The notes below the pieces were generated by a model that was not told the DNA's origin, made no database searches, and worked only from the letters and a program-made list of their open reading frames with translations. From Talaromyces rugulosus (Eukaryota > Ascomycota > Eurotiomycetes > Eurotiales > Trichocomaceae): a stretch of DNA of 64,000 nucleotides. Positions 1 to 64,000 of this stretch are shown here, piece after piece (within the stretch, counting starts at the first letter, position 1; every line of letters starts with the position of its first letter). The DNA lies in assembly GCF_013368755.1 (NCBI RefSeq), contig NC_049564.1, forward strand, positions 1,806,001 to 1,870,000, in the 5' to 3' direction. Made by a program: the position numbers and the translations under genes.

Positions 1-908
1 AAGAAGGGCGCTTATCTGCTTCCGAACGACGAAGAAGAGCAAGACCGCTTAGATCTCCTCCACCATGTATTCCTGCTTATTCTCAACGGCCGTCTGTTCA
101 CCTCGCCAATATCTAATCCGCAGCGTGTGCTGGATGTCGGAACAGGCACCGGCCTCTGGGCGATGGACACGGCCGACGAATTCCCCTCAGCACAGGTCAT
201 CGGCACAGACCTGAGTCCCATCCAGCCCGGATGGGTGCCGCCAAATGTGCAGTTTTATATCGACGATGTCGAGAACGAGTGGATGTACGACGAGGATGAC
301 GCTTTTGATTTGGTGCACACTCGTGTCATGGGCGGTAGCATCGGCGACTGGGACAAGTTTGTGCGTCAAGCGTACACGCACCTGAAGCCCGGTGGTTGGG
401 TGGAGCTACAGGAGCCTGAGTCATGGTTTGCCTCAGAAGATGATTCCATAAATAGGGTGCCATTTACACATCAATTTCAAGAAAAATGTGTCCAGGCCGC
501 ACAGAAATTCGGCAAGGAGATCAACCTAGCTCATACACATAAACAACGCCTGCTTGACGCTGGCTTTGTCGATGTACGGGACGAAATTATTAAGGTATGT
601 TTGTTTCTCTTTACTCTATTATAGTATATTATATTATCATTTTTGCAACCGTTGTCTAATATTTACTTGTATAGGTTCCCACCGGGGTCTGGCCCAAGGA
701 CCCCAGACTGAAGGAAATCGGCCGGTACTGGCGAGAGCACATGATCAGTGGCGTCGAAGTATACACGCTAGGATTTATCGGGCAGATTCTTGGCTGGAGT
801 GAGATTGAATGTCGCGTGCTGGCGGCCAAAGTCACTGAAGAGCTGCGAGACCGCAAGAACCACTTGTATATCCCCTTGCACATTACATGCGGACGCAAGC
901 CGTCATGA
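1..908 (+). CDS. SAM-dependent methyltransferase, LaeA/UMTA-like, 5' truncated by window edge
   Basis: Class I S-adenosylmethionine methyltransferase; the substrate is unknown. The frame is already open at base 1, so the start lies outside the window. Seen: a glycine-rich motif I (VLDVGTGTGLW), the downstream block VIGTDLSPIQPGWVPPNV and a post-motif LKPGGWVELQE. These are characteristic of the fungal LaeA/UMTA family. One intron, 595-674 (GTATGT...ATAG), is in phase 0. The second exon, 675-908, ends ...CGRKPS with TGA at 906-908. Members of this family are common next to secondary-metabolite genes, and LaeA itself is a global regulator. This copy has no obvious biosynthetic partner inside the window, so its role cannot be given. 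Confidence 0.9.
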
Positions 909-1128
909 TGGGTTGAATACTTTTTACGCGGGTGGCCAGTATATTGATGATATGAACCCAACCGGCGCAATAGCGCAATCTATGACATTGATGAATCTAT
1001 TTATTTCTAAGAGGTGTTCAACTTTTCAACATTGAATCTATCGTCGTGGCTGCAAATAACCCGAAATACCCCGCTCCCCGCAAACACACAAGTTCTACCC
1101 GAAAAGATTAGACCATGTATGACAGATA

Positions 1129-2538
1129 TCATTCCATGGCACTTGGTGCCAACTGTGGACGTGCTTTCCTTGAAGCAGGCCGTACGTCCTGTTGGGAGGG
1201 CTCGTCAGGGCCTATGGCTTCTCTCTCACAAACTTGCGTAAACAACACCACGAACTTGTGGTCCAAGAAGCTTGTAAGCAACTTGTCACGATTGGTCGTG
1301 GATAACCAGGTCCCCGCCAACCGATCAGCTTCAATAATGATTTCTTCATCAGCAATACGTTGCGTCAGCGTGTCCCTTCCAAGCCGCAACCGAGCCTTTG
1401 CGCGTAGGTAATACGCCCCGCAAATCGCATCAGGCATTTGCCTTTCGTGGCTTAGTTGTCTCCAATGTATGCCGAAGTGGTCGTAAAAGGCATCGTCAAG
1501 CGTCTGGAAGTTTGGATCCTTCGAGTCTGTGTGCAGAATTTCCCTGAGCCGCTTCAAGATTCGTAAATCTATCGCCGCTGCGCTAGGGACAGGAGCATTT
1601 TTGAGTGCGGCCATGTCTTGTTCGAGAGCGGCAACCCTTTCGGCGAGTCTTTTGAGTTCGTGGCTTTGCCGCTGGTAGACTGTTGTAGATATGTTTGTGC
1701 TCCCTTCGAGGGCGGTGAATTTCTGTTCCAGTTGCGTAGCTTTCTCTTCGTTGCCGTTGACGCGTCTCTTGATCGCGGCGATATCAAGTGAATTGTCGAT
1801 ACTTTGGTGGTCGATTTGATCCAGTCGAATGGCTTCCCGACGTTTTTTGTCGTCGACCTCTTCCCTGTTTCTTAAGTACTCATACATGTCGGACCGCACT
1901 CTTTGTTCATGCTCATCCACAAGCTGGCTAGACACCCGGGAACGGCCGCGAAAAGTTCTCCATCTAGATTCAGGGTCGTCGGGGCTAAGAATGGCTGTTG
2001 ATAGTTCGGAGGGCGGCGGGATATTCTCCTTGTTCTCGTCTTGATAGACAGACTCAGACTCATCGCGTGGAACGGAGCCAGCCTCTATGCCAGCCTCTGG
2101 GCCTTCGGTTGTTCCCGCAGGAATCTCGATGGAATCATGAATAATGGTAGGCGGCTCTTCGACTATCCTTTGTTTGCTGGGTCTGCTGTCGTCACCGACA
2201 TCACGAGAAACGTTGCTCGGGCCAGCCTGAGCATCGTCAGGGCCGTCGTCGCTTGTAGCTTTCCTCTTTTTCCCCTTGGAAACAGCTTTGGTCCTTTGAA
2301 GAGAATTTGTTTCTAGAGGGTTTGAGGAGCCAGCCGTATTGTCTGTCGTTGTATCCGGTGCGGGATGTTGTTCATCTTGCTGTCGTTTGGTACCACGACC
2401 AGGTACGTTCTTCTTGGCCTTTGGGTTTGGGGCTTTTCTCGTAGAAGGTCCCGGCAGGGGATACGAATCGATGAATGATTTCGGCGCCGTTCTGTGGCGA
2501 CCAGATCGTCGGGGCGGCGGAGGAGAAGGAGATTCCAT
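1129..2538 (-). CDS. Hypothetical nuclear-type protein with central coiled coil
   Basis: Single-exon protein of 469 residues that I do not recognise. The N-terminal half (about 1-190) is low complexity, rich in Pro, Ser, Asp and basic patches such as KGKKRKAT and GRGTKRQ that resemble nuclear localisation signals. Residues about 210-325 are charged and heptad-like (for example LKRLAERVAALEQDMAALK), predicting a coiled coil. The C-terminal part (about 335-440) looks globular, with DDAFYDHFGIHWRQLSHERQM and several Arg-rich helices. There is no catalytic motif. The opposite-strand reading frames in this interval are shorter and compositionally odd. A structural or chromatin-associated role is only a guess from composition. 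Confidence 0.75.
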   Translation of the reverse strand: MESPSPPPPRRSGRHRTAPKSFIDSYPLPGPSTRKAPNPKAKKNVPGRGTKRQQDEQHPAPDTTTDNTAGSSNPLETNSLQRTKAVSKGKKRKATSDDGPDDAQAGPSNVSRDVGDDSRPSKQRIVEEPPTIIHDSIEIPAGTTEGPEAGIEAGSVPRDESESVYQDENKENIPPPSELSTAILSPDDPESRWRTFRGRSRVSSQLVDEHEQRVRSDMYEYLRNREEVDDKKRREAIRLDQIDHQSIDNSLDIAAIKRRVNGNEEKATQLEQKFTALEGSTNISTTVYQRQSHELKRLAERVAALEQDMAALKNAPVPSAAAIDLRILKRLREILHTDSKDPNFQTLDDAFYDHFGIHWRQLSHERQMPDAICGAYYLRAKARLRLGRDTLTQRIADEEIIIEADRLAGTWLSTTNRDKLLTSFLDHKFVVLFTQVCEREAIGPDEPSQQDVRPASRKARPQLAPSAME

Positions 2539-3205
2539 ACTGAGAGATGATATTTTTAATCGGTATTACAGCGGTCGCAGTGTGTACCCTGTATAGATTT
2601 GAATATTTATAAAAAGGAAAACATGGCAGGCTAAATGAGGGGAGTTTGAAGAGCCTCAGCGGGGGGAGGGCAAACAAAAAACGAATGGATACATCTAGCG
2701 GAACAAACAAAAAAGAACGGATTCGGTCAAAGACGACCAGGGCAACATTTCCGAATTAGGAAATTTCGGGTACTCAAACGGGCGGCTGTGGTGGCGCTCC
2801 TTGTAAAACAATGCGCACGGTGAAGAAAGTGGACAATGGGCCGAAACAAAGAATTGAGTGAAACGCTAAATGTGTTGTTTGAAACTGTTGCAATTCAAAG
2901 TAAGTTCATATTTCCAATAATTTTTAGAGAAAAAAAGAAACAGCTGTTTGAATAAATTGTCTGACCGGTCAAAAGGAATCACAGACGGGGTCGCTATCTC
3001 AAACGCAAACGAAAGGAAAGTGAAAACAGCATATCGCTATGCTCTAGTATGACATGAAGAAAGATACACAATGATAATTTAAAAAAAGATGCACAGGTGA
3101 GAATTTGTTTCGCAAGCATTCGGTTTTCCTTAAGCCATCGTCCCAGGCATTCTTGAAATCGTAACCAGGTTTGGTCATGAGGTAGAGTCGATGCAACTAG
3201 GGCAT
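2539..3205. other. Intergenic, no gene seen
   Basis: AT-rich spacer between the coiled-coil protein's 5' end and the hydrophobin's 3' end. It should hold the promoter of the former and the 3' untranslated region of the latter. No convincing reading frame, RNA gene or repeat is visible. Confidence 0.6.
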
Positions 3206-3847
3206 CTACAGAGTCACTGGGATGATGGTGCAACCCAAGTTCAGGTTGACGAGACCGGTCTACCGTTTTTGTTAGCTTCGCTGTAATGTAGATGCATACT
3301 GGAGACATACCTGGTTGGTGTCCTCGCAGCAGGCGGTGGTAGCGCCCTGGCAGACGTTGCCGTTGAGAGCATCGACGAGAGAAGTGGTGATGGGAGTGCC
3401 TAATAGTGATCAATACTCGTCTTGACAAACTTTTTTCTTTTTCGTTGGGTGAAACTTACAGGTCAGTCCAACTTGTCCCTTCTGCTTGGCCTCCTGGTGG
3501 TCAATGCCAGCAGCAGACAGCTGGTTCACGATGTTGGAGTTGTCGGTGCTGTCAACAGTGTCGCAGCAGTGGACAGAGGTGTTGGCAGCGCACTGCTTGT
3601 TGACATTGGTCTGCTCCGAAGGGTTAGACACTTGTGGAGGAGCAGGCGCTGGGGGACTTGGCTGAACTGGAGGAGGGTTCGACACAGGAGGAGCAGGGGC
3701 TGGTGGAGCTTGGGCTGGGGCTGGAGGAGCTGGAGCAGGGCAAGCATCACTGCGGACAACGACGACCTTTCTCTCAACCTCGACGGGGACTGCAAAAGCA
3801 GCGACCGCGAAGAGGCAGGCAGTAGCACAGGCAAAGTTGAAATGCAT
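3206..3847 (-). CDS. Hydrophobin with Pro/Ala-rich linker
   Basis: Small secreted amphipathic protein that should self-assemble at air-water or spore surfaces. Three exons: 3460-3847, 3311-3399 and 3206-3259, with introns 3400-3459 and 3260-3310, giving 176 residues. Seen: a signal peptide (residues 1 to about 19), a Pro/Ala-rich linker (about 36-75), then eight cysteines at 86, 94-95, 130, 146, 153-154 and 169. Spacing is C-X7-CC-X34-C-X15-C-X6-CC-X14-C, the hydrophobin fingerprint and closer to class I than class II. Both introns fall inside the cysteine domain; the first splits the codon of Cys130. Without splicing the last four cysteines are lost. The long linker before the domain is unusual for a short hydrophobin. 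Confidence 0.93.
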
Positions 3848-6367
3848 CTTGTTGATTGGGGGGTTTTTTTTTTGTTGGTTTGAAGCGAAGTGGTGCTTAA
3901 AGAGTGGTTGGAGTTGGTCAACGAGTGTGGATTAGGTATTAAGAGCTGTAAAGGAGATGCTAGAACAGATGCTTTGAATGATGATGATGATGGAAAGAAT
4001 GAGATGATAGAGGTGGAAGATGGCACCTTATATACACATTTCCTGTCTCTATATTTTGAAGCTTGAGCTCTTTTCTCTCAAGAGGCAAACCAATCAGCAA
4101 GGGCAGTAACCCTCGGATGCACTGGGAAACTAACGTACACGCTACAAGACAGCCTGGAGCGTACGAAAAATAGGGGTTCGCCAGTAAGGAGTTCGCCTCG
4201 AGACAATCAAGTCAATATTGACTACATGGATTCAACTATCACGGTGGGACAAAGTAGAGATGTCATTTACCAAAGGTGGCAGGCAAGGGAGTCAGTCTGC
4301 TTTACAACACCCCAGTGCCCAGACCAACCCCTATCAGCATCGAACCCACCGACTAAGTTCTGATTTATTATGGGCTATTATTATTATTACCTACGCTGCT
4401 TGGACGTTTGCCCTTGCTCTCTCGGGCACAAGTGATGGCTTCGCTTACGGTAATTTGCAGCAAAGCCCTTCTCTCCCTCATGATGAAAATAACGTAAAAA
4501 CATCTTTGTCAGGACATGACCCCACAATCAGGCTGCTAGATTGTGCTCGATGCATTAGTGTGCGCGTACCTGGCAGCAGATGATGCAGACGCCCAATCGG
4601 GTAATCCGTACATGCAAGGGGAATTTGACATTATCGATTATGACTGGTTTGTGCGACACGTCAATTAACCACCACCCACGAATCGGAATTTGCAGACATT
4701 CCCATAAATCTGGGGGAAAACTTTTCGTCTAGCTGCTCATGGGTTCGTGATCGATCTCAATTGGAGATTGTCAACTTGCCTGAGCCTCGGTGTCTGTCTC
4801 GGGTATCGCTCTGCATTTGAAATCCGCCCAGGTTATAGCCTCACAAAATATTAAAATATTCTTAGTCAACAAGGAAATTATAATTTCATATTTAAATTCT
4901 TTGGTATAGAGGTGTCTATCTTCGCTGTGATCATAAGCTCCGTTGGTAAAAAAAAACTTCACAATATCCATCCAGGGGACCAATCCGAAAATGGTAAACC
5001 CGACAGGACCCTTGCTTACTGTCGGTGGACCCCGAATATTATTAGAAACAATAATGGAAATTAACTGCTTCCTTTCTAACCAAATTCAAGCTGACAATTT
5101 TTCATTAATCAGGGTGAATGCAAGGTCTATTGCATGAGGCTTAAATAGTGTCGAAATGTCTCACAGTTGTGACAACTTTCTGAGCCATCTTGAAAGAGTC
5201 CTTTCCAATCCCGATGGCAAGCGATAGGTGCGACCATCGAGTGGTTTCTTTTTCTTTTTCGTTTTCTTTTCATCCAGCGCAAGGTATCCTCCAAGTACAT
5301 CGACCTCAAGAAAAACCGACCGTATCCAGCGCAAACTGCTTAACAATGAGTTCTGGGATGACGGTTGAATCCCAAACATCACTGATGCAATCTTAATAAT
5401 GAAATGTAGAATCCGTCATCCATCATTCATTGTTCTTCGAAGCAACCATACCTCCTCACCAAAGAACTCATTTAAGATGGTTTTTGTTTACTAATACTTG
5501 CCTAACACCTAACAATGAAGCTTAAAAGATTTCCTAAATAGCGGTTCCTACCCTTACGGGAGCATGTGAATAACAGAGCATCGTTCCTCCTAGAGAACAT
5601 GTAGCGTAGACTAGATACTATGAACAAGTAAATCTACCGCATATAGAAAAACACCTAGAGACTTTTTGAGTTGCATTCCATATAATAATCTTTTCGGACT
5701 AGTAGTCATGATGTACACATTAGTCGATAAGACTAGCGTTGCTAGATCACGATTCTTTGTTGCACATTAAGTAATTCATTAGATGTATGTCTTGGGTTTG
5801 TCTGCCTTTCGACTGGTACGTTGGTGTTCTTCTACCCGGGACCGTTGACTAGAATCGGATTTTGAATACTTGAAAATAATCAACGAAAATAAAGATGTAG
5901 TTTTAAGATAGGAACTAAGACTAAGATTTTTTCCACTTTTAAAAGAAATATCGTTCGTGCATGTGAAATCTAGATGTTAATTTAAGGTTAATAAGAAAAC
6001 TTGACGTTTAATGTTGAATGCAACATTGAATCTACAAAATATATATAATCCTTCGGGAAGATTGAAGCGGGCCAGCTTACGAAGTGACCTGAAAAACATC
6101 TAAACGTCGATTATCTATGTGTAAATTCGGACTATTAGTTGATGGGCTAGCTGGTAACATTAATACTTAGATTAATTAAACTGCTACATGGTGTGTTTAA
6201 AAATATGTAAAATTGTGCGATGAGCTCTGATGTCAACTACCGAATAATAAATACCCGGAGAAAATATTGGAAAACATCAATTTGAACCAAGTATTTTGAG
6301 AGCATCGAGAGGAAACAAAATTTGAAGCCTCAAACTTTAATGTTCAATGCATAATACTTGCACCTTA
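3848..6367. other. Long intergenic region, no gene seen
   Basis: About 2.5 kb with no believable coding frame. The first 200 bases are the hydrophobin promoter. The stretch from about 5400 to 6350 is clearly AT-rich with frequent stops in all frames. It may be old decayed sequence, but I see no terminal repeats, target-site duplication or residual transposase motif. Confidence 0.55.
4027..4034 (-). promoter_or_regulatory. TATA box candidate for the hydrophobin
   Basis: TATATAAG on the minus strand, about 180 bases upstream of the hydrophobin ATG, in a position compatible with a long 5' untranslated region. The call rests on sequence and position only. Confidence 0.45.
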
Positions 6368-7270
6368 TCAAGATGCACCTGTTGCGACATGCACTTCAAC
6401 ATCCCCTGTACCGGTGTTGCTGGTCTTTATGAAAACAAGGTCCAGAATTCCATCTCCGTTATAATCAATAAGCTGCCAAGTACCGTCGGTCTCTTCACCA
6501 AACGTTGTAGGCACCTCTTGAACGCGGGTCTTGTAGACAGACGACCCAGAAGCGATATGAACCTCGACCTTGTCGGTCCCAGTATTTTGGGTTTTGATGT
6601 ATGCCAGATCTAGCTTTCCGCTATTTTTATAGTTGACAATCTGCCAAACACCGTTTGATTCCTCTCCAAACGTAGTTCCGACTTCTTGGATACGAGTCTG
6701 GTAGTTTGATGCACCCGAGGCAACGTGTACTTCGACGGTACCAGTACCGGCGTCCTTGTCTTTGATGTAGACGAGATCGAGTTTTCCGTCCCCATCAAAG
6801 TCGATCATTTGCCACTGGCCGTTGTTTTCCTCCACAAAAGTGGTAGCAGTCTCGAGCACTCGGGTGTTATATGTAGAGGACCCTGAAGCAACATGAACCT
6901 CGACATAACCAGTGCTGGTGTTTGAGGTCTTGATATAGATCAGATCAAGTTTATTGTCTCCGTCATAATCAGCCAGTTGCCACGTGCCGTAGTTCTCTTC
7001 TCCAAAAGTTGTTGCAACCTCTTGGATACGAGTTTTATAGCTTGAAGAGCCAGAGGCTACGTGGACTTCGACACTGCCTGTTCCAGTGTTACTCGTTTTG
7101 ATATAGGTGAGGTCGGGAGGCGAGGTCCCAACGAAAGGGGCCAGAGCCCATGTCCCATATACTTCGGGAGCAGTGAAGGTGGTTCCAGCCTCGAAGATGC
7201 GTGTTTCATAAGGGGCTGCAAAGGCCAGAGGGAGATAAAACGTAGCAAAGAGGAAGTGTTTGACCTGCAT
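6368..7270 (-). CDS. Secreted FG-GAP/VCBS-type repeat protein (five blades)
   Basis: Single exon of 300 residues with an N-terminal signal peptide (MQVKHFLFATFYLPLAFAAP). The rest is five tandem copies of a unit of about 56 residues: Y-x-TR-x-x-E-x-x-TTF...GTWQL-x-D-YDGDNKLDL-x-YIKTSNT...VEVHVASGSS. The DxDGDxxxDL core is the calcium-binding loop of FG-GAP/VCBS propeller blades. It is intact in blades 2, 3 and 5 and degenerate in blades 1 and 4. Secreted propellers of this kind often bind carbohydrate, as in the PVL-type fungal lectins, but no specific ligand can be named. Five units is fewer than a normal seven-bladed propeller, so the protein may oligomerise. The ORF closes cleanly after blade 5. 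Confidence 0.85.
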   Translation of the reverse strand: MQVKHFLFATFYLPLAFAAPYETRIFEAGTTFTAPEVYGTWALAPFVGTSPPDLTYIKTSNTGTGSVEVHVASGSSSYKTRIQEVATTFGEENYGTWQLADYDGDNKLDLIYIKTSNTSTGYVEVHVASGSSTYNTRVLETATTFVEENNGQWQMIDFDGDGKLDLVYIKDKDAGTGTVEVHVASGASNYQTRIQEVGTTFGEESNGVWQIVNYKNSGKLDLAYIKTQNTGTDKVEVHIASGSSVYKTRVQEVPTTFGEETDGTWQLIDYNGDGILDLVFIKTSNTGTGDVEVHVATGAS

Positions 7271-8311
7271 TTTGTGGGTGAATTTTTTCGAATTTTGGGA
7301 AGAATAGAGTAAGGTTTTTGTCTGAGGATAAACAATTATTGAGATATAATGAGGAAATGAGTCTACTTTATACTTTTTTCGAGGCCATCAAAATATGTTC
7401 TAGAGCTACAAGTTGAAAACAAAATTTCGCCACTGAACTCAGAAGGGACAGATTTTCCGAGAATGAGTTGACAGTACTCCCTCATTTTTGAGAGAAATGT
7501 CTTGAAAATATACAACCCGATGCTGGTGATCGTCGTACCGGCGTCGCCGTTCGGGGAATTTCCAGCGAGCAGAGAGCAGTCCGCCACAATCGCGTGACGA
7601 GATCAAGGAAGACTTTCTCTTGACCTGGTTTAATAAAACTTATGTGGCGCGGCTGTGAGCCTTTTATGAATAGATTGATAGCAACCCGAAGGCTGGCTGT
7701 GAGCCTCGCTTAAAAAAATTTCAGCCAGCCTCGTTTTGTGACACATTGCCAATGAGCACACGTTCACCGAAGATGAGCCATGTATTTCGGGTTATAATAG
7801 ACTTTTGCCCATAGGACGATTTTACACGGAAAGTATTCGCTTGGACTAGAGCTGGAAATATGATTTTAACATTTCCATCGAAAATAAACTATTTTGCATG
7901 GCCATTTTTGATTCCATCTCGAAACTTGGATTTGGGATGATCAATAAGATTGACCGCACCCCAGTCCACTACCGACCATTTGGCCTATAGTCGCTTCCGA
8001 TGCTTTTTTCCTTTTTCTTTCCCTCCTTCTTCCCTGCTCTTCTTTCTTTTTGCAAATGAACGTTTCCACCGTGATTTGGGACGCGTCGCGTGTTGCCGCT
8101 AGCCCAAAGCGAGCTGTGGATACTAGGGCGATCCCCCTTGATATTAATCCCCATCCCAATAATAATGCCTGTAAATGTTATACCTTCAATTTTCGTTTTT
8201 TGAAGTTACATAGACAACCCGGAATTTTTTATCGGTAACAGTAAAGCTCATAATTTTTGTCCTATTCATCTAGGGAGTATCTTGTGTCCGTCTGCAGTCA
8301 CAATCTGAAGA
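7271..8311. other. Intergenic between divergent genes
   Basis: Promoter region shared by the FG-GAP protein (minus strand) and the oxygenase pseudogene (plus strand). A pyrimidine-rich tract at about 8003-8053 resembles those often found just upstream of fungal transcription starts. The short minus-strand frames here are its shadows. No gene is seen. Confidence 0.55.
7366..7372 (-). promoter_or_regulatory. TATA box candidate for the FG-GAP protein
   Basis: TATAAAG on the minus strand, about 96 bases upstream of the ATG of the repeat protein. Position and sequence fit a core promoter. Confidence 0.45.
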
Positions 8312-11300
8312 ATGAGCTCAAACTTATCAAATGACGAGGATGAGATACTCGGCATTGGCGAACATCTCCTCTCCATTCTTGAAGATATTCAGTCGACAGG
8401 GTCCTTCCTGACAGGAGAAAATAAGGCAACTGCTATCGACCCGGGACTTTTTATCCCAAGCCTTGGAACGATTGGGCTTCCTATATCGCCAGACAACACC
8501 AGGGCAATAATCCAGCTTTGCGATATGAGCCCCTATGGAAAGGGAACCGAAACTCTAGTCAATCATTTAGTACGAAAAACCTGGCAACTAGATGCAAATC
8601 AATTTTCTTTCCAGAATCCTGATTGGAACCGGCAATTAGCGATTTTCGTGGACCAGGCTGTGTCTGGTCTTGGCCTTCAAGCGAACGCTTTGGAAGTCAA
8701 GGCTGAGCCGTATAAGTTGCTTATTTATGAAGAGGGCGCATTTTTTTCGGCACATCAAGATTCTGAAAAGGCCGATGGGATGTTTGGTACCCTCATTGTG
8801 TGTCTTCCTTCATGAAGGAGGGCAGGTGATCGCCTCTCACAGGAACAAGCGTGTCGAATTTTCGACGGCGGAAGTCTTTGGATTTGGCTTTTCATGGGCT
8901 GCTTGGTATGCCGACGTCACGCATGAGGTGAAGCCTGTTACGTCCGGTCATAGAGTAGTCCTTGTTTACAGCTTGATCCATCGCCCAACAGCTTCACTCC
9001 TCAAGGTGGGCGCGAACAAAACAAAAAGGTTGACTGATTGCCTTGATCTTTGGTCCCGCACTGCCGAAGCCCGGATAGAACGATCGAGTAATATCTATGG
9101 CGGAGGTTGGGAAATAGACTATGATGCGGGTTGCCCACCGGCACTCGTGTATACGTTCGAACATAAGTATACCACCGCGGAGCTCGGTTTCGATCGGCTG
9201 AAGGGAGTTGACCAATCTCGATTTGCGGAACTACAGTATGCATGTCAGCAAACTAGGTTCGACCTTTTCTTAGTCCAGTTATTAGTCATGACGGGTTTCA
9301 TAGCATAACAGATGTCGAGACCACACTCAACTTAGTACGTGTGATTGACCGCGTTGGTGCTACAGTCGTAACAGACCTACCGTTCCCGGAAGACATGCTA
9401 CTTCCTGTAGGCGTTCTTGACCGCAGTCCCGACGATGAAGACTACGAAGGGTACACAGGGAATGAAGGGGCTTCGGCGTCTCATTTTTATACGGAGACCG
9501 TAAGTGTGCTTGTCGATAGTAAATACATGTTGGCCTCTCTGTTGCTCTCCTTCATTTCTAACTTATTACCGTGACTTCCTAGGGCGCGTTGATTATCCCG
9601 AAGGTATTTTCTTTCTCGTTTGAGCTCCAACAGCTAATAACCAGCAGGATTAGTTTCCCAGAAACCTTGGGAAAATATAGGAAGGCCCTTTCGGAATGTC
9701 CAAGCGATGTCCTCACTAGGCAAAGACTCTTGAAAGTGTGCAGGCTACTGTCGGAATGCCACTACGCCAGTGAATCACTCGACAAAACACAAGACGAGAT
9801 CATGCAACTTGATTTTGAGCTTGGTGACCTAGATTTACTTAGCTGCGGAATGAGTATACGTAATCGCAAGGTTTCGCCCTTAGGGACCGTCCTCGTTGCC
9901 AGGACTATTGTACAACATGGCCTTGATGCCATTCGTCTACCGTATGTGAAGGCCATGCAATGGTGTACCTTGTTTTTTTCTTTCTTTTATTCTTCTTTCC
10001 ACCCGATGGCTGACTTATTTCCGCAGCCTGGACGCCATGTTTAAAAAAAGACTCCCCATAGAGGACCCGCTCCTCCATCGAAAGATGACTTTTTTCTCCA
10101 ATCTAATGAGAGAATATTATTCGATCTGCAGACAACAGAATCAACAGCCGTCGGGTGAGGTGCTCGAATGGGAAAACGGCAAATTTGACCATATCCTCTC
10201 CGCAAACATTGGGAACTCGGCACCAAGTGGACGTCGTTTGGCATTAGAACTGAATGATTTACTAACACACGTGTCGCTCGAAAGGTAGGCCGTCGCTCTC
10301 TTTGGCGCCTAGATTACACCTCTAACCGTATCAGAATTTCGAGTTTCTTGGAGACTCGCTTGGAAAATACACCTTTTGTTCTATGGTTTATTGAGGGGTC
10401 ACATACTTCCTTATTTCGAGAAAATACAAGCGCCGACAGCGATGAGATAGTCTCCTTCTACAACGGATTGCTCCCCAAGTTTGCCCATCATTTCACAATT
10501 GAGCATACACTAAACAAACGTGGCATTCCAACGGTGCCTGGAGGCCCTAGTCTCGACGCCTCTGCGTCCACTCCAATTTTCCGCATTATGCCAGATATGG
10601 TAATCAAGCTGATTCACGTGGCTACAAATACACACAGCAATATCTCGGAGATTATGGGTACCCTTACTCGTTACGCAATAGACGCCAAGACAAGAAAAGG
10701 CATAGAGGACGCTTTTCACAGGTTTTTATTCCCCGTGGCTCGTGGGATTTGTCACCAAATTGAAGCCACAAAACGGCCCTCCACCGCTGACGAAAAGCGC
10801 TTCATCACCACCTTGCTTTCATCGTATTTGACAGACTATGTCAAAGATCGCCCTTTACCTCCACCACCTGATTGGAAAGCCAGGACTACCCTCGAATGTA
10901 GCCCATTTTGTCTGTGCTGTATCCCCGTGCGAAGGTTTATCAACTCTACTCAACAGAGCAAGTCCTTTGTAATGTCAGAAGAGTACATAGAACATGTTGA
11001 TATGAAACTCGACAAGGGGTATTTCAGGACAAAGGCATTTCAAGAGGGCTCGCACCAAAAACTCTATATCGAGAAAACCGAACAAGCCATGGCTATTCTC
11101 AATATGGGGCCATGAATTAAGCGGGCTGAAATGGCACGGCACGAACTGCATACACTAAACGAAAATAGTCAAGCCCTAAGGGAGATACTTGGGGATAATT
11201 ATCGCTCTATCTTCGAGCACGAAAGTCTCAAAATTCCCGAGTCTGAACCTACGTTCCAGGCACTGAGTACCTCCACCGACGAGAATATACGACCCGTGGT

Positions 11301-11337
11301 TCGATCTACACCCAGTAAACGCCCCCGGAGGAGCTGA
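8312..11337 (+). pseudogene. 2OG-Fe(II) oxygenase superfamily protein, multiply broken
   Basis: Remnant of a large fungal 2-oxoglutarate/Fe(II)-dependent oxygenase. The first part carries FFSAHQDSEK (the HxD metal pair) and later AWYADVTHEVKPVTSGHRVVL (distal His and the Arg for 2OG). Lesions: near 8806-8815 the frame changes between CLPS and the expected HEGG block; near 9270-9284 it changes back before SHDGFHSITD; and an in-frame TGA lies at 11113-11115, with the same frame continuing for 74 more codons to TGA at 11335-11337. Introns at 9500-9582, about 9972-10026 and about 10285-10335 still have GT and AG ends. Homology-like text on both sides of each lesion argues against mispredicted introns. 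Catalytic residues survive, so inactivation is probably recent. Confidence 0.8.
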
Positions 11338-11859
11338 AAACTTATACGTTTCACGAAGCCCGTCCGAGTGTATATGAAGCGGCTGGATGAAGTCGGGACT
11401 GTACATCAGATACAATGTCGGAAGTTCTGTGTGATGCAGGAAAACAGCCCTGAGACACACAAGAACACAGTTGGTATAGTTTCTTTGGGACCTCGGTTGA
11501 TTCTCGAGACTTGGAGATTTGGAGATTTGGTCGTTAAAATTATTTCACTGTATTATTATTTGTCATCTTGTTGCTTTCTATTGATTGGAACTTTTGAAAT
11601 AGCCCTAGGGGCCTGTGGAATTACCTTAATAGGAAAGAGTTCTATTTCCGTAATAGGAAGGTGCGTCGGTCTTGTCATGACACTCCAGCCCTAACCCTAA
11701 CCCTATCAGGCGTCTACTTGTTAACTAGAGACCGTTATTCCTACAAACTGCACCCCGTACTCCCACTCACTGGCTATATTTCGTAACAATTTCATTGATC
11801 AAAATATTCAGAAAATACATCGTGATAAAGCAGTACCGTCATAGTCTTATGTACATTGT
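11338..11859. other. Intergenic between convergent genes
   Basis: 3' flanks of the oxygenase pseudogene and of the downstream 2OG oxygenase. It holds a short telomere-like repeat (separate entry) and no credible coding frame. Confidence 0.55.
11689..11705 (+). repeat. Short interstitial telomere-like repeat
   Basis: Nearly three copies of CCCTAA (17 bases), the complement of the TTAGGG telomere repeat found in many filamentous ascomycetes. It is too short to be a telomere. It may mark an old end-joining or telomerase-healed break, or be chance. Confidence 0.6.
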
Positions 11860-13111
11860 TTAGTCAAAATAATTCTGCACTTTGAGACCCTTGAACTCAA
11901 ACGATGTGCCCTCGCGCTTATCCAACACAGTCTTGTAGTGCACGTCCCTGACACGAGCCCGAACATATTCGGTGCCCGAGGGGACCGGCTTATTAGAGTT
12001 CTTATCCTCTTCGCTCAAGAGACCCAATCTCTCAAGCAAGGGCGAAGGAACAGTCCTCATGGCAGTGTTGTCTCCCGGTCGAACGAAATATAGCAGTCCC
12101 AAACGGGAGATGTCAAGCTGGTCAGGTGGCGGCGTGACAACGCGGTGGATTGTGGATTTCAAAAATCCTGCAATACGAGTTAGCTACTTGTTTCTTCTCT
12201 AGGGGGAAAAAAAAAGAAAGAGGAAAAATATACCGTTGGTGAGGAAAGTCAAGGTATCGGCGATATTGCATGTAATACCTCCTTCGACAGGTTTAACCGA
12301 TTTCCATTGGCCCTCAGGCGTGCGGATCTGGAGGCCCGCCACGTTCTGGGAGAAGAGCAAAGTGAGACTTCCAAAGTCTGTGTGGCCACCTTTCGAGTAT
12401 GCCTGTGCACGATCCCATTCTTCCTGGGTTCGTCGGTTGTAGATCATATACCGCAGGTGATCGTCGGATGTCTCGTCATAGCCATGAGCTTTGGCCAGAA
12501 AGTCCTCGGGCAGTTCGAGGATGATGGACATGAGGACGAAGAGCTTGCGTGCGACCTTGTCAAACAGGTCACGGTGAAAACTGGCAATCTCCTCGTAGTT
12601 CTGTTCCACAATGTTGTGGCGGGGAACATTGTCCCAAACGGGGATTGCCTTGGGAATATTCAGCTGCTCATTGTCAGTGTACTACTACTTGGTAACACAT
12701 TTTTTATTGTCAGTAACACACCATCTCGACATTCTCCTTTACACCCGTGTCGCCAACCCATCTCGAGTTCTCGCGGTATCCAAAATATTCGCCATCGGCA
12801 AAGTTGCACGGGAAGCGCCGTTTTTCTTCGAGCGGCTCCTTGAAGAAAGAGTTCCCAAAACTGAACTGACGCAGCACACGTTCATCGTCGATTCCATGGC
12901 CAACGACAACCCAGAAGCCAACGCGCGTCACGGCATCGTAGAGCTGCCGGGCAAGCTCCTCTTTACCACCGGGCTCGTCGAACCGCGACAGATCGATCTC
13001 GACGAGAGGTGCCCATTCGAGATCAGCTGTCGTCGGGGGTGGACGCGTCCAGGGCTTGATGGGGACTTTAGCAGTCTCCGGGGTAATAGTTTCAATTGCT
13101 GATGGAGCCAT
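11860..13111 (-). CDS. 2OG/Fe(II)-dependent dioxygenase (isopenicillin N synthase-like)
   Basis: Soluble non-haem iron oxygenase of the IPNS/DIOX family, 375 residues. Three exons: 12722-13111, 12234-12663 and 11860-12167, with introns 12664-12721 and 12168-12233. Seen: the N-terminal DIOX_N block (PLVEIDLSRFDE, GFWVVVGHGI), metal ligands H224-x-D226 (GGHTDFGSL) and H281 (IHRVV), and Arg295 fourteen residues later as the likely 2OG ligand. Length is normal for the family. It is divergent from an MFS anion symporter 0.7 kb away, suggesting uptake and oxidation of one substrate, but the substrate cannot be named. This gene is intact, unlike the large oxygenase at 8.3 kb, which belongs to a different subfamily. 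Confidence 0.92.
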
Positions 13112-13817
13112 TATGGGTTTAATTCAGTGTTATTTCCAGATATATGCAAAGCTCCCCTCTCTGCTAGATACATGGTGGATCAACCGCCATATCACGACAA
13201 GAGCATGGCATTTTATACACTCTCTCCATTTGATGCGGCCCAGCCCGGACCAAAAAAAAGAAGCTTAACCCGCACTAGGAAAAACCCCGCATGATAGCTG
13301 CGACTAAAACGTGCTTTTTCAGCAGGTTGTCGTGCTGGCCCTAAGACCCGCGGGGTCATCATGCAAGCGCGCGATTGCGTGATGTAGCGCGTATCATATT
13401 GCTGAGACAGCCTCAACAATTCCTGGCTGTAGAAAACGTCCGCTGCGGATAATTATTGCGGATGATTTTGAACTTAGGCGCTTCGTTGAAAATTGTCCGC
13501 TGCCATTATTCATGTCCATACAAACTGCTATCCTGATATCTCGCAAAGAAGTAGGAATCCCTCCGGTGGCGGTTTTAATCGCACGTGCTGGCGTTTATTC
13601 TACAAATATCGCTGGATGTCGTGATTCAACTTATCATGGCATCAACTAGGGTGACCGCGTAAGTTTATGGTTTCTTTTGACAATGGCGGGTTGTAATGGA
13701 GTAGGTGAACGTAGTTGGGCTGAGATTAACAAATAGTATATGAACGAGTGTGTTTCTTTTAATCTGGTACTCTGTATTCGTCAATTGCGGCCAATTGGCA
13801 GATAGCAGATAAAGAAA
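13112..13817. other. Divergent promoter region
   Basis: 706-base space between the starts of the dioxygenase (minus) and the MFS transporter (plus), likely containing control elements for both. No gene is seen. Confidence 0.6.
13211..13217 (-). promoter_or_regulatory. TATA box candidate for the dioxygenase
   Basis: TATAAAA on the minus strand about 100 bases upstream of the dioxygenase ATG. Confidence 0.5.
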
Positions 13818-15388
13818 ATGGCATCCAAAGATGCAAGCAAGACAACAGCTTCGGCAATATCCCCGTCACTCTCCAGTGACGACTCGCGGATCGAGGCAGC
13901 GACCCATTTCAATGCCGAGTTAGAAAAGAGGATCCTGCGAAAAGCCGATTTCTGGCTCGTCGGATTCTACTCCCTGGTGTATGTTTTCCGCGTTATCGAT
14001 TCCGGAAACTACTCCAACGCCGCCATCATCAATCTTGAAAACGGCACCGGAATCAAAAAGGAGCTCAACCTGAGCCCATCACAATGGGCATGGAGCCTGT
14101 CCATCTTCTCGTATAGCTACATGTTCTTTGAGCCGACAAACACAATACTGCTCAAAAAGTTCCGTCCGTCGGTATGGATGTTTGTTTTGATTTTCTCATG
14201 GGGCGTATGCGCCTGCTGCGTTGGCGCTGCCCAAAATTTCAAGGGCCTCATGTGCGTCCGGTTTGCCATCGGGATGGCTGAAGCCGGCTTCTATCCTTCA
14301 GTGTTGTACCACATGGCATTTTGGTACAAACCGTCCGAGATGCCCTGGCGCATCGCCCTGTTCTACTCTCTTGGCCAGGTTTCGAGCGCCCTGAGCGGGC
14401 TGTTGGCATACGCAATCAGCTTCATGGACGGAATCGGCCATCTCGCAGGCTGGCGGTGGCTTTTCATTCTTGAGGGTCTTCCCGCACTGGTTCTTGCCTT
14501 TGTCGCTCTATTCTGGCTACCTGACTATCCCGAGTCGGCCAAGATGCTGACCGAGGAAGAGCGAGTTTTTGTCTCGGATCGTTTGTCCGGCACCGCGGCG
14601 CCATCGGGTAAGGATAACAAACACTGGGATATGAATGCCTTAAAGAGCCTGGTCAAGAGCCCTACGGTGTATAGTTTTGGCATCTACTGGATTGGGCATG
14701 GAATTGGAGGATTTGGTATCCAGTATGCGCTGCCAACGGTCGTGTATCAGCTGGGCTTCACGAGCACGGCCAATTCTCAATTGATGAACATAGTAAGTCA
14801 GAAATTTGTGTCGATATCAATGCTCTATGGCTAACTTTGACAGCCGCCATATGTAGCATGCTTCTTCTTTCTCAACACCGTCGGATACATGATCCACCGG
14901 GGATGGATCAGACCATGGACCACGGCAGTCGCCAGTACGTATACTTCTTCCACTAACCCCCAAAAATCCAAATCTAACACTCCAATGCAGTCGAAAGCAC
15001 AACTATTATATGCTACATCATCCTAATCACCGTCCCCAACTCTGTTGTCAAATACCTCGCCCTGATAGTCGCCACTGCCTGTGCCGGCTCTGCCTACCCG
15101 GTCATCTGGCCAGAACGTATCCGCGCTTTAGATGGAACTATTGCCGCCGGAATAGGTATAGGATTTACCAATGCAATGGCCCAGTTCAGTGGCATTGTAG
15201 GGCCGCATGTATACAGCACCGTGTTTGGACCGACGTACCACGTGTCGTATGTGATTTGTTTGGTGTTTTTAATTATTTCCATTTCGGCAATCTTGACCTC
15301 GTGGGTGCTTGTCCGGAGAAACGATCAAAGGGTTGCTGCTGCTGCTGCCGCTTCTATTTCTGAAGCTGATACTGATCGAGGAGTGTAA
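13818..15388 (+). CDS. MFS transporter, anion:cation symporter family (Dal5/Tna1-like)
   Basis: Plasma-membrane proton symporter for small organic anions, 487 residues. Exons 13818-14792, 14844-14934 and 14991-15388; introns 14793-14843 and 14935-14990. Seen: a hydrophilic N-terminus; about twelve hydrophobic segments; RFAIGMAEAGFYPSVLYHMAFWY, a family hallmark after TM4; GWRWLFILEGLPA; and FWLPDYPESAKMLTEEER before the central loop. The family carries allantoate, nicotinate, pantothenate and similar carboxylates. The specific substrate is not readable. It is head-to-head with a 2OG dioxygenase, which fits a small catabolic or scavenging pair. The alanine run and acidic tail at the C-terminus are unremarkable. 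Confidence 0.93.
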
Positions 15389-15745
15389 AGGATTGAAAAT
15401 TTTGAGAACATAGAATTCGAAATACGAACAGGTGAAAAAAAGTAATTTCAATTTGTAAAATAGACGCCACGAGCAAAGCAATTCTGACATTCTGGGGGTA
15501 ATACAATGTTTAGAAAAATAAAAATATGAATGGCAAACTTTTCTCAGCCATTGCAAAGCAATAAACCAGAAACCCACCTCGTCATATGTAAGTGTTTTTA
15601 GGGCTATTCATATTTGAGGAAATATACGCAGACAGTCAGTCCTCTCTCGGGCTCGTGATCTAAATCGTGTCAGTCAAAAAAAAAAAGGGAATGTTAGAAA
15701 GACAGAGACTAGCCATCTTGTAATGGGGAATAGGCTCATCACGTA
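15389..15745. other. Intergenic between convergent genes
   Basis: 3' flanks of the MFS transporter and the next gene. AT-rich, no feature seen. Confidence 0.5.
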
Positions 15746-17014
15746 CTAAACGCGGTTTTTGTGCATATGCTGGTTCCAGTGAACCCAAGTCTCGAAGGGA
15801 ATTTCGTAGCTATCGACTTCCTCATAGGAGCGTCTATCAAAACACTGGTACTTGCTTATGATGTAGTTGACGACTTGATGTGGTGGCCACGGGGGTGCGC
15901 GTGGGGTTTCCATTTGCTCTGAATGGGCGGCAAGTTTGTCTTCCTTGGTATCTGTAAGGGTTTGTATCGAGCTGTAGGGACTCAAAAATGGGCTTTCAGT
16001 GTCGTGGGACTCGGTAGGGTCGTTTTTTGGTCCCTTTTGCATTTGCTCATACTCTGCAATGCGGCGTTCAATCAGAGGTAATAGATCTTCATTGACAATT
16101 CTTTCCCGGTGTGAAGCAGAATCCTCGGTAACCTGATCCTCTTGTGGAATAGACAGGCCATAGTACAGCTCTATCTCGTCAGAGGGAGTTGCAGCGGAGA
16201 ACACAAATGTGTTTCTCGCCGAATCACTCCCGGTAGTAGAAGAATTCCGATGCGGCTCGCCGTCCAGCCTATTATCCTTCCACCAAGTGAGAATATCACG
16301 GCATGCTGCGTGCATTGCATGCCACTCTCTTTGATAACCATTTATACCCGACCAAAACGGATGGTTCCGCAGCCCAAACAGGTGGTTTGCTGCATGCACC
16401 ACGCAGTCAGGAGCACGAGAGACCAGGAGCCAGATCTGATTCCATGTCATGCAATACATCCAAGATAGCCAGGACTGGTAATAGTCTGTTTCGTCAGACC
16501 GATTCAGATATTTCCCATATACCTCGTGGAAGTGGCGGATGATGTCGCCGATTTCGGGATGGTCAAGATTGAGAGGTTTGTCCAGCAGGGACTGGAAAGG
16601 AACCTGTTGTGGCAGACGTATGTCTATTGGGGATGGCAAATTCTGCTCGGCTGAGCTGTACAGAGTAAGACTTTGCTGCAGATGGCTGTTGGGATTTGAA
16701 TCGCTTTCTGGGGGGTCGATCGGTTAGATAAAATGAATGTAGTGGATGTTCATAACTTGTTCAGACATACCAGAATCACTTTCATCGGAACTCTCATCAG
16801 AGGCCGGAATTCCATCACTTTCCGAAGTACTGTCAGTTACTTCAAGTTCAAAAAGGGGGCTCTCAGTGCTTGTCATAGACTGGAAAGTAGGGGACGCCGG
16901 CAAAGACGGCCCTGGAGATCCCTCCAGAACCTCTAGCCACGAGTCACTGTCCGAATCATGCAAGGGCAAGAACTGGATATTCATTTTTATCAAGCTCGAG
17001 GACGGTGACAACAA
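15746..17014 (-). CDS. Hypothetical protein, acidic N-terminus
   Basis: Two exons, 16771-17014 and 15746-16707, joined over intron 16708-16770 (GTATGT...CCCAG). They give 401 residues that I do not recognise. Residues about 20-90 are Ser/Asp/Glu-rich (STSESDGIPASDESSDESDSE). Residues about 130-240 look folded and Trp-rich (SWLSWMYCMTWNQIWLLVSR; GYQREWHAMHAACRDILTWW). The C-terminal third is charged and ends in a Trp/His-rich segment (FETWVHWNQHMHKNRV). No catalytic motif, signal peptide or membrane segment is evident. The ATG at 17014 is used; an internal Met at residue 11 is an alternative start. The clean splice and the matching reading phase support a real gene. Confidence 0.7.
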
Positions 17015-17669
17015 CGGATAAATTTAAGCTCAGCGTTGAAAAACCTTGAGGCTCTCAGATATCACGCTGGATCAGCCAAGAGTAAATAGTGAGAGGGGGA
17101 AAGTCGAGGCAGTGAGAGAAAGTAAGAGTCTTGTCGTACGCATTAGGTGCATAGAGTGAGGAAATTACAAAAAGAACTGGCCCACAGACTAGATATGAAT
17201 TTGGTAATACGCGAGAATCAGCGCAATCAATAAGAGTACATAGCGAGAAGTTGGAGACGTCGCACAAGCTTCCAAGGTGATTCGTGTTCTACGAGTACGC
17301 TCTCAGGACCTGGCCTAGACCTATCGTTTTTCGGTAAAAAGCACATCATACCAATTGAACTTTGGATATCAATGATATTTAATTTCAATTTCAACGTTGT
17401 GTAGAGTAGGGTATGTGTTCGTGGATGCCTATGCACTCAGGCACACCACAACCTACATGTATTGATTGCTAAGGCGCTCCTACATATATAGTACCACATA
17501 TATAGTATTCATTTCCGAATCAATTTGCGTACCATATTTTGATTGTAAAAATCAAGTACCACATTATTGGATGATTATATAATGCGTTATGCAGGGTCAA
17601 GATACCCCGCGTTCCCGACAACGACAACAGCTAGAACAGCAACAACAACACAACAACACAACAACAACC
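17015..17669. other. Divergent promoter region with CAA-rich leader
   Basis: Separates the starts of two divergent genes. The last 50 bases before the cupin ATG are a run of CAA/ACAACA units (about 17619-17669), typical of an unstructured fungal 5' leader. This argues for starting the cupin at the ATG at 17670 and not at the in-frame ATG at 17589. Confidence 0.5.
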
Positions 17670-18409
17670 ATGTCGGCTTGCGATCCCACTCTGCCTGGCC
17701 CTCTTGTGCCCAGATTCAAAGCTGCGGCAGACAATGTGCCCAACTCTCCCAAAATCGAGAAGCTGATCCAATCGCTTCATCTACTAAAGCATCCCGAAGG
17801 CGGCTGGTTCGCCGAGACCGACCGCGACCCTCTTCGCATCCCCAACCCTTTTCTCACCAAGAAACAACAAGACCACGGTGGCTCCCTGGTGGAATACACC
17901 GCAAAAGCCGATGGCGATGACGCCACCAGGTCGGCGATGACGACCATTTTCTATCTGCTGACTCCCAACAGCCCCCAGGGACGCTTTCATAGAAACAAGG
18001 GCCGGACGGTGCATACCTTGCACAAGGGTCGCGGACGATACGTCCTCATTCGGACGGACAAGGCCAAGGCTGGAGAGAAAGCCCCGATCGAGACCTTTGT
18101 CGTCGGGCATAATATTGACAAGGGAGAGAGACTTCAATGGATCGTTGATGGGGATATATACAAGGCGAGCTATCTTTTGCCAGATAGTGACGATTCTGGT
18201 GAGAGCGAGGAGGGACTGTTGATAAGCGAGGTTAGTGATGCAATCATTGACAGTATTTGGTACCATTCTGGGATGCTTGCTGATTTTCGATATAGACGGT
18301 GGTGCCGGGCTTTGAGTTCACTGACCACAACTTTATGCCGGCCGATCTCCTCCCTGAACTGGTCCAGCCAGAGCAGTCTGAGGAGCTGAAATGGCTGCAA
18401 TCGAGGTAG
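17670..18409 (+). CDS. Cupin-fold protein, DUF985 (cupin_5)-like
   Basis: Small soluble protein of 224 residues in two exons, 17670-18230 and 18296-18409 (intron 18231-18295). Seen: an N-terminal helix with LIQSLHLLKHPEGGWFAET, the DUF985 signature; then SAMTTIFYLLTPNSPQGRFHR, a cupin strand with the family FHR motif; LHKGRGRY; and a C-terminal PGFEFTDHNFM, the conserved metal- or ligand-site end. Yeast Yml079w belongs to this family; no reaction has been clearly assigned. In many members the residues after FHR read SDEIWH, whereas here they read NKGRTVHTL, so the usual acidic ligand appears replaced. The start was chosen after the CAA-rich leader; an upstream in-frame ATG would add 27 low-complexity residues. 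Confidence 0.85.
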
Positions 18410-18878
18410 TACAGTGATTTTGATATATCGATTAATCAATTAATTGATATATTCGCTATATCTACCGTGGTCTTTTCAGGTCCTCATATCAGCTCATAGC
18501 CTGTTCAAATCTGTAGAGTGGAATATTTCTAATTTATGTTTCTAATTTTGTAATGTTCTGGAAAAAGAATAACCTAGTCAGGGTGTAATAAATACGAACA
18601 GGACCTGTATAGCTGGAAATGTATATCCGTGTAGATGCATGATAGCCTCAGGCAGCCAGGATCACGTGTGTTGTCTATGCCATTGCAAACGGGCTCCTTT
18701 GTCAAACATAATCCTTCAAATTACCCCTCTAAATATTTTCATCAATACCAGAAGAGAATTCATCATTGCACGTGTGAGTTTCCGTGGATACAGCTCGGCT
18801 GGCAGCATTCTAATAATCGTTATTTGTCTATATCAGGAAATCGATCTCAGAATCGCCCAGTCCTGAAGAAGAAAAAAA
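18410..18878. other. Intergenic, no gene seen
   Basis: 3' flank of the cupin gene and promoter of the F-box gene. AT-rich, with no further feature recognised. Confidence 0.5.
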
Positions 18879-19843
18879 ATGGCATCATCGGCAGAACGAG
18901 CATTTGCCGTCGCGGAGCTGCGGGAGATGATACTTCTAGAGCTAGATTGTCCTGTGGAGATAATCCGTGCTGAGCGAGTTTGCCGCGCATGGAGGAACAT
19001 GATCCAAGGCTCTCAGAAGCTTCAACAGGCGTGCTGGTACCAAGCCCAGCAGCCTGTTACTACTACTACTCCTACTCCTCCAGCCGACGGCGATCTGTGG
19101 AGACTGAACCCTACATTCAAAAAATTCGGCTTCGAAGTGAGGAATCCGTCCGATATGGTTGTGGACTCAGACATACGAGAAGAGATGGACCATGCCGTCG
19201 ACCCTCTTTACTGGGGACTAACTGATCTCCGAGAAAACATACGACAAAGCGGATCGATATACAACAAGCCACTCTATCGCAAACCCGGATCATGGGACAC
19301 CATGCTCGCGACCCAACCGCCCTGTCGATGGATGATCGTCACCGACTTTGATAGTGATGGCGTTTTCAGCCCGTCTATGTAAGCTTCCCTTTTTGTTTTT
19401 GTTTTTTTCGGTTTACTGTTCGAATGATATAGTTCTAATAACATACAAATTACAGGGTGTACACAAGGGACCCCGTGAACGGCGGTCTTCTGATGGGCCA
19501 TGTCATGGCCGTTGTCAAGAACCACATATCTCGTCGAGAATCCCATCCCATGTTGCCTTTTATAGAAATAGAATTCTATCCAGTTGCTAGAAGCGAGCTA
19601 CGCGACGAGGAATGGCGAGATCATGTTGAGGAAATAGCGGATTCTACCTCTATCACAGCGGGCGCCACATATCTTGGAGGTAAACCTTTTTGGTATTCGC
19701 TTCAGCGCATCATCTATGAGGATCACGACGACAACGACGACAAGACTGCTAGCAGCAGCGGCGGTGGCACCAAACGCTTGCGGTATGATGTGATAGAGCA
19801 TCGCATTCCATTTAGAACCAGGAACTGGAGGGCGTCACCTTGA
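18879..19843 (+). CDS. F-box domain protein
   Basis: Likely substrate adaptor of an SCF ubiquitin ligase, 295 residues. Two exons, 18879-19378 and 19456-19843; intron 19379-19455 splits an ATG codon. Residues about 8-50 read as a fungal F-box: ELREMILLELDCPVEIIRAERVCRAWRNMIQGSQKLQQA. A short Thr/Pro linker follows, then a C-terminal region with repeated aromatic and acidic segments (CRWMIVTDFDSDGV, LPFIEIEFYP). I cannot assign that region to a known repeat class, so the target is unknown. Such F-box genes are very numerous in filamentous ascomycetes and often lineage specific. Confidence 0.8.
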
Positions 19844-20566
19844 GAAGGAAGGTTGGTGGAATCGATTTCGGGGATAGATTATCAAAAAAAAAAAGTTACA
19901 AAACTAATAGATATTCGATGATCGTTACTACATGTACTTTTTTGTACTTCTATCTATTGATATGGAGATGCTCGTCATCTTGCAGGTCTTCCCTAGCCAT
20001 GTCTACATATCTACACAGCAACAACCCCAGGGATCGTCACTATGTATACATACTATGAACGCATTAGCCAAGTTCAATGTTGACTCCACCATGCGGCTGA
20101 TATCCAATACCGTGGATGATCACCACAAAGGATCAATTAAATTGTGTCGATCCATTTCGACATCTGATGCTACGTACAAGCGGTGACTCGTCTCGAATGG
20201 TTGCTATATCAGGTACTAATAGAGAGGAATCTAACCTCTTACTTGTATGCATACTTAAACGTCATGTATAGGTGTTAATTAATATTAATCAACAAGCCAT
20301 CAATCGTGTCTCGCACTGGGCTAAATATTAAACTATAAAGGTATCAAGTATCAACTACACCAGAGCAAATTTAAACATGAATCGAAAATGACAAGAGGAA
20401 AAAAAAAAAGAATGTCGGACCAAAATGTGAACACCATAGGCAATATACATGTGTGATAAATGCCGGAAATGTACAATAATATTTGTCACCAGGCGAACCG
20501 GATGATGGGCATTCTACATTTTTTTTTCCTTTCCTTTTCGTCTCTTTGAAAAAAGAAAATAAAGAA
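19844..20566. other. Intergenic between convergent genes
   Basis: AT-rich 3' flanks of the F-box gene and the UNC93-like gene. No gene or structured repeat seen. Confidence 0.5.
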
Positions 20567-22191
20567 TTAGGACTTAAGGGCACTTTCGACTTTGACATCA
20601 GTGCGAAGGACATCTTCCAGTGTCTCGTCAACGTCTTTCAGATCGTCTTCAATGGCAACCGAGTCCTGGATGCGGAGGAGAATGACAGGAAGGGCACAGA
20701 CGAGGGAGCCGAGCAAGAGACCCCAGTTGGAAGCGAATTCGCCCATGTAGCTGGTGTGTTTGGAGTCGAGAGACCACATGACAGCAGCACCGGCGGATTG
20801 CAGACCCTTGTAGAAGCCGACGTAGTTGGCCGTTCGGCGGCCAGAGTTGGAGAGGGCGCCCATGATCCTACGATTGTTAGTCAAGACACGAGAAAGAAGC
20901 GCGAGATAGAAGACATACCAGTAAACAGCACCTTGCCAGATGGCATCGTAGAATCCGTAAAAGAAGTAAAGGAACATGGGGCCGACGTAACCAGGGTGAG
21001 TCCAATCCCAAGGCTGAAAGTCGCCGCCGTCGGCCGGCTGGACAACATCAGCACGGGTATATTTCTTCTGCCAGGCGTAGCCACCGCCGTAGATAGCGAG
21101 TGTCAGAGAAAAGAGAATGGCCATCATAGCCTTGGCGCGGACAGTACGGCGGACACTTTCGAGATCAAGAAGGGGTCCGATAACGGTGGCGGCGACGATT
21201 TGAGCAAGCCAGTAAAGAAAGCCGTTCAGGGCGCGAGTGCGGGTGTTGAAGTAGGCAGCATTGATGGCATTCTGCTGGTAAGTGTAGAACCAGTTGGACG
21301 AGAAGAACATGGGGAAGAGCAGGATAACGAGGGGCTCAGACACGATGGTGGTATATAGACCCATGATCTCGGAGCGCCAGCTGGGGTTCTGCATGAGAAC
21401 CACCTTGGTGCCGTCACTGCGGATAACGTGGCGACCATCGCAGACGAAGAGAGCCAGGATGGCACCGCAAAACATGAGCACAATAAAGGCGATGTAGGTA
21501 CCGTCGTTGACGCCGGCACCGTCTGTGGAGTGGATGTTCTGGCCGAGCGGGATCAGACTACCAATGCAAGCGCCGATGTTGAAGATGGCCCAGAACCAGG
21601 CCCAGTAACGGCCCTTTTGCTTTTCGGTGGGGTAGGAGACCATAATGACTCCCTGGGCGGTCCACAAGAGACCGGCACAGACACCGAGGAAAGCACCCGC
21701 GAAGATGTTGAAGCCATCGACGTGCTTGTGGACCGAGACCAGCAGGGAGATGGAGTAGAGGCAGTAACCAATACCGCCCAAGCCCAGACCAACGCGGACG
21801 CCGAGACGGTTGACGACGCTACCGGCGGCGAAACCAACGACAGCAAAGGTCGAGTAAAGAGCGGTGTTCTATAGGGGGGAGTTAGTTTTCGACAACCGAC
21901 ACACAATCGAGATCAGAGGCAACTGACCATGTTGTCAGCCAACGAGGTGTCCGTGGCAGAGCGGCCACCACCACCTAGACCACTCAGGGCGTTGAACATG
22001 CCGGGACACAGGAAACAGACAAAGGCGACCATGCCGAGCTGGATTTTGGGCGAGGCAAACCAGGGCAAGGTCCAGGGACCGATCTTCAATTGCTTGTACA
22101 TCCATCCGCGCGGCAGAGTATCGGCCACAGCGATGTGGCCGTCGCCGGGGACATTGGAGGAGTCGGTCTCGACGGTCTTTGTATCCTCCAT
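20567..22191 (-). CDS. UNC93-like MFS membrane protein
   Basis: Polytopic membrane protein of 504 residues, related to UNC-93 (ion-channel regulatory family within the MFS). Exons 21928-22191, 20919-21868 and 20567-20867; introns 21869-21927 and 20868-20918. Seen: a hydrophilic N-terminus, KIQLGMVAFVCFLCPGMFNALSGLGGGG as first membrane segment, FAGAFLGVCAGLLWTAQGVIMVSYPTE, LFPMFFSSNWFYTYQQNAINAAYFNTRTRALN, and GRRTANYVGFYKGLQSAG. All are characteristic of fungal DUF895/UNC93-like proteins. The transported species is unknown. Codon use is strongly GC3-rich, explaining long but meaningless antisense frames. The start used is the ATG at 22191; an in-frame ATG at 22278 precedes a poly-C-encoded stretch in the leader. 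Confidence 0.92.
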
Positions 22192-24082
22192 GGTGTGTAG
22201 ATGGATGGGATTGGGAAGCGAGCTTAGCAGGGGAACAAGAGGGAAAGGAAAAAAGAAGGAAGGGGGGGGGGGGGTCAAGGGATCTTTTTATCGCGACAAA
22301 AGCGGAGGCCCCACTGGTAGAAGTAGTAGCAGTAGCAGGTTAGTCGCAGTTGGAAGTGGGAACGCTGGGACGAGCCAATAATGCCAGTCGATCCAAGATA
22401 CAACACACAACGAGGCGCAAAGGAGACAGCGGGCGATGCAACCAGGATAACGACAGAAGACAGAGAGAAAAGAAAAGAAAAGATACAAGATTAATATTGC
22501 AGGGATGCTGACCGAGAGTAGTTACCACTAGTCCAAAGTACCGCGAGGCAGGAAGGGGCCGAGTGTGGCACCTGCCCTGCGAGTGGCCGTCGGGGGCGGG
22601 GCCCAAATCAGCCATGGCCGGCTGTGATTGGCGGCAGGCGCGACATCGAACAGCGGGCCAACCACGGGGCCGGGGGCTAGGCCGAACGCGGTTAGTCGGT
22701 GATAACAGGGTTGCAGCCGTTCGGTTTAGGTTTAGCGCTAGCCGTCCCCGGATTGCACCGTAGCATTCTATTATTCTATTATTGTCAGAATGATATATAC
22801 GGAGTACCACTGATAATAGTACTATAATAAGGGTGGCGTTGTCCAGTGACAGTCTCGAGTATCGCCCGTCAGGTGACTGCCATTGGTGGGCACTAGCCAC
22901 TACGAGCTTGCTTTTAACCAGTACTAGTAGTAGTACTAGTCCTAAACTAGTTCTTTCTTTGAAGCTTGTGCCCCTATAAATAACAACAAAGTCAGACATG
23001 GGATAGACACGCAATGGCACAGCTGAAAGAACGGGGTTGAGAAAACATAATATTAATATTTCAATTATCTTTAAATGTCTCGGATCGGACAATTTGCCAC
23101 GCATGCCAGACAAAACCGGCCATGCATCACGTGGGAGCTTCCGATAAGCCTTTGAGAATGTGGCCCTAGTCCCGATCTGCACTAGCGCAGATTCGGTAGC
23201 CGGCAGAGCCTCATTGGCTGGGCGAAATAGTGCCACGTACTCTGTAGTTACTACTCTGCACGGTGTAAACTTTTTTATTTTTCGTTCGCTTCTGTCTTAG
23301 TTTATTTTTACCGTTTAGTATTATTCTGGAACGTGGTGTCTCCGGGAACATGGCGAATGCGGGGAAACACTTCCAGTGCCGGGTTGCAACGTACCAGAAG
23401 CAGGGTGACATGTTCCAGAACCGCAGGTCTGGTGCCATTAGCCGACCTATATTATAACTAGTGGTCAATAAAGAGACTGGTAGAGAGAAATCAACCAGAT
23501 AACCCATCCCACCGTGTCATCCACGCGAGCGGACCCGCTGCGTACTCGCAGCCAACGAATCGCGGCTGATCGTACGGTCGTATTTATTATCAACCGAGAG
23601 TTAGACCGAACCTATCACCATTTAATTATAATAACATACTACCACGACAACCTGAAAGTTATTTTTTTACACATTATCATTATCAGCCAGGTCACCGTTG
23701 CACAACCCCGGTTACACAACCATGGTTTATCTATCTCTGTAACTTTGATTTCTGTGGCTTTGGTTTTTGTGACTCTGGACTCGCACGACCTGGTTGCATG
23801 TTATGCAACTAGTCAACACGTCACCTGTCACCGGCGCGTATCTAGGAGTATTATCATCCGATAGGTTTTCGTATATTTCAGTGTTACATGTTCAAAGAAC
23901 AGGCCGTGATAAGGCGCGCCAAGAATAGGTTCGTTTGTCAGTGTCGGGTTTAGTCTCCTATTGGCTACTATGAGGCACTGTAATTGACACATGTAGCCCG
24001 TCGCAAAATCATCAACTCAATACTAACTAACAAATATATCAAATGTATATATACATATATTGAGTATATTATTTTCGCCTCA
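22192..24082. other. Long intergenic region
   Basis: About 1.9 kb. The first part is the UNC93-like promoter and includes a TACGGAGTA palindrome (22798-22806). A minus-strand open frame at 22340-23236 has no recognisable domain and covers promoter sequence, so I do not call it. The last 100 bases before 24082 are AT-rich 3' flank. Confidence 0.55.
22262..22274. repeat. Homopolymer G13 (C13 on the gene strand) in the 5' leader
   Basis: Thirteen consecutive G, about 70 bases upstream of the UNC93-like ATG. Such tracts are length-variable and a common site of sequencing error. It does not affect the chosen coding frame. Confidence 0.8.
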
Positions 24083-25697
24083 TTAAATCGCCTCCAGCTG
24101 CTCCCTCACCTTCTTCCACGCCCCAACCCGCAAACAACTATGAATCCACCAATTCCCCGCCGCATCCTTGCCCAGAATCACCTGCGAGTTGCGAATCGAA
24201 AACCCCGTCTCGGTCGAGGTCGCGTTGACAAACGACGGTTTCCCTTTTTGATATCCTGTGATTTTCTCTGAGTCGTAGCCAGTATTATTATCATTCACAA
24301 CAGCAGCCGAAAAATCCATCTGGAAGAGCTTGCCCCGATGCCAATTAGAACAGGTAACGAGCATCATGCCCGAATCCCCATACAGCGGCGGACGACCAGC
24401 ATCTCTAGCACTGTCCCGGAGCCCGGCAGCCTGTGCCTGAACCTGCTCCGGAGTACGCAGCGTGTCAATCGCATGTCGCACCTGCGAAGCTATCCAGCTC
24501 AACGGCACAGCCTTGCTCAAAAACTTTCCCGCGGGGATCAAATTGTACAAGGGATACGTAGCATTAGCCGTCATGGCGATATCCGGCGAGGCCACACGGT
24601 CCATATCGCACAGCACACCGCGCGTGTCAAAGACGTTCATCAGGCAGATAGTCTGCTGCGGAGCCGGGTTCAGCGCACGCAGCATGATCCGCGCCCACCA
24701 TGAAAACAGCACGTCGCCCTCGCTCAGGAACGGCGGCTTCGATGATAGTTTTCCTCCTGCAGGGCCGTCGTTGTGAGTCTGCTGTGCCTCGTCGGCCAAC
24801 TCTGCCAACGCAGACTCGCGCAGCTGCGTCAGGTATTCACCAGGCACGCATATCGTGCGCAACTCATCCTTGGGCCACCAGACCAATTCGAAAACAAAAT
24901 TGACGACGAACAGGAAAAACCTCCAGCCAGTGACGAGCTTGTCCGCGAACAGATACCGTGATGAAGGCATACCCTCGTGCAGCGTCTCAATGGGGTCGTC
25001 ACTCAGATCAAACCCAACAAAGGCCGGAACCTGATCCTCATCGCCGCGCAATACGGCCGTCCACCCACGGATAAACGCGACAAAGCCCATCGCGTCGGTC
25101 AGCGTGTGCATAAACGTGACAGTCACGATGGTGGCATCGTGGAAAGTGAGTACATGCACCGCCAGCTGCGGGATATCGGCATATAGCCAGTCAGGCAGAT
25201 ACTGAGGTGCTCCCGGAGCACGCACATGCGGCCGAAACAGCTTTGGGCTTTCAAACAGCGCGGGCTTGTCACTTTGGCCCCGGGGCAGCTTCGAGAGCAC
25301 CGGGTGGTCACCAATGCTCATGTCCTGCTTGTCTGTGCTGAAAAGGTAGGCCGGACGCTGTGCGCTGAATTCGGCTGGCACATGATACTCGAGCTTGTTG
25401 TCTTTCTTTGTTCTGATCAGTATGCACCTTTTTTTTTAATGTAGCTGTGTAGATAAAACGTACATTCAGCCTCAGTCGCGCGCCGAGCTTGCGCCAGCCA
25501 TCTTTGTTCAGCAAAACATCCAAAGACTCTCGCAGTTTCTCAGGATCGAGCACATCGTCAAAGCGCAGCGAGATATCCAGACAAAGCCCACGCGTGTACA
25601 CAAAGTCGTCTGCGAAGCGAAACGGAATCACGCGGTCAGTCGGGACTGGCGGTGGTGCCGTCTTCTTGCTCGAAAACAGGCCCATTTCTATTGCCAC
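24083..25697 (-). CDS. BAHD-type acyltransferase (transferase family PF02458-like)
   Basis: Probable acyl-CoA-dependent O- or N-acyltransferase, 518 residues, in exons 25464-25697 and 24083-25405. Seen: an N-terminal RGLCLDISLRFDDVLDPEKLRESLDVLL module typical of fungal members, then the catalytic HxxxD as H178-TLT-D182 followed by AMG, and a C-terminal TGFSIRNSQVILGKD region. The plant-type DFGWG motif is not present; DFSAA occupies a similar place. The intron (25406-25463) needs an unusual AAG acceptor: the better CAG site eight bases upstream would shift the frame, while AAG joins RLRLN to KDNKLEYHVP, as expected for the family. Acyl donor and acceptor are unknown. No biosynthetic core gene is adjacent. 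Confidence 0.85.
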
Positions 25698-26586
25698 TCA
25701 GTTGTAGTCTGTAAGAAATTCTGTACTCATAATTCTATTTTGTATTGTTGTGTTGGTGTTGTTTTTTTTGTTGTCAGGTTCAGCTGTCGGTTTTGGACGA
25801 ACCCGGGTGGAGCCGATTGGGCCAATCAGCCGCAGGATGCTATACGGCTATACGCTCAGGATCAATAGTCTTATTAATCTGTGTCAATCAATGTTAAAAA
25901 ATCCTGCAGGAATTTCGTACGGCAATTTCAGGATCTATAAGCGTGAGGAAATTCTTGGCAAATCAATTAATATTGCGCTCTATCACTTTAATGCTTGTGT
26001 CATCATTTTTGCCAGACGTATCTACCAGTTGACATCAGTTCAACAATGAAATGTATTGTGACCATTGAACTATTCAAGTAATTGATATGCAGTTTGGATT
26101 TACATGTAGTGTTAAGTCAATTGATGATACTTTCCTGTTATTTCTCGGTGTTTGTTTAGGTATTTTCCTAGTAAAGTAGTTGTTATATATAGGCACACCT
26201 GTACGAAGTGATAACATTGAAATACATGTATCGTCTGACTTGTGTAGTTTAACCTTGAAAACTAATGTAAAATTAAAACACCAACACTGGCTAACATTTA
26301 TATAGACATTGATTGGTATGTAAAATCCATGCGTATTAGGTAGAAACACAATGGAACGAACTTGGTACCTGTGTTGAGCATGCGTCAATTGAGTAGAAGG
26401 AAATTGATGTACCGAATGATGTAGGCAATGATGTTACCTGTTTAACTATTTAAACATTTATTTCAAAATATTGCACATACACCAAGTACCTTTCTATATA
26501 GGAGCAAATAAACATGTATGTATTTCGCTCAACTATTAACAAATCCCTACAAGCAAGTCTTCATAATATAACAATAAACCAAGATA
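25698..26586. other. Intergenic, AT-rich
   Basis: Promoter of the acyltransferase gene at one end and 3' flank of the NAD(P)-binding protein gene at the other. No gene is seen. Confidence 0.5.
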
Positions 26587-27441
26587 TCACTCGCTCTCCC
26601 CCGAAACCTTCTGCCCAATCCGAACCAAATCCTCATTCAGCAGCGTATCCTTCTCAATCCCATTGACCGCCTGATCGATAAGCGTCGCCGCAATCTCGGT
26701 CAGCTCGACCTTGGGCAGTCCAATAATGCTGCGTCCAATCGTCGACAGAACCCGCATTGCAATCCCCCATTTTCCGGGTGCGTCAATCAGCCCTGGCTTG
26801 GCCACTGTGGCGTCGACAGCGCCGTTGGAGTCTTTGGCGTATTTGAGCACAAAGTTTTCCGTTTCGCCCTGGACTTGTCAGTTTTATTCCAATCTAAATA
26901 GAAGAAGAAAGAAGAAAATACCCGCATCACACAGTAGTCACCTAGTATAAAAGGCTTCTTGCTGGGGTCCCGCTCGCTGTTGGCGCCGCTCGTGTACACG
27001 AAGCGTAGCGGCTTGCCAGACGCCGGCGACAGCTTGCCGATGGTCTCGAGGCCCTTGACCGTGTAGTCGTAGCAGATCTTGCGAGCCTCTTCCCACGGCA
27101 TGGACCTGAGCTGTGAGGGAGTGACGGCGATAAGCCTGAATACATGTTAGCACAGCTTTATCTATACATTATTATGCCAAGCTGGGAAGGAAAAAAGATA
27201 AATACCACACGCATGCATCAGCCCCCGACAGCTGCTGCTTAACCGAATCCGAATAGTTCTCAAAATCATCACAGACAACCGACTGCAGCTTGCTGGCATC
27301 AGCTCCAGGACCAGCGTTGGCCGGTACGGGCGTTGTCCGTCGTGCCAGCGCCAGGATCGAGGTCACTCCCGGGTGCGAGAGCGCCTGGCGGATAACCTCG
27401 GTTCCGACGAAACCGGTGGCCCCGGCGACAATAAGCTTCAT
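26587..27441 (-). CDS. NAD(P)-binding Rossmann protein (NmrA/epimerase-like)
   Basis: Atypical short-chain/epimerase-like protein of 243 residues. Three exons: 27206-27441, 26922-27135 and 26587-26868; introns 27136-27205 and 26869-26921, all with GT and AG ends and consistent phases. Seen: an N-terminal dinucleotide motif VAGATGFVG (G-x-x-G-x-x-G), then ALARRTTPVP, GADACVWLIAV joined across the first splice, and LRFVYTSGANSERD, the Ser-containing strand of these folds. A YxxxK pair is not clear. Related fungal proteins are annotated as nucleoside-diphosphate-sugar epimerases or HSCARG/NmrA-like redox sensors. The substrate is unknown. Confidence 0.88.
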
Positions 27442-28733
27442 TTTAAACTTGTGAGAATCCTTTCTTTTTGTGTAGTTTGGGATGGCGAGAGAGAAGAGGC
27501 AGTTAGCTGCGCTGGGCTAGTCGCGGCTTGTGTAACATTTGAAGGATCTGCGTGATACTATAGCGGGTGATATATGTGAAGCTGTAAGTATTATTCTCAG
27601 TCGCAAATGGAATTGTAGTTTAAATATTTAATGGACGAGTGATGCTATCAATCTATAAAATTGAGCAATGCAAAAATTTGAAGTTTGGAGATTATGTCCA
27701 TCTATTCTATACGTAGATACAATTTATACAACATACAATGTTGACCTGAATTTTCAAAATTGATACCCAGGCTCAAAATTCTTTTATCGCTCATGAACCA
27801 ATGGCAACTGAATAACTTGCCCCTCGTATACTATACGATCGATAGTGCTAACCCCCGTCGACACGTATATGGACTTTCCGTCCCGCGACAAGGACAGCAT
27901 CTGAAGCGAATATGATTCTGTACATAAATTTGCTTCACTATTAACTATTAGCATTGATAATGACAGTAGAAATTTATTAAAATAGCAATTATCCATCGTG
28001 GAGACGTCAAAATAGCTAGATCTGTGGCTGTTGCGGTTTGGCCCCGTTACTGTTATCTATAGTATTAGCCGGCGGATTCCGATCATTAAAAAAATAAGCC
28101 TAGCACCGTGCACTGACATCATGTCATTGTGAAAGTATATGTTGGTTAAAGGCCTATCTATGCACTGTTAATTAGTCGAGATATCCTTCAATTGTGATTT
28201 TTCCGACTGTTTAATAGTGGTAGTCACTTGAGGATGCAGATAACCAGTTGACGTCAAAGACTGACTGGCATTTCAACGTCAAACTCAATTGACCATGAGA
28301 TTGATTGTCATTTAATAGAGTGCAAAGAATAATCCACGGTGACTGGTGGGCTCGTTTAATGGAGCTGATCCACGTGTAAGCAAGCCGAGTAAATAATGCT
28401 AATAACAATAATTCCGCCTTCGTCAATTGATCCAATTTCAGCAAATTACCAACACACTCCGATTAAGAATATGGGCGTTCCTGAAGGATGCAAATCACCT
28501 TCCGCTTTGGGCGATGGCGTTTTTCTTATCAGCAAAAAGGTGATGTTTATTATTGATTGTCTATCACCATGTGGACCCTGATTATCGGCCGGCAGCCTGC
28601 TTTAAACAGATTTAATCTCCCTTGTCTTCCCATCTTCGCTCTTCTGTTTCGTCAAGAATCATTCCTTTTTCGAATTTGCTTTGGCTTCGAGCAAGGGGGG
28701 AGAACAGAGTCCAATTCCACACTGACATCGAAA
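27442..28733. other. Intergenic region between divergent genes
   Basis: About 1.3 kb containing the promoters of the NAD(P)-binding gene and the nucleoside permease-like gene. A short minus-strand frame at 27784-27996 ends in a plausible protein-like string (LSLSRDGKSIYVSTG). It has no start context or flanking homology, so it is at best a gene fragment. Confidence 0.5.
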
Positions 28734-30003
28734 ATGGTTTCTCTCAAGCGCGTCCTGGCCGGCTTGACCGTCTTGCCTACTGTTCTGGCCCATCCTCCTC
28801 CCTTTGCTGATGGCCGGGGACACAAGATTGCACCCAAGGTGTTCATCATTTCGATGGTAAGGATGCACCGCGTACTCTGCTAAGCTTATTGCTGAACTCC
28901 GAGTGTCACAGTTTGCCCCCGAGGGTGAAGCCTGGTGGGGGATCCCCGAGTTCGACATCCTGGCTCACAACATCACCGTGCCTGGCCTGTCGCCCCTGTT
29001 CCCTCACGTCCACTGCACAGCCGACCATGCTGTCTGCCAGCTGATCACTGGCGAATCCGAAATCAACGCCGCCGTGACCATGACCTCGCTCGTGTTTTCT
29101 GACCTGTTTGACCTGCGCTCGACCTATTTCTTCGCCGCCGGTATCGCCGGTATCAGCCCGCTGCAGGGAACAACCGGATCCGCTGCCTTTGCTCGATACG
29201 CCATTCAAGTCGCCCTCCAATACGAGTTTGACGCACGCGAGATCCCCCAGAACTTCTCGACTGGATACGTGCTACAAGGAGCCTTGGCGCCCGGTCAATA
29301 TCCGCTCAGCATCTACGGAACCGAGGTGTTTGAGCTGAACCAGGACCTGCGATCGCACGCTGTGGCCTTTGCAAAGAAGGCAAAACTGGCCGACTCGACC
29401 ACTGCACAGGAATACCGTGCCCATTACAAACAGAACGGCACACACGAACAGTACAAGATCGCCGCGTTGCCTCCGTCCATCCTGGAATGCGATGTTGCGA
29501 CCTCGGACGTGTACTATAGCGGAAACCTGCTCAGTCAAGCCTTCGACAACACGACTCGGATTCTCACCAATGGCACCGGTACGTACTGTACTACTGCGCA
29601 GGAAGACAACGCCTCGCTCGAAGCCCTCCTGCGAGCTGCCCTCCATGGCCGCGTCGATTTTGCGCGTATCGTTATTATGCGCACCGCATCCGACTTTGAC
29701 CGCCCGTACCCCGGCGAAAGCCCAACTTACCACTTGCTGCAGGCCGAGCAAGGTGGATTCGAAATCGCGGTGGAGAATATCTACAGAGCCGGCATTCACG
29801 TGGTGCAGGGCATCTTGGATGGGTGGAAGGAAACCTTTGATCACGGAGTGAAGCCGTCTAATTACATCGGTGATATCTTTGGTACCTTGAACGGAAAGCC
29901 TAACTTTGGGCCTGGGCGTGCCCAGTCACTGGAGGAGTCTGGGGCGCTGTTGACGAAGAGATCGCGCGCCGAGCTGAGCAAGAGACGTCCGCTACGATTG
30001 TAA
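28734..30003 (+). CDS. Purine nucleoside permease-like protein (NUP family)
   Basis: 404-residue protein of the NUP family (PF06516), whose Candida founder was described as a purine nucleoside permease. Other members behave as extracellular nucleoside-binding or phosphorylase-like proteins. Exons 28734-28856 and 28912-30003; intron 28857-28911. Seen: an N-terminal signal peptide (MVSLKRVLAGLTVLPTVLA), then KVFIISMFAPEGEAW across the splice, the family block EFDILAHNITVPGLSP, VFSDLFDLRSTYFFAAGIAGISP, and a C-terminal RTASDFDRPYPG. There is no multi-pass membrane pattern, which fits a soluble secreted protein better than a channel. Possible N-glycosylation sequons (for example NGT, NTT) support secretion. 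Confidence 0.9.
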
Positions 30004-30187
30004 TATTTGCGTCTGCTTTGAGACTTTTATACCTGGGTTGTATATAATAGATAGCATAGACTAGACTGCGTATATTATTAGATTTTCAGCTAAAACTGAC
30101 CTGTTGTCGTTGTTCTCGTCCATACAAATTTAAGTTGATATTTCAAATATTTATCTAAATAGCTGCTACATGTGATGTAGGCTCTCT

Positions 30188-31761
30188 TTATTGTACATGG
30201 CAATATTCTGCCCACTTCTCTATATCAATCTTCTGATTACGCCGAGCATTAATACGCCTAGCCAAGGCTTTATCCTCACACCTAAAGATCGGACCCAGTT
30301 CAAAAAGCGCATCAAGTCCCTTTTTCAGAAGCTCCAAATGCTTTTTACTGATCTTTCCCTGTTCCAAGTCGTCGATGACAAAGAACACGTAAAAGCCAGC
30401 CTTTTCGCGGTCCGCTGCACTGAAATTGTGATGTTTCTCAAGAGCCAATTCTATCTCGAAGAAAAATCTATCAACAATGTATGGGATCGACTCTACGTCC
30501 CTGCCACATTCTCGGAGGTACATCGCAGCAGTAGAGCCTCGTGTCAGACTGGGTTTGTCTTTTTCGGGTCCCCAACGTGGAAACTGAAAGATAAATGGAC
30601 TTTGAACTGGTGTAGCCTCCTCCGTATTTGGTTTCAGGTGTGACTGAATACAGTCAGTGTAAAAATTGCGATACTTGAAACATTTTGCCTGCTCACCGGC
30701 GTGCGGATATGCCATATGTTCTTGCCAATCACCACGTAGCCACCTTGGAACACTCTCACATCCGAGGTTTCGTGGCATGGCGCAGGCACCACGCCAGTTA
30801 ACCAAACCCTGAAGCTCGCCAGTTTCCGAAACAAGGATATTTTTCAAGTCCAAGTTTGGGTGCATCAGAACAAAAGGTTTCTGGTCTATGACTGGATCTG
30901 GTTCTCGAATATGGTCCACATACAGTCGAAAAAGCTTGTGTGCGCCTCGTGCATGCTCTTCTATGGTATCTTCTTCACGGTCTAGGTAGGCGGTATAATA
31001 TGACTTGGCGTTTCGAAAGGACCAATTTCGGTGTATATCGGTTCGCGAGTTTCGTCGTCTCCGGACTGGCGACGCATAGCGTTCAAGTCCAATTCCCGCA
31101 ATGGTCTGATCTCAGAGGGTTCATCGTGTTCGTTGAAATCTATCCTTCCAATTTTGTCAAAGGTAAATTTGTTTAATTGAATCATTGCAGCAGCAAGATC
31201 TTCGAGGGTTTGGGCGTTGGTCTCTCGAATGGGACTGGGGTACTCCAGTTCTTTATACCAAATCTTCGAGACAGCTGCGCCAGGGAGATAAGTCATGAGA
31301 ATAAAAGGGAAACCGAGCTTATTATTGAAATTCGTGCTAAATGCAAACACTTCTGGGACGGGAATTGTAGTCTCGCGCCTGAGAAGCTGCATTGTTAGGA
31401 CCTCTGATCGTAGATCCCTGGCATCGTCGGCGGTGAATTGATCTTGAGTGCCCTTGCGAGGGACTTTTAAGAGCCAGCGGGTACCGTTCCAAAAATTCAC
31501 TGGAATGAGGATGTGAGAAGATCCAGCTAGTGCACGAGCGCTCACGGACAGCGGGATTACGGTCGCTTTTCCTTTCTCGTTTCCTTTCTCATTATCCTCG
31601 TGCTGGTGGTTCGCCTTGTATATCGTCCAGACATACCGTGCGAGATTATCCACCTGGATGTTTTTCAAAACAGCAGCAAATGGTTTAAACTTGTCCTCCA
31701 GATTCGAATACTGGAAGATATCGGGCTCGGACCTCTGATCTTTGTCTAAATCTGAAGACAT
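30188..31761 (-). pseudogene. Aminoglycoside phosphotransferase-like kinase, one frameshift
   Basis: APH/ChoK-type small-molecule kinase fold of about 520 residues if read through one lesion. The N-terminal part (31761 down to about 31018) has RWLLKVPRKGT and FPFILMTYLPGAAVSKIWY, the lid and hinge of fungal APH proteins. The C-terminal part (about 31015 down to 30188) has the Brenner-like motif. The frame changes by one base at about 31013-31018, in a TTT run on the coding strand, with continuous homology-like text on both sides and no intron signal. The catalytic Asp of the usual HPDL motif is Asn here (MHPNLDLKN) and the metal-binding Asp of IDW is Asn (GLVNWRG). Either a pseudokinase gene that then broke, or a base miscall on top of an inactive kinase. 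Confidence 0.7.
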
Positions 31762-32487
31762 TGCGTGATTGCTAGGAATGCCAAGGGAACAATCCAGCTT
31801 TTTCAGAAATCAAGATTCAGATTGTCAATTTCGGGACCGAAAGTCTTCAAGGTCCGGATGTAAATTGAAAAGGACAGACGGAGGTAAGGATGTCTGTCCC
31901 TGTTTTATATGGTAGCTACATTGTTCCTTTCAAGAATGGCAACGTTGTCGCAAACTCCCTGCGGGCCACCAGGAACAAAGATGTACACATTTCATTTTCT
32001 CTAGCCCCTGTGAGTTCTTTGTACAGTTGATGTATAACTGTTTCAAGGGCGGTCATCTAAATAGGTAGTCCTTGTGGGAAACCCCGTCAACAAAGAGACC
32101 CTTTTCCAAAGAAAAGATTTTGCCGCAGAGCCTTGGAGCCTCCTCATATCAGACAGGCTTTTACGACAAACGAACCGAGGTGGCTTCCGTTTTGCTGTTT
32201 GAATAGTGAACACGAGGGAAAGACATGGAATGAAACATATAGAATATTATTATTAATTAAGCTTCCCTGGAAACAGTCCAATGTGCCCCACTTTGATACA
32301 GGACCACCAATTACAGATCAGTGTGTGAAGCTTTTTCAGCGGGGACTTTACCAAAAGAGGAAGGTGGGCACTATTTAGAGGTGACCAGTCTCCATGACGT
32401 AACAGTTTTCGTTGTGGGCATTCGCCTATAAATACGAGTCCATGGCCATCAGTCTTCTTAAGAAAACTCTGGCTGTAGGCTCTCGCA
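31762..32487. other. Divergent promoter region
   Basis: Between the kinase-like gene (minus) and the SDR (plus). It holds a TATA element near the SDR and no gene. Confidence 0.5.
32427..32434 (+). promoter_or_regulatory. TATA box for the SDR gene
   Basis: TATAAATA 54 bases upstream of the ATG at 32488, in a well-placed core-promoter position. Confidence 0.55.
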
Positions 32488-33353
32488 ATGGCTCTCGTTT
32501 ACAAAAAAGTTGTCGTGATCGGTGCCACATCAGGCATAGGCAGAGAGATTGCTAAAAAGGTGGTTGAATCTGGATCGTCTGTCATCGTTGTTGGACGCAG
32601 AAAGGAGAATCTTGATGAATTTGTTAGCCAATATGGTGGTAATAAAGTCAAAGCCAAAGTCTTTGATGTGATGCAACTACAGCAGGTATGTCGGTGAATA
32701 TTAGCCCGAGGCCAGAGTTGAGATTAACGTCGTTGCAGGTCCCGCAGTTTGTCTCCGAAGTACTTTCCGAGGATCCCGATGTAGACTGTGTATTTGTCAA
32801 TTCTGGAATTCAACGTCCTTTCGAATTTACACAACCCGAGACAGTCGACCTCGACATCTTTGATCAAGAGCTTGTCACCAACTATACCGCACCTGTGCAC
32901 CTAACAAAAGCTTTCCTTCCCCATTTGCAGAAACAGAAAGCCAAGGGACAAACGGCTATTGTTTACACGAGCTCACAACTCGCACTGATTCCCATGACGA
33001 GAGCCCCGAACTACGGCGCGTCGAAAGCTGCACTGCATCACTTTGTCCTCGCGCTACGAAGCCAACTATCCAATGTAGACGGACCCAAGGTGATTGAACT
33101 CTACCCGCCAGCGGTGCAGACCGAGCTTCATGATACAAAGCATCAGCCTGATCTCAAAGACGGGCACTTGATGGGGATGCCTTTGGACGAGTACATCAAC
33201 GAGACATGGACTAGTTTCGTCCAGGGCGAGGAGCAAATTGCGGTTGGAGGAGCTAAAGAGATATTTGACGCATTTGAACTGAAGAGACAGGAAATATACC
33301 ACCAATGGAATGAGCAGGCAGGACAATTTTTGAAGAAATTCCTCCGGGAATAA
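32488..33353 (+). CDS. Short-chain dehydrogenase/reductase (DltE-like)
   Basis: NAD(P)-dependent oxidoreductase of the classical SDR fold, 270 residues. Exons 32488-32685 and 32739-33353; intron 32686-32738. Seen: the cofactor motif GATSGIG (residues 12-18), an NSG in place of the usual NAG strand (87-89), the catalytic Ser in IVYTSSQ (about 144-145), and Y158-GAS-K162. The long C-terminal tail (KEIFDAFELKRQEIYHQWNEQ) resembles oxidoreductases related to bacterial DltE. The substrate is unknown. It sits just upstream of, and on the same strand as, a Zn2Cys6 regulator, which may control it. Confidence 0.92.
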
Positions 33354-33702
33354 ACTTGATATGTAGCTTCGTCGGAGTGTTTCGGCTGTATTTAACTCAT
33401 ATATCTCCCAGTTGTGAATGTAGCCGATGAATCCCCGAATATAAAGCGTAGGTTCCTGCCGCTGTACCTATTTCGCTTGATATTCTGTGAAATAGCCCTG
33501 AAAATTATTTTAGGGCCTCCCTATCCCTGGATGTTGAATTATTCAACCCATTGGCTGAATCCGCTTACTCCACTTGATGAGGTCCGGCCCCGCCCGAATG
33601 GCATAAGTTCCACGGTTAAAGTTATTTTACCCTTACTTAAAAAAAATTATGACAGACATGGCGTGACCCTGGTTTAACGTCCGTCAGCTGTACTGTTTCA
33701 AC
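33354..33702. other. Intergenic
   Basis: 349 bases between the SDR and the downstream regulator. No feature seen beyond the expected 3' flank and promoter. Confidence 0.5.
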
Positions 33703-35452
33703 ATGTACAAACCGGCTCCCCCGAGACCGAGGAAAACCGGGATTGTCCGGTCGCGCACCGGCTGCAAAGGCTGCCGCGATAGAAGAACCAAGGTACCCTT
33801 TGCTGCTGCAAATAATTCACTCTGGCCGGGGAAACTAAAATTTGCAGTGCGATGAGAAAAAACCGATTTGTGGGACTTGTGAAAGACTAGGAAAGGCGTG
33901 TGAAACCGTCAAATCTCCATTTACGTTTCGAATGGTGGATGGAAACCCCTACAGAAGTTCACGAGTCGACGCGAAGAAAGAATCCTCGCCACAAAACGAT
34001 GAGCAAACCCATAGTGCTATCTCTAGTGGTCATTCTTTTGGAAATATACGTATTATCAATTCATTACAGCATACAGAAAGAGATGTCTTCTATTCTACCT
34101 ACTGGGAAAGTCAATGTCTACCAGCCTTGCATCCACTTTTCCACTCAATCAGCCGTCTTGCGAGCGACAGACCGATGCTAAAAGATGCTATTCTCGCGCT
34201 GTCTTCGTGCAACCTCAGCCGTTTGAGTGCGGAGAAGAGATTGTCTCAAACCGGGAATATGGGCTCCTTCAGCCCAAGTCTCATTCATCAAACTCGCAGC
34301 CAGTTGTATTATTCATCTGCAATTCGCAAATTCACATCCCTAAACCCTCTTGAATCTCCACAAAATGCGGCAATCATTTTAGCAGTTCAAGTTCTTTTCG
34401 CCTATTTCGAATCTTCGATGGGAAATCTCCATGGCTTTAATTGTCATGTTCAAGGAATGTCGGACTTTTTGAAGACGACGCCCAGCGTGTCTACGGACTT
34501 AACAATGCAGTCAATTCTTACTGCATGGATGCAAGTACGATTTGTGGTCTGGTGGGCTCGTGCCTACTTCAGCTCATTAGACATTCAACAGCAAATCTTG
34601 TCTGTTCCTTTGCCAACTTTACTCCCGGAATTTGCTGCCTCCCTCGACGAGAGACGAGTTGAGGTATTAGGCATCATGTGTGAGTCGCACCGACTGAATT
34701 TTGCATCACTATTTCAGTATTGGAACACTGGTCTGGTTTCCCGTCTCAAGAATGACACAAATCAAAAATCTTCTCACATGCAGCTTGCCGAAGAAAGTGA
34801 AAAACTAGATAAATGGCTTCGGCGGCTTCCATCATCTGAAGAGCCATCCAAAACCAATGTCTATGCTGTGTCTTCCAATGCAGTGGATGATAACAGAAAT
34901 GCTCTATATTTCCTCTCACACAAAGCAGCACTCAACTATGCATATTATGTAGTTGGTCGGCTCATGCAGTGCAAGAGTCCTTTAAGAAATATGCAAAGTC
35001 GGAACTCTCAAATAATCGGGCACGAATGTCACGAAGAGGAGTACTGGATACGCTTACTACTTCGAATAGCAAAAGGAACCAACCTACGGACATCGCTTAC
35101 TGAAAACAATTACACGATTGGATTCACCGGCCTACTGCTCGCTGCGATTCTTCGGTGTCAAAACATGTCCCTCGGCATTGAGATTCAAGACTGGTTAGGG
35201 GCCCTCGCGGAGTTGCAGTCAACCGAAGAGGGAGCTTTCCCGGTATATCAAACACTAGGAGTGATGAAGGCTATCAACTTCCAGAGATCCATTGGCCGTG
35301 ATGTTTTTGCAATTACGCTGCCACTGGATGACGGGGGTGGTATGCCCAAATTCACTGCTTATAGCAGTCAATTAATCACGACACTCGTTTTCTATGGGAA
35401 GTCCAACATAACCGGGGACCTCTTTGCTGAATGTGCGACGATAAATATGTAA
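33703..35452 (+). CDS. Zn2Cys6 transcription factor
   Basis: Fungal binuclear zinc-cluster regulator of 564 residues. Exon 1 (33703-33792) encodes the first two cysteines and exon 2 (33848-35452) the rest; intron 33793-33847. The six ligands are C21, C24, C31, C38, C41 and C48 (C-X2-C-X6-C-X6-C-X2-C-X6-C), flanked by the basic stretch RDRRTK. The middle region (LHPLFHSISRLASDRPMLKDAILALSS) is typical of the fungal_trans_2 (PF11951) class. A DNA target cannot be read from the protein. The candidate target genes are the SDR upstream and the SDR pseudogene downstream. Confidence 0.93.
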
Positions 35453-35639
35453 AATGACTTGATCTAGGAGAATACATTTGCTTCTTGGCGAGGTGACTCG
35501 GGGAAATATTTAGGCAAAGCGATACATGGCCTGAGATGTCCACCGATGGTCATTATTAAACATTCATGAATAATCTGGCCATTATAGCTGAGTGTGCCGG
35601 TCACAAAGAGCTGTGGGCACTGGCCAAATAAATAACACC

Positions 35640-36060
35640 ATCAGAGCTAAAGTTGACAATTGATCCTCTTTGGAGCGGCTTTCCGGTGATGCTTGACTAG
35701 ATTGGGCCCTGTTTCAACATGATCTTGGCAGCTGCTCGAAGAACAAAAAATGTGCCGTTTAAGTTGACATGGACCATTCTCTTCTAATCTTTGATCTCTG
35801 CAAAGGCAGTTCCGCCTTGATGTTTCATGGCTATGCCGGCTGCGTTTGCGACATAGCCGAGCCGGCCGAATGACTTTGACACATCCCGAAGAACTTGCTC
35901 AACACGGTCTTCTTCTGCTACATTTACTGCGTGAGTGGCCACTTGACATGATTTTAGCCTGAGCATCTGCATTGTGGTCCAACAAAGCCACGCCAGCAGC
36001 GCCCTCATCGATGGATTTGATTGCACAGGCGAAGCTGCGCCTGTAATCAACGCAAAGCCA
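35640..36060 (-). pseudogene. SDR pseudogene fragment
   Basis: Read on the minus strand, this region carries pieces of an SDR in several frames. ALITGAAS is the cofactor motif start. The frame then shifts to a GAAGVALLDHNADAQAK segment and back to HAVNVAEEDRVEQVLRDVSKSFG and YVANAAGIAMK (the NAAG strand). After EIKD there is an in-frame TAG where the family has Trp, then VHVNLNGTFFVLRAAAKIMLK, a second in-frame TAG, and IVNFSS (the catalytic Ser strand). The Tyr-Lys part is missing. At least two frame changes and two stops make it a clear relic. It may be a former partner of the neighbouring Zn2Cys6 regulator. Confidence 0.8.
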
Positions 36061-36684
36061 GAACATCCATTATAAGGAAAAGGAAATTAGATATCTTACT
36101 CTTTTGCAATTCTGTACGTTGAGCACGACGAAACTCAGGATTACAAATTGTTATTCTGATATTAGAGTGGTATCTACGCCTAAAAACGGTCTGCTTTAGT
36201 TTATTTATACATTAATTAATCCTTGTCATAGAACTATGTTAGCTCTATCCTTCAGTAGAAAACTTCAACAACTGATCATCAAATGACCGTGGACGAAAAT
36301 CAATCATGGTGAATTGTTTTTTTTTTTTCTAGATCCAATTTGGGCAAGCAGAGCTCGAAACGAGATTGCACTAGTCTGGGAATGGAAATAGTTTACCGGT
36401 ATTTAATCCATTTCAGGCAATTAGCGGCGCCATGAGAGCCACTCAACGCTTCTCATCATGAGTCATTCGGCGTAACGCAGTATCATTGGTCTACGGCAAC
36501 TAGATAAGGGCAATACAAATACTACTGTCGTCCCATCTAAGGCTCTCTATGAAATAATTGACAGCATTCATTTCAAATAATATAACTACATTCCCATAGA
36601 CTTTTTTTTTAAAATTCCATTCAAATTGAGCCAAATCTCATGCTGCCGGTCATCGATACATCTCCAAATTAGCAAACCCTCACT
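36061..36684. other. Intergenic, AT-rich
   Basis: Promoter side of the glycosyltransferase gene. Short A/T runs only; no gene seen. Confidence 0.5.
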
Positions 36685-37911
36685 ATGAGTTCACAGCATT
36701 ACCCAGTCCCGACAGGAGTTCATGTCATCTCTGAACATCTACTTGACCTACGATCAGACTCCGAAATTGACCATGACCTCCTCCACCCCAAGCCAATTAC
36801 GGACGAAAAGAACGTGTTCTTTTTCTGGCACAAGGGCTACCAAAATATGCACCCATACACAAAGCGAAACGTACGCGCCTGGCACCGCCGATTATCGAAA
36901 AAGGGATGGACAATTCGTGTTTTGGACCGACTACCATCATCGCCTTTGAATGTGGCGAACTTCCTCGATATATCAGACCCCACTATTTTCCCGCGTGCCT
37001 TTGTCGATGGCACCATCGGCGGCGACTATACGCCTCAGCACACATCCGATCTGGTCCGGCTACCACTCCTTCTCAAATACGGCGGAGTTTATACCGATGT
37101 AGGATTGATGCAAATTGGAGATTTAGACAGGCTCTGGTCCGAGACTGTTGGCAACCCGAACTCGCGATTCGAAGTACTCTCGTACAATGCCGGTCCAGAT
37201 GACAAACCTGCCTTGACAAACTATTTCCTGGCATCCAAACCGAATAATCCGCTCTTTGAACGCTGTCACAGGCTGCTGATGCATCTGTGGGCGGCTGATG
37301 GTGGCAAGAAAAATACTGAAGGCATGCACACCAGTCCGTTACTAAAGGGAATCCCGTTGATGGGAGGAGGTTTCACCATCGAAGAGAAAGGCAAAGTGAT
37401 CGATGCTGAGGAAGTGAGTAGAATGTTGACCGACTACATAATTCAAGGCCAGGTCGTGACCATGGTGCTGGGACTTGTAGATGAAGAGGACAGCTGGAAT
37501 GGACCCAAGTATTTCGCCGAGCATGTATACGGGATTGAATTCATGGAAGGCTCCCAGCTCATTAACGAATTCACCGCCTGGGATGGCCAGAAAGCATTTG
37601 ATTTGATGTCGCTGCCGCTGCCAAAGGAAGGAGAAGAAGAAACCGCCGACCAAAAGCAAGCCCGCGAGATTGTTGACCGATGTCTTCAGAGAAGCTTTGG
37701 CTTTAAGCTTGCTCACGGGATGATACTGAGAGTCTACAAAGTCACACTAGGTTCACTGTGGAGAGACAACCCAGGGTCGGACGATGTGCCAGGAACATAC
37801 GCGCATTGGTTGAGGCATGGTATTGCCTACTGGAACCAGGACAGTATTCCGCCTACTATGAACTTCAAAGAATTTCCCGCATACAAAAATGGTTTGTTGT
37901 TAAGAGAATAA
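36685..37911 (+). CDS. Glycosyltransferase, capsular polysaccharide synthesis (PF05704/GT32-like)
   Basis: Single-exon protein of 408 residues. Seen: NVFFFWHKGYQNMHPYTKRNVRAW, corresponding to the W-x-G...P block of GT32-type enzymes; then DLVRLPLLLKYGGVYTDVGLM, the conserved D-x-x-R...L-x-x-Y-GG-x-Y-x-D core, where the Asp is the sugar-nucleotide and metal ligand; and a C-terminal HGMILRVYK. There is no signal peptide or membrane anchor, so it is likely cytosolic. Similar fungal proteins are annotated as capsule polysaccharide biosynthesis proteins; donor and acceptor are unknown. The motif reads TDV where the canonical form is an Asp-x-Asp, so activity is not certain. Confidence 0.85.
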   Translation: MSSQHYPVPTGVHVISEHLLDLRSDSEIDHDLLHPKPITDEKNVFFFWHKGYQNMHPYTKRNVRAWHRRLSKKGWTIRVLDRLPSSPLNVANFLDISDPTIFPRAFVDGTIGGDYTPQHTSDLVRLPLLLKYGGVYTDVGLMQIGDLDRLWSETVGNPNSRFEVLSYNAGPDDKPALTNYFLASKPNNPLFERCHRLLMHLWAADGGKKNTEGMHTSPLLKGIPLMGGGFTIEEKGKVIDAEEVSRMLTDYIIQGQVVTMVLGLVDEEDSWNGPKYFAEHVYGIEFMEGSQLINEFTAWDGQKAFDLMSLPLPKEGEEETADQKQAREIVDRCLQRSFGFKLAHGMILRVYKVTLGSLWRDNPGSDDVPGTYAHWLRHGIAYWNQDSIPPTMNFKEFPAYKNGLLLRE

Positions 37912-38661
37912 TGATTCATGAGCGGGGTTTTAGCTATATGTACTTAGATGATAGAGATTACATTAGACAGTGATTATTATATCATATTTTAGTCTCTAAC
38001 CGATGATCGACGTGGGTCGATGTGATGTATTAGCGATCAAAGCTTCCTAGCAGAAGTCCTTGAGCACCAAGCTCTCGGAATCAAGATTATGTACTTTTCG
38101 TGGAATGGAATTACAAATACATAGTGACTTGTAACAACTCCACATGTAAATAATCAGGCTCAGGTCTGTCTCCATTTAGATTCTGTGGACTCCGAGGTAG
38201 GGCTCGGCGATCTTGTGGATTTTCCTCCATGATTTAACTTCAGTACTAAGGTAAGATGACGTTTGAATGCATGGCGCTCTACAACTGTGAGACTCACTCC
38301 ACAAATTGAGCATTACGATGGGAATGGCTTTGATACATCACTACGAAAGGAACACTTTAGTAATCTCTTATGAGTTTTCATATAGATTCATCCCTGACCA
38401 ATCCATGGTGCTAATCTAACACACACACAAGGCAAAATATATACACGAATCATCCAGTTATTGGGGTATATATAAGCGAAAGTCTAATAACCAGATTTAA
38501 TGTGGAGAATATGAAATTGTGCCCGGCAAGTCAGACAATAGTGACGCTTTATTCCAGGCGGCTATTGATGACTATCCCGCCAACATAGTTGGCCAGGGCT
38601 AGTTTATTTGAGAGCCAAGAAGAGGAAGCTCGTGTAATGGGTCAACAAGCTACGCCTCCGT
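37912..38661. other. Intergenic between convergent genes
   Basis: AT-rich 3' flanks of the glycosyltransferase and the GH64 gene. No gene seen. Confidence 0.5.
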
Positions 38662-40035
38662 TTAGTACTGACGGAAGCGGCGAATGCGGCGGGCGGGCAC
38701 AGCAGTGGTGCCGTTGTTGGTAGGGCCACCGACGGTGACACCGAGGTTCTTGGGGTTGGCAGAAGAGACGACACCAGAGGCGTTCTCGTCACTGGGGTTG
38801 ACATCATCGTAGGAGAAAGCGTAGCCCTTGCCGTCAACTTCGTACTTGTGCACAATGGACGAGTAGTAGTTGCATGGGGCAGTGGTGTAGTAGTCATCAG
38901 CACCAACACTGGGCTGGACGTTGCCACCGGGGACGAGGAAAGTACCACGGTTGAAAGCAGCACACAGACGAGCAAGGTCGGCCTTGTGGGTGTCACTGCC
39001 AGTGTTGGCGAAGGGACCAGTGTTGCAGCCAAAGATGTCACCAACGGAGGGCTTTGCGTAGGTAATCTCATCGCCATCGCAAGTAAGAGTGGTGCCATCG
39101 GAGGTGCAGCTGACTTTGCCGGCAGCGCCCTGGGTGTCGATGGTCAAAGGGTTGTCGGTGGTGAAGTTGCTGTAGACCTCATCAATGTAGTCGTTGAAGT
39201 AGTCGCTGAAACCGCTGCTAGTGTCGTCGGCGACAAAGTCGCCAGGAGCAAGTACACGCAAGACGTTACCGTCGATTTCCTGGCAGAGTTGGTCCCATGG
39301 CAAGCCATCGGCAGCAGCCTGGGTCTTGAGGTCGTTGCAAACACTGGTGACAGCGTCGCCGCTAAGACCAAGGGATTGCTGGATACCACCGCTGGTGTCA
39401 GTGAGGGTCATACCCAGAGGAAGACCGACGAAGTCGACGTAAGAGATGTTGGCCCAGAGACCACCATCTCCAGTGTAAGTGAATTCGATGAATCCCCAGT
39501 TGATTCCGGCGCTGGGGTCATCGGGGTTGGCCTGGGAAGGCTGGACAATGGAGAAAGAACCGTCCTCGTTACCAACGGTGAAGAACTGAAGCTCGCCAAC
39601 GGCAAACCAAACACGGGCAGACGAGCAGTATCCGGGAATGCTGTAGGTGGTGGTCTGGCCCTGACCGTTCAAGGGGATAGTGACAGTAGACGAGTCAATG
39701 GGCTGGGGAGTACCGCCGGAGCCAGGGTTGGTTGGGTAGAACCAGGTTCCATCAGGCTGCAGCAGGACGGGGGCGTTGCTGCTGTCAAGAGCAGTCACGT
39801 ATGAGTTAAGGCTGCCGGCAATGTTGCTGGTAATGGTCAACTCAAGAGGGGAGCCGTCCTGAGTTCCATGAGAGGTGCCCTGAAGACCGCCCTTGTAGTT
39901 CTTGGGGCTGGTGATGCTGTTCTTGGGGGTGACAATCACGTCGGCGGCGGTTCCGGGTTTCACTTCAGTGGCAGCAGCCTGCATGACGCCGGCAGCAGCG
40001 GCGAGGGCAACGGCCCATTTGGAAAGGCCAAACAT
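38662..40035 (-). CDS. Secreted glycoside hydrolase family 64 (beta-1,3-glucanase)
   Basis: Single-exon secreted enzyme of 457 residues acting on beta-1,3-glucan; family members release laminari-oligosaccharides. Seen: a signal peptide (residues 1-22), LELTITSNIAGSLNSYVTALDSSNAPVLLQPDGTWFYP at the start of the domain, FFTVGNEDGSFSIVQPS, GFIEFTYTGDGGLWANISYVDFVGLPLGM with the conserved acidic strand, and a C-terminal TTAPCNYYSSIVHKYEVDGKGYAFSYDDVNP typical of GH64 and related thaumatin-like folds. Codon use is strongly biased to C in third positions, suggesting high expression. It produces long but meaningless antisense frames. Likely roles are cell-wall remodelling or attack on other fungi. 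Confidence 0.93.
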   Translation of the reverse strand: MFGLSKWAVALAAAAGVMQAAATEVKPGTAADVIVTPKNSITSPKNYKGGLQGTSHGTQDGSPLELTITSNIAGSLNSYVTALDSSNAPVLLQPDGTWFYPTNPGSGGTPQPIDSSTVTIPLNGQGQTTTYSIPGYCSSARVWFAVGELQFFTVGNEDGSFSIVQPSQANPDDPSAGINWGFIEFTYTGDGGLWANISYVDFVGLPLGMTLTDTSGGIQQSLGLSGDAVTSVCNDLKTQAAADGLPWDQLCQEIDGNVLRVLAPGDFVADDTSSGFSDYFNDYIDEVYSNFTTDNPLTIDTQGAAGKVSCTSDGTTLTCDGDEITYAKPSVGDIFGCNTGPFANTGSDTHKADLARLCAAFNRGTFLVPGGNVQPSVGADDYYTTAPCNYYSSIVHKYEVDGKGYAFSYDDVNPSDENASGVVSSANPKNLGVTVGGPTNNGTTAVPARRIRRFRQY

Positions 40036-40212
40036 TCTGACAAAGAAAGACTAAAGTATCTATATGTTAAATCGAAGAAAGGAGTGTCGACGATTTGGAA
40101 CAAGGGTGTATCTAACACCAAAAATAAGGAATGGATCTTGTCACAGAGACAAACAGCGTGAGGGATGGAAACTAATGAGAGAGGTCGATTCCGAGTGACA
40201 GCGCCACCAGCT

Positions 40213-40220
40213 CTATTTAT
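40213..40220 (-). promoter_or_regulatory. TATA-like element for the GH64 gene
   Basis: ATAAATAG on the minus strand, about 180 bases upstream of the GH64 ATG. Weak evidence from sequence and position. Confidence 0.35.
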
Positions 40221-41692
40221 GTAGAGTTCTTCGTAGGGGGACACGGAAATAGGCCCAAGCAGCTTGTGGGCCGGTGGGACGACGGATCGTGGCTTCGGTT
40301 TACTTCTAGAGAAGCTAATATTAGACCACCTCCCCCATGTTGAGTGGAGAAATATGGCGAGAATCCCAGTCACATAAGGCTGTCATGTGCAGCCCGCGCT
40401 TGTTACCAGCTCTTTCCGGCAAGGCCAGCATGAACGAGGTCATTTTCGGTACCCACAGGGCGGGTGGTCCTCTCGCAACAGGCATAGATCCACGCGATAT
40501 AGTTGTGAGATGAAGCCGATGGCCTCCCGCTTGAGGTCGTAATGAGTGGGTATAGCCCTTTTCGGGGGCGCATTTTGGCTTCATGGACGCCGGACAACAT
40601 CAGCTTGATAGAGCTAGGCGCTAGACACATTGAGATATGTAACCAGAAACGGCCCGCCCAAGTGATCAACAGGAGTTGATGAGAGGGTTGCAACCAGCCC
40701 CTTTCTGGCCTAATCGACTCGCAGTCTCGAAACGAGCGCCGACGGCACCATTGCTTAGCACTGCCAGCCTTTGTGCTGGTAGTGGATTCGCGTGCCTTAG
40801 CAGGCAAGCTTAACTGGGAGCGCTGCTCATGACTGGATGGTGTGGGCTGCACTATGATAATCCTGGCCAATGGCAATAGACTTGTTCCTGGATTAGCCCG
40901 CGCGATGATACATTGCTCACTTTAGCTTCTCATCCTTCTGCCGTCCTGGCAATCAGAATCGCAAGCATCAACGCGGCCTGTCCGAAGCAATCACCCTCGG
41001 ACCTGGATACGCACTTCGCATTGGCAAGACGACAAACGCGGTCGCATTAGCCCGGCCCTGGTTGCCTTAAGATCAGTAGCGAGTCATTCGTTTCACGGTT
41101 GTGCTATACGGGTGTCTTGCTCTTAGATTCCGGAAGCGCCTCGCGCACAGGCATCGCAAATAGCACACCACCTAGCTCTACCAACAGGGGCCCTGACCAA
41201 CAGGCACAGCTCGTACCGAATCTGAGGCGTCTGCCAGAAGCCAGCCTCAGGACGCCGTCAGCATGTAGCCCCGATCGCCCGCCAAGTGGCCCAACACGTC
41301 GGCGTGATGACACCCGCTAACCCTTGCCCTAAACTTACTTAGGGCTAGACTCCTGATTAGGTAATTCGCGCTGGGGGGCGGCGGCAGAAAGCGCCGAATC
41401 GTCCTCATAAACAGGAGTCATCTCTGTCATCTCTGTCATGATTATTATTATTACTGTTATTTTAGTCTGCGTAAACTTCCATCTGGTGGTACGTGCCTGC
41501 TGGGCTGATCAGTGATGACCGTAGTCGCCATTACGCGGCTGAACTGCTCACTTCTCGCATTTGACGTGTGCTTCAATTACTAAGTGTTATCCCTTCTACA
41601 AAAGAGCCGATATCCCACCGATCGATGTAGTGGCATTATGGTACCACTATCATTATTGGACAGGATGCCGGCAGATATGTACCGTGTCCGCC

Positions 41693-42283
41693 TACTCCGT
41701 AATCTCGTCGAACTTTCCAGCCTGGCCCATTCGATGGGCCAGGCCAAGACCATTTTGCAACCCCAATCGTAGATCTTTGTTCCGAAATGTGGAGACGCCT
41801 CGTAGAATTCTGAATACGGAGTACCACGGACTGCCAAGGCCAGCCAGCATGCGCGAACAGAAGACTAACCACGGAGTGGATGGCAAGAGATCGCTGGGCG
41901 CGCATGGTAGTACGTTGTTACTTACCACTCGTTCGGAGACTTGCAGGGGTACGAAGTACTTACTGTTCAGTGTTTACTACCGAGTACTACTACATATTCC
42001 GGAAGTCTTTCCGGATTGTGCGGTGTAGCGTGCTGTTGTGGACGATCGTTCTTCTCACCAGCAGCTTGTCAGATATGCAGTTCGAGCCTCGATTCTCATC
42101 CGCGTTGCATCGTTCTTTCAAGCCCCATTGCGCCATACTTGATACTTACTTTCGACTACAGGATGCAGAGGCAGGCTTGGCCGTAACACTCTGCGGCTCT
42201 TGGCCAGTGGACTCCAGGCCGTCTCATGACATCAGAGTCGCACGCCTCGCAATCCTCCTCTTGCGCTGCCCCATTACGGAGTA
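41693..42283. repeat. Three TACGGAGTA/TACTCCGTA palindromic 9-mers
   Basis: The same 9-base near-palindrome occurs at 41693-41701 (as TACTCCGTA), 41815-41823 and 42275-42283, and once more at 22798-22806. Three copies within 600 bases is far above chance. My recollection is that such motifs are abundant in Aspergillus-like genomes. Function unknown. Confidence 0.6.
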
Positions 42284-44321
42284 CGCACTCGTTCCATAAA
42301 ATTAAAAACCCCGAAGCTTATAGACCCCGCACCTGTTTACTACTAAATCTCTTGTCTCTGAAAGATCTCGCTATCAGGACTGTCGGCGTAATTAGCTCCG
42401 ATATGATCTACTGCCGATGTCACCCCAGCCCTCCGTGAGATAGATGGTGTTGTGCGTCACTAATATTGGCATTCAACCATGCTATAATCAAGGGCAATGA
42501 AACACTATTTTGCTTGACAGCACATGAGACCGCCGTCGTATTGGAGTGACTTGGCGAGATTCAACTCAATCAATGCTCAATACTAATTCACGATTTCTTC
42601 GCCGGGCCCACAATGCTACAATGTGCATTTGAAAGTTGGCATGTGTGCATACGATAGCTACGAGGTCATCTGAATCCTGTTTTTTTGGCTGCTAATGTAT
42701 TACTTAGAAAGTAACAGCATTCCAGTTGTGTTTTGCCACGCAGAACCGGTCTACTTGAAACCCGACAAATCAACTTCCAGAATACAAAAGTGTATACGTT
42801 TCTACGGCTAGTCTATGACCGAGGTTGGCCAAGTGATTACGGCTCTTAATATTTGGTTTAATGAATATGTCCTAGGTAATAATCTACAAGGAATAGAAAA
42901 ACGAACAATGACTAGCTATGCACCAAGATTGTTCGGTCGTGCTGAGTCAACTTTAACCACATACCTTATTGACGTATATATAGCTCATGGCTTTTACAAT
43001 TCGGTTATCGTGGTGCATGTAATTCCTTGTACGGGCTGATCACCGATTGTCTCTCTATTTAACTGTTTTCAAATGCTATATTGACAGAATGTGTGCAGCC
43101 AATTTAGAAAAGAAGAAGTAAAGAAAACAATCTGCGAGCTTTGTAGAGCTGCTTAGTATCATGGCATTACGCGTCATACTGCTCTTTTTAGGGTACTACT
43201 AGTGTGGTAGGATTATATTTGGATCAAAAGTAGGGAAGTGCGTAGTAACAATTGCCCATGGATAAGGGAAACCCATCAACTACGGCATTATATACGACAA
43301 TATTATAGGTGTAACTGTGATGACACAGCATCAATTTAACATGAACCTGAACAGTGAGTTGGCGGGTGCCTAAGGTTCAATGTTTCAGGCAGCTATGCAC
43401 AAACATGTGTCTCTCCCATCCCACAGCAATCCAAGCACATATTTCCTCCTGGAATCTGGAGCCTTTTGAGGATATTAATCAACGAAAATTGGAGATTTTT
43501 CCAATCAAAAGTCATATATGTATTGCTCGCCTATGATCGGGAAATACGAACAGCCAATTCCACCGTATCGAAGCCTGTTCAGATCGATTGATGTCGATAG
43601 AGGAGTATATATGTCGGCCTACTTAATAATAGAGAATTCGACGAGGGTGGCAACCCTAGGCTACAAGTTAGTGGTTGGACTTTACTGATATGCGACTATA
43701 ACAATTCCCTTTTTTTGCTGCCATACGTCGGCCGAAACCCACTAGTTGACTAGGATAAACTCCTACGTAACATTGAGAGAACATTTAAAAAGACCTTACA
43801 CTGAACTGTTGGTATTTAATTGTCAAAAAATCAGTTAATGGGCGGTTGAAATGTTTCGAGGACCAAATGCGCGTAAGGTATCGTCAATATCAATTGATCA
43901 ACACCTAATTCCATTATATATTTACTTACACAGATATGCGCCAAAGCGCAAAACGAGTACAAATAATCATCGAATTCAAATTTGTATAACCAATCTATAC
44001 TCAAATACATTTATTAACATTTAAATAAACCTATAAACAATGTATAAACTAATTTATGTCCCGAGTATACACATGTAGTCACGGAAAGCTCGAGTCGACT
44101 AATTGAGTGACCAGTTGACATGATCGACATCACTGATATCAATCGATGGTCCCACTTAAGGTACCGCGATGAAGATGCCTAAAACATTGAATATGTTGGA
44201 TAATAAGGGCTTACCAAAACAATCGAAGGCTTTATGGCTAGCAGCTAACATGCTGAAAAAATGATACATTTAATCAAGCCTTTGTCAACGCAATATACAT
44301 CATAAAAAACGCCAACAGTCT

Positions 44322-45924
44322 CTATTTGAAAGAGAAACCGATGAGATTGTTTTCAAGTTCCAAGTTCCAAGCTCTTTGGATCACGGTTTCCACTTGCTCA
44401 GCATCCTTGTATCCACCATACTCAAAAAGCGCTCTAGTCTTTGTTTCAAGCTCGGACCTAAAAGACTGTTAACTCATAAAATAAATGAGTGTAAAAACGT
44501 TCATAACTTACCTCGTCAATGGAATTTGAGGATCTCCTTTCAAATATTCAACCGACTTTGTGATTTTTTGACCGGATTTGCAAGTGACAATGACAGTTCC
44601 TTGCCATTCCTCGGGAAATTTGGAGTCAATGTCGGCATCGTATTCCATAACGACTCGATCCTGAAAATTACGCAGGGCCGAATCGTGGAGGCCCTGCTCG
44701 GTGAAGTCCGTAATCATAGCCTGCCCATTCCTAGCTGCTACTGCAAGCACAAAGCCCATTGTAAATTTGCTCTGGTGGACCGTCTCACCGCGACCACCGA
44801 GACCCAAAACATCGAGAGCAGCCCGATATGTGCGTGCAACAACCGATTCGATGTCATCAAATTTTAGCCCGTGGTCCTGCATCAAACTTAGTAGAGCATC
44901 GACGCTTGGGTGGGTGTGTCGACAGGACGCATGCCACTTAAAGCTGGATAAGAGAACTGCAAATTCTTGGCCTAGATTTCGGTCGATAGCCTCGGGCTTC
45001 GTACTACCTCGTCCATATGCATTCCCCATCCCCCGCGGGCCCTCGAGGATATCTCGTGGACCGAGTAGGCCGTCCCGGGCCGTGTACGCAGCAAAAATGC
45101 CATCGAAACATGCTTTGCCGGTATGAACCTGCTTTGAATGTGATGCATCGATCAAAAATTGCCATAGACCAGCTGCCTGGGTTCCCGCAGTCCCGATGGC
45201 AGAAAGCATGCGATCTAGGTCGAGTTTCAAAAGGTGGCCGACAGCAGCTGCGACACCGATAACTCCCCCGGTGGCTGTTGAATGAAACATCTGACTTATA
45301 TTAGCCAGGTCTGAACAAGGACATAGGGAGACGGGCGGACTTCGTAATGATTCTTTCCCAAATATTCTCCTACACGGCAACCGACTTCGTAGCCAACTAC
45401 ACAGGCGGCGATGAATTCTTTCCCATTTGCCTGTATATCTTGAGCGACTGCTAGAGCCGCGGGAAAAATTACAGTGGCCTAGGTGGAATTAGATCAAGTA
45501 ATGTATCCCAGGTATGAATTATCACGAGTGAAAATAAACGTAGTAAGCAACGTATATTTTACACCCTCGGGCTGTCACCTACCGGGTGCATCATACTTCG
45601 ATTGTGAAGATCATCCTGTTCGACTACATGAGAGGAAGCTCCATTCACCAACCCAGCAAAAGCCGGAGATGTCAAAAAGCCAATAGACCCATCCACAAAC
45701 TCGCTTTTCTTGCCTGCTGTAGGGCCCATCTCAGTGGTATATCGCGCTATGGCCGAGACAGCGGGGTGATGTCGGCCAGCTATAGCACATCCAAGCCAGT
45801 CGAGGAACAGCTCCTTTGTGCGTTCTATCACTTCCTGTGGGATATCCTGATATTGCAAATTAACAGCCCATTGTGCCAACTTTTCAGTGCGGGTTGCACC
45901 GAGGGTCTTATTAGAAGAGGACAT
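44322..45924 (-). CDS. MmgE/PrpD family protein (cis-aconitate decarboxylase/methylcitrate dehydratase-like)
   Basis: 464-residue soluble enzyme of the MmgE/PrpD fold, which dehydrates or decarboxylates small tricarboxylates. Four exons: 45583-45924, 45341-45478, 44512-45290 and 44322-44457; introns 45479-45582, 45291-45340 and 44458-44511. Seen: LFLDWLGCAIAGR; HVVEQDDLHNRSMMHP joined to ATVIFPAALA, carrying the conserved Asp and His of the active site; CVVGYEVGCRVGE; HSTATGGVIGVAAAVG; and SSFKWHASCRHTHPSVDALL. The second intron has a weak donor (GTCCGC). In Aspergillus terreus a related enzyme makes itaconate, but the family is broad and the substrate here is unknown. It borders the UstYa gene and may or may not belong to the peptide cluster. 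Confidence 0.9.
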
Positions 45925-46093
45925 CTTTTGCGGTAGCGAAGATTGTCCGTGTAAAGGTATCTGGGAATTTCGGAAATATAACTTAGAGATTTTTTTTCTG
46001 ACTTAAAAGATTGGAGATAAAATCCAGCCCTTAATTCCAATGCCATAATTCGGGGATTTCCCCGCGTTTGCATTGCCGACTTCCCCGCTCGGC

Positions 46094-46100
46094 CTTTATA
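46094..46100 (-). promoter_or_regulatory. TATA box candidate for the PrpD-like gene
   Basis: TATAAAG on the minus strand about 170 bases upstream of the PrpD-like ATG, within the 314-base gap to the UstYa gene's 3' end. Weak to moderate support. Confidence 0.4.
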
Positions 46101-46238
46101 GCCTATATGCCAATACGATTCGCGAGTGTATGATCTAAATGAAAACCATAGATCAATCAGCTACATTAATGGCATGACCCACCACTGGATATATTTGTTA
46201 TTAACAGTGTTCATTACTCGTATATACAACCCCCACGT

Positions 46239-47373
46239 TCAATCCCAGATGGGATGATGTCTGTTGTCCCCCGGGTTTGTGTCGTTCCCAACAACCCTCC
46301 AGTACTCCTCGCTCATTTTTGTCTCCGGCGCACCAGGTGGCCGCCTGACGAGACCGGCTTGCGAAATATTTAGGGCGTTTTCGTCACGCCAGCGCACAAG
46401 AGTGTCGAAGTCGACGCACTTTTTGTTCACGGAAAAGTCCGGCCACGGGCGTTCCTGCGTCTCGAGCCAGGTCATGGTGGTCATTGTCGTGTCGGCATTG
46501 CACATGAGGAACTGCACGATAATGTCTGTGCAATGGCGGAGATGGACCCAGAAGAGCTCAGAATGGCGGCGCTTTGGCTGCGATTCCTCACCATATCCCT
46601 CCATATGGTACTGTTCTCCGTCAAAGTAGTAGTCTTTGAAAGCCTCTTTGCGGATGGTATTGAAACAATGTAGCACATGGAAGACGTCCATTCCTCCCAT
46701 GTAAGCCTCGGTTCCGAGACCAAAGACATCGTCAGGGTACTTGACTGTCTTTTCAGGGTCCTTTCCGAGTTCGATGACTTGCTCTCGAGTGAGCAGAAAC
46801 GGGCGCTGGATCTCGTAGTCCAACCACAGATCATCAGTTTCTGGGCTAGGCTCGCGACGACCAAGCAATTGATCTTCGGCCTTCGTAGCAGGGAATAAGC
46901 CACCTTGTACTTGTTTTTCGACAAAGGGGATTTCCATGTCATCCATAACTGGGGCTGAATTCAAAAATTAGTTTCACAGCACACCCGATAAGTTTACATG
47001 ACAATGAAGCTTCCTTACACCAGGTAGACACTTTTCTGTAAGCAGAATTTGGCATTGATGACTGACGGTAAAACCCAGTGAAAAACAAAGCCAATGAGGA
47101 ACAGAAAACAACGAGGTTGACAACCATCAACAGTTTGCTGCGTGTTGACCACGAACGATGATTAGCACCTCTTTCTTCATCATCGTCATCGTACTGAGCT
47201 TTCGAACCGGACCCAGAGGAAAGTGAACTTGTGCTCTCACTGCCGTGCACTAAGTGTCGCCTGACACCACTATCCTTTTCGGCATCGTCAAACTCATCCG
47301 TTTTTAAACTTTTGTATTTGGCGAGTCCGAAGTATTGCCATTTTTTGGCCCAGAAAGAAGCCATTTTCCCCAA
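46239..47373 (-). CDS. UstYa-like (DUF3328) oxidase
   Basis: Membrane-anchored oxidase of the UstYa family, which carries out macrocyclisation or other oxidative steps on Kex2-released peptides in ustiloxin, asperipin and phomopsin-type pathways. Two exons, 46998-47373 and 46239-46954, over a very short intron (46955-46997, 43 nt), give 363 residues. Seen: an acidic cytosolic N-terminus, one membrane segment (LLMVVNLVVFCSSLALFFTGFY, about 83-104), and the two family motifs H218-VL-H221-C222 and H263-LR-H266-C267 with a following C277. The start could also be Met4. It is divergent from the repeat precursor gene with 1.2 kb between the starts, the arrangement expected of a dikaritin-type RiPP locus. 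It is the only UstYa gene in the window. Confidence 0.93.
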
Positions 47374-48592
47374 CAGATGTCTAAGATGACATGAACAAAA
47401 TGTTCAGCCTAGTCAAAGGAAGAGAGATGGTAGTTGATATTCACGGAGCTACGAAGAGTTACTAACGGATGAACGGGAAACGGTTAGGAAAGTAGCAGAT
47501 ACTGGAACACTAGAAACGAAGTCCCGTGAGATTTTAGGGTCCTTTCTAGTATTTTCTTAAGATAAGGATGGTCCACCGATCTTTTTTAGCGGATGTTGAA
47601 GCACCGGCTTCACCGACCATGAGGGTCCGAGGGCCAATAGTAAAGCGGCCTGCATTCCTTCCATAGAGTACTAATAGGAAGCCTGACAGGCAGATCTGTT
47701 GGATAAAGTGGTACGGCGTTTCTAATTGGTTCCGAGGTTGAAGATACTAGTTAGATACTGAATCATGATGTTACATCATCGAATTGAGGCTTGTTACGGT
47801 AGGGATTTTCGGCCTGTGGGACAACTGCGAATATTCCCGCTATCAGGGGAGGAGGATCACCGACTCACGAGTCGCGTTATATATATGTACAAGGACCAGA
47901 AAATGCTTGCTATAATACTGATAAGTTGCTTCGTTCCATGTCCTCTTCTCTGTTCTTTGAATAAATATCGTTGTCTTGTTCTAGAAAACGCAGCGACGAT
48001 CTGGGGAATTCGTCCACCGAAAGGGTTTGGCATGAGATAAAGAGCGACGATCTTCTCTGCTCCAAGCCTCCAACTGGTACGTACTAGTACGTTGCGCGTC
48101 CCACCGACTGGCTAGAGCGTATAGGATTGCGGGGAAAACAACGCCACTGATAGCTTGCACAAGGCTTGTATGGAGTAAGCATCGCCAGACTCAATAATTA
48201 TTGACGCTCAAATATTGGACTAATGGCTATAGGATGGGGGGCTATCTAGTAACGCCTGCCGGCGTGGATCTGCAGAAGCAGGATTCACTTATCTTTGCCA
48301 ATTGCGTATATGCTGGGTGTCTATCTTCCAATCAGCCTACAAAACGAAGGCCAATGTTGCCCAACACTTGTACGCAGCCCAAATTTGGCAAGTGTACAGC
48401 CGAATCGCGTCAAACAGCTGACGGGGGAAGAGGAGAATACCCACCAGCTCGCGCATTATTCCTCCGAGTTTAGTCAACCCACCCTCAGCCGACTAAAAGT
48501 ATTTATTCGTTCGGTCACCGTCGGGTTACGCCTGATAAAATTCCCGGATACCTTTGAAAACAACCGTATACATATACACTAAGCCATTCAAT
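47374..48592. other. Divergent promoter region of the UstYa and precursor genes
   Basis: 1.2 kb between two divergent starts. No other gene is seen; the plus-strand frames here lack any domain. Control elements for both genes should lie here. Confidence 0.6.
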
Positions 48593-49215
48593 ATGCCTTC
48601 CTTTGCCCAGGCTTTCACCTTGGCTGTGGCTGCCGCTACTTTGTCTTCGGCTTTGCCGGTTGCTGCGAAGGTATTTCGAGTCTCGACTATTGACCTTGCT
48701 ACTGCACTAGAAGACTAACTATGTTGGAGCGAGATGCTGTTGCCCAGCGATCTGAGCTGTACCCAGCTCCTGACCTAGGACGGATCAAGGTTGACGATAT
48801 CGAAAAACGTGCGGAGCTGTACCCAGCTCCCGATTTGGGAAGAATCAAGGTCGACGACATTGACCAGCGCTCAGAGCTCTACCCAGCCCCTGACCTTGGC
48901 CGCATTAAGGTAGACGACATCGACGAGCGTGCAGAGCTCTACCCAGCTCCCGACCTGGGTCGTATCAAGGTTGAAGACGAGAAACGCTCCGAGCTGTACC
49001 CTGCCCCGGATCTCGGCCGCATCAGGGTCGATGATATTGAGGAACGCGCGGAGCTCTACCCAGCTCCTGACCTGGGCCGTATTAAGGTTGAAGACGAGAA
49101 GCGTTCGGAGCTGTATCCTGCCCCGGATCTCGGTCGTATTAGGGTCGAAGACGAAAAGCGCTCTGAGCTCTATCCGGCCCCGGATCTTGGCCGCATCAAG
49201 GTAGATGATGAGTAA
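48593..49215 (+). CDS. Candidate RiPP precursor: signal peptide plus eight tandem core repeats
   Basis: Small secreted repeat protein, predicted peptide precursor of the ustiloxin/asperipin/epichloecyclin type. Exon 1 (48593-48670) encodes 26 residues, a signal peptide ending PVAAK. The intron runs 48671-48747 (CAG acceptor) or 48671-48729 (GAG acceptor); both keep the frame, and a CTAAC branch site is visible. Exon 2 (to 49215) encodes eight repeats of 20, 20, 20, 19, 20, 19, 19 and 17 residues, 181 residues in total with the preferred acceptor. Each repeat is [SA]ELYPAPDLGRI[KR]V[DE]D plus a short acidic tail ending in KR, QR or ER. With the CAG acceptor the junction reads ...AAK|RSELYP, creating a KR Kex2 site before repeat 1. 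One Tyr per repeat is the likely cyclisation residue. I recognise no known product. Confidence 0.88.
48751..49212 (+). repeat. Eight in-frame tandem repeats of 51-60 bases
   Basis: Units start at 48751, 48811, 48871, 48931, 48988, 49048, 49105 and 49162. The 11 residues ELYPAPDLGRI are identical in all eight, while synonymous positions differ widely: the Leu before Gly uses CTA, TTG, CTT, CTG and CTC. Units 5 and 7 share rare states (CCT-GCC-CCG-GAT-CTC and AGG), pointing to duplication of a block. Boundaries are dibasic KR after units 1, 4, 6 and 7, but QR or ER after 2, 3 and 5. Confidence 0.95.
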
Positions 49216-49810
49216 ATATGAAAGTGATATGCTGTTTCAATTACTCTGCTGCCCATATCTGCACCATGTATCTATAGTCTTGCATGGCTGACTACGTTCT
49301 TTATGACCAAAACACGGGCCATCATAGTGGTATATATGACATTATGCGAATCAAATTTAACTCTTGGATTCTCAAAGTTAGTCAACTGGTAATTTCTCGA
49401 AGCATTTTCCATTCAAGGTATAGCACTCTTGAAAATTAAATGAAACCATAGGTTATTATTTGAGTGGCGAATCCGCCATAGATGGCCGAGTGTGTTAACA
49501 AGGGTACCAGGCAACGTCCACGTAAAAGCTATGAGAGAATTTGGCATATATCAGGAATAAAGTTTACGTTATGCCGTGAGGACAAAGCTGATTCGACCAG
49601 TATACAAGTAAACGATGACGGGGGATATGATGTAAGCAATGTTATAAGTGGTGGAAACCGATATCGACTTCTAAACCGATATCGGTTTCTAGTAATATAC
49701 ATCATTGATGTAGTTCAGCAAACATTTAAATAGTAAAGAATCACCACAATGAAGCGTGTATTTTCAGAAACTATTCTAAATTGTCATATTTAACCGACGC
49801 TAAAATCGTC
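49216..49810. other. Intergenic between precursor and P450 genes
   Basis: 595 bases holding the precursor's 3' flank and the P450 promoter, including a strong palindrome at 49673-49688. No gene seen. Confidence 0.55.
49655..49688. promoter_or_regulatory. Palindromic CCG-N4-CGG element upstream of the P450
   Basis: A perfect 16-base palindrome, AAACCGATATCGGTTT (49673-49688), is preceded six bases earlier by a 12-base partial copy, AAACCGATATCG (49655-49666). Opposed CCG/CGG triplets four bases apart are the classic format of Zn2Cys6 binding sites. It lies about 120 bases upstream of the P450 ATG, and a Zn2Cys6 gene follows 2.1 kb downstream. Binding is inferred. Confidence 0.5.
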
Positions 49811-51480
49811 ATGGACTCCCCATCAACGTCCATTTCCCATTTCCTCATATCAAATTCTAGATTCCTAGTTGTGCTCGGCACATCTATCTTTGCCGGGTTT
49901 TTAGTTGCTGTCCTTTATATAACAATACTATATCCAACAATATTCTCTCCCCTCAAAGATATTCCAACGCCCGATCGGTCTTTTCTTTCCGGGACTACTC
50001 TGTCGTCGCCATCTATACGCTCTCTCATTGGCAAGGCTCGGTATTGGGTCAAAACAGTCCCCAATGATGGACTCATCAGAATATACTTGAAGGGTGTCCG
50101 CGAAAGGCTGCTCGTTACAAGCCCCCAAGCACTTGGTGAAATACTTGTTACGAAGGCCTCTCATTTTGCGAAGCCACCATTTGTGAGGCAGCGTCTACAC
50201 TACGTGACGGGAAACGGCTTACTACTAGCCGAGGGAGATGAGCACAAAGTAAGTAATGATTAATACTATCATTCTACAAGCCATTAATTTAACAATTGCA
50301 CACCGTGTAGGAACAGCGAAGGAGTCTTATGCCTGCTTTCGCCTTCCGACATATCAAGGATCTATACCCGGTTTTCTGGCTGAAGGCGAAGGAATTATCA
50401 AAAGGTATTCAAGACCATGTAAATTCCAACCAATTAAATGGATCGAATAATGTTATCGAGGTGCGGAAATGGTCTCGTCGCGCCACGTTGGATATCATCG
50501 GCCTTGCTGGAATGGAATATGATTTCGATTCGCTAAGGGATCCACACAATCCTATCAGTCTGCAGTACGAAAAGATGATACAGAATCCATCGCTATTTGA
50601 GGTTATTATTGGATTATGCCTATCTGCCTTCATGCCGGCAAGAGATGCTAGTGTGATTCTCCGCCTACCAACAAAGCGTGTGAGAGAAATGAGAAAAGCG
50701 TCCCTCTATATTCGCCAACTATGTCAAACAATTATTGAGCAAAAGCAAGCGAAAATAAAATCGTCGACCTCACACGTCGATATAGACATTATCTCGGTTG
50801 CCCTACGAAGTAACACTTTCAGCAGTGAAAATCTGGTCGACCAAATGATGACATTCTTGGCAGCTGGACATGGCACTACCTCTATTGCTTTGCAATGGGC
50901 TATTTATGCACTCTGCAAGAATAACGTCATACAAGAACGCCTACGCCGAGAGATCCGGGAAAACCTGCCGTCAATCAGTGATAACAACTGCACCATATTA
51001 GCTGATGATATTGATAGCCTCCCATATTTGCACGCTTTTTGCAACGAGGTCCTCCGGTATTGGCCACCTGTGCCAAGTACTGTTCGTGAAGCTCTTCATG
51101 ATACTACTGTTGCAGGTTGCCCCATCCCCAAGGGCACGATTTTTACTCTTGCGCCGGCAGCGACAAACCATGACACCGAGCTTTGGGGACCAGATGCAGA
51201 TATTTTCAAACCCGAACGCTGGATGAGGGAAGATTGTGTCAACTCTGGAGGAGTCAAGAGTAACTACGGATTCCTGACTTTTATTCATGGCCCTCGAAGT
51301 TGCCCCGGTGATCGATTTGCGAAAGCGGAATTGGCCTGCATGGTGGCTACACTCGTCGGCAGATTTCGTGTCGAACTAGAAGATCCGAGGAAGGAAGAGG
51401 TGTTTGATGGAGACGGTATTGCTGGGGTTGCACCATCAGACGGTGTCCGTGCAAAATTCGAGGTCATAGACGGATGGTGA
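49811..51480 (+). CDS. Cytochrome P450 monooxygenase
   Basis: Microsomal haem-thiolate monooxygenase of 535 residues. Exons 49811-50248 and 50311-51480; intron 50249-50310. Seen: an N-terminal membrane anchor (VVLGTSIFAGFLVAVLYITILY), LLLAEGDEHKEQRRSLMPAF across the splice (the C-helix region with its W/H-x-x-x-R-like motif), I-helix AAGHGTTS, K-helix EVLR, PERW, and the haem loop FIHGPRSCPGD with the ligand at Cys477. Length and motifs are complete. The ATG at 49811 is the first Met in frame. It lies directly downstream of the peptide precursor on the same strand and could add a hydroxyl or a cross-link to the peptide, or serve an unrelated pathway. Confidence 0.94.
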
Positions 51481-51904
51481 ATGCTTGTGTGTATGCCTGC
51501 TTGTTTATACGTTAGTTTATGTGGGATTGCCAATTTCTTTAATTACTCGCTCTATCTGAACCAATCTTATTATAATACTTATAATCTTCCAAAGACATTG
51601 TTTACACTTTAGAAATCAATACACGGCGAATAATTACTAGTTCTTGTAGCTTGAAAGGACGAGAGTATTGAAACTCCTAGAAACGGTATCCCCTAAATAA
51701 AAGCCAATATCCTTCACAATAATGCTCATTGGATAGAATAAGCCATATATAAGGCGACATGAAACCTACTAGCAATTGCATAGAGTATAGACAAATAGAT
51801 TGAAGAATAAGTGCCGCTGATTGGCTCAAGCGCCCGCACCGCAACCATATCTTCCCGGCGCTTCTTCGACCTGCATAAATCATCGCAAAGAATCGGCAAT
51901 CACA
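51481..51904. other. Intergenic
   Basis: 3' flank of the P450 and promoter of the regulator. No feature recognised. Confidence 0.5.
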
Positions 51905-53888
51905 ATGAGAGGTCGCAAGAAAGATTTCGTCGCATGTGTTCATTGCCGGCAGATGAAAGTATGTGTGACCAATCCTAGCCATTTTTCTCTCGTTAATACT
52001 GTACTAGTTGGCGTGTGATGGGCCGCGGAATTTCCCGGCTGCCTGTTCCAGATGCACCAAGGCCGGACGACTGTGTTCTGTCGATCCAGGATTTCGGCGT
52101 GTGAAAAAGAGAGAGTGCGTTTAAATCCCTCTTTGACGCCTTGTGTATTGAATTTGCGGTTTCTAAGCTAGATAAAGAAAGTTTAAAGAAGTGGAGAGAG
52201 AACTACGAGAGATCAAGCAATCCCTGCGAACAGGCGATGAACACGATCAAGATGTCGAGGGCGCTTCTCACACAGATACTAGCACACTGACGGCTTTGCC
52301 ATCATCCATCCTCCCACAGCCCGAGGCTTTGGAAACTGCTCCTACAGGCAGGACTATAGGAGGAATACACCTTTTACCAAATTTACAACAGGATCTCATA
52401 ACCGAGTATGCCCGACCATTTGGAGAGCTCACAAGCAACACAAATCGATGCAGGATATAGCTAACTTTATGAAAGATTCTATGAAGACTATCACCCATTC
52501 TGTCCGATCCTACCGCATCCTAGGGCCTTTCTAGGGTATGCCGAGTTATGTCCCCTTCTTCTCTACATAGTCCTCGTTACCGCTTTACGTGGGAAGCCAG
52601 AGCACAATGAGTTGTTCTTGGCACTCGTCGACACGGTTCGCACCATGTCCTACGAGCTGATGAGGCCGGAATTCGTCTCACTTCAGACGATGCAAGCCTT
52701 CTTGCTATTGTGCTACTGGCCTCTGCCCTACTCCAAGAGAATCGACGATCCAACGCATTCATTCATAGCACTGGCAACTCATATTGGATACAGTCTAGGA
52801 ATGCATAGAGCGCCTCGTTATGCAAAAGACTTTGACAATAAATTGTCGGTAGATGGAAACATGGAGGTTTGCCGGCGAATAACTTGGGTGGTTTGCTTTA
52901 TCACAAACGTGAGGTAGGGTTTCCATCTCTATTAAAAACGTCAGTCGTTAGAAGGAAACTATATTAACGTTTCTTTTTTATCAGTGCCACAAGTCAACTC
53001 GGGCTTCCAACGAGTATTCGGCTAGATCGAGGTCTGTTGGAAATACTCGCAGCAAAACCTACCTGGCTTCCCGAGACCCTGTTTTACCAGCTACATGTTT
53101 CTCGCCAAGCCTTTAATATGAACTTGACTTTTGAAGACTTTGAACATTTTCTTAAAGACAATCCAGCGGACTCTAGCCCAATTATCCGCGCTTTTGATAT
53201 GGAGATGCGGAGCCTGGAATCTCGGTTTTCCCTATCATGGTCGCCAGGCGACTATATCTTTTTTTTAGGGTGTCGAATGATGCTATACACAATTGCACTT
53301 ACCATGGTGTCTGATACCCTGGAAGAAAGCAACGTTGTCTCTACTACGATCGAGTCTCCTTGTTACTGGGTGGTCCAGACCTACATTACCGCAATCAGCA
53401 CCATCAGGACTGCAGTCTCGATACAAGACACGATATTCAATTCTCCGGTTCGCATGCATAAGCTTTTGATAAATGCAATTTGCTATCTGGTTTTGCTTAA
53501 ATGTTCGAGATTCCAAGACCTTGTCGACAACAGTACACTTAGCAACGGGATTCGTCAGGGGTGGGAAGTCTTACGAGGCTTGTCTATTACCCCTAATGAT
53601 TTCACTACCCGAGCATGTAGTATATGTGAGCGACTTAGTCGGTATAGTGATGACTTAAAGCCAGAAGAGAGGACAAAGGGGTTATTGGTCCTGAAGTCTA
53701 GAATGGGCGCCAATATCGCGTTCAGCACAGCTTTAAGGGCAAGAGAATGGTCGCGACAAACGCAGGGTGATACCTCGTCAACGGAAATAAATGACGGCGA
53801 GGAGCCCGCAGATGCTTTCAGTATCGAAGACCTGAGTTTATTTGCTGATATAAACTGGGAGGATCTGTTTCCAGTCTTGGGGACTTAG
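51905..53888 (+). CDS. Zn2Cys6 transcription factor (fungal_trans type)
   Basis: Candidate pathway-specific regulator of 576 residues. Proposed exons: 51905-51958, 52008-52114, 52178-52405, 52476-52913 and 52985-53888. The zinc-cluster ligands are C11, C14, C21, C31, C34 and C41. A KFKEVERELREI coiled-coil linker follows, then an FYEDYHPFCPILP block and IDDPTHSFIALATHIGYSLGMHRAP, characteristic of the fungal_trans domain. Introns 1, 4 and 5 boundaries are clear. The second intron needs an AAG acceptor (52177) and the third ends at GAAAG (52475) after a GCTAAC branch site, so those two joins are less certain. It sits between the P450 and the FAD monooxygenase and is a natural candidate to bind CCG/CGG elements of the cluster. 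Confidence 0.87.
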
Positions 53889-54152
53889 AAGATATCTGTC
53901 TAGTATCCGAATGGAAACAGCTACCATGGCAAAACTGAAAAGCTAAAAGTTAATACTCGGTAACTTTAATAAAAATTTGCATTAAATAGTCTCAGAAAAT
54001 TCCTAATCCCCTTACTAGACTCGTTTCCTACCGGGTGTTTGGACTTATCTCTTGGAACCTGAACTAGTATCTATGTATGATCAAGGAACTTTGAATGGGT
54101 GTAATTGATACGGGTAATATTGAGCAGAGGCCCTTTTCTCGAAAAACCTGCA

Positions 54153-55635
54153 CTATTCCCTCTGAAAGTCTTCCCATGCCTTGTCAATCTCTTTCTCAGA
54201 ATCATAACCATAGCACCACATCTGTGTTGCCGGGTCACTCCATTGATTAGGGCTGTGAGCAAATGGAACTCCCTTAACTTCCGGTTCCATCGCTGCATCT
54301 CTTGCTTCTTGCCATGGACCATCGGGAATATGCCATAATTGACTGTTTAGAAGACTAGCCTGGTGCATATGTCCAGTACGCTTAATCCGCACCTTTTCGA
54401 AAATACCCAGAGCTTCTTGTAATTGAGCTGGAGACTGGATTTTTGACAACGCTCGTGCAAGAGCGGCTCCATCCTCAACAGCCATTGCGGCACCTTGAGA
54501 CATGTATGGAAGCATGGGGTGAGCGGCGTCACCCAAGATGAGTAAATTCCCTAAAACCCAACGATTTAGGGTAGAACCATTCATGAGTGGCCACTTGAGT
54601 GTACTATCAACCATTCCGATGATTTTTGTAACACTATAAACTGTGAGTAGGCGCGTTGAAACAGTAGAGGTACAGTTCTGAATAAACGTACACTGGATCC
54701 CAACCAACGAAGTGGTTCTTCATGTCGCTTATGTTATCTTTCTGACCCCATGTCGATGGGTCAGTGTCATCTGGATGAGCAAGAACGAAGTTGAAAGTTT
54801 TCCCGGAACCAATAGTATATGTCATGACATGTCCAGCATCCCCGACCCTGTTTTTCCTCCTCAATCTGTAGTCCAAAAAAGAAGAAACTAAAAGGAAGAA
54901 CTTACCACACATTCATTGATGGTCGATCCAAGACCCAAGAAACTTCAGGGTCATCTCGCATCCGATTCACGTCTACTATAGTCCGGTAAGCGGCAAGTCC
55001 TGACTGTTGAAATACCATATCTTGTCCCCCAAGGACGAGCTTGCGAGCAACGGAATGTATTCCTGAAATCCGATCAGTCAGATATTTAAGCCTCGCGAGA
55101 AGAGGAGAGGGTGTTTACCGTCCGCGGCAACAACCAAATCCGCGCCATGAATGTTACCATCCTCCAGTATAATCTGGCCTTTAATAGGATGATAATCGGA
55201 AACTTTACTCCCAAGATTGATCTCGATTCCCTCGTCCAGCGCTTTTTTATGCAAGGCAGACAGAAAGTCAGCCCTGTGAACTACGTAATACGGAGCATTG
55301 AAGCCATCGACAAAGTCTGGTATCAGTCTCGTATTTCCAATCACTTTGCCGTTCTGCCACCTTCGGATAACGATGGCCTCAGGCTCTGTGGCAAAAGGTT
55401 TCAGGTATTCCTCGATTCCAAGTTTTGAAAGTATTCTGGTAGAATTGGATGGCACTTGAATTCCGGCGCCGATTTCACTTAGCTCACGGGCTTGCTCATA
55501 AACAGTGACCTGATGGCCGCTTTGTTTCAATGCTATAGCTGTTGTTAAGCCTCCCAGACCAGCACCGACAACGATTATTGTGAGAGAAATTTTGCTGGTG
55601 TTCGCATGATCGTTGGAACTAGGCGGATGAACCAC
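54153..55635 (-). CDS. FAD-dependent monooxygenase (salicylate hydroxylase-like)
   Basis: Aromatic-ring or ketone hydroxylase of the class A flavin monooxygenases, 436 residues. Four exons: 55119-55635, 54906-55062, 54692-54847 and 54153-54633; introns 55063-55118, 54848-54905 and 54634-54691. Seen: the dinucleotide motif IVVGAGLGGLTTAIALKQSGH (residues 21-41, GxGxxG at 24-29), an ADLVVAADG motif (DG type), and near residue 310 the FAD-ribityl motif LGDAAHPMLPYMSQGA. Length is normal. It is convergent with the regulator gene and divergent from an amidohydrolase across 0.9 kb. Its substrate is unknown. Confidence 0.93.
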
Positions 55636-56524
55636 GTGTCTTGTGAATTCCAGACAGTTACTCGGATAAGATGGTTCCTAGGGTTATTTAATCAGAACAG
55701 AGTGTCTATAAGACCGCGAAACCCAGGTGGCTTACTTCAAGCTTCGGTTTTGCATCGACCGAAGTGTTCAACAACTGTTCGCGTGTCATTTTCAGCATAC
55801 AACTGGACTTGAAATTTTGATACCGGGGATTTCATTGCACACAAAAAAACCTTGCACTTGATTTCAGGCCTGGTGCTTATCTACCCCGCCAAAAATAATG
55901 CGGGGACCTCTGCATGTTACTCTACTCTTAAACAACATCTTGCTCTATATCTGCGTAGGTCAAGTGTTCATCATACACAGCTGATGATATAGTACATAGA
56001 GAGTATATTCTTAGTAACAATTATTTGAACCTCGGAAGAAAAACACTTATCTCCGTTTAGATGCAGCAAACACACCGGAGTTTAGATGCGGCTGGCGACA
56101 CGCGGAAATGCTTCATCCAGGGATGATTCTCAGGCTAAGACGCAGTTGGCAAGCGCAGGGTAGGTCGCTGATCATCATTACTAAGGATTCGCGACATTCT
56201 GGAACCGACGGCCGTTCGTCGCTCACTTTACTACCGAATCCTTCTTTTTCCTAGTCTAGACCACTGGATTCTTACCAATTTATGGCTGAGAATAAGTTCT
56301 GATCTATTAATTATGGAAAAGCACAGGCCATTATTTACTAGTGATTGCAGTGAAACTATACAGTGTTGATATTTTTGATGTGATTCGCTTCGTGCCGCCT
56401 AGTATCGGGTATAACCGGCAGAAAGATGTATTAAAACGCCGCACAGTATAAATTTATATATTCTTGTTACAACCACTCTCAAGTGCTCCTAGAGACAAGT
56501 CCACAAATCTTGCAGTTATTAAAA
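55636..56524. other. Divergent promoter region
   Basis: Between the monooxygenase and amidohydrolase starts. It contains a TATA element near the latter. The string CGGGTATAACCGG at about 56406-56418 is a possible weak regulator half-site pair. No gene seen. Confidence 0.5.
56447..56454 (+). promoter_or_regulatory. TATA box for the amidohydrolase gene
   Basis: TATAAATT about 75 bases upstream of the ATG at 56525, a good core-promoter position. Confidence 0.5.
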
Positions 56525-58093
56525 ATGGGTCACAAACTTTTGAGAGGCGGCACGGTCATTGCCTTCAACAATGCTACGCAGAAGGTTCAAGTGATCAGGG
56601 GCGAGTCGGTGCTAATAAAAGACGATCGAATCACAGCAATTGCTCCTGATGCCGATATCGAGACACCAAAAGACACAGAAATTATTGATGTCCATGGAAA
56701 AATCATCTCCCCGGGCTTTATCAACACCCATGTGCACATGTGGCAATCTGTCTTCCGCACCATCGGGCCCAATATCACTTTAGCACGGTATTTGGGAGGT
56801 TGGCTAAGTCAGTTTGGGCCTTCTACGGCTGCGGCTTTCAAGCCAGAGGACGTCTATATAAGCTGTTTACAAGGGTATATGGAAGGTCTATCCGGCGGAG
56901 TAACTTCTTATCTCGACCATGCGCACAATAACTGGGCGCCGGAGATGACCAGGCCTGGATTTAGTGCCGCTAAAGATAGTGGTGCGCGGGTTTGGTGGTG
57001 CTATGATGTTGCAAATCGCGACAACTTCCCATTTGAAAGACAGTGGGAGGCGCTTAGCGATATCGCGGCTAAAATTCCTGCGTCTGCGCTGGTTCAGCCG
57101 GGTATATCACTTGATAGTTTGTCAATGTCTTTCAAAAATGATACGGAAAATCACTTAAAATACACGCAGCAAATGATCGAGTACGTTGGCCCTTGTAGGC
57201 TTTGTTTGTGCTTGTCAATGAGTGATGCTAACACATCATAGGAAGCTTAATCTTCGAGCTATCACGGTGCATCACCTCGGTGGCCCTTGGCCTAGTAAGT
57301 CCCTTCGCTAAACCTGATTCTTACTTGTTTCTTACCAAATTTCCTTGCCTTTTGTTTACCAGCCGGTAACACGTCGCCTGCCTACATTTGCAACAATCAC
57401 TTCCACAGTGAAGAACATCCGGTGGTGTTTTCACACGCGGGATATCTCACTAGTGAGGAGCAAAAGGTACTACGAGACCACGGTTGTTTCATCTCCATAA
57501 CCCCGGAATCTGAATTCCATTTTGGCCACGGCCAAACCACCGGACATCTCGTTTCTGACCAGGCCGCTCTTGGGCTCGATACCAATTGGACTTTTTCCGG
57601 TGACATGCTTTCCCAAGCGCGTCTATGGCTTCAATCTGTCCGCCGATCGAATTTTGAACAGACTTTGGCCAAAGGGCTCCTCCCAAGCGAAAACCCTTTC
57701 GCTGTGGAACAGGGGTTTCTTATGGCTACCAGACAGGGTGGCCTGGCATTGAAGCGTCCGGATATAGGTGTCCTTCAGGTCGGAGCCAAGGCTGATATTC
57801 TCGTCTTCAATGGAGACTCGCCAAATATGCTCGGCTGGAGTGACCCCGTTGCAGCAGTCATGCTTCATGCGAACCCCGCCGATATAGAACACGTCTTGGT
57901 TGATGGAGAGTTCCGAAAACGAGACTTTAAACTCCTGAACGTCGGATGTGACTGGGATCAAGTGAAAGAAGGATTCTTGGAGGCAGCGCGACGCATTCAG
58001 CCCCTGGTTGCAGACCCACCCCCTATGCCTGAGAAGGTGTTTGGGGTAGGAGAGTTGGGGAGTGTTGAAACTGCAAGTACGATTCAGCCTTAA
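56525..58093 (+). CDS. Amidohydrolase family protein (TrzN/AtzA/cytosine deaminase-like)
   Basis: Metal-dependent hydrolase or deaminase, 479 residues. Exons 56525-57180, 57242-57294 and 57363-58093; introns 57181-57241 and 57295-57362. Seen: the N-terminal beta-sandwich, ISPGFINTHVHMW with metal ligands H69 and H71, LDHAHNNWAPE, ITVHHLGGPWP built across two splices, FSHAGYLTSEE, SITPESEFHFGHG, and ALGLDTNWTFSGDML with the likely catalytic Asp. The C-terminal QVGAKADILVFNGD is typical of the family. The natural substrate is not readable; relatives act on cyclic amides, guanine or s-triazines. The start was taken at the ATG with an AAAA context. It could hydrolyse an amide in the pathway product or in a growth substrate. 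Confidence 0.92.
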
Positions 58094-58710
58094 GCGGAAA
58101 TTTTGAAGTCGTTGGTTGAGAATCCAGTTTGTTGGGCGACAAGACACTGTTTTTTCCGTTCTGACTAGGCAGATGTGATCACTATCTTAGAGATGTAGAG
58201 TACTATATGCATTGACAGATATCAAAAAGCCTCAGGGTCGTGATTACTTTGAGGCCTATTAATTTGTCGGCCATTATTTGGGCAAACCGAAGGCACAAAA
58301 TTGAGCACTCTTTTCCCTATTTCGGCAAGGATGGCGCGCATCCGGTGCATGAGGTTTAGCTGCATTCTTCGAAACCAGCGTTGCATTGGCGGCGTGCCAG
58401 GACTGTTCGGACCGACATGTGTCTATATCGTCGCGAGAAACGTGCGAACAGCCGATGCAAGACGATTGTGGACAACTAATGATGACTGGTGGATGTTGTT
58501 GGTTTCTAAGCTATCTGAAAGTACTAATCTGAAAAGGCTGGCATTGGAATCTAACAATAACTAACCTTGATTTAATTAGATTTATCTTTTTTTCCGCGCA
58601 AATTAGCACTGTTTTCCACGGGGGCATTTTGCCAGAAGCTTGGTATATTATTGAGGTACCTGCCGTGATGCAATCATTGAAATGCTTGCTATTTAGCATC
58701 CTTCAGTACT
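58094..58710. other. Intergenic
   Basis: 3' flank of the amidohydrolase and promoter of the NmrA-like pseudogene. A small plus-strand frame at 58301-58564 has no domain and is not called. Confidence 0.5.
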
Positions 58711-59565
58711 ATGGCCACACCTCCTAGCATGCCCACAAGTGTGGACCCAGCTCAAGGTCCCATAACTATCGCTCTTCTAGAATCCACGGGCAAGACTGGT
58801 CGAGTCGTCCTTCGTCATCTTCTTGAACACAATGTGCCACACATGTTAAAAGTCTACGCACGCTCTATAAAGACACTGGAGAACCTATTCCCGGGAATTT
58901 CCTCGAACCGGCGCGTGCAGGTCTTTATTGGAGCGGTCACGGACCATGAGGTCATCGAACAGTGTCTTTCCAATGCTCGGATAATCATATACACTCTCGG
59001 GTCCAATGACTAGTCTCCGAGCACCGTTCTCAGGGATTATTATCGGACCCTAATGACAGCACTAGACGTGCTGAAGAAGAAAGAGGAGGATAAACGTGGA
59101 GATACATTGTACCAGAAGCCACATATGATCTATCTTTCGTCGTCATCTTGGAACGAACGTTTTATAGCCGCTCGCCCAAGATTCTTGACGTAGCTGATAA
59201 GATCCGCCTTTCAGCATGGTTACGACGATTTGAGGGAGGGTCAGAGAATCGTCCTTGCTGACCCATCCCTTGTATCCGTGCTGTTGGTACAGCCTGGTGT
59301 TTTGGTTGAAGAGGCAGGGGCTGGGCATGAAATAAACATTGATTCGATCACTCCCGGCGTCTCTTATGAGGATCTCGGCTCCGCTTTTGTAGAGCTGGCG
59401 CTGGAGCGCAAGTTTGACCAAATCAGACAAGTTGGCGTGTCTACGAAGGAGGGAAATAAAATCATCATACGATATGCTCCAAGAATTATCTATCGGATAA
59501 CCTGCGGGATCATCTATGTTTATTCGCGGAAGTGTATTCAATTCCCATCCGGTTTCATGCCTTGA
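58711..59565 (+). pseudogene. NmrA-like NAD(P)-binding protein with two in-frame stops
   Basis: One frame runs the whole length with family-like text, interrupted by TAG at 59011-59013 and 59191-59193. First segment: ITIALLESTGKTGRVVLRHLL (cofactor motif; the usual GATG is ESTG) and ARIIIYTLGSND. Second segment: PHMIYLSSSSWNERF. Third: VLLVQPGVLVEEAGAGHE and YEDLGSAFVELALER. The second stop falls where relatives have Trp (x-W-L-I-R), as expected from a single TGG to TAG change. No intron signals surround the stops. There are no frameshifts, so the loss is recent. It lies in the middle of the candidate cluster, between the amidohydrolase and the DUF4243 gene. Confidence 0.8.
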
Positions 59566-60094
59566 AATCTCTGCCATCTGTGTATTTCTAGGATAATGCC
59601 ATGATTATTGAGACGATGAAACTGGCTCGTTGGTAAAAATTTCTAGGACTCATTGGCCCACCAAGGCCAGGACGGAATTTTTCTTTAGTCGAATTAAGTT
59701 GAATTTTCAATTGCATTTAAGGCAGATCGTATTCTCCATGGTTAGATGTTCTGGACCTCTAGTTGCATAACATTGAATTATCGGGATTCGTAGTTCGGCC
59801 CACAAACTGTCCGAGGTTTTAAAGCCAGCTCCAACTGCTTCTCCGCAAATTGAACAAATTGAAAAATGTTATTACTAATTCGCCTTTATTTACAGTAAAT
59901 GTCTAGGTGTCAACCAATTATTCTTAGCATAGTTGGTTTATAAGATGAAAGTTGTCATTCATCTCAATACATGTATATTTGAAGCCAGAGAACAGCAGTT
60001 ACCCAGGATTGAGACAACATTGAAATATTGACATTCTTTAAATTTTATCCACCGCTAAAATTAAAAGAGAATTACTCTACAGATATCCTTTAAG
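59566..60094. other. Intergenic, AT-rich
   Basis: Promoter of the DUF4243 gene. No other feature seen. Confidence 0.5.
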
Positions 60095-61541
60095 ATGACA
60101 ATTACAGTCGCAAAGTTCCCGCGTGCCACGTTTCCACCCACTACATCACTAAAGAGTATCACACCTCCGCCATTTTTCGACTCTGTAAAGGTCTCAGATG
60201 AACGTAACCAGAAATTACACGAATTACTTCTAAAAGGGCACATGGCAGTGGCACCACTTGGAGACCCACAGTTGATTTTCCACAGCCATCTACCTCATGT
60301 AAGTATGGAATTATCTCTCGCTAGCTCTTGCAAGCTAATAAGTTCGATAGCTACTAGGATCCGCATAGGCCCTGGGTGCGGACTCTGATCAACTCATAAA
60401 AACATATGAACATGAAATTCAAAGTCTTAAACCCACCGAGGATGAAGACTTCGCCAGCAACGAAGTTATCACTAAGGAGGACTGGAGAAAGTTTCTCCAG
60501 CAAAAGAAGTGGGTTTATAGTAAAGGAGTATTATTATTAACGTCAGTCTAATGATTGATACGTAGGTTTGCTGTCGCATATGTCGGTTTTTTTTTACGAA
60601 GAAGTGAGAAAGGCAGATGGAGACTGGAAGAAAGTACTGAATGACTATCTGTTCTCTGGAGTGGAGCCGCTTATCAATGGCTATACTGGTGGACGCGAGT
60701 TTTCTCTCCTTGTCTGGCTGATTTTATATGCTAACAATGTTTCGATTTAGTTGGTCACCCGTTTATCCATCTAGCCTATGCCTATGAACTTCAAGACAAG
60801 GCAGTGGCAACGGAGGCTCTCAGTCTAGGCTGCACAGAGTACGATCCGTTACACACCTTGATAGACAATTACCCCGAGGATAATTCGACTTATAAAACGA
60901 CTTCTCTTGTAGAAGTTCTTTTGCGTATTCTGGAAGATAGTCGTTTTAACGGCATCCCTCCTAAAAAGGGCTATCTCAACATAGGAATAATTCTCCAGGA
61001 GCGCAATGACGCTGTTTTGGGGCACTGGAATGCATGGGAAGTGGATAATCCTGCGGAACAGTTACAACAGCTCTGCGATCTTTCGGTCTTGCTTGGCCTT
61101 GGTAGTGGATCCAGGCCTGGCTTGTTTGATTTTTACCTTGTTCATATCATGACTGTGGCCCACGCACTTTTGGTTCTCTGGGACGTGTTTCCAGACGAAT
61201 CGCGCGTCTCTATACTACGACAATACGCTCTTTTCACCATTCCGACGTATACTGTGCAAATGCAGCGGCCTTTCGACTTGAAGAAGATTGAAGAGGTGCA
61301 GACTGAAGGAAAGGATTGGAACTGGGTCATCAGCACCGCATTGAACCATAAATGGGCATTAGACGCCCATTTCTTCAAGGTTGTGAGAACTCCCAAAGTT
61401 TTTGAGGATCTGTTCGGTTCGAAGGATGACTTTTACCTCAACCCAGCAATCAAATTCGTTACTGAGTTTGATGGCTGGGAAGGATTTGGTGACGGCGTTG
61501 AAGGGTTTCTTCCCGATCGCGATGGATATAACGCTGAATGA
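60095..61541 (+). CDS. Questin oxidase-like protein (DUF4243), frameshift in a T9 run
   Basis: Member of the questin oxidase-like family (PF14027), Baeyer-Villiger-type ring-cleaving enzymes known from anthraquinone pathways. Exons 60095-60298, 60369-60508, 60566-60688 and 60751-61541. Seen: LHELLLKGHMAVAPLGDPQL, HSHLPHALGADSDQLIKTYEHE across the first splice, EDWRKFLQQKK, WKKVLNDYLFSGVEPLINGYT, and GHPFIHLAYAYEL, the family's conserved His block, across the last splice. Exon 3 works only if the run of nine T (60587-60595) is one base shorter. As written, the frame is lost after FAVAYVGFF, and exon length and phase also disagree by one. This is either a sequencing error in a homopolymer or a recent inactivating insertion. 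The rest is intact. Confidence 0.78.
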
Positions 61542-62105
61542 TCAATTGAAAAAAAAATGCCTGTTAAGATGTAATCAACTAGTAGTATTTTGGAACTTCG
61601 AATAGGAGTGAGCTGGTAACTTGTATGACTCTCTGGGTGGGAAATTCATGAAAAATTAAACTCAACAATTGTTATCATGTATTATCATCCTAATTTTCTA
61701 TTATGGCAATAGTATTTTCAACTATTATATTGCAGTAGAAAATTGAACAGATATATACTCTTAACAAGAGACGCGGTGGGCACAAATGGAAGTTAGCTTA
61801 GATACTAAGAAATTATATAGTTAATAGTAAAGTGGTTGTAGAACAGAAAGTATGACCCACTTTTCAGATTTGGTGGGGCGCGCAGTTGGTCTCTATGGAC
61901 CGCCCTTCCTAGCGCCCGTGATTCTGACCAATGGACTCCAATTACAAAGCCGGAGATAAACCACCGGAGGTAAGCCCTCGCCGGAAGCGTCAACCCACAG
62001 TCCCCCCATGCAAGTGTCAGCCTTTAGCCTCTCTTTCTATTTCTGTCCCTTGCTGCGTATATCATCAGCTTTTTCAAGACTCGAGGGAATTAAAGGTCGG
62101 CCAAA
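61542..62105. other. Intergenic
   Basis: 3' flank of the DUF4243 gene and promoter of the bZIP-like regulator. No gene seen. Confidence 0.5.
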
Positions 62106-63055
62106 ATGGAAAATTCAAACCACCCAACTGGACAGTCCGCTATGCCACTCGCCAACCAGAATCTATCAATCCAGTTTGGAATACTAGACGAGTGGATAGG
62201 GGTAACAGACCCCAAAAAGAGAAGGATAATCCAAAATAGACTTAATCAGCGACTCTCAAGTAAGGCTAGGGCCGTAGTGTCTTCATTATGTGCATTATGC
62301 TAACTAGTTGCATAGGGGAACGTAGGCGAGCAACAACGAAGAAGACAGGTCGTTCCAAGCCCCGAGGCACTTGGCCGCCTACAGCAATAGGGTCCACCAG
62401 TAAGATCAACTTTGCACAGTTAGACGAATGTCTTATTTTCGGTCCAACTTCCGAGAAAGCAAGGCAAATAATGCAGACTCTGGAAGCTATGATCCACACA
62501 GAGTTTGCGCTGGGCTCACCGAACGCGGACATGCTTCTTGGAGTGACTCGGCTAAATATCTTGCGAGCCCTAAACACCAACACTGATGTTCTCGGATACG
62601 ATAGCGTTAAGCTGATGAACGACGACGCTCAATCCCCGTTCAACATGGTAGGCCCTATGGCTGCAGATAGCGAAGGAACGCTATTACCACTGGCGTTGCG
62701 ACCAACGCAGATTCAGCGCACCGTGCCACATCATCCTTGGCTTGACCTGTTCCCAATTCCGCGAATGCGAGATATTATGATATTGGCAGGCGATTCATAT
62801 GACGATGTGCGGTTATGTCACGATATGCTGGGTGACCGATATTCCCGTATCGATCTCGAAGGCAAGGCTGGCCTGATAGTGTGGAAAGATCCCTGGGATC
62901 CAACTGGCTGGGAAGTCACACCAACATACATGAAATTTTGGGGGTGGACAGTGGAGGGCTGTTGGGATCTTTTCAGTTCAACCAATGCATGGCGAGCCAA
63001 ACGTGGAGAAAAGGCTTTATTTAAATTGCCCGAGGAAGGTGGCGAGTATAGTTAA
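62106..63055 (+). CDS. DUF3425 protein with bZIP-like basic region
   Basis: Likely transcription regulator of 297 residues. Exons 62106-62259 and 62316-63055; intron 62260-62315. Seen: WIGVTDPKKRRIIQNRLNQRLSRERRR, formed across the splice. This resembles a bZIP basic region (N-x-x-x-Q-R in place of the usual N-x-x-A-x-x-x-R), and no clear leucine zipper follows. The C-terminal part has the DUF3425 hallmark HHPWLDLFPIPRMRDIMI and GLIVWKDPWDPTGWEVTPTYMKFWGW. Such proteins are frequent near fungal metabolite genes and are often orphan regulators. It lies between the DUF4243 gene and the SDR at the right border. Confidence 0.9.
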
Positions 63056-63139
63056 CAGTTCAATACTTCGATGGAACCTTGGCCAGTGGATTTAAAGCAT
63101 ACAACGTATATATAGCTACTACATGTTAAAATATTCTAG

Positions 63140-64000
63140 CTATTCCTCTGCTCCAACTAACTTCAGCGACAAATCCCAGAGCTGTGATTCCTTTTCTGGG
63201 CTATAAGCATGCGGGGCATATCCACGGCCCCAAGGCCCGTCTTCAGGGTTCCACGGCTGTGCGACTTGAACATTTTCGAGATATTTACCTCCCAGCCCAT
63301 CCAACGACTTGGAAATTGCTGCCCAAACAGTAGTGGCGGCACCCTGTTCGGTGTTCTTTAATGTTGGTTTTAGCGTAGGATCGGTAACCATAGCTTCCTT
63401 GTTCTCCTCAGAAACGTGCTTCAGCAATGTCGTCTCGACTATACCGCCAGGATGTACACTAAAAGCTCGCAGTCCTCGGTTATTGTACCGACGATTTGCC
63501 TCATTGGCTGTCCAGAGATTGGCAGACTTGCTCTGGCCGTATGCTTTCCATGGATCGTAGGCGTCGGTCTCGAAATTGTAATCGTCGAGACGGACCTCTC
63601 CGAATCGATGCCCCATGGAAGAAAGAAACACTGCGCGAGATTCAAATCCTATGGCAGCTCCTTTCAGTAGGGCTGGGCGCAGAAGAGTAAATAACAGAAA
63701 GTGACCGAGATGATTTGTGCCAAATTGTAATTCAAACCCGTCTTTTGTCCGGCCTTCTGGGACAGCCATTATGCCTGCATTGGCGATGAAGATGTTTAGC
63801 GTGTTATCCCCTTGCGCTTTAAAGAGCTCTGCGCAGGCACGCACACTGTCGAATGAGCCAAGTTCGAGCGGCAGCAAATGCACACGAGATGAACTAGCCA
63901 ACTCTTCACCCAGTGCTTGCTTCGCTCTAGCGAGATCGCGGGCAGTTAAAAACAGGGTTGCGCCTGTACGAAAGAGCACTTTGGCTGTTTCTGCGCCTAG
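63140..64000 (-). CDS. Short-chain dehydrogenase (retinol dehydrogenase/WWOX-like), 5' end beyond window
   Basis: NAD(P)-dependent SDR open at the right edge; the first 287 codons' worth of visible sequence lacks the start and the glycine motif, whose end is the LGAETAKVLF at the border. Seen: ATLFLTARDL (cofactor-binding strand), IFIANAGIMAVPEGRTKDGFELQFGTNHLGHFLL (the NAG motif and the N-x-L-G-H-F-L helix diagnostic of this subgroup), VFLSSMGHR with the catalytic Ser, and AYGQSKSAN with Tyr and Lys. The C-terminal PGGIVET matches relatives. The substrate is unknown; it may or may not be part of the cluster. Confidence 0.92.
   Translation of the reverse strand, partial: LGAETAKVLFRTGATLFLTARDLARAKQALGEELASSSRVHLLPLELGSFDSVRACAELFKAQGDNTLNIFIANAGIMAVPEGRTKDGFELQFGTNHLGHFLLFTLLRPALLKGAAIGFESRAVFLSSMGHRFGEVRLDDYNFETDAYDPWKAYGQSKSANLWTANEANRRYNNRGLRAFSVHPGGIVETTLLKHVSEENKEAMVTDPTLKPTLKNTEQGAATTVWAAISKSLDGLGGKYLENVQVAQPWNPEDGPWGRGYAPHAYSPEKESQLWDLSLKLVGAEE

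Follow-up and report, generated by a model that had tools for sequence, protein, structure and literature searches.

A tandem-repeat peptide precursor beside a UstYa-family oxidase in Talaromyces rugulosus: a probable dikaritin-type RiPP locus

The window analysed here, a 64,000-nucleotide stretch of Talaromyces rugulosus contig NC_049564.1, contains a gene for a tandem-repeat peptide precursor and, as its divergent neighbour, a gene for a UstYa-family oxidase (Table 1). We propose that the locus is probably an uncharacterised dikaritin-type RiPP system consisting minimally of these two genes; the neighbouring P450, regulator and MmgE/PrpD genes may not belong to it. The original prediction had read the locus as dikaritin-type. 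That reading is supported, with modification, cyclisation, the core residues, expression and full Kex2 cutting remaining predicted.

Table 1. Positions of the precursor gene, its repeat array and the adjoining genes in the window.
Feature	Position	Strand	Remarks
Precursor gene	48593-48670 + 48730-49215	+	Two exons, 187 residues; ATG at 48593, TAA ends at 49215
Precursor exon 1	48593..48670	+	Start codon, hydrophobic leader to ...PVAAK (hydropathy profile)
Predicted 59-nt intron	48671..48729	+	GTATTT ... CTAAC ... GGAG; stop in unspliced frame
Precursor exon 2	48730..49215	+	Completes KR, then DAVAQR spacer, eight repeat units, stop
Array of eight units, [SA]ELYPAPDLGRI[KR]V[DE]D...	48751..49212	+	Tandem Repeats Finder and translation
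UstYa-family oxidase, 353 aa	46239..47364	-	PF11807, E 3.4e-45; divergent neighbour of precursor
UstYa exons	47364-47019, 46954-46239	-	Intron 47018-46955, one among several frame-keeping choices
MmgE/PrpD (aconitate decarboxylase / methylcitrate dehydratase-like)	44511..45924	-	Partial model; membership doubtful
Cytochrome P450, 535 aa	49811..51480	+	Intron 50249-50310; possible tailoring enzyme, membership uncertain
Fungal transcription factor	51900..53888 (start approximate)	+	Fungal_trans domain, split Zn2Cys6-like N-terminus; membership uncertain

The precursor gene and its repeat array

The start and stop codons of the precursor gene lie exactly where the original prediction had placed them. 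Once spliced, the gene would encode a hydrophobic leader (MPSFAQAFTLAVAAATLSSALPVAA, ending PVAA), KR, a DAVAQR spacer and eight repeat units, in that order. Splicing is predicted from sequence signals, with ten frame-keeping GT-AG choices available; the intron in Table 1 is preferred because of its donor, its branch-like site and the KR that its removal creates. The repeat-bearing frame is open for 173 codons without a stop, a Pfam scan of it returned no family, and the gene is single-copy in its own genome. The repeats predicted to follow a signal peptide are present, while the leader, hydrophobic by a hydropathy profile as sole measure, is a putative ER signal peptide.

Tandem Repeats Finder reported six rows for the window, two of which are short ACA-type repeats elsewhere; because the other four describe the array, it is not a chance repeat. 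All eight units keep ELYPAPDLGRI and contain a single Tyr, as had been claimed. The tails were said to end in basic residues, which holds for seven of the eight units and fails for the last, which runs to the stop codon. The inter-unit junctions read IEKR, IDQR, IDER, DEKR, IEER, DEKR and DEKR in order. The predicted Kex2-cut plan is thus borne out by dibasic KR at four of the seven junctions and contradicted by monobasic QR, ER and ER at the other three. In the spliced model, KR lies at residues 26, 52, 111, 150 and 169, marking off five repeat-bearing segments. By the criteria of the survey of Kex2-processed repeat proteins (the KEP survey, PMC7329392), applied directly to the spliced model, the protein has the three or more tandem repeats, each of 8+ residues between dibasic sites, that are asked for. 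For linear units minus their basic end, the calculated monoisotopic masses are 2029.037 (SELYPAPDLGRIKVDDIE), 1915.953 (SELYPAPDLGRIKVDDE) and 1913.973 (AELYPAPDLGRIKVEDE).

Among the eight copies, 12 columns of the 33-nt block vary, ten at third positions and two at first positions, the latter falling in Leu and Arg codons. At least 19 changes have occurred in this block with zero amino-acid differences, and selection therefore maintains ELYPAPDLGRI. When 19 random changes were simulated 20,000 times, under a simple model in which changes are independent and the repeat phylogeny is left aside, no set was entirely synonymous. For the 15-codon units, pS averages 0.71 and pN 0.056. Judged by these substitutions, the copies are old enough for heavy silent-site divergence, and each appears to have been kept.

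Homologues of the precursor

A search of 5.8 billion clustered proteins, in which 8000 candidates were scored, returned only two proteins at E up to 1. P0001 (OHK93_002961, 106 aa) comes from a metagenome-assembled genome of the lichen Ramalina farinacea, and P0002 (109 aa) is a JGI protein. Shorter or unannotated precursors would escape this search because candidate length was limited to about 103-327 residues. Each homologue has an N-terminal hydrophobic leader (judged by eye) followed by three units. KR occupies all four of their inter-unit junctions; ahead of its first unit, P0001 has KR and P0002 has ER. P0002 contains an extra stretch after ...ALPVDK, at the position matching the intron of the window gene, that reads like an unspliced intron and may well be one.

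Across the three proteins, E-L-Y-P-A-P-D-L-G-R-I-[KR]-V-[DE]-D is present in 14 of 14 units (six of six in the homologues, each with its Tyr). The block ELYPAPDLGRI, the V and the final D are fixed, K and R divide 12 to 2, and D and E divide 7 to 7; the residue before the block and the tail after it are variable. The core window put forward originally agrees with this conserved stretch. Its core had not been recognised from any known product, and fragments of the block likewise gave a single, irrelevant paper in the open literature searched and do not occur in the main text of the KEP survey. A Trichoderma RiPP survey proposes, in the part of its text available to us, an unrelated core (PMC7099791).

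Two other origins for the core were considered and rejected. A structure-database sequence search with a 36-residue two-unit piece matched only two chemokine sequences (E 0.6 and 1.3), which amount to nothing as signs of mimicry of a solved protein. The back-translated LYPAPDLG pattern gave 97 prokaryotic matches (80 listed) and 8 viral ones, with a single match in each viral and each listed prokaryotic stretch. Because no tandem array occurs among the matches listed, which look like chance, a bacterial or viral origin was set aside.

The UstYa-family oxidase and the adjoining genes

The UstYa-family protein contains two motifs, HVLHC and HLRHC, and a stretch that, judged by eye, is hydrophobic and probably spans the membrane. 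Its gene starts 1,228 bp from the start of the precursor gene, so that the locus has the UstYa/DUF3328 gene near a precursor that is expected of a dikaritin. The original prediction had named structural repeat-protein homologues lacking UstYa neighbours as evidence that would tell against it. Instead, the gene adjoining the precursor encodes a UstYa protein with the two HXXHC motifs, and both homologues from the protein search are short leader-plus-repeat proteins. In the 35.76 Mb six-contig genome, PF11807 has 43 matches at 25 loci (grouped at 15 kb), and sequence no more than 1,228 bp from such a match makes up about 0.3% of the genome.

A search for homologues of the oxidase gave 20 matches at E up to 1e-20 from 864 candidates. 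They include proteins from Eurotiales (Talaromyces pinophilus, T. verruculosus, T. stipitatus, Paecilomyces lecythidis and Thermoascus crustaceus), Lecanoromycetes (Letrouitia and Psora testacea) and Dothideomycetes (Delitschia confertaspora). BLAST identity is 54-73% for 18 matches, with 63-95% of the query covered; the other two are a JGI fragment, P0003 (98%), and an Aspergillus fijiensis protein, the last match (38%). When the window protein was aligned with 11 of the matches, identity was 50-65% for ten and 32% for A. fijiensis. The best paralogues, among the loci fetched from its own genome, are 33% identical.

The distance between the two HXXHC motifs is 45 in the window protein and 45-46 in 17 of the 18 two-motif subfamily matches. 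Exceptions are P0020 (43), P0021, which keeps one motif, and the A. fijiensis protein (33). In the own-genome stretches, a further ten H..HC pairs could be read within a single frame. The distance is 26-35 in the seven UstYa-like pairs; the other three, discounted on inspection by eye, have 31 (L022, plus strand), 30 (L040) and 54 (L035, possibly with an intron inside). In the subfamily of the window protein, the additional residues form a segment, ..FDGEKYHMEGYGPES..PKR.H.., that is conserved across classes. Because the longer spacing is common to the window protein and its homologues, we place it, by sequence, in a subfamily that extends over several classes and has an additional segment between the HXXHC motifs. 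A sequence search for a solved UstYa structure found none at E up to 10. In the model of the T. pinophilus homologue, whose mean pLDDT of 57 is too low for comparing folds, a helix spans 73-95 and helices lie over both HXXHC motifs.

Eighteen of the 24 other UstYa loci in the genome were inspected, as 20 stretches, and four of the 18 have a repeat-precursor-like frame among the script rows, by inspection. The script recovered the window array; the other-frame shadows of these arrays that it also flagged were not counted, nor was a secreted-looking protein with FG-GAP-type repeats at 6371-7387 of the window (minus strand). L034:6099-6386 (minus strand, C1 near 2.038 Mb) encodes seven copies of VEDYFIGADKR near a UstYa gene and is an ustiloxin-type YxIx precursor. 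L030:7642-8241 (plus strand, C6 near 4.394 Mb), with 14 copies of KRDELDGDLYNY near UstYa matches, is a probable Tyr-containing repeat precursor. L029:8442-8903 (plus strand, C6 near 4.892 Mb) has six units of ARSIYTYGVTEYEDK.. without dibasic sites, near three UstYa matches. Finally, L023:5962-6561 (minus strand, C5 near 3.950 Mb), amid four UstYa matches, encodes a leader-bearing protein with three copies of KRACAAVGGGSAAAAC...; its units are KR-spaced, contain Cys (ACAAVGGGSAAAAC) and lack Tyr, making it a possible non-tyrosine UstYa substrate.

A wider form of our proposal, whose odds overlap with those of the two-gene system, would join the precursor and UstYa genes with those for the P450, transcription factor, FAD monooxygenase and MmgE/PrpD protein in one cluster making a heavily tailored product. 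The P450 gene starts 595 bp past the precursor stop on the same strand, the MmgE gene adjoins the UstYa gene on the latter's strand, and a Zn2Cys6-type regulator lies beyond. Ustiloxin biosynthesis, too, involves a P450 and a regulator of its cluster, along with FMOs (PMC6514808, PMC10512285). The Zn2Cys6 motif of the regulator in the window was read by eye from the frames, an unsplit motif scan having found none, and the MmgE model remains partial, another intron being likely. Against the larger cluster stands a chimeric-query search for MmgE and P450 homologues (best 120 of 3323, named by cluster representative). The best named match to each is from Talaromyces proteolyticus, on contigs of equal length (631,144), and none of the 20 UstYa matches carries the name of that species; MmgE relatives are also common in Penicillium and Aspergillus among these best 120 of 3323. 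MmgE and P450 may therefore form a module separate from UstYa, and because the pair may travel without it, the precursor and UstYa genes are taken as the minimal unit. Also unfavourable is the lack of a convincing common control site in the four intergenic gaps. Four 10-mers are each common to two of the four, and the 314-bp gap between MmgE and UstYa is the only one with more CGG/CCG pairs than background (3, where about 1.4 would be expected). On this evidence, the larger cluster is possible but somewhat doubtful.

Among 40 ORF fragments that were Pfam-scanned (of 103 of at least 110 aa), none is a tyrosinase, S41 peptidase or methyltransferase. The window contains one UstYa gene, and MFS-type genes only at 13.8-21.9 kb. 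Between 54156 and 63052, genes for an FAD monooxygenase, an amidohydrolase, a questin-oxidase-like protein and a DUF3425 protein lie in a row, possibly a separate metabolite cluster.

The precursor could instead yield an unmodified linear Kex2-processed repeat peptide, a pheromone- or hormone-like signal to which the neighbouring UstYa is unrelated. Linear repeat peptides such as mating factors share the same architecture, a 15-residue stretch kept between this fungus and Ramalina would suit the ligand of a conserved receptor, and 78% of surveyed precursors (6120/7878) have no nearby DUF3328 gene (PMC7329392). However, the UstYa gene is the immediate divergent neighbour, a placement with a chance of about 0.3%, and nearly all surveyed mating-factor precursors lack DUF3328 neighbours (PMC7329392). 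The UstYa subfamily and the precursor family, moreover, both occur in Lecanoromycetes, in different named species. We therefore consider a linear signal improbable. An unprocessed, secreted repeat protein with a structural or cell-wall role would suit a small acidic protein with tandem repeats and no KR at three of seven junctions, but is very hard to reconcile with KR at four of seven junctions here and four of four in the homologues, the UstYa neighbour and the absence of any Pfam family in the repeat frame.

Proposed pathway and relation to known systems

UstYa-family (DUF3328) genes most often directly adjoin repeat-precursor genes (PMC7329392), and their products are required for cyclising Kex2-processed repeat peptides (PMC10512285, PMC6514808, PMC7329392). 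Ustiloxin, asperipin-2a and phomopsin contain Tyr-ring ether bonds, with desaturation also described for phomopsin (PMC10512285, PMC6514808, PMC7329392). Tyr is usual, not strict, being present in 65.6% of DUF3328-linked repeats (PMC7329392); here it is found in every repeat of the window gene and of its homologues.

By analogy, in the dikaritin-type system that we favour, the precursor would enter the ER via its leader. The KR sites suggest that Kex2 then cuts at dibasic sites and a carboxypeptidase trims the ends, freeing units of about 16-20 residues. Units at the three monobasic junctions may be released more slowly, stay fused or be freed by a later protease. The unit would be the substrate of the adjacent, probably membrane-anchored oxidase, and the most likely target within it is the single Tyr, which sits in L-Y-P-A-P-D-L and is followed by P-A-P. 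From the family, the expected result is a Tyr-derived cross-link or other oxidation, which may be hydroxylation or desaturation, within xELYPAPDLGRI[KR]V[DE]D. Because conservation spans 15 positions, from E to D, either the long unit is itself the mature product or the UstYa subfamily recognises the tail as a fixed sequence.

The linkage of precursor and UstYa appears so far in the window of this genome only. The species named for the precursor and for UstYa matches do not overlap, names being those of cluster representatives and short precursors often being unannotated, and no Ramalina protein is named among the 20 UstYa matches. Conservation of the sequence suggests a conserved target. More speculatively, and on balance unlikely, the peptide may be an ancient UstYa-modified one, its whole 15-residue unit constant across at least two, probably three, Ascomycota classes and served by a dedicated UstYa subfamily. 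It would then serve as a hormone or defence signal that is both modified and conserved, in contrast to a toxin that is confined to one lineage and changes fast, and the extra oxidase segment might recognise the long unit.

The locus is a very small testable unit of one precursor and one oxidase. Five dikaritins had been reported by 2022 (PMC10512285), and a 2020 survey counted 1758 precursors with a nearby DUF3328 gene (PMC7329392). In that survey of 1461 genomes, KEP types G-3, G-6 and G-10 are likewise repeat precursors, mostly with DUF3328 neighbours, and Talaromyces is represented in G-3 and G-6 (PMC7329392). We rejected identity with G-3, which carries di-histidine motifs, and with G-10, which is of YxIx type (PMC7329392). 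The many genera that PMC7329392 names for G-6 (Aspergillus, Histoplasma and others) are absent from our precursor matches. Identity with a smaller type is possible, the types having been compared by main-text description. The lichen record, from Ramalina farinacea, is a three-unit repeat precursor, whereas a 2025 survey describes two lichen RiPP clans without repeated core sequences and does not mention Ramalina in its main text (PMC12048977).

PMC12048977 quotes a five-gene dikaritin definition by Ding et al., with tyrosinase, methyltransferase, several DUF3328 proteins, and transporter or peptidase. That combination was not seen among the ORF fragments scanned from the window; asperipin-2a is counted as a dikaritin with four genes and one UstYa (PMC12048977, PMC6514808). 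As here, the asperipin-2a locus of Aspergillus flavus (aprA/aprY) places a precursor beside a single UstYa homologue, without a tyrosinase (PMC6514808, PMC12048977). Its four-gene cluster includes transporter and reductase genes, and its hexapeptide core, FYYTGY, has three Tyr (PMC6514808, PMC12048977), whereas the conserved 15-residue stretch here has one and the gene pair is flanked by P450 and MmgE/PrpD.

The ustiloxin and phomopsin precursors (UstA and PhomA) likewise have a leader, many repeats, KR sites and UstYa-family oxidases (PMC10512285, PMC6514808), and their EDYXI motif places an acidic residue two before Tyr, as in ELY here (PMC6339444). Those systems differ in their YxIx cores, their two and five UstYa-family proteins, respectively, and their tyrosinase and methyltransferase, none of which was seen here; the present unit has no Tyr-x-Ile spacing. 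The YFIG-type precursor in the same genome (L034) also has tandem KR units near a UstYa gene, but is ustiloxin-like and shares no core with the window gene. The Tyr-Pro-Ala-Pro-Asp context is unlike both the YxIx and the FYYTGY cores. By these comparisons, the locus would be a previously uncharacterised example of the known dikaritin-type class, in which conservation of the whole unit appears unusually deep across fungal classes.
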